NCBI RefSeq assembly: GCF_004791695.1
Contig: NZ_SRSO01000009.1
Span: forward strand, 62,001 to 126,000
DNA: 64,000 nucleotides
Direction: 5' to 3'
Source of the DNA: Flavivirga rizhaonensis
GTDB lineage: Bacteria > Bacteroidota > Bacteroidia > Flavobacteriales > Flavobacteriaceae
A program made the position numbers and the translations under genes. The notes under the pieces are model-generated. The model made no database searches and was not told the origin of the DNA. It saw only the letters and a list, made by a program, of their open reading frames with translations. This document shows, piece after piece, positions 1-64,000 of this stretch (within the stretch, counting starts at the first letter, position 1; each line of letters begins with the position of its first letter).

Positions 1-1
1 T

Positions 2-94
2 GAAGCAGATACCGATGATGATTTTGGGGAGTTTGAAGATGGTATTGATGTTGATGATTACAATAATTTAGATTTTGATGAGAACTGGAATTAA
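2..94 (+). CDS. 3' end of an unidentified gene (acidic C-terminal tail)
   Basis: Only the last 30 codons lie in the window, ending at TAA 92-94. The tail is extremely acidic (runs such as DTDDDFGEFEDGIDVDDY) and ends in DENWN. Such Asp/Glu-rich tails occur on many flavobacterial proteins, so the family cannot be told from this piece. It converges on the minus-strand gene that ends at 101, only 6 bases away. Confidence 0.6.
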   Translation, partial: EADTDDDFGEFEDGIDVDDYNNLDFDENWN

Positions 95-100
95 TTAATA

Positions 101-1195
101 TCAATCTTCATCATAAGATCTTAAATTCTCTAATTTTACATTTTGATAATTACGCGTTATAAATTCTAACGAGTACTTTAATATTTCCCCCATATTTTTA
201 CTACGCTTAAAATTAACATCATGCGTATAATTAAAGATTGTAGTTTTCAATAAGTTTATATTATCTTCTTTTGAAATAACGTCATGCTGCATACAATCTA
301 ACAATTTATTTATCCTTGCAGTAAAACTCTTCAATCGTTTTACTAAAATAGAGCGCTCTTCTGTTTTGTATTGATCTATAGATAATTTCTGTATACTCTC
401 AGAAACTAGTTCTACCATTTTTAAATTTTCTTTAAAAAACTGAGGTCTGTAAATATTAAACTTACCTTCATAAGACTGTTGATCAAAATCAATAGCCCTA
501 ATTTTATAAACCACATGGTCAAAATCATGAGTAGGTACAATAACATAATTATAAGATCGCATATCTCCTAACAACCTAATCATGCAACGTTCATTAAACT
601 TTACAAACTCCTTTGCTATTTGAGCCTTTTCAGATTTACTACACTTAGGTAACATATTTTTTATAAACTCATCACCAGGGATACCAGATATATGTTCTTC
701 AATAAGTGTGTTTTTATAAACCAAAAAGTTAAGGTTATGAGGAGATAACATATGTTCTAGTTCCAAACCATAAATACGAGACGCATCGGTCGTTTTTATA
801 TAAAAATAAGTAAAGTTGTCATTTAAAATATTTCTAATCTTTACTCTAAAAGGTTTAGAATTTCCGAATGTACAGAAATCAATAGCATCAACATTTAAAA
901 AAGGGAGTACGTCCTCATTACCATCAGAATGCAAAATAGTATACACCTTTTTTAATGAGGAGTCTATTTCTTCTCTTTCAAATTCATTATAATAAACTCG
1001 AATCCAAAGTGTATCGTTATCATCCTTATCGTAGACTACAATAGAACCTTGAAAACGCAATAAATCATCATAAAAAATAGGTATTTTAGTATTCCTATCA
1101 TATCTGGTTAAATAATCATGTAATTTAGGAATTACAGGATACGATGGTTTTCTTTTAGATATCTTTAAATCTTGCATAATTGAATAATTATTCAA
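101..1195 (-). CDS. Conserved unknown protein with kinase-fold-like motifs
   Basis: A 364-aa protein with no signal peptide or membrane segment, so probably cytoplasmic. I do not recognise a named family. Around residues 195-235 the order LGDMRSYNYVIV then RAIDFDQ resembles the catalytic loop (D....N) and the DFG-type metal-binding Asp of protein-kinase-like or aminoglycoside-phosphotransferase-like folds. An upstream segment, LIEEHISGIPGDEF, could be the hinge region. No clear glycine-rich loop is visible. The C-terminal third is basic and helical. The gene is monocistronic, convergent with the gene at its left and divergent from the ABC pair. The kinase assignment is inference only. Confidence 0.7.
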   Translation of the reverse strand: MNNYSIMQDLKISKRKPSYPVIPKLHDYLTRYDRNTKIPIFYDDLLRFQGSIVVYDKDDNDTLWIRVYYNEFEREEIDSSLKKVYTILHSDGNEDVLPFLNVDAIDFCTFGNSKPFRVKIRNILNDNFTYFYIKTTDASRIYGLELEHMLSPHNLNFLVYKNTLIEEHISGIPGDEFIKNMLPKCSKSEKAQIAKEFVKFNERCMIRLLGDMRSYNYVIVPTHDFDHVVYKIRAIDFDQQSYEGKFNIYRPQFFKENLKMVELVSESIQKLSIDQYKTEERSILVKRLKSFTARINKLLDCMQHDVISKEDNINLLKTTIFNYTHDVNFKRSKNMGEILKYSLEFITRNYQNVKLENLRSYDED

Positions 1196-1303
1196 ATTTA
1201 AAACTTTTATTTAACAAGCCTGTAACAAAATAACCCGACTATCGTCATACTTTATAATAAATAACCAATGCCATTTTTTAAAAGGCAGTAAAAATTTAAC
1301 AAC

Positions 1304-2200
1304 TTGGAGTCTATACTTACAATTAACAATCTCACTAAAAAATTTGGGTATTTAACAGCAGTAAAAGATTTATCATTCACCATAAACAAAGGCAACGTTT
1401 ATGGTATTTTAGGGCCTAACGGAAGTGGAAAATCCACAACTTTGGGTATCGTTTTAAATGTTGTAAATAAAACACAGGGCGATTTTCATTGGTTTGATGG
1501 AAATATATCAACCCATAATGCTCTTAAAAAAGTGGGAGCCATTATAGAACGTCCAAATTTTTATCCGTACATGACAGCAACTCAAAATTTAAGGCTCGTT
1601 TGTAAAATTAAGGGGGTTGATTATAGCAAAATTGAAGAAAAATTAGAAGTGGTGGGACTTCTAGAACGAAAAGACAGTAAGTTTAGAACGTATTCGTTAG
1701 GAATGAAACAACGTTTAGCTATCGCATCTGCACTTCTAAACGATCCTGAAATTCTTATTCTAGATGAACCAACAAATGGACTAGACCCCCAGGGGATTCA
1801 CCAAATTAGAGAAATCATAAAACAAATTGCTGCAAAAGGCACGACCATACTTTTGGCATCGCATCTATTGGATGAAGTCGAAAAGGTCTGCTCCCATGTT
1901 GTTGTTCTCCGTAAAGGTGTTAAACTATACTCTGGTCGGGTAGATGAAATGATCTCTAGCCATGGTTTTTTCGAATTAAAAACAAATAAACAGAACGAGT
2001 TAATAACCTTACTAGAAAACAATACGTCATTTAAAAATATTAAAGTGGAAGATGATTTAATAACAGCCTTTTTAAACACGCCTATGGAATCTGAAGATTT
2101 TAATAAACACTTATTCGAAAAAGGTATTATACTCACACATCTTGTACAACGTAAAGAAAGTTTAGAAGAACAATTTTTACAATTAACAGACAACAACTAA
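1304..2200 (+). CDS. ABC transporter ATP-binding protein (ABC-2 type export system)
   Basis: A 298-aa ATPase subunit that would power the membrane protein encoded 19 bases downstream. Walker A (GPNGSGKS) is at residues 37-44, the signature YSLGMKQR near 130, Walker B ending ILDEP near 151, and an H-loop in LLASHLLDE. The C-terminal ~80 residues are the regulatory extension usual in CcmA/BcrA-type ATPases. The start is TTG at 1304; no in-frame ATG precedes Walker A, and MESILTINNLTKKFG is the usual N-terminus. The substrate is unknown; homologues export antibiotics, lipids or peptides or take part in gliding or copper systems. Confidence 0.9.
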   Translation: MESILTINNLTKKFGYLTAVKDLSFTINKGNVYGILGPNGSGKSTTLGIVLNVVNKTQGDFHWFDGNISTHNALKKVGAIIERPNFYPYMTATQNLRLVCKIKGVDYSKIEEKLEVVGLLERKDSKFRTYSLGMKQRLAIASALLNDPEILILDEPTNGLDPQGIHQIREIIKQIAAKGTTILLASHLLDEVEKVCSHVVVLRKGVKLYSGRVDEMISSHGFFELKTNKQNELITLLENNTSFKNIKVEDDLITAFLNTPMESEDFNKHLFEKGIILTHLVQRKESLEEQFLQLTDNN

Positions 2201-2219
2201 AACAACCAAAATACAGCAC

Positions 2220-3044
2220 ATGTTACGACTTTTAAATTTAGAATTACAAAAACTACTTCTTAATAGAACAAGTAAAATACTCATATTTATTTCATTTGTT
2301 TTACCATTTTTTGTTATCCTTTTATCATCCCTAAAAATTAATGTATTTGGTTTTTTTACTTTAGAATTAGGTGAGTTAGGCATTTTTAATTTTCCTATAA
2401 TTTGGCATTTAACCACTTTTTTTGCGTCTCAATTTAAGTTCTTTTTTGCTATTGTCGTAGTAAGTATGATTGGCAATGAATACAGTAATAAGACCATAAA
2501 ACAAAACCTTATTGATGGCTTAAGTAAGAAAGAATTTATCCTTTCAAAATTTTACACGATTGTTTTCTTTTCTTTGGTTTCAACCATACTCATAAGTTTA
2601 ATTTCTCTTTGTATCGGACTTTATTATTCAAGTTATACAGAAGCTTCTATAATTTTTAGAGAAACCGAGTTTTTATTAGCCTATTTTGTAAAACTAATTG
2701 GTTTCTTTAGTTTGTGTTTATTTTTTGGAATGCTTGTAAAACGATCTGCTTTTGCTTTAGCATTTCTTTTTATCCTTTACATTTTAGAGTGGATACTATT
2801 CGGACTAATGGCTTGGAAATTAGACACTAGTTTAGCTGAAAAAATACAAAACTTCTTTCCTTTAAAATCAATGTATAAACTAATTGATCAACCGTTTCAA
2901 AGAATTGCAATGACTAAATTTCCAGATAAGGTTGATTTATCATATGACTATGGAGCGCACTGGTATGAAATAGCCATTGTTATAGGTTGGACAGCTCTAT
3001 TCATCTTTTTATCGTATAGATTATTAAAAACGCGCGATTTATAA
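2220..3044 (+). CDS. ABC-2 type transporter permease
   Basis: A 274-aa integral membrane protein with about six hydrophobic segments: near residues 18-38, 58-80, 108-132, 155-175, 180-200 and 245-265. It has the typical short cytoplasmic motif NKTIKQNLIDGLSKKEFILSK between the second and third segments. It is the partner of the ATPase just upstream (19-base gap, same strand), and together they form a minimal two-gene exporter. It ends in KTRDL, as many BcrB/NatB-like permeases do. Substrate unknown. Confidence 0.88.
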   Translation: MLRLLNLELQKLLLNRTSKILIFISFVLPFFVILLSSLKINVFGFFTLELGELGIFNFPIIWHLTTFFASQFKFFFAIVVVSMIGNEYSNKTIKQNLIDGLSKKEFILSKFYTIVFFSLVSTILISLISLCIGLYYSSYTEASIIFRETEFLLAYFVKLIGFFSLCLFFGMLVKRSAFALAFLFILYILEWILFGLMAWKLDTSLAEKIQNFFPLKSMYKLIDQPFQRIAMTKFPDKVDLSYDYGAHWYEIAIVIGWTALFIFLSYRLLKTRDL

Positions 3045-3052
3045 TATCTTTG
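3045..3052 (+). promoter_or_regulatory. Bacteroidetes -7 promoter box for the secreted protein at 3072
   Basis: TATCTTTG is an exact match to TAnnTTTG, 19 bases before the ATG at 3072. No clear TTTG -33 box is visible. The box overlaps the alternative TTG start at 3054, which supports ATG 3072 as the true start. Confidence 0.55.
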
Positions 3053-3071
3053 GTTGCTTTGCTACTCTAAG

Positions 3072-5840
3072 ATGAAAAAAATTATCATATTCGGAATACT
3101 TTGTTTTAGTCTATATTCCTATACTCAAAATGAAGCTTCAAACTGGTATTTCGGCGCCAATGCTGGTATTCGTTTTAATCCTAATGGAAGCATTACAGAG
3201 CTTACAGATGGTCAATTAAATACAGATGAAGGCTGTACTACAATTTCTGATGTTGATGGTAATTTATTATTTTATACAGATGGTATAACTGTATGGGACA
3301 GATCCCATAACCCTATGCCTAATGCAAATGGCCTTACAGGAAATGGCTTATATGGAGATCCTTCAAGCACGCAATCGGCAATCGTAATCCCTAAACCTAA
3401 AGACCCAAATATATATTATATTTTTACAGCAGACACCTCTTTAAACGGTGATCCAGATCGTGGATTTCACTATTCTGAAGTGGATATGAGGTTAAATGGA
3501 ACATTTGGAGACGTTACATCAAAAAACATTAATTTATTACCCAATAGTACCGAAAAAATTAGCGCTGTTGTAAAAGATTGCAATACACAAGCTCTTTGGG
3601 TAATTACGCTCTCTTCTTTAAATGGAAACCCTGCTGATTTTACTTTTGATACATTTCATGCTTATGAAGTCACTGATACAGGCATAAATACAACACCCGT
3701 TTCTTCTACTTTTAGTGGCCTCACTATATTTGATCAAAGAGGTTACTTAAAATTATCTCCAGATGGCACCAAACTGGCATGTGCAAATTCAATTGACGGT
3801 TTATTTCTTTATGATTTTGATGTTAATACGGGTATTGTTAGTAATCAAAAACAAATAAATATCAATTTTTCCCGTCCAGGAAAAAGTCAGTCCCCTTATG
3901 GTGTCGAGTTCTCTCAAAACAATAATATTTTATATGTCTCAACATATTACAATCCTGAAACAAATGAAGAATTAATAGACCCAACAGAACAATACGGAGC
4001 ACTATTACAATACGATTTAGCTGCTACAGATATAAATGCCACTGAGGTAGTACTAGACAGCAGACAAACATATAGAGGAAGCCTACAACTAGGTCCAGAT
4101 GGTAGAATTTATAGGGCCATGAGCATTACCTACCCCCAAGGCTCTCCATTTTTATCTGTTATAAATAATCCTAATGTTTTGGGGCCCTCGTGTGATTACA
4201 AGCATAATGAAATTAGTTTAAGTCGTAACTCAAGGCAAGGTTTACCACCATTTATAACATCCTTCTTTGCTCAAAAAATAGATATTATAGGCAATAATTC
4301 CACATCTACAAGATTACAGTTATGTGAAGGAGACTCCTATACATTAAAAGCTGATAATATTCCAGGAGCCATTTACTCATGGTCTTTAAATGGGACGCCT
4401 TTATCAGAAACAGATTATTATTTAGAGCTTTCACCTTCTGGGCTATATGCATCAGGATTATATAAGGTATTTATTGACTTAAATACAGGTAAATGCGATG
4501 ATACATTTGAAGGTATCGCAACTGTTAGTTTCAATCCAAACCCTATAGCATACGATGCCGTACTTACGCAATGTGATGAAGATGGTGTTTTAGGAGGGTT
4601 AACAAGATTTGATCTAACTCAGGCTAATAACGATTTAACAGGAGGAATTCCTGAATTGGCTACTAGATTTTTTACTGATAGTGGTAGAACATCTGAAGTT
4701 CCAAATAGTAGTGATTATACTTTCAATGCAGATACTCCAGAACCTATTTATGTTGAAGTTTATAATACAAATACAAACTGTTACGATACTTCTGTATTAA
4801 CTTTAAATTTAAGTACTACATATTTAGCTCCATATAGTTATAGTGACTGCGATGAATTGGAGTCTGAAGATGGTATTAATACATTTCATTTAGATGATAT
4901 TGCTACCGACATTCAAACTATTAATAGCTTTACACATCCAATAATTTTTCACGAAACCTTTGTAGATGCGCTTTTAGAAGAAAATAATATAGAAGAGCCA
5001 TCTTATACTAATAATGATAGTCCTTACAATCAAACAATTTATGCACGTATAGAAAACAACAATGCATGCTTTGGTATCTTGGAAGTAACACTTATTGTTA
5101 ATGAATTACCGGATATAGATACTGAGGATTTAACTTATTATTACTGCCTAAACGAATTACCTCAAACCATTTCAATTAACGCACTTATTTCAAACAGCCT
5201 TCAAAGCGATTATACATACAGCTGGTCTACAGGCGAAACCTCCTATAACATTCAAGTAAATGAAACTAAAGACTATACAGTAACAGTCACAAATAATAGC
5301 GGTTGTTCTAAAAAAAGAACTATTATTGTTCAACCTTCAAACGTCGCAACCATCCAAGAAATTAATGTCGTTGATGCTTCGCAAAATAATACGATTACCG
5401 TAATTGCCACTGGTGAAGGTGCATATGAGTATAGATTGATTGATGAAAATAACACGGTCGTATTTCCTTATCAGGAAAGTCATGTTTTTGAAAATGTTTC
5501 TCCTGGTATTTATACCGTAACGGTCAATGATGTAAAAAATGATTGCGGGCCGCCAACTAATGACAAAGCATATGTGATTGGTTTTCCAAAGTTTTTTACA
5601 CCTAATAATGACGGTAAGCACGATACCTGGCAGATATATGGTGTTTCAAATATGTTTCAGCCAAACACTAAAATTCGTATTTTTAACAGATATGGCAAGT
5701 TAATAAAACAAATAACCCCTACAGGAGAGGGCTGGGACGGTACCATTAATGGCCAGAAGCTTCCTGTTGATGATTATTGGTTTGATATTGAACTACAAGA
5801 TGGAAGAGTCTTTAAAAATCATTTTACCTTAAAATACTAA
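3072..5840 (+). CDS. Secreted T9SS type-B sorting domain protein with beta-propeller
   Basis: A 922-aa protein from ATG 3072 (an upstream TTG at 3054 is less likely). Residues 1-18 are a signal peptide ending ...YSYTQ. Residues ~20-400 look like a WD40-like beta-propeller (DVDGNLLFYTDGITVWD and SPDGTKLACANS motifs). Two to three Ig/adhesin-like repeats with CDEDG / FDLTQANNDL signatures follow. The last ~80 residues (FTPNNDGKHDTWQI... RIFNRYGKLIKQ ...GWDGT...DDYWF...) are the gliding-motility-associated C-terminal domain that directs export through the type IX system and attachment to the cell surface. It is the first of three tandem proteins with this tail. Binding partner unknown. Confidence 0.9.
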   Translation: MKKIIIFGILCFSLYSYTQNEASNWYFGANAGIRFNPNGSITELTDGQLNTDEGCTTISDVDGNLLFYTDGITVWDRSHNPMPNANGLTGNGLYGDPSSTQSAIVIPKPKDPNIYYIFTADTSLNGDPDRGFHYSEVDMRLNGTFGDVTSKNINLLPNSTEKISAVVKDCNTQALWVITLSSLNGNPADFTFDTFHAYEVTDTGINTTPVSSTFSGLTIFDQRGYLKLSPDGTKLACANSIDGLFLYDFDVNTGIVSNQKQININFSRPGKSQSPYGVEFSQNNNILYVSTYYNPETNEELIDPTEQYGALLQYDLAATDINATEVVLDSRQTYRGSLQLGPDGRIYRAMSITYPQGSPFLSVINNPNVLGPSCDYKHNEISLSRNSRQGLPPFITSFFAQKIDIIGNNSTSTRLQLCEGDSYTLKADNIPGAIYSWSLNGTPLSETDYYLELSPSGLYASGLYKVFIDLNTGKCDDTFEGIATVSFNPNPIAYDAVLTQCDEDGVLGGLTRFDLTQANNDLTGGIPELATRFFTDSGRTSEVPNSSDYTFNADTPEPIYVEVYNTNTNCYDTSVLTLNLSTTYLAPYSYSDCDELESEDGINTFHLDDIATDIQTINSFTHPIIFHETFVDALLEENNIEEPSYTNNDSPYNQTIYARIENNNACFGILEVTLIVNELPDIDTEDLTYYYCLNELPQTISINALISNSLQSDYTYSWSTGETSYNIQVNETKDYTVTVTNNSGCSKKRTIIVQPSNVATIQEINVVDASQNNTITVIATGEGAYEYRLIDENNTVVFPYQESHVFENVSPGIYTVTVNDVKNDCGPPTNDKAYVIGFPKFFTPNNDGKHDTWQIYGVSNMFQPNTKIRIFNRYGKLIKQITPTGEGWDGTINGQKLPVDDYWFDIELQDGRVFKNHFTLKY

Positions 5841-5983
5841 AAAAGACCTTAAAACTAATTAAAATGCATTTCATTGTGTTTTTTTGTCTTTCACTTAAAA
5901 AACATCTACTTTCCGACCATAATTAACCCCGATTTAGATAAATATTTTTCTTGGTGGAATCAAAAAAAGAAAGCCTACAAGCT

Positions 5984-8900
5984 ATGAGATCCATTTACTA
6001 CATCTTGCTTATCATTATTTGCGGTAATAACCTTGTGTTTTCGCAACAAATATCTGTAGACAGCAGTGTTGGTTTACAACAACTTATAGAAGATAATTTG
6101 ATAGATGGTTGTGTAGATATTTCTAATATAACCTCATCGGTTAACGGTAATGCACATGGTTTACCTAGTTATGGCTATTTTGAACGTGCAAGCTCTAATT
6201 TCCCTTTTGAAAATGGTATTATACTTTCAACTGGTAGTGCTGAATCTGCCGGAAATGGTTTAATTACACCACCACTTAGCGAGAGTTCTACAACTTGGGG
6301 TACAGATCCAGATTTAGAAACCGCTTTAGGTATTACCAACACGCTTAATGCGACGTCTATAGAATTTGATATCGTATCCATATCCAATCAAATTCAATTT
6401 AACTATTTATTTGCTTCAGAGGATTACGATGGTATTAATCCTTGTTTACCAATTTCTGATAGCTTTGTTTTTCTTATTAGAGAATCCACAAGTACTGGTC
6501 CTTATCAAAATATTGCCTTAGTACCTGGTACTTCAGACCCTATTAATACAAACAACATACGTCCAAATTTATTGCCAGCTTGTTCACCTCAAAACGAACA
6601 ATATTTTGAGGGATATAATATAGGTGACACAAATTATATTGGGCGTAGCAATGTGCTTACAGCTTCTACAACAATTACTCCTAATGTTCAATATCATATA
6701 AAAATAATTATTGCAGACCAAAACGATGGTACTTTTGACTCTGCTGTTTTCATTGAAGGCGATAGTTTTACAATTTTAGACTTAGGTTACGATATAGAAA
6801 CGTGTGCCAGTGCAACACTTTTAGATGCAGATATAGCAAATCCATTAGCTACTTACGCTTGGTATTTAGATAACAACTTAATAGCTGGCGTTAATGCCCC
6901 TACATATAATGCGATAGTAAGCGGTACTTATAGAGTTGTTGTTACTGTAGATTTAAATGGTACGAGTTGTCCTGAAGAAGATGAAATAAATGTCATATTA
7001 AATTCAGAAGAACCTATTACCCCTATTAGTGATTATGAATTATGTGATGATGCAAGTGGTGATGGTACCGAAATATTTGATCTTTCGACAAGAGCCTCTG
7101 ATTTAGCAGCTAATATTTCTTCCATTTTTTCCAATTACACCTTTTCCTATCATTATTCTGAGGCAGAAGCAAGAGCTAATATCAATGAAATTACTGCCCC
7201 CATCTCAAATACAATCAGTCCACAACCAATTTATGTTAGAATTGATGATTCAGATAGTAATTGTTTTGCTTACACCTCTTTTAACCTCGTAGTAAATGAG
7301 CTTCCAAATATAAATACACCTTCTGATGTAGATGTTTGTGATACCGATGATTCTCCAGATGGTATTACGATAATAGAAGTTAGCGATTTAACCCAAAGAG
7401 ATGATGAAATAACCAATAGCCAAAGTAATCTTATAGTATCTTATCATCGTAGCTCTGCAGATGCAGATACAGGTGATAACCCCATAACATCACCAATTGC
7501 GAATACAAATGCTACAGAAGTCATTTATGTTAGAGTCATGAATTCATTAACAGGGTGTGTCAGTACGACTACATTATCGGTTAATATTACAATAAGTCCA
7601 ATAGTAAACAGAGATACCCAATATTTAGATGCCTGTGACAGAGACATGGACGGTACTGCTAATTTTAACTTAGAAAGTGTTCTTAGTGATATAATAGGCG
7701 GATTAGGAGGCGTAACCCCTACATTTCATGAAAGTCTTGATGATGCTAATGCTGGTGTCAATCCTATTGCAAATACAACAAATTATCAAAATATAAACCT
7801 TGAACAACAAACTATTTATGTAAGGATACAAGATGATACAACTGGTTGTGCCTCTATTGTTCCTCTAGAAATTCATACGAACTTACTAATAACTGGTACA
7901 GATTTAGGGGATTTTGCTTTATGTGATACAAATGATATAGAAGGAGATACTCTTGAGTTTAATTTAACTACCCTGGAATCTTTTATCTCTAACGATTTAC
8001 CAAACCCCGTGACGGTTACCTTTTACGAAACCGAGCCAGATAGAGATGGTAATGCAAACCCTATTACTAAAGGCGTACCATATGAGGCTACAAGCCCTAC
8101 AACATTATATCTTACTTTGAATGATGGTAATTGTACAGAAATAGGCGATATAACCCTTCTAGTAAACCCCATATTACAATTTAATCCAGCAAACCCAATC
8201 CCGTATTGTGATACAGACGATGATGGTATCGTTACCATAGATTTACATTCATTAGATAATCTTGTAACTAATGATAACACAAATTTTTCAGTCACTTATT
8301 TTCCTAGTTTTACTGATGCAGATACTAATAACATAACCAATCAATTACCCGATTTTTACACCAATACAAATCCGATAGAAGACATTTACGCTAGAATCGC
8401 AAATAATGATAGTGGATGTGCCACAACTAATTTTTTTCAGATTCAGGTTTTTTCAGCACCACCAGCGAATACCCCTTTACCAATTATTTTATGTGATACT
8501 TCAGACGGTAATCCAAATGGTATAGTCACTATAAACTTAAATGATATTATAAATGATGTCGTTACAGATCCAACTAATCTTGAAATAGACTTCTTTACAA
8601 CGTTTGCAGATGCTGACTCTACAACACCAACTAATGCACTTTCCGACTCAGAAAGAATAGCGTACGAAGCAAACTCTCAAATTATTTACATAAGAGTAGA
8701 AAACACGTTAACATCTACTGACTGTTATAATATAGTAGAACAAGAAATTATTGTAAATACAGAGCCCGTTATACCAACGATTACTCCTTTTCAAATTTGT
8801 CAAACAGGAGGCGGTAATACAGCTGACTTCTTATTAGTTGATAAGGATATTGAAATTTTAGATGGACAAACAGGTAAAGCCGTTTTTTATTTTGTAAATG

Positions 8901-10933
8901 AAATTGATGCCACATCTGGAAACACTGCTAATGCTATAGATAAAAGCATCATATATCAAAACTTATCTAGTCCTCAAACAATTTACGTCCGTGTAGAAAA
9001 CATAACAGATCCAACCTGTTTTGATACATCTTCTTTTATAATACAAGTCTCTCCAGACCCTGTTTATAATGTTCCTACACCATTTTTAACTTGTGATGAT
9101 ACTAGTAATGACGGCATAGAAGTTTTTGACTTAAATGAAAAAATCATAGAAATTCAAGGGCCTAACCCACTCGAAGTTTTAAATATCACCTTTCATTTAA
9201 CCTTTCCAGAAGCCGAAAATGGTATCAATCCATTGCCATCTACTTATACAAACACTATAAGAAACCAACAAACTTTATTTGTCAGAATCGAGAGTGATGA
9301 TTCATTATGCCATGTTGTTGAAACTATTAACATAAATATTACTGCAGCTCCAAATATCAATCCTCCTACTACAGCTTTAATACGTTGTGATGAAGATTAT
9401 GATGGTAGTACAACTTTCGATTTAGAAACATCAGATTTAGAAATTTTAGATCAAAGAGAATTAAACTTAGGGATTTTAAGCATTAATTATTTTGAAAATT
9501 TTGAAGATATAAACCAAGATGATGGCTTAGATAACACAAATGAAATCCCCAATCCATCAAATTTTAACTCAAGCGCTAAAACTATCTTCATTAAAATAGC
9601 AAATACTTTAACCGAATGTTTTAGTGTTGCTCCACTAGAACTAAGAGTAAACCTCCCACCTCCTATTAATACTATAACAACGATTCCTATATGCGATAAC
9701 GATACAAATACGTTCGATTTATCTACTGTAGATGCAATGATTGTAGATGATCCGAGTTTAGTGAATATCTCTTATCATAGTTCCCAAAGCGACGCAGATA
9801 ATAATACAGCATCCTTAAATAATATATTTAATTACACAGCAAGTAGTCATACCATATTTATAAGAGTTTCAGATATAACGACAGGCTGTTTTATAGCCCC
9901 TTCATTTAATTTACAAATAAATCCAAATCCAATTGCAAACCCTATACCAGATCTAATTACTTGTGATGATGACTTTGATGGTTTTTTTGAATTTGATTTA
10001 CTCTCCTTAACTGAAAATGCTATTTTAGGAACGCAAAACGCTTCAGATTTTAGTATTACATTCTATAATGATTTAGCTGATGCTGAAAGCGGCACAAACA
10101 GTATAGACAATAATTATCTCGCATTTGATAGTGAAACCATATATGCCCGGATTGAAAACAATAATACAGGGTGCTTTGATATCACAGCATTTAATACACG
10201 TATAAACCCTTTACCCGCTGTTCCTATAGATGATGTGGTGCCACTATGTATAGACAATTTACCTTTAATAATCAGTGCAGAAACTGGCAATCCAGACGAT
10301 ACATATTTCTGGTCTACGGGGGCAACAACGTCAGAAATATTGTTAGATGATATCAGTGATGTTGGTAATTACTCCGTAACAGTTACCAGACCATATTTAA
10401 TAGGCGGGGATTGCCCGTACACACATTCTTTTTCCGTTATAGAATCTGAAGCTGCTACCATTAACTTTACCACAACAGTTGATTTTGCAGATCCAAACAG
10501 TATTACTGTTGACATTGATACTAATAATATTGGCGATTATGTATTCATACTAGATGATGGAGCCCCACAAACATCCAATATCTTTGAAAATGTAACATTT
10601 GGTAAACATACCGTTACTGTTAGAGACCTAAATGGATGTATGGATATATCAGAAGATGTTGTTGTTATAGATATCCCAAAATTTGTCACTCCAAATAGTG
10701 ATGGTTTTTATGATACTTGGCATATTGTAGGCATAGAACTGTTACCAGGTACGATTGTACATATTTACAATAGACATGGTAAACTCCTTAAAACATTACC
10801 GCACACATCTACAGGATGGGACGGAACTTATAATGGGCAGAACATGCCTTCTGATGATTATTGGTTTTCAGCCGATGTCATTCAAGATGGTAATACTTTT
10901 AATCTCACAGGACACTTTGCACTAAAACGTTAA
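5984..10933 (+). CDS. Giant secreted T9SS protein: choice-of-anchor L domain plus 11 tandem repeats
   Basis: A 1649-aa protein from ATG 5984; the frame is open upstream to a TTG at 5951, but the signal peptide MRSIYYILLIIICG begins here. Residues ~27-260 match the choice-of-anchor L domain (DGCVDISNI, NFPFENGIILSTG, FNYLFASEDYDG). Residues ~342-1410 hold eleven divergent ~95-aa repeats. Each has an N-terminal CD...DG..FDL motif, a central DA...NPI segment and TIYVRVEN....GC near its end, giving one Cys pair per repeat. Residues ~1566-1649 are the T9SS type-B sorting domain (FVTPNSDGFYDTW ... DDYWF). It is probably a long surface-displayed adhesin or stalk; the ligand is unknown. Confidence 0.9.
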   Translation: MRSIYYILLIIICGNNLVFSQQISVDSSVGLQQLIEDNLIDGCVDISNITSSVNGNAHGLPSYGYFERASSNFPFENGIILSTGSAESAGNGLITPPLSESSTTWGTDPDLETALGITNTLNATSIEFDIVSISNQIQFNYLFASEDYDGINPCLPISDSFVFLIRESTSTGPYQNIALVPGTSDPINTNNIRPNLLPACSPQNEQYFEGYNIGDTNYIGRSNVLTASTTITPNVQYHIKIIIADQNDGTFDSAVFIEGDSFTILDLGYDIETCASATLLDADIANPLATYAWYLDNNLIAGVNAPTYNAIVSGTYRVVVTVDLNGTSCPEEDEINVILNSEEPITPISDYELCDDASGDGTEIFDLSTRASDLAANISSIFSNYTFSYHYSEAEARANINEITAPISNTISPQPIYVRIDDSDSNCFAYTSFNLVVNELPNINTPSDVDVCDTDDSPDGITIIEVSDLTQRDDEITNSQSNLIVSYHRSSADADTGDNPITSPIANTNATEVIYVRVMNSLTGCVSTTTLSVNITISPIVNRDTQYLDACDRDMDGTANFNLESVLSDIIGGLGGVTPTFHESLDDANAGVNPIANTTNYQNINLEQQTIYVRIQDDTTGCASIVPLEIHTNLLITGTDLGDFALCDTNDIEGDTLEFNLTTLESFISNDLPNPVTVTFYETEPDRDGNANPITKGVPYEATSPTTLYLTLNDGNCTEIGDITLLVNPILQFNPANPIPYCDTDDDGIVTIDLHSLDNLVTNDNTNFSVTYFPSFTDADTNNITNQLPDFYTNTNPIEDIYARIANNDSGCATTNFFQIQVFSAPPANTPLPIILCDTSDGNPNGIVTINLNDIINDVVTDPTNLEIDFFTTFADADSTTPTNALSDSERIAYEANSQIIYIRVENTLTSTDCYNIVEQEIIVNTEPVIPTITPFQICQTGGGNTADFLLVDKDIEILDGQTGKAVFYFVNEIDATSGNTANAIDKSIIYQNLSSPQTIYVRVENITDPTCFDTSSFIIQVSPDPVYNVPTPFLTCDDTSNDGIEVFDLNEKIIEIQGPNPLEVLNITFHLTFPEAENGINPLPSTYTNTIRNQQTLFVRIESDDSLCHVVETININITAAPNINPPTTALIRCDEDYDGSTTFDLETSDLEILDQRELNLGILSINYFENFEDINQDDGLDNTNEIPNPSNFNSSAKTIFIKIANTLTECFSVAPLELRVNLPPPINTITTIPICDNDTNTFDLSTVDAMIVDDPSLVNISYHSSQSDADNNTASLNNIFNYTASSHTIFIRVSDITTGCFIAPSFNLQINPNPIANPIPDLITCDDDFDGFFEFDLLSLTENAILGTQNASDFSITFYNDLADAESGTNSIDNNYLAFDSETIYARIENNNTGCFDITAFNTRINPLPAVPIDDVVPLCIDNLPLIISAETGNPDDTYFWSTGATTSEILLDDISDVGNYSVTVTRPYLIGGDCPYTHSFSVIESEAATINFTTTVDFADPNSITVDIDTNNIGDYVFILDDGAPQTSNIFENVTFGKHTVTVRDLNGCMDISEDVVVIDIPKFVTPNSDGFYDTWHIVGIELLPGTIVHIYNRHGKLLKTLPHTSTGWDGTYNGQNMPSDDYWFSADVIQDGNTFNLTGHFALKR

Positions 10934-11051
10934 TATTATTATCAAACAACCTTGTTTACTAATAAAGTAAGATAATTTTAACAGTTATTTTACGAAATAG
11001 CCGTCTTTTTCACGCTCTTTATCTAAAAAAATTAAACCTTCCTCATTTTAT

Positions 11052-11104
11052 AAAGTCTAAATGAACTAAATACTATATTTTAGTATTTAGTTCATTTAGA
11101 CTTT
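11052..11104. repeat. 24-bp perfect inverted repeat with 5-base loop
   Basis: Arms 11052-11075 and 11081-11104 are exact reverse complements (AT-rich, containing GTCTAAATGAACTAAATAC) around the loop TATTT. On the plus strand the 3' arm is followed by T-rich sequence, so it could end transcription from the gene at 5984. It also lies only 20 bases before the start codon at 11125, so it could equally act on that gene as an operator or an mRNA leader hairpin. Confidence 0.8.
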
Positions 11105-11124
11105 TATCTATTAACAGTAGACAT

Positions 11125-14100
11125 ATGCATTTATTAGCTTCTTATAAAAAAATATTGTTAATATTCATAATTGCCTTTACCACACAAGCCTATTCGCAAT
11201 TAAGTAAAACACATTATATACCGCCATTAACCAGCGCGGAATTTGGAAATGCCAACCCAGAAGATCAATATATCTATGTATCAACACCTAGTGCTTCAGA
11301 CATTCCATTTACTATAAAGCCTGTGGGGCAACCCAACTCTAGTTATATAACGGGTAACGTTTCTAATGCAAATCCACAACAAATATCTTTAGGTTCCGGA
11401 AACGGGCAATTATTTATTCCTTCATCACAAACCAGTACAGTAGTTAATAATAAAGGTTATATTATTGAAGCAGAAAGTACCATTTATGTATCTGTAAGAA
11501 TGAATGCAGGAGGAGGCGCACAAGCTGGAGCTTTAGTTAGTAAAGGACTTTCTGCCTTAGGAACTACTTTTAGAGTGGGTAGTTATACCAATGAAAATCC
11601 TCAAGACAACTATTTAAATTTTGTCTCGGTTATGGCAACTGAAGATAATACCCAAGTTACTTTTAGCAATCTTCCCGCTGGTCTTGTTATAAAAAATTAT
11701 AGTGGGACAACGCCTATAAATACCACTTTAAACAAAGGAGAGAGTTATACCATCGCTACAAATAGTAGTTCCGCAGTTATTAACCGTGATGGATTAATAG
11801 GAAGTTTAATAAGTTCTGACAAACCTATCGTAGTAAATTGTGGCTCTGCAAATGGTAGTTTTGGCGGCGGAGGCGGAAGAGACTATGGTATTGATCAAAT
11901 TGTTGATGTTTCAAAAGTAGGCACAGAATATATTTTTGTTAGAGGAGATGGTAGTAATGATTGGGAAAATGTTTTAATCGTAGCACATACAGATAATACA
12001 AGTATTAGTGTTAATGGAAATGTACCAATTGCAACTATAAACGCCGGGAACTACTATGTTATTGAAGGCAATCAATATAATACAAATGGGAATATGTATG
12101 TTGAAACTTCCCAACCAGCCTTTGCCTATCAAGGCGTAGGGGGATTAGGAAATAGTGGAACGTCTAATGAAGCCAACCAAGGGATGTTTTTTGTCCCTCC
12201 CTTAAGTTGCGAAGCCAGGGGAAACTTAGATAATATTGCTAATATTCAAAATATTGGAAATACTATTTACGCTGGGGGTATTACCATTGTTACAAAAGTC
12301 GGAGCAACTGTCACCATTAATAATGCCCCCATTTCTGTGGCCTCGAATACAGTGCCTGGAAAACCTGATTATATTACTTATAAAATAAAAGGCCTTTCCG
12401 GAAACATATCCGTACAAAGTTCTGACGAATTATACTGTGCCTATTTTAATTATAATGGTGCAGCAACCTCTGGAAGCTTTTATTCCGGTTTCCCTTCGGC
12501 TCCGGAAATTAATTTTGATGCCCAATTTGCAACTTTAGGAAACTGTATTCCTAATATCACCTTAGAAGCTGCCAATACTCAGAATTTTGACAGTTTTGAG
12601 TGGTGGTTTGATGATGGCACAGGGTTTCAAAATCAGTTTATAAGTACTCCTATATTAACCCCTATGATACCTGGAAAATACAAACTAATTGGTATAATAA
12701 CTTGTACATTAGAAAGATTAGAATCAGCAGAAGTACCTGTAAGCATATGTCCTGATGATATTGATAATGATGGTATTATTGATAATATTGATATCGATAA
12801 TGATAATGATGGCATCCTTAATTGTACAGAATCAAGAGGTGATGTTACGATAAATATTGCTAACATAAATTCACCACAATTAATATTTCAAGATAGTTCT
12901 GTTGATACATCCATAACCTCTTCATCTTTCAGTCAAAATAATAGCTCTGGAAGTACAACAAACACGATAACGGGTACCAATGTTGGTGGTTTTACAAGTA
13001 TTGTTCAACCTGCATCTAGTGCAGAAAGCACATATGCATTGGCCTTTACAGAACCTGTAAATGTGAAATTAGAAGAAGATACAGCAATCACACATGTGAT
13101 CACTTCTGGCGAATCTTTTATTGCAAAAATATTACCCGTAAATAAAAACATCACACTTATTGATCCAGACAACCGTTTGCTAATCGATTCTAATTTTGAT
13201 GGTGTTTTTGAAACTGGTATCACTCAAATTTCAGGATCTGAAATTCATTATAAAATAAACCCTTCACCTTTAGGCAATACCCCTTATCAATTTTTTGCCA
13301 ATCAAGTTGATGGATTTTCTTTTATTCATAAATTATCAAATACAACGAAAGCTTCTACATACAGCGGTACAATATCTCTTACCTGCTTTAAAAAAGATAC
13401 TGATTTAGATAATATAAAAGATGAACTTGATTTAGATAGTGATAATGATGGTCTTCCAGATATTATTGAAAATAGTGGGACACTGGTAACATTATCAAAT
13501 ACAGATGTAGATACCAATGGATTAGATGATATTTTTAATATCAATGGCATTCCTTTAGATTCTGATTCTGATACTATTTTCGATTTTTACGATTTAGACA
13601 GTGATAATGATGGCATATACGATTTAATTGAATCTGGGCAATTAGGCACACTATCAGACACTAATTTAGATGGTATAGAAGATGGTCCAACCTATGGTAT
13701 AAATGGATGGGCTGATGCTGCCGAAACTGCCCCCGACAGCAACATTATTGGCTATATACCTAATGATCTAGATAATGACTCGGTGCTATCTTACATTGAT
13801 TTAGATAGTGATGGAGACACATGCAGCGATGTTATTGAAGCTGGTTTTTCTGATGCCAATAGAGATGACTTATTAGGGGATGATCTAGTCACAACAAATG
13901 CTTTTGGTTTAGTTACAAATGCCAGCGATGGCTATACCATTCCTAATAGTGATTATTTGGATTATGCGCCCATAACCATTACAACACAACCAGCCGATAC
14001 CGAGGTTTGCGAATCTTCAAATACAGTAATATCTATAGCAACGTCACCTATTAGTACCATTCAATGGGAAGTGAGTTTTGACGGTGGTGTAAATTGGAAT

Positions 14101-16272
14101 ACGGTTACTGATAATGCGACATACAGTGGTTCTCAAACCACCAATCTAAATATTACAGCGACACCACTTTCATTTGACACGTATCAGTACAGAGCCTTTT
14201 TAAATCTAGCTGGCAATACGTGTGGTTTATATTCAAATGCCATTAGGTTAACAGTCCACCCCTTACCTATTATAAACTCTCCTGTAATATTAATACAATG
14301 TGATGATGAAGACCCTACTACACTTGGTTATAGCCCTTTTAATTTAACTGAAGCAAACAATGAAATTTCTGCAAATGCTTCTAATGAAACGTTTACATAT
14401 TTTTTAACACAAACTGCGGCTATTTCTGGAGACACTACAAGTCCAGATTATATTGGTGATCCCACTACATTTATTAACAGGTCTATTAGCTCGGATGCTA
14501 TTTGGGCACGTATAGAATCATCATTTGGCTGTATACAAACTTCCGAGATTCAACTAAACGTATCAACAACAGTCATTCCCTCAACATTTCTGGTAACTTT
14601 TAATCAATGTGATGATTTTCTAGATATCAATGGTCTGGATACTGTAAATAATGATGACAGAGATGGTATTGCAACATTTGACTTTAGTAGTGTAACAAAT
14701 GCTATTGCAGGTTTTATACCATCTTTACAACCTCATTATTACAGAAATGAAACCGATGCATTGGCAGAAATTAATGAAATCACAAATATTACAAATTATA
14801 GAAATATAGGCTATCCAGGATCACAATTTATATATGTAAGAGTCGATAGCAATATAACCAATGATTGTTTAGCCTTAGGGGCGCATGTATTATTAAACGT
14901 AGAAGCTTTACCTGTTGCAAATGATATTTCTGATTTTATAGTGTGTGATAATGATACAGACCCCAATAATGGATTCCTTTTTAATACAGCCAACTTAGAA
15001 ACAGATTTACTAAATGGACAAAGTTTAACAGATGTATCGGTTGCTTACTTTGATTCCTTAGGAAATCAGTTAACAGATTTTGATGGAAATTTAATACCCA
15101 GTCCATTTCCAAATACATTTCTATCGACCTCGCAAACCATTACAGTTCGGGTTACCAATAATAATACAGCAGCCCCAGATGGCCCTTGTTATGATGAAAC
15201 AACCATTGAGTTTAGAATAGACATTCAACCTATAGCAAATCCGATACCAGCACAAATTGTTTGTGATGGTGATCTAAGCGACATCGATAATGATGGTACT
15301 TATCCTTTTGATACTTCAACATTTAGTAGTACCATTTTAGGAACCCAAACGGGTATGGAAATCTATTTTGATTACATTAATGAAAATGGAAACTTAGTTA
15401 CAGATAGTACATCTTTACCCAATCCTTTAATTTCAGGAAATCAAACTATAGTGGTTGAAGTTATTAACCCTTTCAACAGATCTTGTATCACAACCACAAC
15501 TTTTGATCTCATAGTAAATCCTTTGCCAGAATTCACCATTAACCCAGAAGAAATTGTTTGTACTTCTGATCCGACATTTTCCATAGTGTTAGATCCTATG
15601 GAAGCTAGTATTACGGAATCGTTTTCCTATGAATGGATTTACGAAGATGGCACAATACTTTCTAACGATCCAACATTATCAGTTTCAACACCAGGAATTT
15701 ACTCAATTACTTTAACTAAAACAGATGGTACCTTTTGTTCAAAAACTTTAAATGTTGATGTGAAAGCTTCAGAAATAGCAACCATTACTCAAGACGATGT
15801 TACTATTATAGACCTATCTGAAAACAATTCAGTCACTATAGATCCAACCAACCTTGGACTAGGTAATTATGAATATGCTTTAAGAGAAGAAGGTTCTTCT
15901 TTTATAATTTATCAAGAAGAACCTATATTTAATAATATAAGAGCAGGATTTTATACCATATATGTTCGAGATGCCATTTGTGGGGTTTCTACACTACCTA
16001 TTTCAGTGATTGGGCATCCAAAATATTTCACGCCTAATGGTGATAATATTAATGATTATTGGAAAATTAAAGGCATAAGCACTTCAATACAACCAAATAG
16101 TACTGTTTTAATTTATGATAGGTATGGGAAATTACTAAAGCAATTATCTATTCAATCTGATGGTTGGGACGGCACTTTTAATGGCACATTATTACCAACT
16201 GATGATTATTGGTTTAAAGTTTTTCTTCAAGATGGCAGAGAATTTTCAGGACATTTTACTTTAAAGCGATAG
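11125..16272 (+). CDS. Giant secreted T9SS protein with IgGFc-binding-like and Ca-binding repeats
   Basis: A 1715-aa protein. The signal peptide ends ...TTQAYSQ (residue ~26). Residues ~30-480 resemble the IgGFc-binding-protein N-terminal fold seen in many Bacteroidetes surface proteins (TEDNTQVTF, NKGESYTI, SDKPIVVNCGS). Residues ~544-570, ~757-778, ~807-832 and ~890 hold thrombospondin-type-3 aspartate repeats (DIDNDGIIDNIDIDNDNDG), which bind calcium. An Ig-like segment lies near 965-1040. Several CD..DG..FD repeats like those of the preceding protein follow. Residues ~1634-1715 form the T9SS type-B sorting domain. It is the third member of a tandem adhesin set. Confidence 0.9.
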   Translation: MHLLASYKKILLIFIIAFTTQAYSQLSKTHYIPPLTSAEFGNANPEDQYIYVSTPSASDIPFTIKPVGQPNSSYITGNVSNANPQQISLGSGNGQLFIPSSQTSTVVNNKGYIIEAESTIYVSVRMNAGGGAQAGALVSKGLSALGTTFRVGSYTNENPQDNYLNFVSVMATEDNTQVTFSNLPAGLVIKNYSGTTPINTTLNKGESYTIATNSSSAVINRDGLIGSLISSDKPIVVNCGSANGSFGGGGGRDYGIDQIVDVSKVGTEYIFVRGDGSNDWENVLIVAHTDNTSISVNGNVPIATINAGNYYVIEGNQYNTNGNMYVETSQPAFAYQGVGGLGNSGTSNEANQGMFFVPPLSCEARGNLDNIANIQNIGNTIYAGGITIVTKVGATVTINNAPISVASNTVPGKPDYITYKIKGLSGNISVQSSDELYCAYFNYNGAATSGSFYSGFPSAPEINFDAQFATLGNCIPNITLEAANTQNFDSFEWWFDDGTGFQNQFISTPILTPMIPGKYKLIGIITCTLERLESAEVPVSICPDDIDNDGIIDNIDIDNDNDGILNCTESRGDVTINIANINSPQLIFQDSSVDTSITSSSFSQNNSSGSTTNTITGTNVGGFTSIVQPASSAESTYALAFTEPVNVKLEEDTAITHVITSGESFIAKILPVNKNITLIDPDNRLLIDSNFDGVFETGITQISGSEIHYKINPSPLGNTPYQFFANQVDGFSFIHKLSNTTKASTYSGTISLTCFKKDTDLDNIKDELDLDSDNDGLPDIIENSGTLVTLSNTDVDTNGLDDIFNINGIPLDSDSDTIFDFYDLDSDNDGIYDLIESGQLGTLSDTNLDGIEDGPTYGINGWADAAETAPDSNIIGYIPNDLDNDSVLSYIDLDSDGDTCSDVIEAGFSDANRDDLLGDDLVTTNAFGLVTNASDGYTIPNSDYLDYAPITITTQPADTEVCESSNTVISIATSPISTIQWEVSFDGGVNWNTVTDNATYSGSQTTNLNITATPLSFDTYQYRAFLNLAGNTCGLYSNAIRLTVHPLPIINSPVILIQCDDEDPTTLGYSPFNLTEANNEISANASNETFTYFLTQTAAISGDTTSPDYIGDPTTFINRSISSDAIWARIESSFGCIQTSEIQLNVSTTVIPSTFLVTFNQCDDFLDINGLDTVNNDDRDGIATFDFSSVTNAIAGFIPSLQPHYYRNETDALAEINEITNITNYRNIGYPGSQFIYVRVDSNITNDCLALGAHVLLNVEALPVANDISDFIVCDNDTDPNNGFLFNTANLETDLLNGQSLTDVSVAYFDSLGNQLTDFDGNLIPSPFPNTFLSTSQTITVRVTNNNTAAPDGPCYDETTIEFRIDIQPIANPIPAQIVCDGDLSDIDNDGTYPFDTSTFSSTILGTQTGMEIYFDYINENGNLVTDSTSLPNPLISGNQTIVVEVINPFNRSCITTTTFDLIVNPLPEFTINPEEIVCTSDPTFSIVLDPMEASITESFSYEWIYEDGTILSNDPTLSVSTPGIYSITLTKTDGTFCSKTLNVDVKASEIATITQDDVTIIDLSENNSVTIDPTNLGLGNYEYALREEGSSFIIYQEEPIFNNIRAGFYTIYVRDAICGVSTLPISVIGHPKYFTPNGDNINDYWKIKGISTSIQPNSTVLIYDRYGKLLKQLSIQSDGWDGTFNGTLLPTDDYWFKVFLQDGREFSGHFTLKR

Positions 16273-16287
16273 CATTCATATTTTGCT

Positions 16288-16295
16288 TAATTTTG
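16288..16295 (+). promoter_or_regulatory. TAnnTTTG box directly before uvrB
   Basis: TAATTTTG lies 4 bases before the uvrB ATG (16300). If it is used, transcription would begin at or beside the start codon, giving a leaderless or nearly leaderless mRNA. No convincing -33 box is visible. Confidence 0.35.
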
Positions 16296-16299
16296 TAGA

Positions 16300-18303
16300 A
16301 TGCAGTTTAAAATTGAATCCGAATTTAGTCCTACAGGCGATCAGCCACAAGCCATAAAACAACTTGTTGATGGTATTACTTCTAATGAAAAATATCAAAC
16401 ATTACTTGGTGTAACAGGTTCTGGAAAAACCTTTACGGTTGCTAATGTTATAGAAGAAGTACAACGTCCAACTTTAGTCTTAGCACATAACAAAACGTTA
16501 GCAGCTCAATTATATTCAGAGTTTAAACAGTTTTTTCCAGATAATGCTGTCGAGTATTTTGTGTCTTATTATGATTATTATCAACCGGAAGCCTACATTC
16601 CTGTTTCTGGGGTATACATAGAAAAAGATTTATCCATAAACGAAGAAATTGAGAAGATGCGTTTAAGTGCCACATCTGCGCTACTCTCTGGTCGTCGCGA
16701 TGTGCTCGTAATTGCATCGGTTTCATGTATTTATGGTATAGGAAATCCTATTGAGTTTCAAAAAAATGTAGTAGCTCTAAAACGTGATCAGGTTATCTCA
16801 AGAACAAAATTATTGCATCAATTAGTACAAAGTTTATATTCTAGAACTGAAGCCGATTTTAAACATGGTAACTTTAGAATAAAAGGTGACACGGTAGACA
16901 TCTTCCCTAGTTATGCCGATGATGCATTTAGAATTCACTTCTTTGGAGATGAAATCGAAGATATTGAATCTTTTAATGTTCAGACCAATGAAGTTCTCGA
17001 AAAATACGATCAACTAACCATCTATCCTGCAAACATGTTTGTGACTTCGCCAGAAGTATTGCAAGGAGCTATTAAAGATATTCAGGACGATCTGGTAAAA
17101 CAACATGATTACTTTAAAGAAATAGGTAAACATTTAGAAGCAAAACGACTTAAAGAACGCACTGAATTCGATTTAGAAATGATTCGGGAATTAGGCTATT
17201 GCTCGGGTATAGAAAATTATTCACGTTATCTTGATGGTAGATTACCTGGTACGCGACCTTTTTGCTTATTAGATTATTTTCCTGATGATTATTTAATGGT
17301 TGTAGATGAAAGCCATGTCACTATTTCTCAGGTACATGCTATGTATGGCGGTGATAGAAGCAGAAAAGAAAATCTGGTTGAATATGGTTTTAGACTTCCC
17401 GCAGCGATGGATAATCGTCCGTTGAAATTCGAAGAATTCGAAGCCATCCAAAATCAAGTGATCTATGTAAGTGCCACTCCTGCTGATTACGAACTACAAA
17501 AAACAGATGGTATATATATCGAGCAAGTCATTCGTCCAACAGGTTTATTGGACCCTATTATTGAAGTACGCCCAAGTTTAAATCAAATCGACGATTTAAT
17601 TGAAGAAATACAACAACGCATTGAGAAAGATGAACGCATATTGGTTACAACACTTACCAAAAGAATGGCCGAAGAGTTAACCAAATATTTAGACAGAATA
17701 CAAGTGCGCTGTCGTTATATTCATAGCGATGTAGATACCTTAGAGCGCGTTGAAATTATGCAAGATTTACGTAAAGGATTATTTGATGTTTTAGTTGGAG
17801 TAAACCTTTTAAGAGAAGGTTTAGATTTACCAGAAGTCTCTCTTGTTGCTATTTTAGATGCCGACAAAGAAGGCTTTTTACGTTCTACACGTTCTTTAAC
17901 ACAAACTGTAGGTAGAGCTGCAAGGAATTTAAATGGAAAAGCCATTATGTATGCAGACAAAATAACTAATAGTATGCAAAAAACCATTGATGAAACGAAT
18001 TACAGACGCGAAAAACAAATTGCTTACAACACAAAAAATAATATGACGCCCAAAGCGCTCAATAAAAGCTTAGATAATGCTTTATCTAAAAATTCGGTAA
18101 GCACATACAGTTACGAATTAGAAGCTTTAAAAGCTGCAGAGCCAGAAAGTGACTATTTAACGAAACCAGAACTAGAAAAGAAAATTCGAGAAAAACGTAA
18201 ATTAATGGAAGAAGCTGCAAAAGCTTTAGATTTCATTGTTGCAGCAAAATTACGTGACGAAGTTAAAAGTTACCAAGACAAACTAGAAAAGCTAAAAGTT
18301 TAA
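16300..18303 (+). CDS. uvrB: Excinuclease ABC subunit B
   Basis: A 667-aa UvrB, full length for the family. It is the damage-verifying helicase-like subunit of nucleotide excision repair, loaded by UvrA and cut with UvrC in the cytoplasm. Seen here: Walker A GVTGSGKT (37-44), the DNA-clamping beta-hairpin YYDYYQPEAYIP, Walker B in LMVVDESHV, helicase motifs GVNLLREGLDLPEVSL and QTVGRAARN, and a C-terminal UVR motif that contacts UvrC (AAKALDFIVAAKLRDEV). It starts 27 bases after the last giant adhesin but is functionally unrelated to it. Confidence 0.97.
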   Translation: MQFKIESEFSPTGDQPQAIKQLVDGITSNEKYQTLLGVTGSGKTFTVANVIEEVQRPTLVLAHNKTLAAQLYSEFKQFFPDNAVEYFVSYYDYYQPEAYIPVSGVYIEKDLSINEEIEKMRLSATSALLSGRRDVLVIASVSCIYGIGNPIEFQKNVVALKRDQVISRTKLLHQLVQSLYSRTEADFKHGNFRIKGDTVDIFPSYADDAFRIHFFGDEIEDIESFNVQTNEVLEKYDQLTIYPANMFVTSPEVLQGAIKDIQDDLVKQHDYFKEIGKHLEAKRLKERTEFDLEMIRELGYCSGIENYSRYLDGRLPGTRPFCLLDYFPDDYLMVVDESHVTISQVHAMYGGDRSRKENLVEYGFRLPAAMDNRPLKFEEFEAIQNQVIYVSATPADYELQKTDGIYIEQVIRPTGLLDPIIEVRPSLNQIDDLIEEIQQRIEKDERILVTTLTKRMAEELTKYLDRIQVRCRYIHSDVDTLERVEIMQDLRKGLFDVLVGVNLLREGLDLPEVSLVAILDADKEGFLRSTRSLTQTVGRAARNLNGKAIMYADKITNSMQKTIDETNYRREKQIAYNTKNNMTPKALNKSLDNALSKNSVSTYSYELEALKAAEPESDYLTKPELEKKIREKRKLMEEAAKALDFIVAAKLRDEVKSYQDKLEKLKV

Positions 18304-18317
18304 ACTTTTAGCTTTTC
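18286..18317 (+). terminator. 32-bp perfect palindrome spanning the uvrB stop
   Basis: A gap-free palindrome centred at 18301/18302 (half-site GAAAAGCTAAAAGTTT). Its left arm encodes the last UvrB residues and it includes the stop codon TAA 18301-18303. Only short T-runs follow, so termination is likely but not certain. Confidence 0.6.
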
Positions 18318-18378
18318 CATAACCTCATAATGAGGTCCTCAAATAAAATACACATTAATAAAACTTAGCAGATTATTA

Positions 18379-18786
18379 TTAATTGTATTGCGTTTTAAAA
18401 ATATCAATCAACACATCTGGTGGTACAATTTTATTTGGAAAACTTTCCATTAAATATAGTACCTTAGTAATGGACTCATGACTTAGTCCCATACGTAAAC
18501 CGAAATTATATAATTTTATAGCTCCTGCTGAATTATTATCATCTTCCTGATCAATATTCATTAATAATACCAATCTATGAAACTGTACAATACGCTCACT
18601 ATGAGATTTTAAATGCGTGTACATAACAGGGTGCTCTATCAAATAATCAAAATCTTCTCTTGTTATATCAAGCTGTTTTGCAACACCTAATAAAAAGTTA
18701 TATTCTATTTCCTTTATGTCTTTATCATATTTAGCAAATGCTATCATTTCGGATAAAAGACTCAATTTCTCTACTCTATTAATCAT
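18379..18786 (-). CDS. TerB-like small helical protein
   Basis: A 135-aa all-helical cytoplasmic protein. The pattern KLSLLSEMIAFAKYDKDIKEIEYNFLLGVAKQLDI resembles TerB/tellurite-resistance-like domains, which carry an acidic residue-rich helix pair (here AKYDKDIKEIEYN). In flavobacterial genomes small proteins of this type are sometimes labelled as excinuclease subunit only because they sit beside uvrB; nothing here supports a repair role. Convergent with uvrB. Single gene, function unknown. Confidence 0.75.
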   Translation of the reverse strand: MINRVEKLSLLSEMIAFAKYDKDIKEIEYNFLLGVAKQLDITREDFDYLIEHPVMYTHLKSHSERIVQFHRLVLLMNIDQEDDNNSAGAIKLYNFGLRMGLSHESITKVLYLMESFPNKIVPPDVLIDIFKTQYN

Positions 18787-19154
18787 TGTTTAGGGGATTA
18801 ATTAATTATACTATAAAGGTACATAGAAGAGTAATTTAATAATCGTGTATATAATGTAACTTATCGAAAAACGGGAGGTATTTGGTCGTAACTTTTATTT
18901 ATTTCATCAATAACTGTATTTTATTCATCTAATAAAATTGCATTTCGTCATTTAGATAAATTTATTTTCAGTGAAAAAAATAAACATAAATACCTGTAAA
19001 ACAAATAATTAAATACAAAAAACTTATCTTTAATACAAGTCATTAAAAATTAATATTTAAGGTATCTTTGTAAATGCTAAGAAAACGCGAGAAAGATATA
19101 TTCTGACAAATTAATTGAACAATTTAAGTATTAAAAAAAGTAGAAATCAATCTT
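18787..19154. other. Gene-free 368-bp AT-rich intergenic region
   Basis: No ORF with coding character. It separates two divergent genes and must hold both promoters. It contains TTTCATCAATAACTG and CATTTCGTCATTTAG stretches (18918-18960), which resemble the CATTTCGTCG-type motif near 44404, and the TATCTTTG box at 19063. Confidence 0.5.
19063..19070 (+). promoter_or_regulatory. -7 promoter box upstream of the DUF1456 gene
   Basis: TATCTTTG is an exact TAnnTTTG match. It lies 84 bases before the ATG at 19155, so the transcript would have a leader of about 80 bases. Confidence 0.45.
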
Positions 19155-19469
19155 ATGACAAATAATGATATTTTAAAAAAATTACGTGTTGCTTTAAAAC
19201 TTCGCGATGATGATATTGTAAAAATTTTAAGTCTGGTTGATTTCAGAATATCTAAAAGTGAACTTGGGGCCTTTTTTAGAAAAGAAGACCATCCCAAATA
19301 TATGGAATGTGGCGATCAAATTTTACGTAATTTTTTAAATGGACTTGTTATCCATTTAAGAGGTCCGATGCCCGAAAAAAAATTAAATTCAAAAACTTCT
19401 AAAGCACCAAATTCCAAAAAGAAACCTGTAGAAAATAAATCTAAACCACAAAAAAAGAGCAACAATTAA
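19155..19469 (+). CDS. DUF1456 protein with a single repeat and basic tail
   Basis: A 104-aa protein. Residues 2-70 match the DUF1456 (YehS-like) domain: NNDILKKLRVALKLRDDDIV ... FFRKEDHPKYMECGDQILRNFLNGL. Enterobacterial YehS carries two such repeats (~156 aa). Here only one copy, most like the second YehS repeat, is followed by a Lys/Ser/Pro-rich tail (~75-104) that could bind nucleic acid. Molecular function is unknown for the whole family. Monocistronic; its stop lies inside a strong terminator. Confidence 0.85.
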   Translation: MTNNDILKKLRVALKLRDDDIVKILSLVDFRISKSELGAFFRKEDHPKYMECGDQILRNFLNGLVIHLRGPMPEKKLNSKTSKAPNSKKKPVENKSKPQKKSNN

Positions 19470-19483
19470 TTGTTGCTCTTTTT
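19452..19483. terminator. Bidirectional terminator between the DUF1456 gene and sucC
   Basis: A 32-bp perfect palindrome (AAAAAGAGCAACAATT and its complement) centred at 19467/19468. It has A-runs on the left and T-runs on the right, so it works for both convergent genes. It includes the TAA stop of the DUF1456 gene. Confidence 0.85.
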
Positions 19484-19502
19484 ATTTATATAAAGCAAAG
19501 TA

Positions 19503-20693
19503 CTAAGCTAAAACTTGTTGTACCTTATCTGCTGCTTCTTGAAATTCTGTGGCACTCATAACGTCCAAACCAGAATTATCTATTAAATCTTTAGCGATAT
19601 CAGCATTCGTTCCTTGTAAACGTACAATGATAGGCACATTTATAGTTCCCATGTTTTTATAAGCATCAATCACACCTTGTGCTACACGATCGCAACGCAC
19701 AATTCCACCAAAGATGTTAATTAAGATCGCTTTTACTGCTGGATCTTTTAATATAATCTTAAAAGCAGCTTCCACACGAGCTGCATCTGCAGTACCACCA
19801 ACATCTAAAAAGTTAGCTGGCTCCCCGCCTGCTTGTTTGATTAAATCCATAGTAGCCATGGCTAACCCAGCGCCATTTACCATACAACCCACATTTCCAT
19901 CTAGATCTACATAGTTGAGCCCTAGCTCTCCAGCTTCTACTTCTATCGCGCTTTCTTCACGTACATCACGTAAATCAATGTAATTCTTATGTCTGTAAAG
20001 TGCATTGTCATCAATAGTCACTTTAGCATCTACAGCCATTATTTTATTATCACTTGTTTTTAAAACAGGATTAATTTCAAATAAAGAAGAATCAGACTTT
20101 ACGTAGGCTGTATATAAAGCAGTAACAAATTTTGTCATTTCTTTAAATGCTAACCCTGATAATCCAAGATTAAAAGCGACGCGTCTCGCTTGAAATGGTA
20201 ATAAACCAACGGTTGGATCAATCTCTTCTGTAAATATTAATTCTGGAGTTTCTTCTGCTACAGTTTCAATATCCATACCGCCTTCAGTAGAATACATGAT
20301 CATATTGCGTCCAGTACTTCTATTTAACAATACAGACACATAAAACTCATCTGTTTCACTTTCACCTGGATAATAAACATCCTCAGCAACTAAAACTTGA
20401 TGTACTTTTTTACCCTCTGCAGATGTTTGAGGTGTAATTAAATTCATTCCAATTATTTGTCCTGCTATCTCTTCAACCTCTTGCAAGTTTTTGGCTAGTT
20501 TCACACCACCACCTTTACCACGACCACCTGCATGAACTTGTGCCTTAATAACATGCCAACTTGTTCCAGTTTCGTTTGTTAATTGTTTTGCAGCAGCTAC
20601 TGCTTCATTAGCATTTTGAGCTACTATACCACGTTGTATACGTACTCCAAAACTATTTAATATTTCTTTACCTTGATATTCGTGTAAATTCAT
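19503..20693 (-). CDS. sucC: Succinyl-CoA synthetase (ADP-forming) beta subunit
   Basis: A 396-aa protein from the ATG complement at 20691-20693; the longer frame to 20738 adds a non-conserved 15 residues. With SucD, encoded elsewhere, it converts succinyl-CoA to succinate with substrate-level phosphorylation in the TCA cycle. It starts MNLHEYQGKEIL, has the ATP-grasp loop HAGGRGKGGGVKLA, and ends with the CoA-ligase domain (AGGEPANFLDVGG, NIFGGIVRCDRVAQGVI). Length is normal for the family. The alpha subunit is not adjacent, which is common in flavobacteria. Confidence 0.96.
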   Translation of the reverse strand: MNLHEYQGKEILNSFGVRIQRGIVAQNANEAVAAAKQLTNETGTSWHVIKAQVHAGGRGKGGGVKLAKNLQEVEEIAGQIIGMNLITPQTSAEGKKVHQVLVAEDVYYPGESETDEFYVSVLLNRSTGRNMIMYSTEGGMDIETVAEETPELIFTEEIDPTVGLLPFQARRVAFNLGLSGLAFKEMTKFVTALYTAYVKSDSSLFEINPVLKTSDNKIMAVDAKVTIDDNALYRHKNYIDLRDVREESAIEVEAGELGLNYVDLDGNVGCMVNGAGLAMATMDLIKQAGGEPANFLDVGGTADAARVEAAFKIILKDPAVKAILINIFGGIVRCDRVAQGVIDAYKNMGTINVPIIVRLQGTNADIAKDLIDNSGLDVMSATEFQEAADKVQQVLA

Positions 20694-20719
20694 AATTCGC
20701 GTAATCGTTTTAAGAAAGG

Positions 20720-20727
20720 CAAATGTA
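20720..20727 (-). promoter_or_regulatory. -7 promoter box for sucC
   Basis: On the minus strand this reads TACATTTG, an exact TAnnTTTG match, 26 bases before the chosen start at 20693. It supports that start over the longer frame. Confidence 0.5.
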
Positions 20728-20871
20728 AATAATAGCAATTACTTACCCTAATATTTAATTATGAAAACTTACCCACAGTAAATTATGGTAAAACACATAT
20801 GTTAAATAATTAACATATTGTTTAATTTGTATAATTTTTTAATTAATTATTTTTTATTTATTCGAATAAAA

Positions 20872-20879
20872 TATCTTTG
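20872..20879 (+). promoter_or_regulatory. -7 promoter box for lysA
   Basis: TATCTTTG lies 18 bases before ATG 20898. It overlaps the alternative TTG start at 20877, which makes that start unlikely. Confidence 0.55.
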
Positions 20880-20897
20880 AAGAAAATTAGAAAAATT

Positions 20898-22133
20898 ATG
20901 TTAGAAAATCAATTGCTGAAAATTGCACAAGATTTTGGAAGTCCCGTTTATGTGTATGATGCTGAAAAAATTGAAAATCAATACAAAAGACTTACAAATG
21001 CTTTTAAAAATGTAAAAAAACTTAAGATTAACTATGCAGTTAAGGCGCTTTCTAATATATCTATATTAAAACTTTTAAACTCACTAGGATCAGGTATAGA
21101 TACGGTATCTATTCAAGAAGTTCAACTTGGCCTCGCTGCTGGTTTTTTACCAGAGCAGATTATTTTCACGCCTAACGGTGTATCCTTATCAGAAATAGAA
21201 GAAGCTGCAAAACTAGGTGTTAAAATTAATATTGATAACCTTTCCATATTAGAACAATTTGGAACAAAACATCCAAAAACACCTGTATGTATCCGTATTA
21301 ATCCACATGTTATGGCAGGTGGTAATAGTAATATTTCAGTTGGACATATCGATTCTAAATTTGGAATTTCTATTCATCAAATACCACACATATTGCGTAT
21401 TGTAGAAAATACCCAAATGACTATTAATGGTATTCATATGCATACGGGTAGCGATATCTTAGATATTGAAGTCTTTTTATATGCCAGTGAAATATTATTT
21501 GAAACTGCAAAACAATTTAAAAATCTAGATTTCATTGACTTTGGCTCTGGTTTTAAAGTGCCTTACAAACAAGGTGATATTGAAACCAACATTGAAGAGT
21601 TAGGAAAAAAATTATCCGCAAGATTTAACGAATTTTGCAAAAATTATGGAAAAGATTTAACCCTAGCTTTTGAGCCTGGTAAATTTCTAGTGAGTGAATC
21701 CGGAAGCTTTTTAACCAAAGTAAATGCTGTTAAACAAACAACCTCTACGGTATTTGCCCAAGTAGATTCTGGATTTAATCATCTTATTAGACCAATGTTT
21801 TATGGATCTCACCATGATATTGTAAACATTTCGAACCCTAAAGGACGTGAACGTTTTTACACCGTTGTAGGTTATATTTGCGAAACAGATACTTTTGGAA
21901 ATAACAGACGTATCAATGAGATTAATGAAGGTGATATTTTATGCTTTAAAAATGCTGGCGCCTATTGCTTCTCTATGACTAGTAATTACAATTCCAGATA
22001 TCGTCCTGCAGAAGTTTTATGGTATAAAAACAAAGCACATTTAATTAGAAAAAGAGAAACTTTTGAAGACATTACTAAAAATCAAATTGAGGTCGATTTT
22101 AGTACAAAAAAAGAAAAAGTTTTAGTAAAATAA
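20898..22133 (+). CDS. lysA: Diaminopimelate decarboxylase
   Basis: A 411-aa protein from ATG 20898. It catalyses the last step of lysine synthesis, decarboxylating meso-diaminopimelate with PLP in the cytoplasm. The PLP lysine is K49 in NYAVKAL. The fold-III barrel shows GIHMHTGSDI, DFGSGFKVPY and EPGKFLVSESG, and the active-site CETDTFG of the C-terminal sheet domain is present. Length is normal for the family. The gene is transcribed alone, is preceded by a clear promoter box, and is followed by a composite hairpin repeat. Confidence 0.95.
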   Translation: MLENQLLKIAQDFGSPVYVYDAEKIENQYKRLTNAFKNVKKLKINYAVKALSNISILKLLNSLGSGIDTVSIQEVQLGLAAGFLPEQIIFTPNGVSLSEIEEAAKLGVKINIDNLSILEQFGTKHPKTPVCIRINPHVMAGGNSNISVGHIDSKFGISIHQIPHILRIVENTQMTINGIHMHTGSDILDIEVFLYASEILFETAKQFKNLDFIDFGSGFKVPYKQGDIETNIEELGKKLSARFNEFCKNYGKDLTLAFEPGKFLVSESGSFLTKVNAVKQTTSTVFAQVDSGFNHLIRPMFYGSHHDIVNISNPKGRERFYTVVGYICETDTFGNNRRINEINEGDILCFKNAGAYCFSMTSNYNSRYRPAEVLWYKNKAHLIRKRETFEDITKNQIEVDFSTKKEKVLVK

Positions 22134-22162
22134 TGACATAACACCTTGTTCTTAATAGTTAT

Positions 22163-22340
22163 GAGACTGTCTAAAAAGTGGTTAATCTTGTCATTCAGAG
22201 CAACGCGAAGAATCTTATTTCACTCATAATCAGAGTCATATATTTTAAAGAGATTCTTCACAGCTTCGCTGATACCTTCGAAACAAAATATATTTTGTTT
22301 CGAAGGTAATATTCAGAATGACACTTTTTAGACAGCCTCA
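22163..22340. repeat. Composite palindromic repeat/terminator after lysA
   Basis: The outer arms (CTGTCTAAAAAGTG at 22167-22180 and CACTTTTTAGACAG at 22322-22335, extended by GAG/CTC) enclose nested pairs: TGTCATTC/GAATGACA, GAAGAATCT/AGATTCTTC and a 36-bp perfect palindrome at 22273-22308. The GACAGCCTC arm is shared with repeats at 43700 and 45690. The 3' arm is followed by T7, so it also ends transcription of lysA. Confidence 0.8.
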
Positions 22341-22389
22341 TTTTTTTATATGCAATAAATTTTAACATTGATATGTCTTCGATTTATTT

Positions 22390-22397
22390 TATCTTTC
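22390..22397 (+). promoter_or_regulatory. Near-consensus -7 box before the acyltransferase-like gene
   Basis: TATCTTTC differs from TAnnTTTG in the last base. It lies 31 bases before the GTG at 22428 and inside the longer frame that begins at 22368, favouring the downstream start. Confidence 0.3.
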
Positions 22398-22427
22398 CTA
22401 CTTACAGCGATTAAAAAACAACAAAGA

Positions 22428-23612
22428 GTGGTTCAAATAAAAACTACCCGTATTGAATCCATAGACATATTAAGAGGAGTTGTGATGGTCATTATGGCAT
22501 TAGATCATGTTAGAGACTTTTTTCATTTAGGTGCTTTTAGTAGTGATCCCACAAACTTAGACACGACAACTCCCTTTTTATTTTTTACTAGGTTTATAAC
22601 TCATTACTGCGCGCCTGTTTTTGTATTTTTAGCAGGTACTTCTGCTTTTCTATACGGTACAAAAAAAACCAAACCCCAGTTATTTAAATTTTTATTGACC
22701 AGAGGCATATGGCTTATTCTCTTAGAAATAGTATTAAATAATTTATTATGGTGGTTTGATTTAACATATAGCTTTATGGTACTTCAGGTAATCTGGGCTA
22801 TTGGTTTAAGTATGATTTTTCTATCTTTTTTAATTTATCTACCCATAAGAGTTATACTAATCATTGGTATCCTATTAGTAGCTGGTCACAATACTTTAGA
22901 TGGTATAACTGTGCAAGGAAACAATTTTAAATCCATACTATGGTATATATTGCACCAACAACAGTTTCTACCCATTAACTCTACTCGTATTCTGGTTTTT
23001 GCTTACCCGATTATTCCATGGATTGGAGTCATGGCTTTGGGTTTTTGTTTTGGTTCTTTTTATAAGAAAGGTTTTAACGTTGCTGTTCGTAAAAAATGGT
23101 TAGCTATTTTGGGTATTAGCTCTATAGTTTTATTCTTTATCCTAAGAAGCCTCAATATTTATGGTGATTTAGTACCTTGGTCAACTCAAAATACTACAAT
23201 AAAAACTATATTATCTTTTTTTAATGTAACTAAATATCCGCCTTCTTTAGTATATGTATTAATAACTATTGGACCTTCGTTATTATTCTTATATGGCATA
23301 GAAACTGTTAAGAATAAAGTCTCAGACTTCTTTTTAGTATTTGGACGTGTGCCATTACTTTACTATTTCCTTCATATATTCACTATTCATATTTTAGCCA
23401 TTGCTGGTCTTGTAATTTTAGGAGGGAACTGGAAAGACCTAATATTATCTTCAAACGCTTTTAGTAACCCTAATCTTGCTAATTACGGGTATTCATTATT
23501 TGTTGTTTATCTAGTATGGATAAGTGTTATAGCGCTTCTTTATTTTCCATCTAAAAAATACATGATATATAAAGTAAATAATAAAGATAAATGGTGGTTA
23601 AGCTACTTATAA
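22428..23612 (+). CDS. DUF1624 / heparan-alpha-glucosaminide N-acetyltransferase-like membrane protein
   Basis: About 394 aa from GTG 22428. The frame extends to TTG 22368, but homologues usually begin just before the hallmark RIESIDILRG. That motif, VMVIMALDHVRDFFH and a conserved His in TRFITHYCAPVFVFLAG define the DUF1624/HGSNAT catalytic-like family. These are membrane acyltransferase-like proteins with about ten membrane helices and LLYFLHIFTIH-type segments near the end. The substrate is unknown. One base separates it from the permease gene downstream, so the two are co-transcribed. Confidence 0.8.
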   Translation: MVQIKTTRIESIDILRGVVMVIMALDHVRDFFHLGAFSSDPTNLDTTTPFLFFTRFITHYCAPVFVFLAGTSAFLYGTKKTKPQLFKFLLTRGIWLILLEIVLNNLLWWFDLTYSFMVLQVIWAIGLSMIFLSFLIYLPIRVILIIGILLVAGHNTLDGITVQGNNFKSILWYILHQQQFLPINSTRILVFAYPIIPWIGVMALGFCFGSFYKKGFNVAVRKKWLAILGISSIVLFFILRSLNIYGDLVPWSTQNTTIKTILSFFNVTKYPPSLVYVLITIGPSLLFLYGIETVKNKVSDFFLVFGRVPLLYYFLHIFTIHILAIAGLVILGGNWKDLILSSNAFSNPNLANYGYSLFVVYLVWISVIALLYFPSKKYMIYKVNNKDKWWLSYL

Positions 23613-23613
23613 T

Positions 23614-24912
23614 ATGAATAATAAAGAAGAAGGATTAAAAAGAAGTGTTGGTGTTTTAGGTTTATCTGCCAATATTATCAATATCATTATAGGTGCAGGT
23701 ATTTTTGCTCTACCTGCTGTTATAGCTTCTAAAATGGGAGCTTCTAGTATTGTCGCTTATATGTTTTGCGGTATTTTAATAGCACTTGTTATGTTATGTT
23801 TTGCTGAAGCAGGTAGCAAAGTAACTAATACTGGTGGTCCTTACACTTACATTGAAACAGCTTTTGGTAATTATGCTGGTTTTTTAGGGGGTATTTTTGC
23901 TATTATTGGCACCTTGTTTGCAGATGCAGCTGTATCCAATGCTTTAGTAAATATATTAGCATCGGGGTATCCTATTTTTGAAAATGACTGGGTTCGATTA
24001 TCATTTCTATTTATAATTTTCTTTGGATTAGCTTATATCAACATTATTGGATTAAAGCAAGGTATAGGCCTTGTTAAATTCAACACGCTTGCCAAATTAA
24101 TCCCTTTACTTTTACTAGTACTCATAGGCTGGAAAGAAGTCTCTTTTAGCAATTTGTATATTGATACTATGCCAAGTATTAAAAAACTAGGAGAAACATC
24201 GCTTATTCTATTCTTTGCCTTTCAAGGTGCTGAAACTGGTCTTGTTGTAGGTGGTGAAGTTATAAACCCAAAGCGTACAGTTCCTAAAGCTATCTTTATT
24301 AGTATTTTAACTGTAGTTGGTGTCTATATTTTAATACAAACAGTATCACAAGGTGTTTTAGGTAGTGATTTACCAAGTTTTAAAGCTGCACCACTTGCCG
24401 AAACTGCTAAAGTAGTTTTTGGACCTTTTGGATACACCTTATTATTTATTGGAGCAGTTGTTTCTATGTTTGGTTTTTTAAGTGGTTCCATACTTAACAA
24501 TCCCAGAGTCATATACGCGCTATCAAGAGATAAAGTTATCCCATTAAAAACATTCTCTAAAATTCATAAGTCATTTAAGACTCCTTATATAGCAATCATC
24601 ATATATGCCGTTATTGGCTTTACACTCTCAGCTACTGGCAGTTTTGAAAAATTAGCAATCATTGCTAGTAGTGCTATGTTAATTATTTATTTAGGCGTGG
24701 CATTATCAGTTATGAAATTACGCAAGTCACAACAATATAAAGAAGGTGAATTCAAAATCCCAGGAGGCTTTATAATCCCTATACTTTCAATCAGTATTAT
24801 TTTATATTTTTTATCTAATTTATCTATTGATGAAATGATAGCAACGGGTGTGTTAATAGCTGTTTTAACTATTATTTATGGTATATTTAAAAAACTAAAT
24901 ATTAAAAATTAA
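23614..24912 (+). CDS. APC-family amino-acid permease
   Basis: A 432-aa inner-membrane transporter with about twelve hydrophobic helices. The N-terminal NIINIIIGAGIFALPA is the unwound substrate-binding helix 1 (GAGIF) of the amino acid-polyamine-organocation superfamily. FAFQGAETGLVVGGEVINPKRTVPKA is the helix 6 region and following loop. The substrate cannot be read from sequence; neutral amino acids are plausible. It is the second gene of a pair with the acyltransferase-like protein. Confidence 0.9.
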   Translation: MNNKEEGLKRSVGVLGLSANIINIIIGAGIFALPAVIASKMGASSIVAYMFCGILIALVMLCFAEAGSKVTNTGGPYTYIETAFGNYAGFLGGIFAIIGTLFADAAVSNALVNILASGYPIFENDWVRLSFLFIIFFGLAYINIIGLKQGIGLVKFNTLAKLIPLLLLVLIGWKEVSFSNLYIDTMPSIKKLGETSLILFFAFQGAETGLVVGGEVINPKRTVPKAIFISILTVVGVYILIQTVSQGVLGSDLPSFKAAPLAETAKVVFGPFGYTLLFIGAVVSMFGFLSGSILNNPRVIYALSRDKVIPLKTFSKIHKSFKTPYIAIIIYAVIGFTLSATGSFEKLAIIASSAMLIIYLGVALSVMKLRKSQQYKEGEFKIPGGFIIPILSISIILYFLSNLSIDEMIATGVLIAVLTIIYGIFKKLNIKN

Positions 24913-25033
24913 AAGAGTCTTTAAAAGCGAAACTGATTTCTATTTAAAAACTATTCAAATCAGAAAAAACAAGTCAAATTGTACTAACCAACATATAACC
25001 ATTTTCTAGTATAATTATTAAAACTATATCTTA

Positions 25034-28000
25034 ATGAAAACATCAATCAAAACCTCATCAGCTCTAAGTATAATCTTTGCTATGACATTATTTTCATCAA
25101 TAAAAAGTCATGCTCAGGGCACTCGCTTATTATCTCAACCAGCTATAAGCGATACACATATTGCTTTTATTTATGCCGAAGATCTATGGGTAGCCAATAA
25201 AGATGGTTCTAACCCCAAACGACTTACTATTGATGAAGGGATTGAATCAACTCCTATATTTTCACCAGACGGTACTAAAATAGCATTCAATGCTCAGTAT
25301 GATGGTAATACAGACGTTTTTATAGTACCCGTTTCCGGAGGAATCCCAAAAAGACTTACTTGGCACCCCTACAATGACTTAGTTCGTGATTTTTCTGCAG
25401 ACGGTTCTAAAGTATTATTTGCTTCTCAACGGAATAGCTATAATAACAGACATTTTAAGCTTTATACCATATCAACAAACGGTGGTGCTGTAACGCAACT
25501 GGAAATCCCTAATGGGTTTTGGGCTAGCTATTCAGGTAATGAAAGTCATATAGCTTATACACCGCTTTACGATGCTTTTAACCAATGGAAACACTATCGT
25601 GGCGGCATGATTTCCCGTATATGGATTTATAATACAAAATCACATAAAGTAGAAGAAATTTCAAAACCTACAGGAGGCAGTAACGATAGCACGCCACAAT
25701 GGTCTGGAGATCATGTATATTTTAGAAGTGATAGAGACGGTGAATTTAACCTATATAGTTATAACGTAAACACAAAGTCAATTAATCAATTAACCCAGTT
25801 TAAAGATTTCTCTATTATTAATTTATCTGCTGGTAAAAATGATGTCATATTTGAACAAGCAGGCTATTTACATGTTTACAATATAGCATCTGGAAATGCA
25901 ACGAAGCTTAACATCAATATTACTACAGATTTATTAGAATTAAGACCTCGTTATGTATCTGGCAATCGTTATATAAGAAGCGGTTCTATTTCTCCTTCTG
26001 GTGTGCGTTTTGTTGCAGATTTTAGAGGAGATATCATTACCATTCCAGCAAAGAAAGGCGACCCTAGAAACATTACCAATACGCCAGGAGTTCATGAAAA
26101 GTATCCGGCCTGGTCTCCAAATGGAAAACAGATTGCCTATTTTTCTGATGCTTCTGGTGAATATGCGCTACATATTCAAAATGTTAGTAACGGAAACACT
26201 AAAAAAGTACCGCTGACAGGTCATGGCTTTTATGCCAATATATATTGGTCGCCAGATAATAATAAAATAACTTTTGTTGATAACGGAAGAACGTTATATG
26301 TACTAGATTTAACTACTGATAAAACAAGTAAAATAGCATCAGATGCGTTATATACTCCCGGAGTTTTTAGAGAGCTTTTTGGAGATTGGTCTGCAGATTC
26401 TAATTGGATTGCATACACCACAATTACCGAAACCAATTTTGAGCAAGTTCACCTCTATTCACTTATAGAAAATAAGTCTTTCACACTTTCTGACGGTTTA
26501 TCGAATATATCCGATCCTGTTTTCGATCCCAGTGGAAAATATCTTTATATGATTGCTTCTACCGATGCAGGCCCTGTGGTTAATTGGTTTGATCAATCTA
26601 ATCAAGATATGGAATTAAGCAATTCTATTTATTTGGTAACACTTCAAAAAGAAACAGTATCTCCTTTCGCAAAAGAAAATGATGTTGAAGAAATTAAAGA
26701 GGATTCGCCTGAAGATGATGAAGAAAAAGAAAAAGAGAACAAGAAAAAGGGAAAGAAAGATCAAAAAGAAGAAACTGAGACACTTAAAATAGATTGGGAT
26801 GGTATACAAAACAGAATTGTAGATATTCCTATTTCTTCAGGTATTTATCAAGATTTAGGCATTGCAAAAGAAGGGCAACTATACTATTTATCAAGAACAC
26901 CACATGCAAACACTACAACGTTGCATAAATATGATTTAAAAGAAAGAAAAGATGAAAGTATCATGCCTGCAGATTATTATGAAATTGCAGCCAAAGGTGA
27001 TAAAATGGGGTATAGAGTTCATGGTAAAATAGGAATCACAGACACTGGTAAAAAACCTGAAGACGGATTAATAAACATATCTAATGTGCAAGTAAAAATC
27101 GACCCTGTTGCAGAATGGAAAAACATCTTTAATGAGGCTTGGAGAGTAAACCGAGATTATTTTTACGATCCAGGAATGCACGGTGTAGACTGGAATGCTA
27201 TGAAAACCAAATATGAAGTTTTTTTACCACATGTTGCTTGTAGAAGTGATTTATACAGAATGATGGGTTGGATGTTTAGCGAATTAGCTGTTGGGCATCA
27301 CCGTTTTCAAGGCAGAGGTGACCGCATGAATAATCCGCAAAGGATTAATGGCGGTCTGTTAGGAGCTGATTATGAAGTAAAAAACAATCGCTATCGCATT
27401 AAAAAAATATATGGTGGTTTAAATTGGAATCCAAACATGCGTTCTCCTTTAACAGAACCGGGAGTTAATGTAAACACTGGAGATTATATACTTGCTGTGA
27501 ATGGTAAAAATGTAAGCTCTAAAGATAATCTTTATAGTTTTTTCGAAAATACAGCTAATAAAATCACAACACTTAAAGTTAGTTCAAACTCAAACGGATC
27601 AAACGCACGTAGCGTAAAGGTAACTCCGATAAGAAATGAACGATCTTTGAGAAATAGAGCATGGATTGAAAACAATATTAAAAAAGTTGACAAAGCGACT
27701 AACGGTCAAGTTGCTTATGTGTATGTGCCTAATACAGCAGGAGCTGGACATGAATACTTTAAACGCTACTTCTTCCCACAAGCAAATAAAAAAGCAATCA
27801 TTATTGATGAACGCTTTAATGGTGGAGGACAATTGGCTGATTATTATATAGACATGTTGAAAAAACCTGAACAGGCATATTGGAACTTCCGTTATGGTAA
27901 AGATTTAAAGTCGCCTAGTGCCTCAATACAAGGGCCTAAAGTTATGATAACAGATGAAACTGCTGGTTCTGGTGGTGATTATTTACCATGGTTATTTAGA

Positions 28001-28309
28001 AAATTTAAACTAGGAACTATCGTCGGTAAACGTACCTGGGGAGGCTTGGTAGGTGTTTTAGGATATCCAGAATTTATTGATGGCGGTAGCGTTACTGCTC
28101 CAAACGTGGCTTTTTATACAAAAGATGGATTTAGAGTTGAAAATGAAGGTGTTGCTCCAGATATTGAGATTGAACAATGGCCAGAACAAGTTATAAATGG
28201 TAAAGACCCACAACTTGAAAAAGCTATTGAAGTCGCTTTAAAAGAGTTAAAAGAAAACCCTCCGAAAACTATGGAGCGACCTAACTATCCAATAAAAACA
28301 AAAAATTAA
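25034..28309 (+). CDS. Tricorn-like S41 family peptidase
   Basis: A 1091-aa exported protein with a signal peptide ending ...KSHAQG (~residue 29). Residues ~30-540 are WD40/TolB-like and tricorn beta-propeller repeats (SPDGTKIAFNAQYDG, SPNGKQIAYFSDASGE). A charged Lys/Glu linker covers ~552-586. Residues ~690-760 are the tricorn core domain with the catalytic His in GHHRF (~756). A PDZ domain follows, then the S41 domain with the nucleophile in TAGSGGDYLPW (~978) and the closing GVAPDIEIEQWP. It probably acts as a periplasmic oligopeptidase. It stands alone and ends at a strong terminator. Confidence 0.93.
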   Translation: MKTSIKTSSALSIIFAMTLFSSIKSHAQGTRLLSQPAISDTHIAFIYAEDLWVANKDGSNPKRLTIDEGIESTPIFSPDGTKIAFNAQYDGNTDVFIVPVSGGIPKRLTWHPYNDLVRDFSADGSKVLFASQRNSYNNRHFKLYTISTNGGAVTQLEIPNGFWASYSGNESHIAYTPLYDAFNQWKHYRGGMISRIWIYNTKSHKVEEISKPTGGSNDSTPQWSGDHVYFRSDRDGEFNLYSYNVNTKSINQLTQFKDFSIINLSAGKNDVIFEQAGYLHVYNIASGNATKLNINITTDLLELRPRYVSGNRYIRSGSISPSGVRFVADFRGDIITIPAKKGDPRNITNTPGVHEKYPAWSPNGKQIAYFSDASGEYALHIQNVSNGNTKKVPLTGHGFYANIYWSPDNNKITFVDNGRTLYVLDLTTDKTSKIASDALYTPGVFRELFGDWSADSNWIAYTTITETNFEQVHLYSLIENKSFTLSDGLSNISDPVFDPSGKYLYMIASTDAGPVVNWFDQSNQDMELSNSIYLVTLQKETVSPFAKENDVEEIKEDSPEDDEEKEKENKKKGKKDQKEETETLKIDWDGIQNRIVDIPISSGIYQDLGIAKEGQLYYLSRTPHANTTTLHKYDLKERKDESIMPADYYEIAAKGDKMGYRVHGKIGITDTGKKPEDGLINISNVQVKIDPVAEWKNIFNEAWRVNRDYFYDPGMHGVDWNAMKTKYEVFLPHVACRSDLYRMMGWMFSELAVGHHRFQGRGDRMNNPQRINGGLLGADYEVKNNRYRIKKIYGGLNWNPNMRSPLTEPGVNVNTGDYILAVNGKNVSSKDNLYSFFENTANKITTLKVSSNSNGSNARSVKVTPIRNERSLRNRAWIENNIKKVDKATNGQVAYVYVPNTAGAGHEYFKRYFFPQANKKAIIIDERFNGGGQLADYYIDMLKKPEQAYWNFRYGKDLKSPSASIQGPKVMITDETAGSGGDYLPWLFRKFKLGTIVGKRTWGGLVGVLGYPEFIDGGSVTAPNVAFYTKDGFRVENEGVAPDIEIEQWPEQVINGKDPQLEKAIEVALKELKENPPKTMERPNYPIKTKN

Positions 28310-28317
28310 TTAAAATA

Positions 28318-28353
28318 AAAAGGCGTTTTTAATGTATGTTAAAAACGCCTTTT
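28318..28353. terminator. Terminator after the tricorn-like gene
   Basis: A 15-bp perfect stem (AAAAGGCGTTTTTAA, loop TGTATG) flanked by A-rich sequence on the left and T-rich on the right. It can serve both this gene and the convergent DinB-like gene. Confidence 0.85.
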
Positions 28354-28369
28354 ATCTTTTGTATATAAA

Positions 28370-28927
28370 TTATTCTCTCAATTTCCCAGTAAAAACACTC
28401 ACCTTGGAATTAAAAGGATTTCCTGAAGCACGACGAAGCAGAACTACCTGACCACAATGCCATAAAGCGTCAGCTATCGGCCCGTTAATAATATTCCAGA
28501 ATGGAAATCTGTCATTATCAAATTGAGACACATCATCCATGTTTCTTAAAATATCAGAGGCTTTCTTAAAATTCAATAGGGTCTTCTTTCTTTTTTCTTC
28601 AAATGAAGTTTCTTTATCTTTATTTCTTTCTCCTTTTTCTAATATTGAACTAAGAATAAAGTTAGAAAGTCCTAAAATATGATCAATAGTCTCTGCACTG
28701 GTACGTCCAGTCTCACTAGGCTTATATGCAAGATCTTCGCTACGTAAGTCCTCTGTAGCCCAATAGTAGCGAAATCCCAATCCATCTACCATTCTAGCAG
28801 CCACAGTTCCTGCTGTATAGCTCTCTGGATGATTTGGTATTTCATAATAAGGTAATTTTTCCTCTTCGGATTGTGCCATTACAAATGTTGAAAATAGTAA
28901 GGCAAACATCATAGTAAGTTTTTTCAT
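28370..28927 (-). CDS. Exported DinB-like protein
   Basis: A 185-aa protein whose N-terminus (MKKLTMMFALLFSTFVMAQS) is a signal peptide. The mature part looks like the DinB/YfiT four-helix fold. Possible metal ligands are the His in ETIDHILGL and in ALWHCGQVVLLRR, although the usual second HxxxH histidine is replaced by Gln in HCGQ. Cytoplasmic relatives include thiol-dependent transferases (bacillithiol or mycothiol); this exported form has no assigned role. It is the last gene of a minus-strand trio, 2 bases after the preceding gene. Confidence 0.8.
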   Translation of the reverse strand: MKKLTMMFALLFSTFVMAQSEEEKLPYYEIPNHPESYTAGTVAARMVDGLGFRYYWATEDLRSEDLAYKPSETGRTSAETIDHILGLSNFILSSILEKGERNKDKETSFEEKRKKTLLNFKKASDILRNMDDVSQFDNDRFPFWNIINGPIADALWHCGQVVLLRRASGNPFNSKVSVFTGKLRE

Positions 28928-28929
28928 TT

Positions 28930-29253
28930 TTATTTTGGTTCTAGTGACATTACGTAATCGTAGCTTTCATCTAAATAACGAGATACATTATCTAAATCCT
29001 CCAACATGTTTTCAGGGATCAATACATAGCCTTTCATAACCGCTCCGTAAGATTTATATATGGACGAATTGAATTCTTTTATGTATTTTTCTTGGACTTC
29101 TTTTGAAAATCTAATGCCTATTTCGCAATCTTTATTAAAGAGAGAAAACATATGGCCATTAGCAGAAGTATACGGCATTGTTTTTCCTTTGCGATCAAAT
29201 CTCGAGCACTTCTCAACGAGTTGATCATAAACTTTTAGTTTCTCGTCCCACAT
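28930..29253 (-). CDS. Small TfoX-N-like conserved protein
   Basis: A 107-aa cytoplasmic protein. MPYTSANGHMFSLFNKDCEIGIRFSKE resembles the TfoX N-terminal fold (in TfoX/Sxy, 'F..vs.r.mFGG.glf..g..fal'), but the similarity is weak and no competence role should be assumed. Middle gene of the M28/DinB-like operon (gaps of 10 and 2 bases). Function unknown. Confidence 0.75.
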   Translation of the reverse strand: MWDEKLKVYDQLVEKCSRFDRKGKTMPYTSANGHMFSLFNKDCEIGIRFSKEVQEKYIKEFNSSIYKSYGAVMKGYVLIPENMLEDLDNVSRYLDESYDYVMSLEPK

Positions 29254-29263
29254 AATTTGTATA

Positions 29264-30676
29264 TTATTTTTTTATTTGTTTCTCATTTATAATGGGATTA
29301 ACGCCATATTTATCAAATAAGTAAACTAATGCTGTCATCGTTGCAGCTCCTAACTCTAATTCGCGCTTATTAACAGCATCAAATGTATCATTGCTAGCAT
29401 GGTGATGATCAAAATAACGTTGCGAATCTGGTCTTAACCCTGCTAATACATTGGTTTCTGTTTTAAGAGGTCCGACATCTGCTCCACTGTGTCCTTTCTC
29501 AAAATAATGGATTAAATACGGTTTAAATAACGGTTGCCAACTTAAAACCTGATTAAAACTTGCATCATTACAATCAAAAGAGAATCCTCGCGGTGTAAAA
29601 CCACCTGCGTCACTCTCTAAAGCAAACACATGATTTTCTCCTTTTTGTTTGGCTACTTCTGCATATTTTTTTCCGCCCCTTAATCCATTTTCTTCATTCA
29701 TAAACAGTACAACTCTTATACTTCTTTTTGGTGTTATTCCTGATTCTTTTAATAAGCGCAGCACATCCATAGATTGTACTACACCAGCACCATCATCATG
29801 AGAGCCATCACCTAAATCCCAAGAATCTAAATGTCCGCCAACAATCATATATTCATTTGGAAATTCACTTCCTGTTATTTGCCCAATAACATTATAAGAC
29901 AAGACATCCTTTAGCTGTTTACAGCTTTGTTTAAAATAGAATTTTATTGATTTGTCAAGTTTTAGCATGGTGCTCAATAATTCAGCATCATTAGTGCTTA
30001 TCGCCGCAGACGGTATCCTATCTGTTACAGGTATGTCTCCATAAGTCATGCTTCCCGTATGAGGAAAATCATCTAATCTTAAATTCATAGATCTAACAAT
30101 AACACCAGCAGCTCCGTACTTTGAGGCTTCAATAGCCCCTTTATAACGTTGGTTAACACATCCGCCATAAGCTTCAAATGTATCAATTAAATCAGCCTGC
30201 ATCGGTCTGTTATAAAACACTATTTTGCCTTCAATATTTTCTTTTCCTAGCGTTTCTAATTCCTCAAAGTTTTTAACCTCTACGACATTTGCTTTTAAGC
30301 CAAGTGCAGCAGTCGCAACGGAGCCTCCTAATGCACAAATATTAACAGTTGTCGTTTTTCCTTTCTCAGATTCTATAAATGCATGTTCTTTAAAACCACG
30401 TACCCATTTAGGAACCATGACTGGTTGTAACCAAACTTTATCCAAACCTAATTTATCGAGTTCTTCTTTGGTATAATTAACTGCTTTCTCTGCATTCAAA
30501 GACCCCGATAGGCGTCCTCCTATTTGATTAGACAGGTGATTTAGCCAATCATAGCTTTTACCATTAGTTAAAGCGTTTTTATAGATTTTTTTCAGGACTT
30601 CTGCATCATTTTGAGCGTATGTATTAACTGAAAATATGATCCCTAAAAGGCAAAGCAACAATTTTAATTTACTCAT
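29264..30676 (-). CDS. M28 family zinc aminopeptidase, exported
   Basis: A 470-aa protein with signal peptide MSKLKLLLCLLGIIFSVNTYAQ. Residues ~100-250 carry an inserted PA domain. The di-zinc site is complete by eye: His and Asp in VGGHLDSWDLGDGSHDDGAG (~277-290), the catalytic Glu pair in FMNEENG (~330), Asp in ESDAGG (~355) and His in DHHHASND (~425). It trims N-terminal residues from peptides in the periplasm or outside the cell. First gene of the trio with the TfoX-like and DinB-like genes. Confidence 0.93.
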   Translation of the reverse strand: MSKLKLLLCLLGIIFSVNTYAQNDAEVLKKIYKNALTNGKSYDWLNHLSNQIGGRLSGSLNAEKAVNYTKEELDKLGLDKVWLQPVMVPKWVRGFKEHAFIESEKGKTTTVNICALGGSVATAALGLKANVVEVKNFEELETLGKENIEGKIVFYNRPMQADLIDTFEAYGGCVNQRYKGAIEASKYGAAGVIVRSMNLRLDDFPHTGSMTYGDIPVTDRIPSAAISTNDAELLSTMLKLDKSIKFYFKQSCKQLKDVLSYNVIGQITGSEFPNEYMIVGGHLDSWDLGDGSHDDGAGVVQSMDVLRLLKESGITPKRSIRVVLFMNEENGLRGGKKYAEVAKQKGENHVFALESDAGGFTPRGFSFDCNDASFNQVLSWQPLFKPYLIHYFEKGHSGADVGPLKTETNVLAGLRPDSQRYFDHHHASNDTFDAVNKRELELGAATMTALVYLFDKYGVNPIINEKQIKK

Positions 30677-30765
30677 ATAATATTTTTTAGGTTTAAAGAT
30701 ACTACTTATTAAAAGCTAAAAATCTAAAAGAAATCATAAAACAATTGTTACTTCAAGTAATATGC

Positions 30766-31617
30766 TTACTCGTTGTTTAATTCTTCTTTATACATTTTAA
30801 GATTTGCCTTAATATCATCATCAAGCTCAGGCTCCTGTATATCTTTATATGTACTTAAAACATCATACATTATTTTTGCTACCATGTAACGTGCTGTTGG
30901 TTTGTCATCAGCTGGAATAGTATACCACGGAGCATGCGGTTTAGAGGTTCTGTTTATGGCATCTTCATAACATTCTTGATACTTTTCCCAAAGTTTACGC
31001 TCTTTTAAATCACCAGGAGAAAACTTCCAATTTTTTTCTTGTTTTTCTAAACGACGTAATAGCCTGTTTTTCTGTTCTTCTTTGGAGAGGTTTAAGAAAA
31101 ACTTAAAAATGATGGTCCCACTTTCTGCTATATACTTCTCAAAATTATTAATTTGCTCGAAACGTTTGTCCCAAAAAGCATCATCAATATCATCAATAGA
31201 ATTTACTGTTGGAATATTTTCTCCTAAAATATAACCAGGGTGCACTCTTGTTACTAATACATTTTCATAGTGAGTTCTGTTAAAGACACCAAATTTACCA
31301 CGAGCAGGTAGAGCTATATAATGCCTCCAAATATAATCATGTTTAAGTTCTAATTGTGTAGGAACTTTAAAGCTATGAACCACAACGCCACGTGCGTTGA
31401 AATCTTTAAAGACTTCACGTATTAAACTGTCCTTACCCGAGGTATCCATACCTTGTAAACATACTAAAACTGCATATTTACCGTGTGCATAAAGCGTATC
31501 TTGAAGTTTACCTAATTTTTTTCTAACACTTTTTAATTCTTTTTCAGCATTATCAATTACAGCTCTAGTTTCAGAATTTTTTAACGATATGTTTGTAGTT
31601 ACTTTGTAATTGTCCAT
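30766..31617 (-). CDS. ppk2: Polyphosphate kinase 2 family protein
   Basis: A 283-aa cytoplasmic enzyme of the PPK2 family, which uses polyphosphate to phosphorylate nucleotides. Walker A GMDTSGKDS is at ~56-64, the Walker B/lid region FNRTHYENVLVTRVHPG near ~128-145, and the conserved ...LRRLEKQEKNWKFSPGDLKER... lies in the C-terminal part. The one-domain length fits class I or class III enzymes; whether AMP, ADP or GDP is preferred is not readable here. Monocistronic and divergent from the flavodoxin-like gene. Confidence 0.93.
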   Translation of the reverse strand: MDNYKVTTNISLKNSETRAVIDNAEKELKSVRKKLGKLQDTLYAHGKYAVLVCLQGMDTSGKDSLIREVFKDFNARGVVVHSFKVPTQLELKHDYIWRHYIALPARGKFGVFNRTHYENVLVTRVHPGYILGENIPTVNSIDDIDDAFWDKRFEQINNFEKYIAESGTIIFKFFLNLSKEEQKNRLLRRLEKQEKNWKFSPGDLKERKLWEKYQECYEDAINRTSKPHAPWYTIPADDKPTARYMVAKIMYDVLSTYKDIQEPELDDDIKANLKMYKEELNNE

Positions 31618-31750
31618 TTTTAAAATTTTATATGGATTAAATATATAAAATGCAATCGATTATATCATATTAACTATTAATTGTTTCTATTGAAAACTGT
31701 TAAACGGGCTCCTTTAAAATTGTTATTTTGATTATATATTTTTAATAATT

Positions 31751-32266
31751 ATGAAAAAAAGCGTCATAATACAAGCAAGTTCCAGAAGCCACGGAGACAC
31801 TAATAAAATAGTTAATTACATAGCTAAAAATAACGATATGGACGTTATTGATTTAAGAACAAAAAACATTGGTCATTATGATTATGAGTATAAAAATAAA
31901 GGCGATGATTTTTTAGGTTTAATAACACATATTATTGAAACCTATGACACCATAATTTTTGCTACACCTGTTTACTGGTATAGTATGAGTGGTATTTTAA
32001 AAGTATTTTTTGATAGAATTTCCGATTTAATACGAGTACATAAAGACACTGGAAGAAAATTACGTGGTAAAAATATGACCATGATTAGTAGTAGTAATTC
32101 TGATGACTTAAAAGAAGGGTTTTCTATGCCATTTGTAGAATCTGCAAACTACTTGGGTATGAATTATTTAGGAGATATTCACGTATACATTGAAAATGAT
32201 TTTATCAATAATGAAGTAAAACTTAAAATAGATACGTTTATAGAAACCATAAATAATACCATATAA
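31751..32266 (+). CDS. NAD(P)H-dependent FMN reductase-like flavoprotein
   Basis: A 171-aa flavodoxin-fold protein. The N-terminal loop ASSRSHGDTNKI binds FMN phosphate, and the conserved ATPVYWYSMSGILKVFFDR is the flavin-contacting segment of the NADPH-dependent FMN reductase / WrbA-like group. Probably a cytoplasmic quinone or azo reductase. Single gene with no partner nearby. Confidence 0.88.
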   Translation: MKKSVIIQASSRSHGDTNKIVNYIAKNNDMDVIDLRTKNIGHYDYEYKNKGDDFLGLITHIIETYDTIIFATPVYWYSMSGILKVFFDRISDLIRVHKDTGRKLRGKNMTMISSSNSDDLKEGFSMPFVESANYLGMNYLGDIHVYIENDFINNEVKLKIDTFIETINNTI

Positions 32267-32425
32267 ACAATTTTATAAATTTCAATTTTGAAATCTTAAT
32301 CTTACAAAAAATTCGTTTAAATGCATTTTATCGTATTAAATTTATATTATAACGGTAAAATTCATTGTTTTTTATAATGTTTTTAATACATTGCAACCCC
32401 TATTTATCGTATAAAACCAAATGTT

Positions 32426-33196
32426 ATGAAAAATTATTACTTTATACTATTTATAATCACGTCGTTTGTTGTTAACGGACAGGGTGATTGTGACTATGCC
32501 AATTCATATCTAGTTAGTGCCTACTCACATGTTAAGGATTCTTATGATTCCAATAATATAAATCATTTACAATATTATGCTAACAGGTCTTTAGAATCTT
32601 TTAAACTTGCTAAAAAGGAGTTTACTAATTGTAATTGTAAAGCTGCATTAGAACTTACAGATAAATGTATAGAATTATTAGCAAAGGTAGATACTGCTGA
32701 AACTTTTGAAAATGGTCGTTTTTTTGTAAAGCGTGCTAGAGATTACAGTAAAAACAGTGTTATAGAAATTGATAAATGTTCTGCTGCTATTCCTTCTAAT
32801 GAAGATAATGGAGATCTTGCTGTGGCTCAAGTCCAAGGAGGTGATGACCTTACCGACTTACAAAACGAACAGTTAAGACTAAAACAGCAACAAGAAGCTT
32901 TAAAGCTTAAAGAACAGCAAATCAAAATGAAACTAGCTGAGCAAAAAGAAAAAGAATTACTAATAAAGAAGAAAAAATTAATCCTTTCTTACGAAAATGC
33001 TATTTCATCAAACATTAATACTTACAACGAAACCTTAAATATTTGCGGATGTATCAATTACAAACCTTTTAGGGATAATAAATCTTTAGAAGATATGACA
33101 GAAAAAAATATTGAAGAAGTGAAAGCACATTACATGATTCGCATTAAAACTATGGCTTCTGAATACGTATCATTAATAAATGATTGCGAAGAATAA
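32426..33196 (+). CDS. Secreted/periplasmic coiled-coil protein of unknown function
   Basis: A 256-aa protein with signal peptide MKNYYFILFIITSFVVNGQG. The N-terminal half is helical and Cys-rich (CDYAN, FTNCNCKAAL, DKCIEL, IDKCSAA). Residues ~145-190 form a Gln/Lys/Glu coiled coil (LRLKQQQEALKLKEQQIK), and the last ~60 residues contain two more Cys in NICGCIN. The even number of Cys in an exported protein suggests disulphides. No family recognised. Followed by a terminator. Confidence 0.8.
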   Translation: MKNYYFILFIITSFVVNGQGDCDYANSYLVSAYSHVKDSYDSNNINHLQYYANRSLESFKLAKKEFTNCNCKAALELTDKCIELLAKVDTAETFENGRFFVKRARDYSKNSVIEIDKCSAAIPSNEDNGDLAVAQVQGGDDLTDLQNEQLRLKQQQEALKLKEQQIKMKLAEQKEKELLIKKKKLILSYENAISSNINTYNETLNICGCINYKPFRDNKSLEDMTEKNIEEVKAHYMIRIKTMASEYVSLINDCEE

Positions 33197-33210
33197 GTAA
33201 AATCAAATTC

Positions 33211-33253
33211 AAAAAAATAGGCTATTTAAATTATTTAGATAGCCTATTTTTTT
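33211..33253. terminator. Bidirectional terminator, 15-bp stem
   Basis: Arms 33211-33225 (AAAAAAATAGGCTAT) and 33239-33253 are exact complements around a 13-base AT-rich loop. It lies between convergent genes and can stop transcription from both. Confidence 0.88.
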
Positions 33254-33270
33254 ATAAATAATTCTATTAT

Positions 33271-34434
33271 TTACTTAGAAGCAAATAATTTAACATCTTC
33301 TTCACTTACTTCTTTACCTCCAAGAATAATTAAACGCTCAACAACATTACGTAATTCTCTTATATTTCCTGTCCAATCGTAATCCTGTAATAATTTAATA
33401 GCTTTATCTGAAAACGATTTTTTAGCTGTTCCCTGTTCGCTAGCAATCTTTTTTGTAAAATGATTTACTAATAAAGGAATATCATCTCGCCTATCATTTA
33501 AAGCCGGAACTTTAATTAATATAACAGCTAGTCTGTGATATAAATCTTCACGAAATCTTCCTTCAGCTATTTCTTTTTTTAAATCTTTATTAGTTGCTGC
33601 TACCACACGAACATTCACTTTTATATCCTTATCGCTCCCTACGCGTTGAATACGACTTTCTTGTAAAGCTCTAAGTACCTTAGCTTGAGCAGGTAAACTC
33701 ATATCTCCAATTTCATCTAAAAAGATAGTCCCTCCATTTGCTGCTTCAAATTTACCAGCTCTGTCTTTAACGGCACTTGTAAAAGCGCCTTTAACATGAC
33801 CAAATAGCTCACTTTCTATAAGTTCGCTAGGTATTGCAGCACAATTAACCTCAATCATAGCACCTTTAGATCTGTCACTTTTTTGATGTAACCAATGTGC
33901 TACCAACTCCTTTCCTGTTCCATTAGGTCCAGTAACTAAGACACGGGCATCGGTCTGTGCCACTTTTTCAATGATATTTTTTATATGAGAAATCGCTTCA
34001 CTTTCTCCAATCATCTCAAAGTTCTTGCTTACTTTCTTTTTAAGAAGTTTGTTTTCAACCACCAATTCTTTTTTATCTAAAGCATTACGAACTGTATTTA
34101 ACAATCTGTTTAAATCTGGTGGTTTCGATATATAATCAAAAGCCCCTAAACGCATGGTATTAACAGCTGTGTCTAAGTCTCCATGCCCAGAAATCATAAC
34201 AATAGGTGTTTCAGGTTTAATCTTTTTTACAGCTTCTAAAACTTCAACACCATCCATTTTTGGCATTTTAATGTCGCAAAGCACTAAATCGAAATCATCA
34301 CTTTTTATTTTTTCAATTCCCAATAAACCATCTTCAGCTTCTTCTACCTCATAGGTATCATTTTCTTCTGAAAGAATTTTAACTAGTACACGTCTAATCG
34401 CTGCTTCGTCTTCTATTACTAATATTTTCGGCAT
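33271..34434 (-). CDS. NtrC-type response regulator lacking a DNA-binding domain
   Basis: A 387-aa protein from the ATG complement at 34432-34434 (the longer frame to 34482 adds 16 unconserved residues). Receiver domain 1-118 has phosphoacceptor D54 (LVLCDIKMPKMDG). The AAA+ sigma-54 activation domain ~140-370 has Walker A GPNGTGKE (169-176), a GAFTGA variant GAFTSA (216-221), Walker B GGTIFLDEIGDM and the arginine-finger region. It ends ...EVSEEDVKLFASK with no Fis-type helix-turn-helix. It lies 84 bases after mscS on the same strand. No sensor kinase is adjacent. Confidence 0.93.
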   Translation of the reverse strand: MPKILVIEDEAAIRRVLVKILSEENDTYEVEEAEDGLLGIEKIKSDDFDLVLCDIKMPKMDGVEVLEAVKKIKPETPIVMISGHGDLDTAVNTMRLGAFDYISKPPDLNRLLNTVRNALDKKELVVENKLLKKKVSKNFEMIGESEAISHIKNIIEKVAQTDARVLVTGPNGTGKELVAHWLHQKSDRSKGAMIEVNCAAIPSELIESELFGHVKGAFTSAVKDRAGKFEAANGGTIFLDEIGDMSLPAQAKVLRALQESRIQRVGSDKDIKVNVRVVAATNKDLKKEIAEGRFREDLYHRLAVILIKVPALNDRRDDIPLLVNHFTKKIASEQGTAKKSFSDKAIKLLQDYDWTGNIRELRNVVERLIILGGKEVSEEDVKLFASK

Positions 34435-34518
34435 TTTCTTTAAGTTTAAAAGAATATAGATGGGAATATACACCATCCACACTCAAATTTTATATATTTT
34501 TTAAATCTTTCTCATTTT

Positions 34519-35454
34519 CTATAGCTCTTTTTGCTGAGAAATGACATGTATATCTCTTTGGGGGAACGGAATAGTTATATTATTTTCCCTGAATATTTTA
34601 TCGATCGAAAATCTTAAATCACTTTTCGGAATAGCGGCTTGAAAACTATCATTAATAGTAACAATTAATTTAAAATTGAGTGAACTGTCTGCAAAATCTG
34701 TAAAAAGAACTAGAGGCTCAGGATACTTTAAAACATTTTTATTTTCTGAAGCTACTTGTAAAAGTAAATTTTTTACAAGTTCCACATCACTACCATAAGC
34801 TACGCCAACTTCTACACTTTCTCTTGTAATGGTTCCATTTTGTGTCCAGTTATACAAACTATTGGTTAAATATAAATGGTTGGGAATCACTAATACTTTA
34901 TTATCAATAGTCACTGCTCTTGTTGTTCGAAGTTTAATCTCTTCAACCCGTCCAACTTTACCTTCTAACTCAATAATATCCCCTACGTGTACAGATTGAT
35001 CAATAAGGATAAAAACACCTGAAATAATATCTTGAAATAATGTTTGTAATGCTAAACCAACGCCTATTAATAAAGCGGCAGATGCAGCAAAAATAGCTGT
35101 AACATTAACACCTATTGAATCAAAAACAATAAGCATGACGATGATATAAATGATCCACCTAGCAAAAGAAAAAACGGAATTAAATTTTGCTTTATCTTCA
35201 ACCGGCATTTTTCTGGTTACCAATTTTTTAACCCATCTTAAAAGATACGTAGTAATAATAATAACTGCTGCTACGAGTAATACATATTTTACCCTAAGAA
35301 CAATATCATGCACATCATCCCCAGTACCATATGTAAAATCTATAATCTTGAATTCCAGAAAGTCAACTACCTTTTCCCATGCAGAGCTTTTTGTAATAAC
35401 ATCTCCTATTTCTTCTACACTTTCTTCTATTTTATTAGTTACTTCTTCTTGCAT
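34519..35454 (-). CDS. MscS-family mechanosensitive channel
   Basis: A 311-aa inner-membrane protein. After a ~60-residue soluble N-terminus come three membrane segments (~67-88, ~105-125, ~128-165). The last is the pore helix AASAALLIGVGLALQTLFQDIISG, followed by the beta domain VHVGDIIELEGKVGRVEEIKLRTT and IPNHLYL, the MscS hallmark. It releases osmolytes during osmotic downshock. The gene is 1 base from the end of the upstream ABC permease, so it belongs to the same operon. Confidence 0.93.
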   Translation of the reverse strand: MQEEVTNKIEESVEEIGDVITKSSAWEKVVDFLEFKIIDFTYGTGDDVHDIVLRVKYVLLVAAVIIITTYLLRWVKKLVTRKMPVEDKAKFNSVFSFARWIIYIIVMLIVFDSIGVNVTAIFAASAALLIGVGLALQTLFQDIISGVFILIDQSVHVGDIIELEGKVGRVEEIKLRTTRAVTIDNKVLVIPNHLYLTNSLYNWTQNGTITRESVEVGVAYGSDVELVKNLLLQVASENKNVLKYPEPLVLFTDFADSSLNFKLIVTINDSFQAAIPKSDLRFSIDKIFRENNITIPFPQRDIHVISQQKEL

Positions 35455-35455
35455 C

Positions 35456-36769
35456 TTAGTATTTAATCCATTTTATCAATTCTTTATAACTTGGTTTTTT
35501 ACCATACATTAAAATACCTACGCGATAAATTTTTGCTGCAAACCAGACTGTAAACATAAATGTACCAACCAATAGCAATAATGACACCAATTGTTGCCAT
35601 AGAGGTACTCCAAAAGGAATCCGCATAAGCATAACCACAGGAGATGTTAATGGTATAAAAGAAAATACCGTAGATACTGTGCCATGTGGGTCTTCAATTA
35701 CTGTAAAGATACCAATATAAACTGCCAAAATTAAAGGCATCATAATTGGTAATAAAAACTGCTGGGTATCCGTTTCGTTATCTACTGCTGCTCCGATTGC
35801 TGCATAGAGCGAGCTGTATAACAAATATCCTCCTATAAAGAACAATATAAAGGCTATTATAAGGTTCATTAATGGTAAATTTTGCAGTGCTGTTTTAAAA
35901 GATTCAAAATAAAAATTAAAACCAGAGCCTTCTGATGCTAATTGTATTAGTTCTTGTTGAGGTCCTGCTGAATCAAATAGGTTGATACCGATAACTAATG
36001 AAACGACAGTCATTAAAAGACCTCCAAAAATCATCCAAATAACAAATTGTGTAATTCCTGCCAAAGAGGTACCAATTATTTTTCCTAGCATTAATTGTAC
36101 AGGTTTTACAGATGAAATAATAATTTCAATAATTCTACTAGTTTTTTCCTCAATAACACTCCTCATAATCATATTACCGTAAATAATAATAAACATGAAT
36201 AATAAATACCCTGCAGCAATACCGAAACCAAGTCTTGCAAAACTATCCAGTTTTGATGTTTTCTCACCCTCAAAACTTTCCTGAGCTATATCTATTTTTA
36301 TTTTAGAAGCATTAATTAAATCAACATCTATACCTTGCTGTTGTAGTTTTATATTTGTGAACGTCTTTTCTAACTTACTTTCTAAACTAGAAATTAATGT
36401 AAGCGAAGGTGTTTCTTCTGAATAAAATTTAATATGCATTGAAGCGGATTCTACAGAATCAAGCTTCCCCACATGTAGTAGTCCATAAGAGGCGGTTTCC
36501 TCTGATATATTTTTAGCATCTTCTAAAGATATGTTCTCTAGAATGTGATAGGTTGTTTTTTCTGAATTTTTGAAAATGTCTTGTACAAGTCCTGATTCAT
36601 CTAAAACAGAAATCGTACGCACTTTATCATTATTTAATTGTGATAAATAAGCAACAACTGCAACCAGTGCTATCATTATAATTGGACTTAAAATAGTCAT
36701 CACTATAAATGATTTATTTTTAACCTTCGTTAAATATTCACGCTTAATTATGAGAGATAAATGGTTCAT
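35456..36769 (-). CDS. ABC-2 transporter permease (NatB-like)
   Basis: A 437-aa membrane protein. An N-terminal membrane anchor (~20-42) is followed by a ~140-residue periplasmic domain, then about five or six helices, including GYLLFMFIIIYGNMIMRSVIEEKTSRIIEII, the cytoplasmic motif of NatB/YhaP permeases, and a Gly-rich SSLYAAIGAAVDNETDTQQ loop. It pairs with the ATPase ending 5 bases upstream. Related systems export sodium or lipids; the substrate here is open. Confidence 0.9.
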   Translation of the reverse strand: MNHLSLIIKREYLTKVKNKSFIVMTILSPIIMIALVAVVAYLSQLNNDKVRTISVLDESGLVQDIFKNSEKTTYHILENISLEDAKNISEETASYGLLHVGKLDSVESASMHIKFYSEETPSLTLISSLESKLEKTFTNIKLQQQGIDVDLINASKIKIDIAQESFEGEKTSKLDSFARLGFGIAAGYLLFMFIIIYGNMIMRSVIEEKTSRIIEIIISSVKPVQLMLGKIIGTSLAGITQFVIWMIFGGLLMTVVSLVIGINLFDSAGPQQELIQLASEGSGFNFYFESFKTALQNLPLMNLIIAFILFFIGGYLLYSSLYAAIGAAVDNETDTQQFLLPIMMPLILAVYIGIFTVIEDPHGTVSTVFSFIPLTSPVVMLMRIPFGVPLWQQLVSLLLLVGTFMFTVWFAAKIYRVGILMYGKKPSYKELIKWIKY

Positions 36770-36774
36770 ACAAA

Positions 36775-37701
36775 TTAATTATTCTGTACTGTTTGAATGA
36801 AAATATCGTTTACACTTGGTATTAATTCAACAAAATGAGATATCTCTCCTTTTGAAGTTAAATAACTTAATAAATCATTTGGTGTATCCGTTTGAGATAG
36901 TTTTATGTTTAATTTTAATTCATCTTCTAACGTTTTAAAATTAGCTTCAGAAATATCAAATTTATTTGCTAATTCCTGTTCTAAACCTTCTTTATTATTT
37001 ATCCGAATACCAACTTCATAAGTATTTATTTTATAATCTCGTTTTATATCAATCAATTTTCCATCAAGAATTTTATTCGATTTATGGATCAATGCTATAT
37101 CATCACAAAGTTCTTCTACAGATTCCATCCTGTGGGTTGAAAAAATAACAGTGGCACCTTCTTCTCGTAGACGTAAAATTTCATCTTTAATTAAATTGGC
37201 ATTTATAGGGTCGAAACCTGAAAATGGTTCATCAAAAATTAAAAGCTTAGGTTGATGTAGCACAGTGACCACAAATTGTATTTTTTGAGCCATTCCCTTA
37301 GATAACTCTTGAATTTTCTTGTTCCACCAATCTCCAATTTCTAAGCGATCAAACCAATATTTTAATCGTGCTTTAGCTTCTGCTTTGCTTAAACCTTTTA
37401 ATTGGGCCAAATATAAAGCCTGCTCCCCTACTTTCATAGATTTATAAAGCCCTCTTTCTTCGGGTAAATAACCAATATCTTTTATATGAACAGGGTTAAG
37501 TAATTCGCCATCTAAGTGTACTTTCCCATAATCTGGCATAGTTATTTGGTTAATAACTCGTATGAGTGTTGTTTTACCTGCTCCATTAGGTCCTAACAAA
37601 CCAAATATGCTGCCCTTAGGAACTGTAATTGACACTTTATTAAGTGCTTTAAAGTCTCCGAAGTTTTTAGAAACTTCGGAGACTTCTAGTAAGTTCTTCA
37701 T
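36775..37701 (-). CDS. ABC transporter ATP-binding protein (NatA-like)
   Basis: A 308-aa ATPase. Walker A GPNGAGKT lies near residue 37, Q-loop YLPEERGLYK, signature LSKGMAQKIQF, Walker B LLIFDEPFSGFDP and the H-loop FSTHRMESVEELC. The C-terminal ~90 residues contain the DUF4162-like extension usual for NatA/YhaQ. First gene of a minus-strand operon: ATPase, permease, MscS channel, then the sigma-54-type regulator. The shared operon suggests a role in the cell envelope or ion stress, by inference. Confidence 0.92.
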   Translation of the reverse strand: MKNLLEVSEVSKNFGDFKALNKVSITVPKGSIFGLLGPNGAGKTTLIRVINQITMPDYGKVHLDGELLNPVHIKDIGYLPEERGLYKSMKVGEQALYLAQLKGLSKAEAKARLKYWFDRLEIGDWWNKKIQELSKGMAQKIQFVVTVLHQPKLLIFDEPFSGFDPINANLIKDEILRLREEGATVIFSTHRMESVEELCDDIALIHKSNKILDGKLIDIKRDYKINTYEVGIRINNKEGLEQELANKFDISEANFKTLEDELKLNIKLSQTDTPNDLLSYLTSKGEISHFVELIPSVNDIFIQTVQNN

Positions 37702-38010
37702 TCTTATTTTTTAATTGACTTGATTGATGTAAATATATTAAATGTTATAAACTAACATATTAAATAATACTATAAAAGACTTTAAATAAAAGGATTAACT
37801 TTATAAAAACAAAACCCACCCTTAAACGATTTAAGGATGGGAAAAAAATTGCTATGAAAAAGAAAAATTACCACTAAAATAAATTAGTGATAATTCAAAT
37901 ATAGTTATTTTTTACATAATAATAACAAAACTATAAGAGAACTTTCTTTTGTAGTTTAAAAAATTTGCGTGCATAATCCTTGTCCTTATTACTAAAAAAT
38001 GTTCTTCTTA
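37702..38010. other. 309-bp intergenic region with a minus-strand terminator
   Basis: No convincing ORF. It contains the hairpin at 37815-37841 and AT-rich sequence upstream of the ABC operon, where that operon's promoter must lie. The ~170 bases between the dnaJ stop and the hairpin form an unusually long 3' untranslated region. Confidence 0.5.
37815..37841 (-). terminator. Terminator downstream of dnaJ
   Basis: Stem CCCACCCTTAAA / TTTAAGGATGGG with one A/C mismatch and a 3-base loop. On the minus strand it is followed by TTTTGTTTTT, as expected for factor-independent termination of grpE-dnaJ. Confidence 0.75.
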
Positions 38011-39132
38011 TTACGAGAACATATCTTTCACTTTTTCAAAAAATGATTTATCAGAACTTTCTGGTTTTGGCTCAAAATGTTCGTCATTTCTCATAGACTC
38101 AAAAAATTCTTTTTGGTGTTTATTCAACGTTTTTGGTGTCCAAACATTTACATGAACTAATAAATCTCCTTTACCATAACCATTTATACTTGGTATACCT
38201 TTTCCGCGTAAGCGTAAAATTTTGCCAGATTGTACACCTGCTTCTACTTTAATACGCACTTTACCGGTTACGGTATCGATTTCTTTAGAAGTTCCTAAAA
38301 CAGCATCTGGATAACTTACATATAAATCATAGTGTAAATTATCGCCTTCTCGCTGTAATTTATCATGATTTTCCTCTTCAATAACGACTATAAGATCTCC
38401 AGAAACACCATTTCCTGGTGCTTCATTACCTTTACTAGACACTTTAAGTTGCATACCATCTACAACACCCGCGGGTATTTTTATGGAAACCGTTTCTTCG
38501 ACAACTTTTAAACCTTGTGAATCGGCATCATTTGGCTTTTTATCGAGAGTTTGCCCTGCTCCTCCACAAACATTACACGGTGCTGATGTTTGCATCCTAC
38601 CAAGAATAGTATTTGCTATACGTGTTACTTGACCGCTACCATTACATGTTGAACATGTTTTATAGGTTGTTCCTGGTGCTTGAACTTTACGCTTAACTTT
38701 TACTTTTTTCTCTACGCCATTAGCAATTTCTTCTAAAGTCAATTTTACACGAATACGAAGATTACTTCCTTTTACACGACGTTGGCCTCCACCACCGCCA
38801 AAACCAGAGAATCCACCGCCACCAAAACCACCACCAAAAATATCTCCGAATTGACTAAAAATATCATCCATATTCATGCCGCCTCCACCAAAGCCTCCAC
38901 CGCCATTTTCAAAGGCTTGATGACCAAATTGATCGTAACGTGCTTTTTTATCGGCATCACTCAACACCTCATAGGCTTCCGCTGCTTCTTTAAATTTAGC
39001 TTCTGCTTCTTTATCATCCGGATTCTTGTCTGGATGAAATTCTATAGCTTTTTTTCGGTAAGCTTTTTTTATTTCTGAAGAGGTTGCTCCTTTGCTAACT
39101 CCTAAAACCTCGTAATAATCTCTTTTAGCCAT
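38011..39132 (-). CDS. dnaJ: Chaperone DnaJ with a reduced zinc finger
   Basis: A 373-aa Hsp40 co-chaperone that stimulates DnaK ATPase. J domain with HPD at ~33-35, Gly/Phe-rich region ~70-120, client-binding domains ([25 protein letters not shown]) and a C-terminal dimer region. Only two of the four CxxCxGxG motifs remain (CSTCNGSG near 158, CNVCGGAG near 181). Aligned by eye to E. coli DnaJ these are motifs 2 and 3, which form zinc site II; the positions of motifs 1 and 4 carry no Cys. It is 9 bases downstream of grpE, so it is co-transcribed. Confidence 0.96.
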
Positions 39133-39141
39133 GTTTATATT

Positions 39142-39693
39142 TTATTGCCCTATAACAACTTTTGGAAAACGAATCACTTTCTCACCAAGTTTATACCCTT
39201 TTTCGATAACATCAATAATTTTTCCTTTTAAATCGTCACTAGGAGCTGGTATTTGAGTCACAGCTTCATGATCGTCTGCATTAAAAGCATCTCCTTTTTC
39301 AACTTTTACAGCTGTTAATCCTTTTTGTTCTAAAGTTGTTACCAACTTTTGGTAAATTAACAAAACACCTTTACGTAACTCTTCTGCTTCTTTATCTTCT
39401 TCTATATGAGTTAATGCACGCTCAAAATCATCAAGAATTGGTAACAACGTTTTCATAACGTCTTCGCTCGCTGTCGAAAATAACTCAACGCGCTCTTTTG
39501 AAGTACGACGTTTATAATTTTCAAATTCAGCAAATAATCGTAGAAACTTATCTTTCTCTTGTTTTAATTCTTCTTGAAGCTTTTCTTCAACAGTTTGTTC
39601 TTCAACAACCTGTTCTTCAACATCAACAGTTTCGCTTTGTACACCGTCTATTTGATCGTTTTCTATATCGTTAGTTTTTTCTTTCTTACTCAT
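39142..39693 (-). CDS. grpE: Nucleotide exchange factor GrpE
   Basis: A 183-aa protein that releases ADP from DnaK. The N-terminal ~50 residues are acidic and disordered (EEQVVEEQTVEEKLQEEL). A long coiled coil then runs to FLRLFAEFENYKRRTSKER. The C-terminal beta domain has GDAFNADDHEAVTQIP and IDVIEKGYKLGEKVIRFPKVVIG, the GrpE signature. First gene of a grpE-dnaJ operon; dnaK is not in the window. Confidence 0.96.
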   Translation of the reverse strand: MSKKEKTNDIENDQIDGVQSETVDVEEQVVEEQTVEEKLQEELKQEKDKFLRLFAEFENYKRRTSKERVELFSTASEDVMKTLLPILDDFERALTHIEEDKEAEELRKGVLLIYQKLVTTLEQKGLTAVKVEKGDAFNADDHEAVTQIPAPSDDLKGKIIDVIEKGYKLGEKVIRFPKVVIGQ

Positions 39694-40075
39694 TACTGCA
39701 TTTAAATTTTATACAAATACTAAAATTAGTTGGCAAAAGTACTGCCAATATTATAAAAATGTCATAATGTCATTAAATATTTTTTCAATATTAATTCAAG
39801 GGGCTTTTTGTCCATAATTAACTGGAGAATTATTTTTCCTGACTCAAGTTTTTATTGGAATGTAAATTTTTACGTTAATACTAATTTAAATCCAAAAACA
39901 ACCTGTTTATTAGATTTGGGATTAAGAGGAAAAAACTATTTTGCATTTGATATAGGCTATAAACTTAATAATAAAATAAGCTTAAAAAGCTAGATTTTCC
40001 TCAAATCAAACAATAATAACAAATAGTTTTTTTGATACAAGTTACCCTAGGACATCAATTATTTTTGGGTATACT
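39694..40075. other. 382-bp intergenic region with a possible fossil ORF
   Basis: It holds the grpE promoter region and an open plus-strand frame at about 39778-39993. The translation has alternating aromatic and polar residues (FYWNVNFYVN, FAFDIGYKLNNKISLK), reminiscent of the last strands of an outer-membrane barrel. It has no ATG start, signal peptide or promoter box, so it may be the remnant of a lost gene. Confidence 0.3.
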
Positions 40076-40981
40076 CTATTTTAATAAGTCCTCTAGAGCA
40101 GACAACAGGTGATGATATTTAAAAACAAACCCCTTATTTTCTATTTTCTTAGAACTAACCCTTTGGCTTTCAAATAGCAATACATGCATCTCACCTAATA
40201 CTAACTTTAAAAAGGGTTTAGGAATATTAGGCAAAAACAAAGGTCTACGTATCACATTAGACGCCATTTTTATTAACTCATTGTTTGTAACAGGGTTTGG
40301 TGCTACGCCATTATAAACGCCTTTTAAGTTATTTTCTAAGACATATAAAAACATATTTGCTAAATCCTGAATATGAATCCAGGACTGCCATTGTTTACCG
40401 TTACCAAAAGCTGCACCCAATCCAAACCTAATAGGCTTGACCATTTCTTGAAGTGCTCCACCATTTTCAGCCAGAACCAAGCCTATTCTTATTTTGGAAA
40501 CAGTAATATCCAATTTGTCAAACGCATCAACCTCTTGTTCCCATATCTGAACTACCTGGCTTAAAAAAGATTTACTAAAATCTTTAGAGCTTTCTTCGTA
40601 ATAATTAATTAAGGAATCTGAGTAAATTCCAATAGCACTAGCAGAAATGACTTGTTTTATAGTATGACTCTCTCCTTTTAAAGCATTAACTAGTAACTGA
40701 GTTGTTATTTTCCTACTGGATAAAATGTCTTTTTTATAAGAAGGCGTCCAGCGTTTAGAAACAGTTGCTCCTGCCAGATGTATAATAGCATCAACATGCT
40801 TAAAACAATCCGTATCTATATCTTGACTCTTAGGATTCCAATAATACCCTTGATAACTTTCTTTTTGAGATATTTTAGTTTTACGTGTTGTTAAGTAATT
40901 AACCGCAATACCTTTCTCTTGACAAAGCTTTACAATCTCCTGCCCTATTAAGCCTGTCGCTCCTGTTATTAAAACTCGCAT
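40076..40981 (-). CDS. TIGR01777-family NAD(P)-dependent epimerase-like protein
   Basis: A 301-aa Rossmann-fold protein. The N-terminal dinucleotide motif is TGATGLIGQEIV, followed by IIHLAGATVSKRWT and the family-typical SASAIGIYSD, with WEQEVD, RIGLVLAENGGAL and WQSWIHIQDLA further on. These are hallmarks of the TIGR01777/YfcH (SulA-like) branch of extended SDRs. The substrate is unknown across the family. Monocistronic. Confidence 0.92.
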   Translation of the reverse strand: MRVLITGATGLIGQEIVKLCQEKGIAVNYLTTRKTKISQKESYQGYYWNPKSQDIDTDCFKHVDAIIHLAGATVSKRWTPSYKKDILSSRKITTQLLVNALKGESHTIKQVISASAIGIYSDSLINYYEESSKDFSKSFLSQVVQIWEQEVDAFDKLDITVSKIRIGLVLAENGGALQEMVKPIRFGLGAAFGNGKQWQSWIHIQDLANMFLYVLENNLKGVYNGVAPNPVTNNELIKMASNVIRRPLFLPNIPKPFLKLVLGEMHVLLFESQRVSSKKIENKGFVFKYHHLLSALEDLLK

Positions 40982-41192
40982 TTTCTTTTTTTATTAAAGT
41001 TACAAAAAGACATACCTGTATGCTAACGTTTTATATTAGGTTTAACAGTCTACAATCTGTAGACCAGGAAATTATAAGTGCCCTTTAGAAAACTATTAAT
41101 ATTGCTGAATAGCTTCTTTACAAGCGCGTAACATTTAACTTCGCTGAATACTAACCTTTCCTTTAATATATAGCATTTAACTTCGTTGAATG
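40982..41192. repeat. Duplicated 3' end of mnmD with interleaved direct repeats
   Basis: Bases 41112-41136 repeat the mnmD 3' end at 41197-41221 (25 bases, one mismatch; both contain GCTTCTTTACAAGC). Inside, CATTTAACTTCGCTGAAT (41132-41149) recurs at 41174-41191 with one mismatch. Read on the minus strand, the outer copy would continue the gene as ...MLRACKEAIQQY then stop, probably the ancestral C-terminus. A small hairpin GTCTACA/TGTAGAC lies at 41048-41064. Confidence 0.75.
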
Positions 41193-41882
41193 TCACGCTT
41201 CTTTACAAGCACGTAACATTTCACGTTTACCAGGTGGCCCAGGTAAACGCTCAACAACAAAGCCAACTGATTTCATAGCTCGGCGTACACTTCCTTTTGC
41301 TGAATAAGTAACCAAAACGCCTCCTACTTTTAATGCATTATACATTTTTAAGAATATGGACTCTGTCCACAATTCAGGCTGTACCCTAGCTCCAAAAGCA
41401 TCAAAATATATAATATTGTACATGTTTTTTTCTGCGATTTCTGAAAAGAAACGATTTTGTTTCTCTATTGAAAAGTTTTCAGAAACTATATACTTTTTCT
41501 CCCAAGTTGCTTTATGTAGCTGTTTAAAAAGAAACGCTTTATTCTGTGCATTTAATTCAATCGGATAATTTAACTGATCAATTTCATCCATTAAAACTGG
41601 ATAACCTTCTACTCCAAAATAGTTAATATTGATATTTAATTTTTCTGCTTCTAATAAGGTAATAAAAGCGTTTAATCCCGTACCAAAACCAATTTCTAAA
41701 ATAGTTGCCCGCTTATTTAAGTTTTTGCTTTGTTCAACATTATAGAAGTGAAGCAAGCCATGTTTTATAAACACATGGTAAGCTTCTTGTATAGCACCAT
41801 GTTTTGAATGGTATTGCTCATCCCAATCAGGTAAATGTATGGTTGATGAACCATCTGCTGTTATTACAACTTCTCGTTTCAA
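41193..41882 (-). CDS. mnmD: tRNA 5-methylaminomethyl-2-thiouridine methyltransferase
   Basis: A 229-aa Rossmann-fold methyltransferase of the MnmD type, the stand-alone methylating half of MnmC, which finishes the wobble uridine of certain tRNAs. SAM motif I is ILEIGFGTGLNAF. IIYFDAFGARVQPELWT and LVTYSAKGSVRRAMKSVGF lead to the hallmark PGPPGKREMLRA at the C-terminus. The last codons have been altered by a local duplication, so the protein now ends CKEA. It lies 2 bases downstream of the DUF4920 lipoprotein gene. Confidence 0.92.
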   Translation of the reverse strand: MKREVVITADGSSTIHLPDWDEQYHSKHGAIQEAYHVFIKHGLLHFYNVEQSKNLNKRATILEIGFGTGLNAFITLLEAEKLNININYFGVEGYPVLMDEIDQLNYPIELNAQNKAFLFKQLHKATWEKKYIVSENFSIEKQNRFFSEIAEKNMYNIIYFDAFGARVQPELWTESIFLKMYNALKVGGVLVTYSAKGSVRRAMKSVGFVVERLPGPPGKREMLRACKEA

Positions 41883-41884
41883 AA

Positions 41885-42388
41885 TTATTGTTTTAATAAT
41901 ACGCCATCAGCTTCAAACGAATAGGTCCTTTTAGGTTCAGTAATTGCAGCTATAGCTTCAGTAGATTTACCTGCATCTTCAGCATAATGCCTCAATTCAT
42001 CAATTGGTACTTCTTTCACATAAGCCTTTCCATTTACAATAACCTCTTTACCTGCAATGTTTTTAGGTACAAAAAAACCGTAGTCTTTAAATTTCACCAT
42101 GACTTCATTACCGTCCTCTAAATTTAAGGTCATCCAACACCCTTTTGCCTGACAGACACTATTAACCTTAGCAAGCATTTTAGAATTAATAGAATCTCCT
42201 ATATTCATAGTTTTGTAGTGTAATGCCATAGATGTGGCTGCTATAGCATCATCTGCAATTATCTCTTTTCCAAAAGATGTATATTCTACAGCTTCTTTTT
42301 TTGGTATTTTTTCAGATGATTCCTCATTTTTATTTCTGCAAGAATTTAACATTAAGACACATATAATTACTAAGATAATCGACTTCAT
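41885..42388 (-). CDS. DUF4920 lipoprotein
   Basis: A 167-aa predicted lipoprotein. The lipobox LNSC is at ~13-16 and the mature protein would be anchored at Cys16. The body (SINSKMLAKVNSVCQAKGCWM ... EVMVKFKDYGFFVPKN) fits DUF4920, a Bacteroidetes family with an OB-like fold and a CxxKGCW motif. It probably faces the periplasm. First gene of a pair with mnmD, with no obvious functional link. Confidence 0.88.
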   Translation of the reverse strand: MKSIILVIICVLMLNSCRNKNEESSEKIPKKEAVEYTSFGKEIIADDAIAATSMALHYKTMNIGDSINSKMLAKVNSVCQAKGCWMTLNLEDGNEVMVKFKDYGFFVPKNIAGKEVIVNGKAYVKEVPIDELRHYAEDAGKSTEAIAAITEPKRTYSFEADGVLLKQ

Positions 42389-42453
42389 GTTATGAATATT
42401 TTAATTTTAAACGATTTATATAAATATACCATTTTTTTAAAAACGTTTTTACC

Positions 42454-42461
42454 TAAATTTG
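42454..42461 (+). promoter_or_regulatory. -7 promoter box for ilvE
   Basis: TAAATTTG is an exact TAnnTTTG match, 21 bases before the ATG at 42483. Confidence 0.5.
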
Positions 42462-42482
42462 TATCATTAAATAACTAGACTT

Positions 42483-43550
42483 ATGAACTCTATAATCAAC
42501 AATATTGAGATTATAAAAGCCAAAATTACTAAAATAAATGATGTAGATTTTGACAATTTAAAATTTGGGCATGTATTTTCCGATCACATGCTAGAATGCA
42601 ATTTTAAAAATGGTGAATGGCAAGCTCCTAAGGTCATCCCTTACCAAGCTATTAGTTTAGATCCATCTGCTAAAATTTTTCATTATGGTCAATCTGTCTT
42701 TGAAGGTATGAAAGCCTACAAAGATGCGAACGAAGACATCTGGTTATTTCGTCCTATTGAGAATTTTAAACGTTTAAATATTTCGTCAAAACGTTTAGCG
42801 ATTCCTGAATTGCCAGAAAGCTATTTTATGGATGGTCTTAAAACATTATTACAAGTTGATAATGAATGGATTCCGAAAAAAGATGGAAGCTCTTTATATA
42901 TAAGACCTTTTGTTTTTGCTTCTGGTAACGGTTTTCATGCCTCTCCTGCCGATGAATATACGTTTATTATAGCTTGTGCGCCTTCTGGATCTTATTTTTC
43001 TGGAAAAGTGAGAGTTTTAATTGAAGAAAAATACTCACGTTCTGCTAACGGTGGTGTTGGTTTTGCTAAAGCTGGTGGAAATTATGCCGGACAATTTTAC
43101 CCAACACAATTGGCTATAGAAAAAGGATACCAACAAGTTATTTGGACAGACGATAACACTCATGAATATATTGAAGAAGCTGGTGCTATGAATATTTTTG
43201 TTCGTATAAACGATACACTTATTACAGGACCTACTAGTGATAGAATTCTAGATGGTATTACTCGTAAGAGTATTATTGAATTAGCAGAAGCTAAAGGTAT
43301 TCCTGTAGAAGTTAGAAAACTGTCCGTTCATGAAGTGGTTGCTGCTGCAAAAGATGGTTCTCTAAAAGAAATGTTTGGTGCTGGTACGGCTGCAGTTATT
43401 TCCCCTATTGCTGGCTTTGGTTATAAAGGTGAAGATTTTGACTTACCTGAATTAGAAGACACTTATGCTAGTTCATTAAAGAAGCGAATAACTGATATAC
43501 AAACTAATAAAGCCGAAGATCCTTTTGGTTGGAGGTATAAAGTTGAATAA
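42483..43550 (+). CDS. ilvE: Branched-chain amino acid aminotransferase
   Basis: A 355-aa PLP enzyme of fold type IV that transfers amino groups between glutamate and the keto acids of Leu, Ile and Val. Seen here: HYGQSVFEGMKAYK, the PLP-lysine region GFAKAGGNYAG (~K196), the class signature EEAGAMNIFV, DGITRKSIIELA, and FGAGTAAVISPI binding the phosphate. Length matches the longer BCAT subgroup (~350 aa) shared by many bacteria and eukaryotes. Monocistronic, with its own promoter box and a hairpin terminator. Confidence 0.96.
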   Translation: MNSIINNIEIIKAKITKINDVDFDNLKFGHVFSDHMLECNFKNGEWQAPKVIPYQAISLDPSAKIFHYGQSVFEGMKAYKDANEDIWLFRPIENFKRLNISSKRLAIPELPESYFMDGLKTLLQVDNEWIPKKDGSSLYIRPFVFASGNGFHASPADEYTFIIACAPSGSYFSGKVRVLIEEKYSRSANGGVGFAKAGGNYAGQFYPTQLAIEKGYQQVIWTDDNTHEYIEEAGAMNIFVRINDTLITGPTSDRILDGITRKSIIELAEAKGIPVEVRKLSVHEVVAAAKDGSLKEMFGAGTAAVISPIAGFGYKGEDFDLPELEDTYASSLKKRITDIQTNKAEDPFGWRYKVE

Positions 43551-43573
43551 ACGATTAGGTAGACATATTTATA

Positions 43574-43714
43574 AAAAAGAGGCTGTCTGAAAAGCAATTA
43601 ATTATTGTCAAACTGAGCGCAGTCGAAGTTATAATGTTTTGAAAAATAAAGCATTTCGACTGCGCTCAATGTGACATTTAAACTAAAAACTTACTTTTTA
43701 GACAGCCTCTTTTT
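43574..43714. repeat. Composite cruciform repeat/terminator after ilvE
   Basis: The outer arms AAAAAGAGGCTGTCT (43574-43588) and its complement (43700-43714) continue through GAAAAG/CTTTTT. Nested inside, TGAGCGCAGTCGAA pairs with TTCGACTGCGCTCA, bordered by TGTCA and TGACA. The same modules occur at 22163, 45667, 58100 and inside icmF. The right arm overlaps the stop of the convergent pyrophosphohydrolase gene, so it probably terminates both genes. Confidence 0.85.
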
Positions 43715-44099
43715 ATTTATCTAATATAGATTCAATATTAGGTTTAAAATAATTAGGTCCTTTAAGCACCTTCCCATCTTCTCTATAAATTGGCTGCCCG
43801 TCTTCACCTAGTTTACTCATATTACTACGTTGTATTTCATCAAATACTTCCTCTATTTTATATTGCATGCCATGTTCAATAATGGTTCCACATAATATAT
43901 AAAGCATATCTCCTAATGCATCAGCAACTTCAACCAGATCATTATTATTAGCTGCTTCTAAATACTCTTCGTTTTCTTCTTTCATCAAATTGAATCGTAA
44001 CATATTTTTTTCTTTTCCTAAATCTGCTTTAGGGGATTCCCTATGCCCTATTTTAAATGCGGTATGAAACGCTTTTACAGCTTCTATTTTATTTTTCAT
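43713..44099 (-). CDS. MazG-like nucleotide pyrophosphohydrolase
   Basis: A 128-aa all-alpha pyrophosphohydrolase. The metal-binding acidic pattern is clear: LMKEENEEYLEAANNNDLVE, then VADALGDMLYILCG (EExxE ... ExxD). Such proteins hydrolyse nucleoside triphosphates or phosphoribosyl-ATP; here it is probably a housekeeping enzyme against non-canonical nucleotides. The C-terminal SKLGEDGQPIYREDGKVLKGPNYF is a conserved extension of the phage/bacterial MazG-like group. Stand-alone. Confidence 0.88.
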   Translation of the reverse strand: MKNKIEAVKAFHTAFKIGHRESPKADLGKEKNMLRFNLMKEENEEYLEAANNNDLVEVADALGDMLYILCGTIIEHGMQYKIEEVFDEIQRSNMSKLGEDGQPIYREDGKVLKGPNYFKPNIESILDK

Positions 44100-44151
44100 T
44101 AATTATAATGTTTTTTAATTTCCTTGGAGAAAGAAATCTTTAGTGTTTTCT

Positions 44152-44159
44152 TAAATTTG
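44152..44159 (+). promoter_or_regulatory. -7 promoter box for the small membrane protein
   Basis: TAAATTTG lies 16 bases before ATG 44175. It is inside the longer TTG-started frame, which supports the shorter protein. Confidence 0.5.
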
Positions 44160-44174
44160 CATAAAAATAACTAT

Positions 44175-44360
44175 ATGTTTAGTAAAGGTCAAATCATTTT
44201 CGGAGTTTTATTTTTTATTGCCTTCACCATTATAATAGGATATACTTACCGAAAAGATTTAAAACTTCATAAGCGTTTCTACGCTGGTAGTATATGGATT
44301 CTTCTTGCTTTTATCGCTTTTATTTTATTTATCGTTGCTATAAAGCTTTTATTTAAATAA
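44175..44360 (+). CDS. Small two-helix membrane protein
   Basis: 61 aa from ATG 44175 (a TTG at 44124 would give 78 aa but lies upstream of the promoter box). Two hydrophobic segments (~6-22 and ~38-58) flank the basic loop YRKDLKLHKRFY, so both termini are predicted on the same side. Conserved-looking but with no family I recognise. Confidence 0.7.
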   Translation: MFSKGQIIFGVLFFIAFTIIIGYTYRKDLKLHKRFYAGSIWILLAFIAFILFIVAIKLLFK

Positions 44361-44403
44361 ACATATTTTCTGATCTTTAAGTCTTTTTATCGTATTTTTT
44401 AAT

Positions 44404-44431
44404 CATTTCGTCGATTTTTTAGTCTTTTTCA
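44404..44431. promoter_or_regulatory. Candidate regulatory motif upstream of the 44508 lipoprotein gene
   Basis: CATTTCGTCGATTTTTTAGT followed by CTTTTTCA closely resembles 5867-5893 upstream of the giant adhesin at 5984 (CATTTCATTGTGTTTTTTTG then TCTTTCA). The shared layout ahead of two exported proteins suggests a common regulator, by inference. Confidence 0.35.
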
Positions 44432-44507
44432 ACGTAATCTTATTCATATTTTTTGCATAATCAAACTAATATTTCTAGCTATGCACATTCAATTCTAACA
44501 TTAACAA

Positions 44508-45605
44508 ATGATAACAAATCTTATGAAAATTTTTAAACCATTATTTACACTAATTGTATTTTCAATATTAGTGTATTCCTGTTCTTCAGATGACAACAAT
44601 AATGACAATGGAAACGAGCAACTAGCAAATGAGCAAAACCAATTGGAAGAGATTCCTGTTCCTTTAGCTAATTTAAATTCCGACATTTCCATCGATGGTG
44701 CAACAAAAAACCAAGGAACACCTCCAGCACCAAATAGCAATATAAATCTAGAAATAAGCTCAGATAAAGCAGAAGCTTTCCAAAGCTTTGGTTTTAATCT
44801 AAAGTTTTCTACTGTAGAAGCAAATGTTGCTGGTGCTTACTTATTATTTAAAGATTCAGATAACAATAATGCTTCTGACTATTTTGATATTCCTGTTTCT
44901 AGTTTCAAAACAAACAAATCTATTAAAAGTAACAAATCTAGAGGACCATTAAAAAAATCTAGCAAAACGCTTATAGATGATGAGTACGAAATTGATGTAG
45001 ATTTTGGAAACTCTTTTCCTCCTGGAAAATTTTGTGCTGATTTATGTATTTATGATTCAGAAAATAACATTAGCCAAATTGTTACTGTTTGTATTGAAGT
45101 AGAAGCATGGGGTGGTAATGCAGCTATTACTGGAGAATGGGTCTTTGACAGATCTCTTGATGATAACGAAAATGATGAAAAAACAGAAGTTACATGTGAA
45201 AACGAAGAGACAATAATTGTTGATGAACATATAGGAGAGACAACGTGGACACTAGTTCTTAATGAAAATGGAAGTTATTATGAAACTTATAAAGGTACTT
45301 TTCAGTATTTAGATTATAAAGCAACTGTTACTTCTTGTACGGCAGAATATACAAATAAAGAAGAAGATGAGAAGTATTCTGGTAATTGGGCATATAATGA
45401 AGAAAAGGAAACACTTACAATTATAGATTTTAAATTTGAAGATTTTCTGGATTCATCAAATAACGAAACAAATGAAAATGGTGATATATATTTTGATGGT
45501 GAAAATGTAACAGCAAGTATTGTAAATGGGGAATTGGTAATTACTGGCACCTACACTGAAGCTGGGCAAACTTATACTGACACTTCTATTTTTAAAAGAA
45601 AGTAA
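44508..45605 (+). CDS. Secreted lipoprotein with lipocalin-like C-terminal region
   Basis: A 365-aa predicted lipoprotein: MITNLMKIFKPLFTLIVFSI then lipobox VYSC near residues 23-26. A second in-frame ATG at 44523 would also give a good signal. The mature N-terminus is Asn/Asp-rich and disordered. The middle (~75-190) looks beta-rich (GAYLLFKDSDNNNASDYFDI). The last ~160 residues (ITGEWVFDRSL ... TWTLVLNENGSYYETYKGTF ... LTIIDFKF) fit a lipocalin-like family common in flavobacteria. Ligand unknown. Ends at a GAGGCTGTCT-type terminator. Confidence 0.85.
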   Translation: MITNLMKIFKPLFTLIVFSILVYSCSSDDNNNDNGNEQLANEQNQLEEIPVPLANLNSDISIDGATKNQGTPPAPNSNINLEISSDKAEAFQSFGFNLKFSTVEANVAGAYLLFKDSDNNNASDYFDIPVSSFKTNKSIKSNKSRGPLKKSSKTLIDDEYEIDVDFGNSFPPGKFCADLCIYDSENNISQIVTVCIEVEAWGGNAAITGEWVFDRSLDDNENDEKTEVTCENEETIIVDEHIGETTWTLVLNENGSYYETYKGTFQYLDYKATVTSCTAEYTNKEEDEKYSGNWAYNEEKETLTIIDFKFEDFLDSSNNETNENGDIYFDGENVTASIVNGELVITGTYTEAGQTYTDTSIFKRK

Positions 45606-45666
45606 ATCGTAATTATAATATAATTTCGAATCATCTTAAAATAGATTAACAATTTTTATAACATTA

Positions 45667-45703
45667 AAAAGAGGCTGTCTTGATTTTTCAGACAGCCTCT
45701 TTT
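45667..45703 (+). terminator. Terminator with GAGGCTGTCT arms
   Basis: A 14-bp perfect stem (AAAAGAGGCTGTCT / AGACAGCCTCTTTT) with a 9-base loop, then TGTTTT. Its arms match the outer arms of the composite repeats at 22163 and 43574; this is the short form without internal modules. Confidence 0.88.
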
Positions 45704-45984
45704 GTTTTATAAATTGATCATATAATAAATATATTACTAGATTGGTAGACCGAAAGCTTGCTTCGTGAAATACAGAAGTATAAAATAATAAACATTGTAA
45801 AACTGAATTAGTGTGAATTCATGTCAAAAGTTTTTAGAAGGTGAAAGCAAAATGCACTAAAGTATAGTATATATAAACTTAAAGTGAATACCATAGAAAC
45901 ACACCGAAAAATATAGTAAAAGATAATTTTAATTACCCTTAAGAAAATCTTTCTGCATTGATGCTCATTATTCAATTTTAATTT

Positions 45985-46144
45985 GAACTCGTTTAAACTT
46001 TTTCTATTTCCTAAAAAATGGCTGAAATTTACCCATATTTTGTTACTTTTCTTATGCGTAGCTCTGCTATGCTTTGCAAAAAGTGCCTCATCTGAATAAA
46101 TTTCATCTCATTTTCGGTTAAAAACAAAAAGTTTAAACGAGTTC
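45985..46144. repeat. 19-bp perfect inverted repeat enclosing a structured 122-base core
   Basis: GAACTCGTTTAAACTTTTT (45985-46003) is exactly complementary to 46126-46144. Inside, AAAAATGGCTGAAATTTA and TAAATTTCATCTCATTTT are also largely complementary, so the whole 160 bases can fold into one long hairpin. It could be a small non-autonomous transposable repeat or a structured RNA. A 25-codon frame (MAEIYPYFVTFL...) inside is probably incidental. Confidence 0.65.
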
Positions 46145-46301
46145 TTTGTTTACAAATTGACTTTAGGCATAATTATTGTTAAAATCTTCTTAAAAATAAC
46201 GTGAATCTCGGATAAAAATCAATGTATTTTTTACTAGTGAAAAAAGCTGTTTTTGGGTAAATTAAAGTGTGAAATTTTAGTTTAACCTCAAAAAAACCTT
46301 C

Positions 46302-46427
46302 ATGCTTAGAGATAAAATCACAGAATTCTTTATAGAACTGGATGATTTTCATAACGAATTTGATTCTCAGTTAAAAAATATTTTGGCTCTAGAATATTCG
46401 CCAGTCCTCAATTTCACTTATATATGA
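46302..46427 (+). pseudogene. N-terminal fragment of an IS982-like transposase
   Basis: 41 codons, MLRDKITEFFIELDDFHNEF..., resemble the start of IS982-family transposases (xDKIxEIFxxxDDFxxEFxxxLKK). The frame then runs into a stop (TGA 46425-46427) with no DDE catalytic domain downstream. Judged from memory of the family, not from a search. Confidence 0.4.
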
Positions 46428-46689
46428 AAAGGAATGTTTTCAAATACGTTTCTTCCACCTAAAAAATATCATAACATAATTAAATTCTTTCATTAACAGC
46501 AGCTTATTTCTCATTTTTAATGAGATTTAATTACTTTAACCCACCCAATATCAGATATTTATTGTTTTTAAAGTAAGTGACTATAGTAGGAAAAAGAACA
46601 TTTCATCTGTTATATAAATAGTTGTAAGATTTTCACGCAACCTTTTTAATTTTTGTGCATCTAATGTTTAACAAACAAACTCAAAAACA

Positions 46690-46776
46690 ATGAAAATACT
46701 AATTATAATTAGCATCCTAATAGTTGTTAATTTAATTCTTTTGACTTTTAGTGTTAACAAAAAAACAGACCCTTGA
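46690..46776 (+). CDS. Possible 28-aa hydrophobic membrane peptide
   Basis: ATG 46690 opens MKILIIISILIVVNLILLTF, a single strongly hydrophobic helix, then a short polar tail SVNKKTDP. The stop overlaps the 5' arm and loop of a factor-independent terminator, as the uvrB and DUF1456 stops also do here. A TTAATTTTTG box (near consensus) lies about 40 bases upstream. Too short to assign; may be a small membrane peptide of the kind found near toxin or stress genes. Confidence 0.45.
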   Translation: MKILIIISILIVVNLILLTFSVNKKTDP

Positions 46777-46793
46777 ATGAAGGGCCTGTTTTT
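46761..46793. terminator. Terminator between the 28-aa ORF and the M49 peptidase gene
   Basis: Stem AAAAACAG-A-CCCTT / AAGGG-C-CTGTTTTT with one mismatch and a 5-base loop, followed by a run of T. It can work in both directions. Confidence 0.82.
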
Positions 46794-46815
46794 TTTGTTT
46801 ATTAAGTTAAATAAT

Positions 46816-48855
46816 CTAGTTTACCTCTGGTAAGAAATTGTAGTTTTTACTATAATCTAACATCTGACTAGCAAAGGTTTCTGGCTGTGTCACTTTTACC
46901 CCAATTATTTCTCCTTCTTCATTTTTCTCAGCAATTAATACAGGATTCACAAAACCATTATAAGGTGCAGATAAAAATTGTTTATTACGTTCTAAAACTT
47001 CTGCATGTAAGGCTTGATCTACTTTTACACCATAACCTTCAACTAAGGCCTCTACTGCTTCATAATCCCCCTCAGATTTTATACGCTGTGTTTCACGTAA
47101 TAACTGTCCAAAAAGGTCATGTAACTTTTCATAATTATTGATATTGAAGTATGTTTTTCCATCACGTACTACTTTTTCAATAACATTATCGGCTTTACCT
47201 TTTTCAAATACCCAAGCACTCACCCATTGTCTATTTCTCATATGTGCTTCTTCAACATCATCCCCTAAATTTAAACGAATTAGCTGCATTACTAGCCCAT
47301 TTCTAATGTAATCATCATAAGCTGTTTTCCCTACACTTTTCCAATCGTCAACCAATCCTAGTTCTTGCAATTTAGCATCATATAAGTAATATAATCCAAC
47401 TAAATCTGCACGCCCTTCCTCTAAGGTAGAAGCATAATTTTTCAATGTTTCTTTAGTCTCTCCTACCCCTGGATTTAACTGTCCTGAGGCATGTCCTATT
47501 ACTTCATGTAATGCTGTATGTAATTTGTCAGCTAGTTGTCCATATTTTTCCACTAATTTTAGTTCTTCCACATCGTGAGCAAACTCTTTTAAACGTCCAG
47601 AACCACCTGCATTATTATAAGCATGGATAATATTCCCTAAAGAAACAGACTTACTTCCTACTTCTTTTCTAATCCAATTGGCATTAGGTAAATTCACCCC
47701 GATTGGTGTGCTTGGTGATGCATCTCCAGCCTCTCCTGCTACTGTAACAACTTTATAAGAAACACCAACAACGCTATCTTTTTTATGAGCATCCATTAAA
47801 GGAGAATTATCCTCAAACCACTGTGCGTTATCCGATAATACCTTCATTTTTTGAGACATATCAAAATCATTAATTTGAATAATTGATTCATAAGAGCCTC
47901 TATATCCTAACGGATCATTATATACTTCAATAAAACTATTTATATAATCAATATTACCTGCTGTCGCAGAAGTCCAAGCTACATTATAATCATCCCAGAT
48001 TTGTAAATCACCCGTTTTATAATAATCAATTAATAACCCTAGAGCATTACCCTGAGCCTCGTTTTCTGTTACGCCTTTTGCTAATTCTAACCATTTAATA
48101 ATTTCGTCTATTGCCGAACCATATAAACCTCCCGATTTATAAACACGCTCTTTTAATACACCATTTTCTTTTACCAATTGTGAATTTAATCCAAAAGACA
48201 ATGGTCTTTTAGTATCTGGAGATTTCTTTGCAGCATAAAAACTTTGTACATCATTATTAGTAACGTCTGGCCCATAAAAGTTAACTGCAGAAAGTCCTAC
48301 ATTATCAACACCTTTGGCCTGGTTTACTTTTTTCGCATCTGCATTATTAAAAAGAACATCAAAAGCGTCTCTTTCTAAAGTAGTATTTGTATCTGCAAAT
48401 AATTGCTTCAAATAGTCTGAAGAAAACCCTGGTTTTAATTTATCATTCGAATAATGGTGGTGTATTCCATTACTAAACCAAACACGTTTTAAATAGGTTT
48501 CAAAAGCGCTCCAATCTGCGGACGTTTTATCTCCTTTATAGTTTGAATATACATTCTCGAGCGCCTTTCTTATTTTAAGATTATGTCTATAATTTTGATC
48601 CCACATAATATCTCTACCTGCTAAACCAGCTTGAGTGAGATAATATACTAAAGTTTGTTCTTTTAAAGTTAAATTTTCCCATCCAGGAATTTGATAACGA
48701 AGAATTTTAATATCAGCAAACTGCTCTACATTATGGTCAAAAGCAGAGGTTTCTTTCACCTCTATGCTTTTTGTGTTTTCCTTAGATTTATCATGACCAC
48801 ATGATAAAAACAAAGTGCTAATTAGCACCAAATTAAGTATTGATTTTAGTTTCAT
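46816..48855 (-). CDS. Dipeptidyl peptidase III-like M49 metallopeptidase, lipoprotein
   Basis: A 679-aa protein with lipobox LFLSC (Cys ~20), so it is anchored in the envelope. The zinc motif HEVIGH (HExxGH, ~448) and the second motif EEGRAD (~477) are the M49 signature; LNPGVGETKETLKNYASTLE connects them. DPP III removes N-terminal dipeptides from short peptides. The N-terminal half (IPGWENLTLKEQTLVYYLTQAGLAGRDI) is conserved in bacterial members. Monocistronic. Confidence 0.93.
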   Translation of the reverse strand: MKLKSILNLVLISTLFLSCGHDKSKENTKSIEVKETSAFDHNVEQFADIKILRYQIPGWENLTLKEQTLVYYLTQAGLAGRDIMWDQNYRHNLKIRKALENVYSNYKGDKTSADWSAFETYLKRVWFSNGIHHHYSNDKLKPGFSSDYLKQLFADTNTTLERDAFDVLFNNADAKKVNQAKGVDNVGLSAVNFYGPDVTNNDVQSFYAAKKSPDTKRPLSFGLNSQLVKENGVLKERVYKSGGLYGSAIDEIIKWLELAKGVTENEAQGNALGLLIDYYKTGDLQIWDDYNVAWTSATAGNIDYINSFIEVYNDPLGYRGSYESIIQINDFDMSQKMKVLSDNAQWFEDNSPLMDAHKKDSVVGVSYKVVTVAGEAGDASPSTPIGVNLPNANWIRKEVGSKSVSLGNIIHAYNNAGGSGRLKEFAHDVEELKLVEKYGQLADKLHTALHEVIGHASGQLNPGVGETKETLKNYASTLEEGRADLVGLYYLYDAKLQELGLVDDWKSVGKTAYDDYIRNGLVMQLIRLNLGDDVEEAHMRNRQWVSAWVFEKGKADNVIEKVVRDGKTYFNINNYEKLHDLFGQLLRETQRIKSEGDYEAVEALVEGYGVKVDQALHAEVLERNKQFLSAPYNGFVNPVLIAEKNEEGEIIGVKVTQPETFASQMLDYSKNYNFLPEVN

Positions 48856-49005
48856 TATATAAAAATGTTATTAATTATTGTTCAAAAAAGGGGTTCATAA
48901 CTGCCTCTAAATTATTGATTAATCGAAAAAACAATTATTTTTTTAAGAAAAATTTATTTTCGGTGTAACAAATATAATAATTTATTAACTGAGGTTTAAA
49001 ATGAT

Positions 49006-49013
49006 TATATTTG
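49006..49013 (+). promoter_or_regulatory. -7 promoter box for the SRPBCC/GyrI-like gene
   Basis: TATATTTG, an exact TAnnTTTG match, 25 bases before ATG 49039. Confidence 0.5.
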
Positions 49014-49038
49014 ATTTGTATTATTAATCAAAAAAACA

Positions 49039-50061
49039 ATGAAAACTTTTAAGTACATTTTATTCTTATTACTTATCGCTCTTATAGGTACTGCTATTTA
49101 TATTGCTGTACAACCAAATGAATTTGATTTTTCTAGAAGTAAAGTTATCAAAGCGCCAACTTCTCTTTTATTTAATAAAGTAAATGATTTTAAAAATTGG
49201 CCTGATTTTTCTCCTTGGATTGAAAAAGAACCAAATGCCACTTTAACTTATGGAGAAACCACATCTGGTATTGATGGAAACTATGGGTGGAACGGGGACA
49301 TTTTAGGTGAAGGCCATATGAAAACGCTTGCTGTAGAAAAAGATAAATCTATTAATCAACACATTGTATTTATAAAGCCTTTCGAGTCTGAGTCTGATAT
49401 AAATTGGACGTTTGAAAACACTGAAGAAGGTACCAAAGTAACTTGGGGAATGAAAGGGAAACAGGATTTTATGACTAAAATGTATACCACATTTGCTGGC
49501 TCTATTGAAGAAGCTACGGGTCCGGATTTTGAAAGAGGTTTATTTAAACTGGATAGTGTTGTTTCCGCTGATATGAAAAAGTATAGTATAAAAGTAGATG
49601 GCATCACCCAACATAGCGGTGGTTACTATCTTTACAACACAACATCTTGTAAAATCACTGATTTGAAGGCTAAAATGACCGAGATGATGCCTAAAGTTGG
49701 TAACTATGCTATGGCTAATAATATAACAATGGCTGGAGCTCCGTTTACAAGCTATCACAAATGGGATGTAGAGAATAATGCTGTTATGTTTTCATGCTGT
49801 GTTCCTACAACTGAAAAAGTGATTTCTTCGGATAGTGATATTCTTACCGGACAACTAAAACCATTTAAAGCTGTAAAAACAACACTCAAAGGTAATTATG
49901 AAAACTTAAAGGAAGCATGGGAAATAGCATCTAAACATATAAAAGATCATGGTTTAGAAGAATTACATGATCAACCTGCTCTTGAGGTATATAAAACGGA
50001 TCCTATGAGCAATCCAAATCCTGCAGATTGGGTTACTGAAATATATATTGCTGTTAAATAA
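49039..50061 (+). CDS. SRPBCC plus GyrI-like ligand-binding protein, membrane-anchored
   Basis: A 340-aa protein. An N-terminal helix (~5-25) anchors or exports it. Residues ~35-175 are an SRPBCC/polyketide-cyclase-like fold (VIKAPTSLLFNKVNDFKNWPDFSPW ... TKVTWGMKG). Residues ~185-340 look like a GyrI/AraC effector-binding domain (ITMAGAPFTSYHKWD, GNYENLKEAWEIASKHIKDHG, AVEIYIAVK-like end). Both folds bind small hydrophobic molecules. No pathway partner is adjacent. Confidence 0.85.
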   Translation: MKTFKYILFLLLIALIGTAIYIAVQPNEFDFSRSKVIKAPTSLLFNKVNDFKNWPDFSPWIEKEPNATLTYGETTSGIDGNYGWNGDILGEGHMKTLAVEKDKSINQHIVFIKPFESESDINWTFENTEEGTKVTWGMKGKQDFMTKMYTTFAGSIEEATGPDFERGLFKLDSVVSADMKKYSIKVDGITQHSGGYYLYNTTSCKITDLKAKMTEMMPKVGNYAMANNITMAGAPFTSYHKWDVENNAVMFSCCVPTTEKVISSDSDILTGQLKPFKAVKTTLKGNYENLKEAWEIASKHIKDHGLEELHDQPALEVYKTDPMSNPNPADWVTEIYIAVK

Positions 50062-50152
50062 TATGTGGACCTTTTGTGCCTAAACTCTCACTACTATAAA
50101 AAACATAACAAATGAAACATCAGACCATTAAAAACCTAATTAAATTGCACTG

Positions 50153-50518
50153 ATGAAACAGCTTTTACTGGTTTTTTTAGGTGGTGGCTTTGGCAGCGTA
50201 CTACGCTATATTATTGGAAAATATCTAAATAGTGCTGAAACAGGTATTCCTTATGGAACTTTTGCTGCCAATATTTTAGGAAGTTTATTTATTGGTATCA
50301 TACTTGGCTTAGCGGCAAAAAATGACTCACTAACTCAAAACCAAACGTTACTCTTGGCTACTGGCTTTTGTGGCGGTTTCACCACTTTTTCAACTTTTGC
50401 ATACGAAAATCACGTGTTTTTAAAATCGGGAGATTTTACAAGCTTTGCTTTTTATACCATTGCCAGTTTCATTGTTGGTTTTTTGGCTGTGTTTTTGGGG
50501 ATGTTTTTGGTGAAGTGA
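50153..50518 (+). CDS. crcB: Fluoride ion channel FluC/CrcB
   Basis: A 121-aa four-helix membrane protein that forms a dual-topology dimer to export fluoride. It shows GGGFGSVLRYIIGK, FAANILGSLFIGI with the conserved Asn, and the hallmark GFCGGFTTFSTFAYE containing the Phe-box and Na-binding region. Length is typical. No fluoride riboswitch is visible upstream. Probably transcribed alone, 91 bases after the preceding gene. Confidence 0.95.
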   Translation: MKQLLLVFLGGGFGSVLRYIIGKYLNSAETGIPYGTFAANILGSLFIGIILGLAAKNDSLTQNQTLLLATGFCGGFTTFSTFAYENHVFLKSGDFTSFAFYTIASFIVGFLAVFLGMFLVK

Positions 50519-50550
50519 AAACCTTGTCTTTGTAAAAATTTTCTTCCACC

Positions 50551-50608
50551 TTCGTTTAACAAATGATAAAGTTCATTAAAACGGAACTTTATCTAAGCAT
50601 TAAACGAA
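50551..50608. terminator. Nested hairpin after crcB
   Basis: Outer TTCGTTTAA (50551-50559) pairs with 50600-50608, and inner GATAAAGTTC (50565-50574) pairs with 50584-50593. No long T-run follows, so it may be an mRNA 3' stabiliser or a repeat rather than a classic terminator. Confidence 0.55.
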
Positions 50609-50632
50609 CATAATAACGAGAAACAAGTATAC

Positions 50633-51280
50633 CTAATACTTACTAAAAGCCTTAACCCCTGCCTCAATTCTAGTTTTTAAATAATTTTTTCTGGGCACTA
50701 TTGGGCAAGAATATCTATCATTATATGCACAATAAGGGTTATAAGCAGAATTAAAATCGATTACCATGGTATCCCCTTTAGGAATTCTGGCATCAATGTA
50801 ACGGCCTCCTCCATAGCTTTCAAATCCGTTAGTTTCATCTAAAAAAGGTAAAAACAAATAATCTTCATAACCTTCTTTTTCCTTCAAACCTTGGTTTTGA
50901 TAAATATTTAATGTGAAACTTTTTCCTTTTAAATTGAATGCTAGTTCTCCATATTTCACATACTCAGGAAGTCTTGCAGTTGTTGTTTTCATTTTAAAAG
51001 ACTTCTCATTCGGTGTTCTTTTAAACTGTGCTTTTACAACATAAACAGAATCAAACTTAAAGAAATCTAAACCTTCAAAATGCTTTCTATCCTTATCTTT
51101 TAAAGGTGATGTTGTGGCATCTTTATACTCTGCATTAATTGTTCTTTGAAACTCGGTATCCCCTAGAAGAGGCTTCTTTTCCTGAGCACAACTAAATATA
51201 GTAGCCAAAAACAGTACCTGTAAAATACTTTTTTTGATTATGAATTTTAGCTTTTTAAAAGGGGTTGTACTATGTGGCAT
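50633..51280 (-). CDS. DUF1684 lipoprotein
   Basis: A 215-aa predicted lipoprotein. A basic N-terminus is followed by LQVLFLATIFSC, with the lipidated Cys near residue 31. The body fits DUF1684 (GYEDYLFLPFLDETNGFESYGGGRYIDA ... VIDFNSAYNPYCAYNDRYSCPI). The conserved NPYCAY...SCPI cysteines at the end are typical. Function unknown. It stands alone between crcB and the P450 gene. Confidence 0.9.
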   Translation of the reverse strand: MPHSTTPFKKLKFIIKKSILQVLFLATIFSCAQEKKPLLGDTEFQRTINAEYKDATTSPLKDKDRKHFEGLDFFKFDSVYVVKAQFKRTPNEKSFKMKTTTARLPEYVKYGELAFNLKGKSFTLNIYQNQGLKEKEGYEDYLFLPFLDETNGFESYGGGRYIDARIPKGDTMVIDFNSAYNPYCAYNDRYSCPIVPRKNYLKTRIEAGVKAFSKY

Positions 51281-51578
51281 GTTATTATTTTTAATGTCTA
51301 TAATTATTTAATCATGAATGGTTTATAAGACCTTGAAACAAGTTCAGGGTAATATTTATACCATTTCTTGTTTGGAATTACTGTAAAATAAAATAATGAT
51401 TTTTTGCTTTATACAAAATATAAAAATAAAGCATAGCACAAGTTACGGTTTCTTTTTCTATTGAAGTAGAAGGCGAAAAAGGGTGTTTTATTACGGTTAT
51501 TTCAAATGAGAATTGGTATTACTATAAAAAACACATATCGAATATCCTAACTCTTTTAAAATGCTTTTTAGTTTAATA
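51281..51578. other. 298-bp intergenic region, no clear feature
   Basis: AT-rich, with no ORF, terminator or repeat that I can support. It must contain the promoter of the DUF1684 gene. Confidence 0.4.
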
Positions 51579-52985
51579 TTACTTTGCTGGAATAAATGTT
51601 ACTTTTAAATTTTCTGGATACATAGTAAACTCAAATTGTTCTCTAATCGTTTCTGGCTTTACTTCCAATTTAAAATCAAAATACTTACATAACGTTGAAA
51701 TTAAAACAGTCATTTCTGTTTTTGCCAAATGCATTCCAGGACAGTATCGTGGACCGCCTCCAAAGGCTCTCATAACATTAGGAGTGTGATTTTTTTGCAT
51801 TGGGCACTCACTAGCTATCCACCTTTCTGGAACAAAACTATTAGGGTTAGAAAAATAATCATCGTGTGTTTGCGCTACTTTATTCTGTAAAATAATACTA
51901 GTTCCTTTAGGTATCGATACATTATCTATAATAACGTCTTCATTAGATTCCAAATACAATTGAGGCGTTGTTGGTTTTAATCGCATCGCCTCCTGAGCTA
52001 CTGCATTTGCATATTTTAAATCTTCAACATTTTCATAAGTGTCCGGAGTATCTTTAGAATATACTTCCCTAGCTTCCCTTCTTACTTTAGCTACTATTTC
52101 AGGGTGTTGGGCCAAATAGAACATAGCCCAAGACAATGAGTTTGAAGTTGTATCTTCTCCAGCTAATAATATTGTGAATACATTTCCGTAAATCTCTTCA
52201 TCTGTGAAATTTTCGTCTTTATTTTCTACTAATAAAACCTCTAAAAAATTAGAAGGTTGCTCTTTTAATTTTGGATTTTCTGCTATTCTTTTTTTAGCGT
52301 CATTAATAAATTCATAAATAACCTTTTCAATAGATTTTAAAGATTCATCAAGTATTTTATCTTTTTTTCTTTTGAAGTATCTCCATATGGGAATTGGTGC
52401 CGTAACACGGGAATTAATCATTGGAAAAATAACTTCCAAATGCTTTTGAAAACTATTTGATTTATTATTTATGGTATCTAATTTATGTCCGAAAGCAATC
52501 TCCGTTGTAATATCAATTGTAAACGCCATAAATTCTTTTTGCACATTTACTATCGTATTTAGCTGAGAATAGTTTTTAAACTTTTCAAGAATACCTTTAG
52601 TCTTATCCAGAATTATGGGGTAATATGTTTTTATATTTTTTACACTTAAAGCTTCTGCCGTTGGTCTTCTATGTCTTTTCCATACAGTTCCTTCTGCATT
52701 AAAAACACCATCGACTCCCATTTCTTTTAAAATTTCATCAATCTTAGAAAAACGTTTAAAAACTTCTGGTCTTAATCTGAGCATTTGGCTATTAAAATCT
52801 GGATTTGCAGATACCACAAATTGCTTTCCAACAAAATGTATTTTAAATAATTCTCCACATTCTTCAACCCAACGTTCTAAAACCTGATGCTTATTATAGG
52901 TGTTAAATTGTGGCAAATGCCCCAATAAAAATGCTCCTTTGGGGGATTTTAAACCATTAACTTCAATTAGTTTATTATCAGTCAT
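51579..52985 (-). CDS. Cytochrome P450
   Basis: A 468-aa soluble P450 with all hallmarks: I-helix oxygen-binding LLAGEDTTSNSLSW (~274), ExxR in AQEAMRLKPT (~332), the PERW meander, and the heme Cys loop FGGGPRYCPGMHLAK (~413). It lacks a membrane anchor, so it is cytoplasmic. Redox partners are not adjacent. Its overall character (CYP4/CYP102-like, ~465 aa) suggests fatty-acid or lipid oxidation, but the substrate is inference. Confidence 0.95.
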   Translation of the reverse strand: MTDNKLIEVNGLKSPKGAFLLGHLPQFNTYNKHQVLERWVEECGELFKIHFVGKQFVVSANPDFNSQMLRLRPEVFKRFSKIDEILKEMGVDGVFNAEGTVWKRHRRPTAEALSVKNIKTYYPIILDKTKGILEKFKNYSQLNTIVNVQKEFMAFTIDITTEIAFGHKLDTINNKSNSFQKHLEVIFPMINSRVTAPIPIWRYFKRKKDKILDESLKSIEKVIYEFINDAKKRIAENPKLKEQPSNFLEVLLVENKDENFTDEEIYGNVFTILLAGEDTTSNSLSWAMFYLAQHPEIVAKVRREAREVYSKDTPDTYENVEDLKYANAVAQEAMRLKPTTPQLYLESNEDVIIDNVSIPKGTSIILQNKVAQTHDDYFSNPNSFVPERWIASECPMQKNHTPNVMRAFGGGPRYCPGMHLAKTEMTVLISTLCKYFDFKLEVKPETIREQFEFTMYPENLKVTFIPAK

Positions 52986-53212
52986 ATATGATTATACTTT
53001 AAATCAAAAAGTGCTTTAGAGTGCTATTACTAAGGTCCGACTCGACTCTATAGACATAAGACCGCTTCGCTATTAAAACTAAGGACAAAGACTTAGTAAT
53101 AACTAACCGACAAGCAGCAACACAAAAAAATAACTATATATTTGAAAACTATATTTTTTTCATAGTTAAAAAATATTTTCATTTCAAAAATACAACTTAA
53201 GAATATTTTATA
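52986..53212. other. Upstream region of the P450 gene
   Basis: No gene. TATTACTAAG (53025-53034) has an inverted copy at 53092-53101. Very AT-rich sequence follows to 53212. It lies between the divergent P450 gene and the candidate small transcript. Confidence 0.4.
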
Positions 53213-53220
53213 TAGCTTTG
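53213..53220 (+). promoter_or_regulatory. -7 promoter box for the candidate small transcript
   Basis: TAGCTTTG is an exact TAnnTTTG match. It is followed, 128 bases later, by a strong terminator with no annotated gene in between. Confidence 0.5.
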
Positions 53221-53225
53221 TAGCT

Positions 53226-53380
53226 TCAAAAGAAATAAAAATGCGTTGTATCGTCACAATTTATAGAAAGCAATGGACCTCTTTAAAGAGAGTATGTTGG
53301 ACTTGTCATATATTGTGGTGATATAAATATAAAATATTACAATATGTAAAAGTCCGACTGAAAAGTCGGACTTTTTATTT
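53226..53380 (+). ncRNA. Candidate ~150-nt small RNA or mini-mRNA
   Basis: Defined by the promoter box at 53213 and the terminator at 53348-53375. It contains ATG 53241 to TGA 53321, 26 codons (MRCIVTIYRKQWTSLKRVCW...), placed about 15 bases after the expected start, the spacing seen for real genes in this window. The peptide is basic with 3 Cys and 3 Trp. Whether RNA or peptide matters cannot be decided from sequence. Confidence 0.45.
53348..53375 (+). terminator. Strong terminator with GAAA tetraloop, no annotated gene upstream
   Basis: A perfect 12-bp stem AAAAGTCCGACT / AGTCGGACTTTT with the stable loop GAAA, then TTATTTTT. The nearest upstream gene (P450) runs the other way and the next gene (53515) starts downstream, so it has no known client. 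Confidence 0.88.
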
Positions 53381-53514
53381 TTAGTGAAACTTGAAATTTG
53401 ACTGTTGCGTAGCAACTGAATAAATTTAATTGGTTAAACTAATCCTGACGAAGGTCAAGATCTAAATAAACAAAAAATTATATGTAGAAATAGAAACCTG
53501 AACAATTAGAACTA

Positions 53515-54768
53515 ATGAAAACTTTATTCAACAATTACTTAAACACTTTTAAAGGCTTATCAAAAGAAGTATGGTGGCTTGCTTTAATAACACTTATAAA
53601 TAGAGCAGGAACCATGGTCATTCCGTTCTTATCATTGTACCTAACAAAGCACCTTAGTTTTACTTTAAGCGATGTTGGGTGGATTATGAGTGCTTTTGGT
53701 TTAGGTTCGGTTATTGGTTCTTGGTTGGGTGGAAAATTAACCGATAAAATTGGTTATTATAAAGTGATGGTATTTAGTTTACTTACAACTGGTATACTAT
53801 TTATAGCATTGCAATTTCTAAATACTTTCGCTACGTTTTGTCTGGGTATTTTTTTAGTGATGCTTGTAGCAGATATGTTTCGTCCTGCTATGTTCGTAGC
53901 CTTAAGTGCTTATAGCAAACAAGAAAACAAAATACGGTCTGTGACTTTAATTCGTTTAGCAATAAACCTTGGTTTCTCTGCTGGTCCAGCTATTGGTGGT
54001 ATTATAATTACATCGCTTAGCTATGGTGGCCTATTTTGGGTAGACGGTATTACATGTATGGTAGCTACTCTTGTTTTAATAAACGTATTAAATCCCAAAA
54101 AAGCTAAAATTCTGGATGATGTAAAAACAAAAAGTCCAAAATCAGCATATAGTGATAAAGCATTTTTAATATTTCTTGCAGCTATGGTTATTTTTGGTGT
54201 TGTATTCTTACAATACTTTTCAACCATGCCTCTGTATTATAAAGATGCACATCATTTAAATGAATTTGACATAGGAATTATTTTAGGCATGAATGGTTTT
54301 ATCATTTTTGTATTTGAAATGCCTTTAATAAAATGGTTAGAAAACTCCAATTTCACTAAATCTGGATTAATGCTTTTTGGTGGTATTTTAACTGGTTTAA
54401 GTTTTATTATCTTAAACTTTACTAATTGGGTTGGTATTTTGATAATTGGCATGTTATTAATGACATTTGGAGAAATGATAGCCTTTCCTTTTTCAAACGC
54501 ATTTACTATGGATAGAGCTAAAAAAGGAAATCAAGGTGAATACATGGCCTTGTACAGTATTGCGTTTTCGGTAGCTCATATATTTGGTCATAATGCAGGT
54601 ATGCGAATGGTAGATGCGCTTGGTTTTGATAATACCTGGTATATTATTACATTACTTGCTGCACTTTGTGTTTTCTTATTATTTATACTAAGACACTATT
54701 TGAATGCAACAAAAAAGCGTAAAGAAAAAATAAAAAAAGAAGAAGAAAGAGAGATTTTATGGATTTAA
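53515..54768 (+). CDS. MFS transporter
   Basis: A 417-aa inner-membrane transporter of the major facilitator superfamily, about twelve helices. The motif-A loop between helices 2 and 3 is GSWLGGKLTDKIGYYK, and NLGFSAGPAIGG is the antiporter-type motif C, so a drug/H+ antiporter is plausible. The C-terminal tail is strongly basic (NATKKRKEKIKKEEERE). Its last 10 bases overlap the VOC gene, so the two are translationally coupled. Confidence 0.92.
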   Translation: MKTLFNNYLNTFKGLSKEVWWLALITLINRAGTMVIPFLSLYLTKHLSFTLSDVGWIMSAFGLGSVIGSWLGGKLTDKIGYYKVMVFSLLTTGILFIALQFLNTFATFCLGIFLVMLVADMFRPAMFVALSAYSKQENKIRSVTLIRLAINLGFSAGPAIGGIIITSLSYGGLFWVDGITCMVATLVLINVLNPKKAKILDDVKTKSPKSAYSDKAFLIFLAAMVIFGVVFLQYFSTMPLYYKDAHHLNEFDIGIILGMNGFIIFVFEMPLIKWLENSNFTKSGLMLFGGILTGLSFIILNFTNWVGILIIGMLLMTFGEMIAFPFSNAFTMDRAKKGNQGEYMALYSIAFSVAHIFGHNAGMRMVDALGFDNTWYIITLLAALCVFLLFILRHYLNATKKRKEKIKKEEEREILWI

Positions 54769-55136
54769 ACCAAATTACAATTCCATCGTTAGATGTTGAA
54801 AAAGCAACCGAATTTTATAAAACCTTGGGATTGCATCTTATTGTAGATGCCGTCCCAAGATATGTACGATTTGAATGCCCTGATGGCAATAGCACTTTTT
54901 CAATTCATAAAGTAGATGCCTTACCAAAAGGTAATGGTGTTATCATATATTTTGAAGATGATAACCTAGACGATTTAGTTTCTAAGCTTCAGAAAAAAGG
55001 TATTAGTTTTACGCAACTACCCGAAGATCAATCGTATTTATGGCGTGAGGCTCGTTTACAGGATCCTGATGGAAATAATATTATTCTATTTCATGCTGGG
55101 AAAAACAGAAAAAACCCACCATGGCGTATAAATTAA
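54759..55136 (+). CDS. VOC (glyoxalase/bleomycin-resistance) family protein
   Basis: A 125-aa two-module vicinal-oxygen-chelate protein: ITIPSLDVEKATEFYKTLGL, then RLQDPDGNNIILFHAG. The Asp-Pro-Asp-Gly-Asn motif is typical. Metal ligands cannot be assigned with certainty: the usual first-strand His is replaced by Asn or Gln (DLNQITIP). Overlap with the MFS gene suggests a shared detoxification role, by inference. Confidence 0.88.
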   Translation: MDLNQITIPSLDVEKATEFYKTLGLHLIVDAVPRYVRFECPDGNSTFSIHKVDALPKGNGVIIYFEDDNLDDLVSKLQKKGISFTQLPEDQSYLWREARLQDPDGNNIILFHAGKNRKNPPWRIN

Positions 55137-55231
55137 GCCATAATTAAAAGTTCTATAGCCAAGGACAATAACTGTACACGCAAATACATGTTGTAAATAT
55201 TGTATTAGTATATAGGTTAAAAAATAATCAT

Positions 55232-55990
55232 ATGAAACACCTATTTTATATAATAACTATTCTATTTCTTATAAGTTGTAATTCTTCTGAAAAAAAGAAG
55301 GAGACTACCGATAATCAGATACTGAAGCAAGTTCGGCATAACAAACAGTTTCCTAAGCTTGAACCTAATAGGTATAATGTTGCATTCCTAATTATGAATG
55401 GCACTTATAATACCGAATTAACAGCGCCTTTTGATATTTTTCAGCATACTATTTTTAGAGATAATATCAAAGCTATGAATGTGTTTACTGTTGCTAATAC
55501 TGATGACGCAATTACTACCTTTGAGGATATGCGAATACTTCCGGATTTTAATTATATAAAAGATTCACTTCCTAAAATTGATATTCTTGTTGTCCCTAGT
55601 GCTGAACATCATTTGAATTCCGATTTAGAGGATACAGCTATGATTAATTTTGTAAAACAAACAGATAAAAGTGCTCAATTTATAACCTCACATTGTGATG
55701 GTGCTTTTGTTTTAGCTAAGGCAGGGTTACTTGACGATGCTGTTTCTACAACATTTCCAAATGATATTGACAAAATGAGAAGCATGTTTCCTCAACTGGA
55801 TATTAGAAAAGAGCTGCTCTTTGTTCATGACGGAAAATATATCACCTCTGCTGGTGGCGCAAAAAGTTTTGAAGCTGCATTATATTTATGTGAGTTTCTT
55901 TATGGGAAAGAAGTAGCTCAATCTTTGGCAGGTGGTTTGGTGATTGATTGGAACCTAGATAGTGTACCTCATTTAATAATTAAGAAGTAA
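55232..55990 (+). CDS. DJ-1/PfpI-family lipoprotein
   Basis: A 252-aa predicted lipoprotein (ILFLISC lipobox, Cys ~16). The mature domain is a DJ-1/PfpI (class I glutamine amidotransferase-like) fold: APFDIFQHTIFR, LVVPSAEHH, and the nucleophile elbow TSHCDGAFVLAKAGLL (Cys ~154), as in the N-terminal domain of GlxA-type AraC regulators. Here no helix-turn-helix follows, and the protein is anchored outside the cytoplasm. It starts 95 bases after the VOC gene and ends 3 bases before the next one. Confidence 0.85.
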   Translation: MKHLFYIITILFLISCNSSEKKKETTDNQILKQVRHNKQFPKLEPNRYNVAFLIMNGTYNTELTAPFDIFQHTIFRDNIKAMNVFTVANTDDAITTFEDMRILPDFNYIKDSLPKIDILVVPSAEHHLNSDLEDTAMINFVKQTDKSAQFITSHCDGAFVLAKAGLLDDAVSTTFPNDIDKMRSMFPQLDIRKELLFVHDGKYITSAGGAKSFEAALYLCEFLYGKEVAQSLAGGLVIDWNLDSVPHLIIKK

Positions 55991-55993
55991 ACC

Positions 55994-56497
55994 ATGAAAC
56001 AGTGGCAAAAACTACCTGTATTTCAAAAAGCTATGGAAATACAAAAATTAGTAGATTATATTGTTAAATCGGTTGAAAAAACTGATATTGATTTTGAGCA
56101 AGAAATTCAAGCTGAAATGATAGAAAATAATATCAATTATATGCGTAAAAATTCGTTGATTATTCCAGCTAAAATTGCGGGAGCTTCAGGTGAAGAGATG
56201 CTATATGATATTAAAATGGAAAACGCTGCCTTAATTCGTAAAGCTGCCCGAGATCTCATTACTGACGCTAGTGGCATAGAAATGCACGGTTTTAAAGACA
56301 CCGAATATTTGGATTTATTAAGAACTGAAATAGAAACATTTAGAATCTTATTTGCAGAGTGGGTAAAGACCTTCGACCCATGGAATTATAATATTGATCG
56401 CTGGGGGCTTTTTAATCCTCCAGGGATAAATTATGATGACAAAGACCCTGATGATGATATTCCATATAATCCGGATGATACATTTGGAGATCTGTAA
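55994..56497 (+). CDS. Four-helix-bundle-like unknown protein
   Basis: A 167-aa cytoplasmic helical protein. WQKLPVFQKAMEIQKLVDYI and ...MRKNSLIIPAKIAGASG loosely match the S23/four-helix-bundle family pattern (two amphipathic helices, then a SI..NIAEG-like turn). The C-terminus is acidic and Pro/Asp-rich (DDKDPDDDIPYNPDD). It resembles the protein at 57068 across the Lrp gene. Coupled to the DJ-1-like gene by a 3-base gap. Confidence 0.7.
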   Translation: MKQWQKLPVFQKAMEIQKLVDYIVKSVEKTDIDFEQEIQAEMIENNINYMRKNSLIIPAKIAGASGEEMLYDIKMENAALIRKAARDLITDASGIEMHGFKDTEYLDLLRTEIETFRILFAEWVKTFDPWNYNIDRWGLFNPPGINYDDKDPDDDIPYNPDDTFGDL

Positions 56498-56500
56498 TTT

Positions 56501-56944
56501 CTATTTCAACGATTTTATCTCTTTTTGTTTGACAACATCAGACAGTACTATTTGTGTTTTACTTTCACCATAAACGATAAGTTGATCTATAAATGATTCC
56601 ATGTGTTTTTGGTTTTTTAAAACCACTTCCATAACAATATTTTCATCACCAGTAATTCGATAACAATTCACAACTTCATCATAGGTTTTCACCTTTTCTA
56701 AAAATGGTTTTAGTTTCCCCATAAAGGCGCGTAACGTAATGATAGCTTTAAGTTGATAGCCAACTTCCAATGGAGAAACAATCGTTTTATAGCCTTCAAT
56801 GGCTCCTAAATCTTCCATCTTTTTAATACGCTCTGAAACTGCCGGAGAACTCACTCCAACACGTCGTCCAATTTCAGCATTAGAAAGACGTGCGTTCTCT
56901 TGTAAACATCTTAAAATCTTCCAATTAAGCCTATCAATATCCAT
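56501..56944 (-). CDS. Lrp/AsnC family transcriptional regulator
   Basis: A 147-aa protein. The N-terminal helix-turn-helix is NAEIGRRVGVSSPAVSERIKKME, and the C-terminal ~80 residues are the RAM/AsnC ligand-binding domain (AFMGKLKPF, YRITGDENIVMEVVLK, SKTQIVLS). Such regulators respond to amino acids as octamers. It is convergent with the four-helix gene (3-base gap) and divergent from the gene at 57068, which is the likeliest local target. Confidence 0.93.
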   Translation of the reverse strand: MDIDRLNWKILRCLQENARLSNAEIGRRVGVSSPAVSERIKKMEDLGAIEGYKTIVSPLEVGYQLKAIITLRAFMGKLKPFLEKVKTYDEVVNCYRITGDENIVMEVVLKNQKHMESFIDQLIVYGESKTQIVLSDVVKQKEIKSLK

Positions 56945-57012
56945 TTAATGAAATTTAACTGTAAATAATTAAAACCTAAAGCAAATATACATTTTTACTT
57001 TAATATCTAAAG

Positions 57013-57041
57013 TTGAATATAATTTCTTGTGATTAATTTTG
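57013..57041 (+). promoter_or_regulatory. Promoter with -33 TTG and -7 TAATTTTG
   Basis: TTG 57013-57015, 18 bases, then TAATTTTG 57034-57041 (exact TAnnTTTG). It lies 26 bases before ATG 57068 and is the best-spaced promoter in the window. Confidence 0.5.
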
Positions 57042-57067
57042 GTAAAAACGCTAAAGAGAAAAAGAAT

Positions 57068-57463
57068 ATGTCATCTAATACCCCATTAAATCTATCGGAA
57101 TTACCGATTTATAAAAAAGCTGTTGAGATTTTCACGCTTTCTCAAAATATTTCCTCGTATCTAAATCACGATTTATCTGTACTAAAAAATGATGGTACAG
57201 AAGATTCCAGCATTTATTTTTCAGGAGATATTGTGCAACAATCTGTATCATTAGCTCCAGAAATTTTGAATGCAGAATTAGAGCGTTATTCAGAAAGAAA
57301 GTACAAACATATAGCTTCCCTTAAACGTCTAACTAATATGCTCTATAAAAACTCATACCGTTTAGAGCGCTCAAACAGTAATGGAAAAGATTTCCTGCCT
57401 ATTTTGCGCAGCGAGTTAAAAAAGTTTAAAAAACTACAGCGTACTTGGTTGTTAACGCTTTAG
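57068..57463 (+). CDS. Small helical unknown protein, paralogue-like to the gene at 55994
   Basis: 131 aa from ATG 57068 (a GTG-started longer frame at 57029 overlaps the promoter). LSELPIYKKAVEIFTLSQNI matches the LPVFQKAMEIQKLVDYI opening of the protein at 55994. It is helical throughout, with a basic C-terminal third (SERKYKHIASLKRLTNMLY, LKKFKKLQRTW). No signal peptide. Divergent from the Lrp gene and so possibly controlled by it. Function unknown. Confidence 0.7.
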   Translation: MSSNTPLNLSELPIYKKAVEIFTLSQNISSYLNHDLSVLKNDGTEDSSIYFSGDIVQQSVSLAPEILNAELERYSERKYKHIASLKRLTNMLYKNSYRLERSNSNGKDFLPILRSELKKFKKLQRTWLLTL

Positions 57464-57469
57464 GTTTCT

Positions 57470-57895
57470 TTAAATCTTAATAAATTTTTGACCGCAAGGT
57501 TCTATACACAGGTACCAAAGTATTAAGTTGGCTCCTTCTATTTTATAAAACACTTTAGGTTCAACAAAATTAAAATCACAATCATCAGGTATAATTTCTC
57601 CATCGCTAAAATCATTTCCAGAAACAGCGGAATAAGTACCTGAACTTTCATCACCAACCTGAGAACTCATAAAACATAAAATACCATTTATTGTTACTGT
57701 ACCATTGCTAAAAAACTCAATAGTTCTATTACTGGCTATTGGATTAAATGTACCGCTGCCATCTCCTGGATCTGAAAGCTGTTCGATTAATTTCCATTTA
57801 CCAAGTAATTCCGAGCCTTCTTCTTTTGGTTTGCTATCATCAGAAGTACAATTTATTAATACCAAAGAAAGAAGCATTAAGAAGCTATTTTTCAT
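57470..57895 (-). CDS. Lipocalin-like lipoprotein
   Basis: A 141-aa predicted lipoprotein (lipobox VLINC, Cys ~16) followed by a short acidic linker. LLGKWKLIEQLSDPGDGSG ... RTIEFFSNGTVTING ... YKIEGANLILWYLC fits the small lipocalin-like family of Bacteroidetes: an eight-strand barrel beginning with GKW. Extra Cys residues (CFM, CDF, LCIEPCG) may pair outside the cytoplasm. Ligand unknown. Confidence 0.85.
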   Translation of the reverse strand: MKNSFLMLLSLVLINCTSDDSKPKEEGSELLGKWKLIEQLSDPGDGSGTFNPIASNRTIEFFSNGTVTINGILCFMSSQVGDESSGTYSAVSGNDFSDGEIIPDDCDFNFVEPKVFYKIEGANLILWYLCIEPCGQKFIKI

Positions 57896-58072
57896 GATAT
57901 AGACTTTTAAGGATTTACCTTTAAGATGATTAATTTCGAAAATGGTTGCGTTAGTTAACTAATATTGTTTACATGATCATTAGGAATAAACGACTAGCTT
58001 GCTCTTGCTTTGATAAAAAGCGGGACTAAGTTTATGGTTTCCTTTAATGAGATCCCTCGACTGCGTGCGGGC

Positions 58073-58231
58073 AATGCCATTAAGTTAAGGGATTTTGCTC
58101 CTTTTTTGTCACATTGAGCGCAGTCGAAATGCTAATAAAAACTAGAATTCCAATAAGTCTTCGACTTTAGTTTATACTGAGCACAGCCGAAGTACTCAGA
58201 CTGACATTACAGCCTTAACTTAATGGCATTG
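58073..58231. repeat. Composite inverted repeat before the icmF 3' end
   Basis: A 19-bp perfect outer pair, CAATGCCATTAAGTTAAGG (58073-58091) and its complement (58213-58231). It encloses TTGAGCGCAGTCGAA (58114-58128) and a diverged TGAGCACAGCCGAAG copy, modules shared with 43607-43672 and with icmF. No long T-run; function unknown. Confidence 0.75.
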
Positions 58232-58288
58232 TGCGCACGGGATAAGCGATTCGCACACTTTTTACTGTTGCAAAAAGTGGTTCTCTGC

Positions 58289-61200
58289 TTACATGTTTCT
58301 GCGATACTGCCCTCCAACTTCAAATAATGCACTCGTTATTTCTCCTAAAGAACATACTTTGCAAACTTCCATTAACGCTTCAAAAATATTTTCGTTGTTA
58401 ATAGCTTTTGTCTGTAGTTCTTTTAATAACGCTTTTGTATCGTTTGCTTTATGAAGGTTTTCTAAAGTTTTTATTTGAAACTGTTTTTCTTCTTCTGTCG
58501 CACGAATAACCTCTTTTGGGAGTACTGTTGGCGATCCTTTAGAACTTAAAAATGTATTCACTCCCACTATCGGAAAATCACCATTATGCTTTAAAGTTTC
58601 ATAATACAAACTTTCTTCTTGAATTTTACTTCGTTGATACATGGTTTCCATCGCTCCTAAAACACCACCACGCTCAGTAATTCTATCAAATTCGAGCAAT
58701 ACAGCTTCCTCTACTAAATCGGTTAACTCTTCAATAATAAAAGATCCTTGAATTGGGTTTTCGTTCTTGGCTAATCCTAATTCTTTATTTATTATAAGTT
58801 GAATGGCCATAGCACGGCGTACTGATTCTTCGGTTGGTGTTGTAATAGCCTCATCATAGGCATTTGTATGTAGCGAATTACAATTATCATAGATAGCATA
58901 CAATGCCTGTAAGGTAGTACGGATATCATTAAAGTCTATTTCTTGAGCATGTAAACTACGCCCTGATGTTTGAATATGATATTTTAGCATTTGAGCTCTA
59001 GTATTAGCGCCATATTTATGCTTCATCGCTTTCGCCCAAATTTTTCTAGCTACACGACCAATGACAGCATATTCTGGATCGATACCATTAGAAAAAAAGA
59101 ACGATAGGTTCGGACCAAATTTATTAATATCCATACCCCGACTTAAATAATACTCTACATAAGTAAACCCGTTAGAAAGTGTTAAGGCCAACTGTGTAAT
59201 AGGGTTAGCTCCTGCTTCGGCAATATGATAGCCAGATATAGAAACCGAATAAAAATTACGAACATTATTTTCAATAAAATACTCTTGAACATCACCCATT
59301 AATCGTAATGCAAATTCGGTTGAGAAAATACAGGTGTTTTGGGCTTGATCTTCCTTTAAAATGTCCGCTTGAACTGTTCCTCTAACTTGAGATATCGTTT
59401 TAACTTTAATATCATTATAAATATCTAAAGGCAATACCTGATCTCCTGTAACACCCAATAACATTAACCCTAAACCGTTATTTCCTTCTGGTAATTCTCC
59501 ATTATATTTTGGTCGCTCTTTTCCTTTATATAAAGCAACAATTTTGGCTTCTATTTCTTTTTCTAAACCTTTTTCTTTAATATATATTTCGCATTGTTGA
59601 TCTATGGCGGCATTCATAAAAAAGCTTAGTAACATGGGGGCTGGACCATTAATAGTCATACTCACAGATGTCATAACATCTGCTAAATTGAACCCAGAAT
59701 ACAGTTTTTTAGCATCATCTAAACAACAAACTGAAACGCCTGCATTTCCAATTTTCCCGTAAATATCTGGACGACAATCCGGATCGTTCCCATAAAGTGT
59801 TACACTATCAAACGCGGTTGACAAGCGTTTGGCTGGCAATCCCATACTTACATAGTGAAAGCGACGGTTGGTACGTTCTGGTCCTCCTTCCCCTGCAAAC
59901 ATACGAGCTGGATCTTCTCCTGTTCTTTTAAATGGATACAAGCCAGACGCAAAAGGAAATTCTCCTGGAACATTTTCTTGTAAACACCAACGCAATATAT
60001 CTCCCCATGCTTGATATTTAGGTAATGCTACTTTAGGGATTTGAGTATGTGACAAAGACTCTGTATGTGTTTTTATTTTTATTTCTTTATCTCGAACTTT
60101 AAATGAATAGATTGGATTTTTATATTTATTTACTTTTTCATTCCAACCAGTAATAATTTCCCAATTATAAGGATCTAAATTTAGTTTTACTCTATCGAAT
60201 TCCTTTACTAATAAATCTAAAAATGATTTATCACTGTCATTCTGAGCTTGTCGAAGAATCTCTTCATGATTTAATCCAAGCTTTCCTATAAGAGACCTTT
60301 CGACTGCGCTCAAGGTGACATTCGCAACCGAACAAATCGTTTTATATATTCCATAAAGCTTTTGAGCAACTTCAACTTGATTATTTGCCTTTAGGTCGTA
60401 TGCTCGATTAGTTTCCGCTATTTCAGATAAATAGCGTGTTCTTGAAGGCGGAATGACAAAAATCTTCTCACTCATTTCATCAGAAATAGTAAATGTTGAT
60501 TTTAAATCTGCTTCTGCTTTTTCTACTAACATATCTATGACAGCTTTATAAAGCGTATTCATTCCTGGATCATTAAATTGAGAGGCAATTGTACCAAAAA
60601 CCGGTAATTGATCTTGAGGCACATCCCAAAGATTATTATTACGCATGTACTGCTTTTTAACATCACGTAATGCATCTAAGGCTCCTCGTTTATCAAATTT
60701 ATTGATAGCAACCAAATCTGCAAAATCAAGCATATCGATTTTTTCTAACTGCGTTGCTGCTCCAAATTCAGGAGTCATTACATATAACGACACATCAGAA
60801 TGCTCTATAATTTCAGTATCAGATTGTCCAATACCTGACGTTTCTAAAATAATTAAATCGTATTCAGTGGCTTTTAAAACTTCAACGGCTTCATTTACAT
60901 ATTTAGATAATGCCAAATTAGATTGACGTGTTGCTAAACTACGCATGTAAACACGAGGTGAATTAATTGCATTCATACGAATTCGATCTCCTAACAAAGC
61001 ACCTCCTGTCTTTCGTTTTGAAGGGTCAACTGAAACAATGCCAATGGTCTTTTCCGGAAAGTCAATTAGAAATCGCCTAACCAGCTCATCAACTAAACTA
61101 GACTTCCCCGCTCCACCAGTTCCAGTAATTCCTAAAACAGCCCCACCTAGCCTCCCCTTCGGGGAGGAAGGCTTCTGAGAAAATACTTTTTCAAAAACTT

Positions 61201-61738
61201 CATGATTGTTTTCTGCTAAACTTATTAATCTAGCAATTACATTAACGTTCTTTTTTTTAAGAGCGTCCAAAACCCTCTCCCCTTTGGGAAGAGCTGGAGT
61301 GGGGAAATCTGATTGCTTAACCAAATCATTAATCATCCCTTGTAATCCCATTTCACGTCCATCATCAGGAGAATAAATACGAGTAATTCCATGATCCATC
61401 AAATCCTTAATCTCAGAAGGCAAGATCACGCCACCACCACCGCCAAAAATCTTGATATGATCAGCACCTTTTTCTTTTAACAAATCATACATGTATTTAA
61501 AATACTCATTATGCCCTCCCTGATATGAAGTTAAACAAATAGCATTCACATCTTCTTGAATAGCTGTATTTACAACCTCTTCCACGCTTCTATCATGCCC
61601 TAAGTGAATCACTTCAACACCAGTAGCTTGAATAATTCGACGCATGATATTTATGGAGGCATCATGGCCATCAAACAATGATGCTGCTGTTACTATTCGT
61701 ACTTTATGTTTAGGTTTATATGGTGCTTGTTGTTTCAT
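58289..61738 (-). CDS. icmF: Fused isobutyryl/methylmalonyl-CoA mutase-type protein (IcmF)
   Basis: A 1149-aa B12-dependent acyl-CoA mutase fused to its G-protein chaperone. Residues ~12-140 form the cobalamin-binding domain ([15 protein letters not shown]). Residues ~200-420 are the MeaI-type GTPase, with P-loop [12 protein letters not shown] (~202-213), the switch [20 protein letters not shown] and NKFD. Residues ~540-1149 form the catalytic barrel ([40 protein letters not shown]). It interconverts isobutyryl- and n-butyryl-CoA or related acyl-CoAs. Three linker segments (~143-155, ~186-200, ~474-502) are encoded by palindromic repeats inserted in frame. Confidence 0.92.
60235..60320. repeat. 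Palindromic repeat captured inside icmF
   Basis: TGTCATTCTGAGCTTGTCGA ... AGAATCTCT (from 60235) forms an imperfect stem with AGAGACCTTTCGACTGCGCT ... CAAGGTGACA (to 60320). Its modules match the intergenic repeats at 22189, 43607 and 58114. On the minus strand it is read in frame as VTLSAVER ... [11 protein letters not shown]. Confidence 0.8.
61148..61170. repeat. GC-rich mini-hairpin inside icmF
   Basis: CCTCCCCTTCGGGGAGG is a short perfect hairpin (CCTCCCC/GGGGAGG, loop TTC), unusually GC-rich for this genome. It is translated on the minus strand as part of SSPKGRLGG, just before the GTPase P-loop. Confidence 0.65.
61267..61305. repeat. GC-rich repeat-like segment inside icmF
   Basis: CCCTCTCCCCTTTGGGAAGA and the following GCTGGAGTGGGG resemble common flavobacterial interspersed repeats. 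They are translated on the minus strand as [11 protein letters not shown], between the B12 and GTPase domains. Confidence 0.6.
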
Positions 61739-61854
61739 TCGTAAAGAATCTTAGTTTTAAGTGTCGCAATTTACGAAATATTCAAAAAAATAAGCTATTC
61801 ACGTAAGATTATCTAAAATTATTATGCTGATTATTTCTTATCTATTTTTTAGAT

Positions 61855-61862
61855 TAATTTTG
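61855..61862 (+). promoter_or_regulatory. -7 promoter box for purU
   Basis: TAATTTTG, an exact TAnnTTTG match, 23 bases before ATG 61886. It argues against the TTG-started frame at 61871. Confidence 0.5.
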
Positions 61863-61885
61863 GTGGCTAATTGATTTTGAATCTC

Positions 61886-62740
61886 ATGAATAAGATTACA
61901 CTTTTAATCCATTGTAAAGACCGTTCCAATATCATTGCTTCTGTAACAAATTTTATTGCCAAAGAAGGAGGCAATATCGTTTATATAGATCAACATGTAG
62001 ATAGAGAGCAGGATATCTTTTTCATGCGTTTAGAAAGTGAATTCACGATAGACTCCTTTACGACAAGTGGTTTTAAAGAATTGTTCAAAAATACTTTAGC
62101 CAGCGAGTTTGATATGAAATGGCGTATTTACTCTTCGGAGGTTAAGCCTAAAATGGCTTTATTTATTTCTAAATACGACCATTGTTTATACGATTTATTA
62201 GGACGCTATAATTCTGGAGAACTTAATTTAGAAATTCCTTTCATTATAAGTAACCATTTAGATTTAAAACCTATTGCTGATAATTTTAAAATTCCGTTTC
62301 ATCATATTCCTGTTACAAAAAACACAAAAAATGAAGCCGAGAGCAAACAACTAGAATTATTAGAGAAGCACAACATAGATTTTATCGTTTTAGCGAGGTA
62401 TATGCAAATTGTTTCTAGAAAACTTATAAGCAAGTACCCTAATAAAATAATTAACATTCATCATTCTTTTCTTCCTGCATTCGTAGGTGCAAAACCATAT
62501 CATTCGGCATACAAGCGTGGTGTTAAAATTATTGGAGCTACGAGTCATTATGTAACAGAAGAACTTGATGCTGGTCCAATAATTGAACAAGGTGTAGCAC
62601 ATGTCTCTCATACCCATTCCATACAAGATTTAATAGCAAAAGGACGAGATTTAGAAAAAATTGTTTTGGCTAACGCTGTTAAATTACATACAGATAGAAA
62701 AGTGATGGTTTACAATAATAAAACGGTGATTTTTTATTAA
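61886..62740 (+). CDS. purU: Formyltetrahydrofolate deformylase
   Basis: A 284-aa protein from ATG 61886. It hydrolyses 10-formyl-THF to formate and THF, balancing one-carbon pools for purine synthesis and glycine. Residues 1-80 are an ACT domain (LLIHCKDRSNIIASVTNFI), the site of regulation. Residues ~90-284 are the formyltransferase-like catalytic domain with ARYMQIVS, INIHHSFLPAFVGAKPYH (Asn and His of the catalytic set) and ELDAGPIIEQ (Asp). Divergent from icmF with a 147-base gap. Length is normal for the family. Confidence 0.95.
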   Translation: MNKITLLIHCKDRSNIIASVTNFIAKEGGNIVYIDQHVDREQDIFFMRLESEFTIDSFTTSGFKELFKNTLASEFDMKWRIYSSEVKPKMALFISKYDHCLYDLLGRYNSGELNLEIPFIISNHLDLKPIADNFKIPFHHIPVTKNTKNEAESKQLELLEKHNIDFIVLARYMQIVSRKLISKYPNKIINIHHSFLPAFVGAKPYHSAYKRGVKIIGATSHYVTEELDAGPIIEQGVAHVSHTHSIQDLIAKGRDLEKIVLANAVKLHTDRKVMVYNNKTVIFY

Positions 62741-62945
62741 AAAATTATTTTCTCACACACAGTAAACAACTGATTGTCAAAACTCTTGGCGCATACTCTA
62801 TATATTTAAATTAATATTTAGCACTTTTTTTATAAAGTTGTGACTTTTCTTTTTCCTTCGGGTCTCAACGAATAAGGTTTAAGATAATAAAACCCATGAC
62901 TGTATATTTTAGATGAAACACTAGTGGGATTATTTAGTTTGCACG

Positions 62946-62973
62946 AAAGACACCTTACTCTCAAGGTGTCTTT
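62946..62973 (+). terminator. Terminator far downstream of purU
   Basis: An 11-bp perfect stem AAAGACACCTT / AAGGTGTCTTT with a 6-base loop, then TTATTGG. Confidence 0.82.
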
Positions 62974-63089
62974 TTATTGGTTTTCCTTAAAGCTTATCTT
63001 TTATGAGGCCAAATCTCGAGGAAATGTTTTTTAATGCTTCCTTAAAAACATAATTAACATAAATTAGAAATGGTTTAACATCTAAAACA

Positions 63090-63097
63090 TATATTTG
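63090..63097 (+). promoter_or_regulatory. -7 promoter box for the DUF4197 gene
   Basis: TATATTTG, an exact TAnnTTTG match, 26 bases before ATG 63123. Confidence 0.5.
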
Positions 63098-63122
63098 TTA
63101 AACATATAAAACCCAAAAAAAT

Positions 63123-63836
63123 ATGATTCGTAAATTTTTAGCAGTCGTGTTAATTTTCAACCTTACTGCCTGTGCAGAGTTACAACAAGTTGTTAATCAA
63201 TTACCACAAGGTGGTGGTGGCGGTATTATTGGCAATACGGAAATTGCTTCTGGATTAAGACAAGCCTTAGATTTTGGAATAGACAAACAAGTGACAAAAC
63301 TGACACAAACTGATGGTTTTTTTAAAAATGAACTAGTAAAAATTGTATTACCACAAGAATTACATAAAGTGGATAAAGCGCTTAGAGATGTTGGTTTAAG
63401 CAAATTAGCAGATGAAGGTTTAAAAGTGCTTAACAGAGCTGCTGAAGATGCTGTAAAAGAGGCTACACCTATTTTTGTTGATGCTGTTAAAGGTATAACA
63501 TTCGCCGACGCTAAGAATATTTTACTTGGAAAAAATGATGCTGCAACTCGGTATTTAAATAGTAAAACCCAAACAGCTTTATATAATAAATTTAGTCCCG
63601 TTATAAACAACTCGTTTAGTAAAGTTGGAGCTGATAAAATTTGGAGCAACCTAATTAACAAGTATAATAACCTTCCTTTTACAAATAATGTGAACCCCGA
63701 TTTAACAGACTATGTTACTGGGGAAGCTTTAAAAGGTGTATTTACTATGATTGCTATTGAGGAAACAGAGATTCGAACTAAACTGTCTTCCAGAACAACA
63801 GATTTATTGAAAAAGGTTTTTGCTTTACAGGATTAA
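63123..63836 (+). CDS. DUF4197 lipoprotein
   Basis: A 237-aa predicted lipoprotein (VLIFNLTAC, lipidated Cys ~17) with a Gly-rich linker (~30-37). The body fits DUF4197: ASGLRQALDFGIDKQVTKL, ADEGLKVLNRAAEDAVKEATPIF and DYVTGEALKGVFTMIAIEE. It is all-helical and would be attached to the outer or inner membrane on the periplasmic side. Function unknown across the family. Transcribed alone. Confidence 0.9.
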   Translation: MIRKFLAVVLIFNLTACAELQQVVNQLPQGGGGGIIGNTEIASGLRQALDFGIDKQVTKLTQTDGFFKNELVKIVLPQELHKVDKALRDVGLSKLADEGLKVLNRAAEDAVKEATPIFVDAVKGITFADAKNILLGKNDAATRYLNSKTQTALYNKFSPVINNSFSKVGADKIWSNLINKYNNLPFTNNVNPDLTDYVTGEALKGVFTMIAIEETEIRTKLSSRTTDLLKKVFALQD

Positions 63837-63855
63837 ATGAGTTTGGAGTTTAAAA

Positions 63856-64000
63856 CTATTGTTTTCTGTATAGTCCATCAAAGACCACACTAATATCTTT
63901 ATCGTTGGTAATGGTTTCCCAATATTGCCTTACGGAACCATCATCATTCAAAGTCCAGGTAATACGATGATAAAATGGCTTGCCCTCTTTATTATTCGCA
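63856..64000 (-). CDS. 3' end of an unknown gene (DUF1579-like tail)
   Basis: The last 47 codons of a gene that continues beyond the window, stop at 63856-63858 (minus strand TAG). FYHRITWTLNDDGSVRQYW ... VVFDGLYRKQ is a beta-strand pattern typical of the end of DUF1579-like or other lipocalin-like flavobacterial proteins. Convergent with the DUF4197 gene, with a 19-base gap. Confidence 0.6.
   Translation of the reverse strand, partial: ANNKEGKPFYHRITWTLNDDGSVRQYWETITNDKDISVVFDGLYRKQ

Follow-up and report, generated by a model that had tools for sequence, protein, structure and literature searches.

REP-like palindromes read in frame in icmF of Flavivirga rizhaonensis, and an inter-domain linker as their apparent recurrent capture site

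Results

Palindromes in the icmF gene

The stretch analysed (the window) consists of 64,000 nucleotides of the Flavivirga rizhaonensis contig NZ_SRSO01000009.1, from a genome of 4.9 Mb in 103 contigs. It carries icmF, the gene of the fused isobutyryl-CoA mutase/GTPase, together with the palindromic features collected in Table 1. The encoded chain consists of B12-binding, MeaB-type GTPase and mutase domains, and by its NCBIfam score it belongs to the fused IcmF proteins. Among the named records of the icmF scan, from which the window's own or very near ones may be missing, Flavivirga sp. 57AJ16 matched best. The reading frame is unbroken through every palindrome. The structure paper PMC10481361 describes a linker joining the G-protein and the substrate-binding domains of IcmF; when the query was compared with a solved IcmF structure, residues 459 to 510 were not alignable. 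An AlphaFold model of IcmF (18 sequences, mean pLDDT 40, pTM 0.29) was left unused, and Rfam returned for window positions 57500-62000 a single sub-threshold match, ATPC (E 0.62, 21.9 bits where 45 are needed).

Table 1. Features of the icmF locus and related palindromes in the window (window coordinates).
Feature	Position	Strand	Remark
icmF, fused isobutyryl-CoA mutase/GTPase, 1149 aa	58289..61738	-	NCBIfam NF045497, 1727 bits, cut-off 1500
Site 1 right arm, TGTC-tagged palindrome, inverted	60236..60262	+	codes EILRQAQND on the gene strand
Spacer between the site 1 arms, 31 nt	60263..60293	-	codes LxKxGLN core resembling REP-free icmF linkers
Site 1 left arm, TGTC-tagged REP-like palindrome	60294..60320	-	codes VTLSAVERS; 26 letters also present elsewhere in related genomes
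Site 2, family 2 GC-rich palindrome GCCCCACCTAG-CCTCCCCTTCGGGGAGG	61140..61167	+	10 genomic copies; sister copies in HemW, LeuS
Diverged allele block, codons ~143-199	61142..61312	-	sites 2 and 3 at its ends
Site 3, GC-rich palindrome built like that of site 2 but oppositely oriented	61273..61304	-	one stem mismatch
REP downstream of icmF	58107..58133	+	match to site 1 first module
Composite REP-like sequence downstream of icmF	58160..58208	-	inner part 90% match to nested arm in icmF of L084
Inverted REP pair	43606..43676	.	within larger GAGGCTGTCTGAAAAG hairpin (43574-43714)
Second-module-type pair	22189..22324	.	likewise within GACTGTCTAAAAAG-type hairpin

At site 1 (60235-60320) GTCACCTTGAGCGCAGTCGAAAGGTC in gene sense is followed, after 31 nt, by the inverted GTCATTCTGAGCTTGTCGAAGAATCTC, and the frame stays open. 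The sequence-only reading had described this stretch as an imperfect hairpin built of the modules of intergenic repeats, and this description was borne out: two TGTC-tagged REP-like palindromes face each other here in inverted orientation, and the first module recurs in the window at 43606 (3 mismatches), 43655 and 58107 (1 mismatch each), where 100 shuffles gave none by chance, while the repeat at 22189 represents the second module type, matched by the icmF of a relative. The larger hairpins enclosing the two palindrome pairs distant from icmF are terminator-like. As DNA the 86 nt of site 1 folded with -12.6 kcal/mol, their shuffles with -7.4, and 2 of 200 shuffles did as well; the corresponding values for an 86-nt stretch of icmF nearby were -9.8 and -6.7 (10 of 200), and the single arms folded no better than their shuffles.

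Two GC-rich stretches, 61148-61170 and 61267-61305, had likewise been called repeat-like, which is well supported for the former and much less so for the latter. The element at site 2 belongs to a set of ten found in the genome when up to 3 mismatches were allowed (control 0), its family (family 2) was present in 12 of the 19 genomes tried, and its fold was equalled by 10 of 200 shuffles. Site 3 is the weakest of the three sites: its fold was no better than that of shuffles (63 of 200 as good), and no genomic place was found within 3 mismatches with a poor pattern that failed even to return the icmF copy, so that this zero carries little weight. An earlier pattern for the GC-rich sites gave zero genomic matches and was a weak query, since it too missed the icmF copy itself.

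The region between sites 2 and 3 differs from its relatives. Where the window gene has 67 codons (138-204) its nearest relatives have 64, and the stretch constitutes a replaced block. Over codons 140-209 the DNA identity of the window gene with L134 (locus numbers carry an L and genome numbers a G) falls to 49-63%, compared with 94% in the rest of the gene; L135, in which both palindromes are present, has 61-75% identity to the window over the same codons and 86% elsewhere. Since the window gene is closer to L135 than to L134 in the block and the opposite is true elsewhere, the allele looks like a mosaic in these alignments, with the palindromes near the ends of an exchanged block.

Genomic copies of the site 1 palindromes

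The arms of site 1 (family 1) are dispersed in the genome. With the left-arm core TNGAGCGNAGNCGANA 55 genomic copies were found, that of icmF included, and with the right-arm type 10 places at up to 3 mismatches, again including icmF; the reversed-pattern controls gave 0 in both cases. Across 18 genomes 2 to 51 copies of the right-arm type occur in each (icmF copies included, controls 0). A genome search for the whole 86-base hairpin had been proposed in the expectation of many copies. This proved right for the arm types, while the complete 86-mer is nearly unique, having one further genomic place (71% over query bases 6-91).

The source search for the left type matched 12 of 18 genomes and provided 19 distinct genomic variants; the icmF place of the window is not in this set, though the same letters occur at other places. 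Over these variants 96.5% of the stem cells are paired, and 28 stem cells are changed on both sides versus 8.5 after shuffling (0 of 500 as high). Judged from this covariation, family 1 elements look like sequences whose copying or selection goes by the hairpin form, which makes them REP-like. A RAYT as driver of family 1 is neither supported nor contradicted by the neighbourhoods inspected: none of 20 Y1_Tnp/RAYT neighbourhoods, scanned with one pattern, carried family 1 on both sides, and family-1-like sequence lay near the gene in L205 (a fragment, about 1 kb away), L207 (about 0.4 kb) and L219 (about 2 kb). The Y1_Tnp neighbourhood of L223 is flanked by a different repeat.

The linker in other icmF genes

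The icmF set comprised 149 rows (the window, 29, 80 named, 10 of the genus and another 29), that is 144 distinct genes after accounting for 5 duplicates. A covariance model built from the 19 genomic left-type variants was run on these rows and their flanks. All 19 matches at E<=0.05 within icmF (19 rows, 18 distinct genes) fell in codons 464-512, which make up 4% of the gene, and so did 28 of 29 at E<=5, with clusters around codons 477-478 and 497-499. The strongest matches are identical copies, since training variants have the same letters as the icmF arms of the window, L081, L056 and L104. The flanks gave 34 matches at E<=0.05, of which a few are double counts (L054 being the same as L140); none was internal to an ORF of at least 120 aa, although ORFs of at least 150 aa cover 575,711 of the 805,926 flank bases. 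When icmF was compared with the flanks by BLAST, 60 match rows resulted, 16 and 11 of them in the linker bins; the other 33, at codons of about 6, 80, 280, 400, 550, 780 and 1143, are tentatively read as locus ends or coding similarity.

The palindromes at these two points are not the same in all genes. The stem is ACCTC/GAGGT in L104, ACATC/GATGT in L056, ATTTC/GAAAT in L024 and ATTGC/GCAAT in L054, the last decayed in L141; the icmF of L122 holds another palindrome family, ATTCCGACGAAGGAGGAAT; and in L058, L124 and L228 copies in gene-sense orientation occupy the right point of the linker. A second palindrome is nested in the loop of the left arm in L135, L137 and L084, similarly to the composite downstream of the window icmF. 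Together with the two window pairs enclosed in terminator-like hairpins, these nestings suggest that hairpins may attract hairpins. Among the 27 distinct ungapped left arms in icmF 71% of the stem cells are paired and 35 cells are double-changed, versus 13 after shuffling (0 of 500 as high). Right-arm covariation in icmF is weak (78% paired versus 75%; 8 of 500 and 11 of 500 shuffles as high).

Codon shuffles of icmF, covering 114 of 120 genes, gave on average 6.1 and at most 13 hairpins in 20 rounds versus 17 observed, a modestly high total; more telling than the total is the position, as 14 of the 17 lie within codons 470-509. In a tree made by a quick method with the linkers masked, 22 of 130 rows were REP-positive and at least 16 changes were needed, 10 of them forced by starred branches. 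Rows with a left-type model match at E<=0.05 or a perfect hairpin were counted as REP-positive and those with decayed or other types as REP-free, one hairpin (L091) was left out of the labels as chance-like, and the tree is blind to gain versus loss.

The stretch of codons 464-512 has 40-55 aa in 16 rows of the same family versus 22-44 aa in 19 rows of other families. Within the family, REP-bearing linkers are longer than their REP-free relatives by about 6 codons on the left and 3 on the right, with a similar core separating the arms. This small net gain suggests that target sequence was lost, or that arms were swapped by conversion. The sequence-only reading had expected insertion-only gaps at all three sites. 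Such a pure insertion model does not fit: the gain in the linker is small, sites 2 and 3 bracket the diverged block, and the repeats come from two families. Its more general proposal, that dispersed palindromes of a mobile type are read in frame in linkers without a frameshift, agrees with the genome-wide copies and with their recurrence in other genes, and the segments are not shared by most icmF of unrelated genera, as ancestral sequence would be: by the rules applied, most icmF genes are without an intact copy, and the carriers have different palindromes. The repeated use of one icmF linker across the family had been missed by that reading.

Based on these alignments, the icmF linker appears to be a recurrent capture site, at the same two points of which different genera have different palindromes, and not the place of one insert.

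Palindromes inside other protein genes

Four of the 55 family 1 copies are clearly inside genes, namely icmF and those of HemW (L019), of an A2M-family protein (L259) and of a BioF/KBL-family enzyme that scores under the bioF cut-off (L002); a few further copies at ORF starts are uncounted, and the window copies at 43654 and 58114 were outside the ORF check. In relatives, family 1 palindromes were found inside MetG, PurL and RNase R. Among the loci returned, 7 of 29 right-arm-type and 7 of 20 family 2 copies are internal to ORFs of at least 150 aa, and these 14 include icmF five times and LeuS four times. As far as can be judged from the translations, in-frame palindromes occur in unrelated proteins: IcmF, the BioF-like and A2M-like proteins, HemW, MetG, PurL, RNase R, LeuS and a TonB receptor.

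Two further genes have the same-site pattern. In the BioF-like gene the same codons are occupied by a left-type palindrome in the window genome but by a right-type one in G068, and MetG has different palindrome types in G044 versus G061 and G066 at the same place. Compared with solved homologues, the insert corresponds to a gap of about 14 residues in HemW and of 17 in RNase R; the gap is less clean in MetG and PurL, and at 3 residues it is nearly absent in the BioF-like enzyme.

Family 2 palindromes and DUF559

Family 2 palindromes are present in the LeuS gene of the window genome (L332) and of the relatives L327, L328 and L333. In all four a DUF559 domain, complete in the window genome, lies in frame between two inverted palindromes, the left one being imperfect in L333. 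Residues 100-247 of the query LeuS correspond to 5 residues of the T. thermophilus enzyme, and no splicing domain was found among the Pfam or NCBIfam matches. DUF559 is of unknown function in Pfam; we take it to be a Vsr-like nuclease of the PD-(D/E)xK type.

DUF559 genes were sampled from plasmid records (40 records, 43 places), and 25 of the places, from Cyanobacteriota, Deinococcota and Pseudomonadota, were used, hand-chosen against near-duplicates. A palindrome was counted if it lay within 250 bp and had a loop of 3-8 and a 5' arm of at least 6 C/T, of which at least 4 were C; this criterion was set after four loci had been viewed. In the first 16 loci, which include these four, a palindrome was present at 14 and on both sides at 7, versus 4.8% and 0.6% for random pseudo-genes, and the palindrome density was 3.9 per kb near the gene versus 0.19 far from it. 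Nine held-out loci gave 7 of 9 and, on both sides, 5 of 9, while 47 other ORFs (at least 150 aa) of the same stretches gave 5 of 47 and 0 of 47; Fisher tests on the nine yielded 1e-4 (any palindrome) and 3e-5 (both sides), several genera being repeated among the loci, so that the tests are not fully independent. Altogether 21 of the 25 loci have a palindrome within 250 bp, 12 have one on both sides and 4 have none. In Pseudanabaena galeata, as in LeuS, the palindrome-bracketed DUF559 domain is embedded in a long host protein, here one that has methyltransferase domains. DUF559 is, by this association in the sample, a candidate partner enzyme of family 2 that may move the palindromes.

Discussion

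The most likely explanation, in which we have considerable though not full confidence, is that two palindrome families entered icmF in frame. Family 1, the TGTC-tagged REP-like hairpins, would have been captured, lost and re-captured at linker codons of about 478 and 497. The linker between the GTPase and the substrate-binding domains would tolerate extra peptide, which would be neutral, and the requirement for an open frame would do the rest of the filtering. Once resident, a palindrome probably acts as landing pad or as partner in conversion for later ones, by which it may be exchanged or overwritten, the hairpins presumably being copied by an enzyme; gain would on this account prevail over loss. 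Family 2, the CCTCCCC..GGGGAGG palindromes, brackets the joint of the B12-binding and GTPase domains, at the ends of the exchanged allele block, and is, or was, presumably moved by the DUF559 nuclease. A nuclease cassette and solo palindromes may move, perhaps by cutting of hairpin-prone sites followed by repair from another copy.

The variants in the linker might instead all descend, by decay or gene conversion and with no new insertions, from one palindrome dimer in a flavobacterial ancestor. The longer linkers within the family would fit such a descent, as would the common LxKxG core and the right arms that are identical in the window, L134 and L136. We consider it rather unlikely, since other families or orientations occupy the same or adjacent points (L122, L124, L058, L095 and L226 versus the window), the patchy distribution requires the many changes counted on the tree, and different palindromes share one site in two other genes as well. 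That the palindromes are kept for a function, either as RNA hairpins in the icmF message or as a useful inter-domain peptide, is improbable. In its favour, many genes retain the stem pairing, three species have identical right arms and the peptide PTPALPKG is found in L132 with other codons. Against it, import of intact copies would also explain the pairing, decay is seen in many copies, the palindromes are read in several frames, and most icmF genes have no intact copy. Finally, GC-rich or palindromic codon runs could arise by chance in a loosely constrained linker. Site 3, with its shuffle-like fold and no demonstrated copy, would on its own allow this; for sites 1 and 2, which closely match dispersed copies, a chance origin is ruled out by these copies, by the zero reversed-pattern controls and by the concentration of all matches at E<=0.05 in the linker, and overall the probability of chance is negligible.

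The role of DUF559 in family 2 is much more evenly balanced. It is considered the presumed mover on account of the palindrome-bracketed plasmid loci and of the in-frame LeuS domain between two palindromes. It is nevertheless close to an even chance that the nuclease does not move them, the DUF559 genes having simply settled where intergenic DNA is rich in palindromes, or the palindromes being terminators: hairpins near stop codons can be terminators, a few of the control ORFs also had one nearby, and the controls were neighbours of at least 150 aa and not other short intergenic singletons. Against this, both-side palindromes were a feature of nearly half of the DUF559 loci and of no control, and inside LeuS and the Pseudanabaena methyltransferase they bracket a domain. 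We propose, tentatively and at somewhat less than even probability, that the CCTCCCC..GGGGAGG palindromes and DUF559 make up an undescribed multi-phylum mobile system, with a bracketed nuclease gene, solo non-autonomous copies and hairpin-directed in-frame insertion of a hairpin (icmF, HemW, LeuS) or a cassette (LeuS, the Pseudanabaena methyltransferase). If this is true, new linkers and new domain fusions are created in host genes by such a system.

In-frame REPs are already known. Di Nocera et al. 2013 (PMC3733652) describe CGTC-tagged REPs as small palindromes whose tag is commonly also TGTC. Mostly intergenic and often dimers, they occur in five phyla including Bacteroidetes; some lie within genes, and one same-site case is given, different REPs in recB of two Xanthomonas species. 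Family 1 resembles them in its dispersal, mostly intergenic, in its inverted dimers, found at several loci, and in its intragenic copies, as well as in being a palindrome of 20-40 bp with an unpaired CGTC/TGTC tag at one end, although the tag is partly built in, as the 19 variants were picked by a pattern starting with GTCA (a T precedes it in the window copies). It differs from them in the stem, which does not follow their rule (8-9 bp beginning with two A-T pairs, and a loop of 4-5) but has 5 contiguous bp and one more beyond a GA/GA mismatch, with a variable second pair and a first A-T pair set by the search pattern, and in the reuse of one linker across many genera. Rickettsia palindromic elements, as cited in the same paper, are also in frame in unrelated proteins; they belong to another phylum than the present elements and are likened to them by description only.

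Like the REP/RAYT (TnpA-REP) systems, family 2 combines a short nuclease gene with flanking palindromes, which the nuclease may move, but the neighbour is DUF559 and not a Y1 HUH enzyme, and family 1 has no clear RAYT partner in the loci scanned. Homing endonucleases and inteins place a nuclease domain in frame in a conserved host gene. LeuS is similar in this respect; the difference is that no splicing domain was matched, and the DUF559 domain stays between palindrome-coded linkers.

In the literature searched no report was found of intragenic REPs in Flavobacteriaceae, though earlier work may exist, nor of a linker used repeatedly across a family, of two additional genes with the same-site pattern or of the DUF559 link; the core sequence, searched as text, returned two unrelated papers. 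The many species sharing one linker form a natural series in which one can trace how in-frame palindromes arise, are exchanged and decay, and which addresses the frequency with which mobile hairpins contribute new peptide to proteins. DUF559 is a testable candidate enzyme for an orphan palindrome family, as far as we are aware a new one. Four DUF559 matches were also present in phage records.

In-frame DUF559 domains

In leuS of the window genome (L332) and of three relatives (L327, L328, L333), the domain lies immediately ahead of the match to the editing-domain profile, with inverted GC-rich palindromes on both sides of it. Additional palindromes were found at codons ~500 and, in three of the four loci, at ~740-808. 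In the plasmid locus L366, brxC lies near the gene of the Pseudanabaena protein.

Genes carrying an in-frame DUF559 domain
Gene or product	Location	Strand	Feature
leuS	L332:108-3026	-	In-frame DUF559 endonuclease domain; likewise leuS of L327, L328, L333
Pseudanabaena protein, 1621 aa, methyltransferase domains	L366:2885-7750	+	In-frame DUF559 domain bracketed by palindromes

BREX or DNA methylase genes adjoin DUF559 genes on the cyanobacterial plasmids L349, L351 and L366. In L349 the DUF559 gene is flanked by a DUF1156 piece on one side and a weak methylase match on the other, as if one gene had been split by it. In three Deinococcus plasmids (L354, L357, L358) the DUF559 gene stands among hpa genes, on the strand opposite to its neighbours, and its position among them differs.

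Other repeats

Five copies of GTCACAGACGAGCGCTAGCGAGG, unrelated to the icmF palindromes, occur in the region of a Y1-family transposase match in L223 (genome G045), and their arrangement around it is REPtron-like.

Runs of REP-like matches, many of them weak (E 0.02-2.3), were observed 3' of icmF in L054/L140, L127, L141 and L143, the first ~46-50 bp past the stop codon; the spacing was 87-88 bp in L054, L127 and L141 and ~320 bp in L143. Within the window, REP pairs are enclosed by larger GAGGCTGTCTGAAAAG-type hairpins at 43574-43714 and 22150-22346; this hairpin is itself recurrent, and another half lies at 45683-45707. The repeat search also returned, at 11052-11104, an inverted repeat whose 24-bp arms pair perfectly around a loop of 5 bases.
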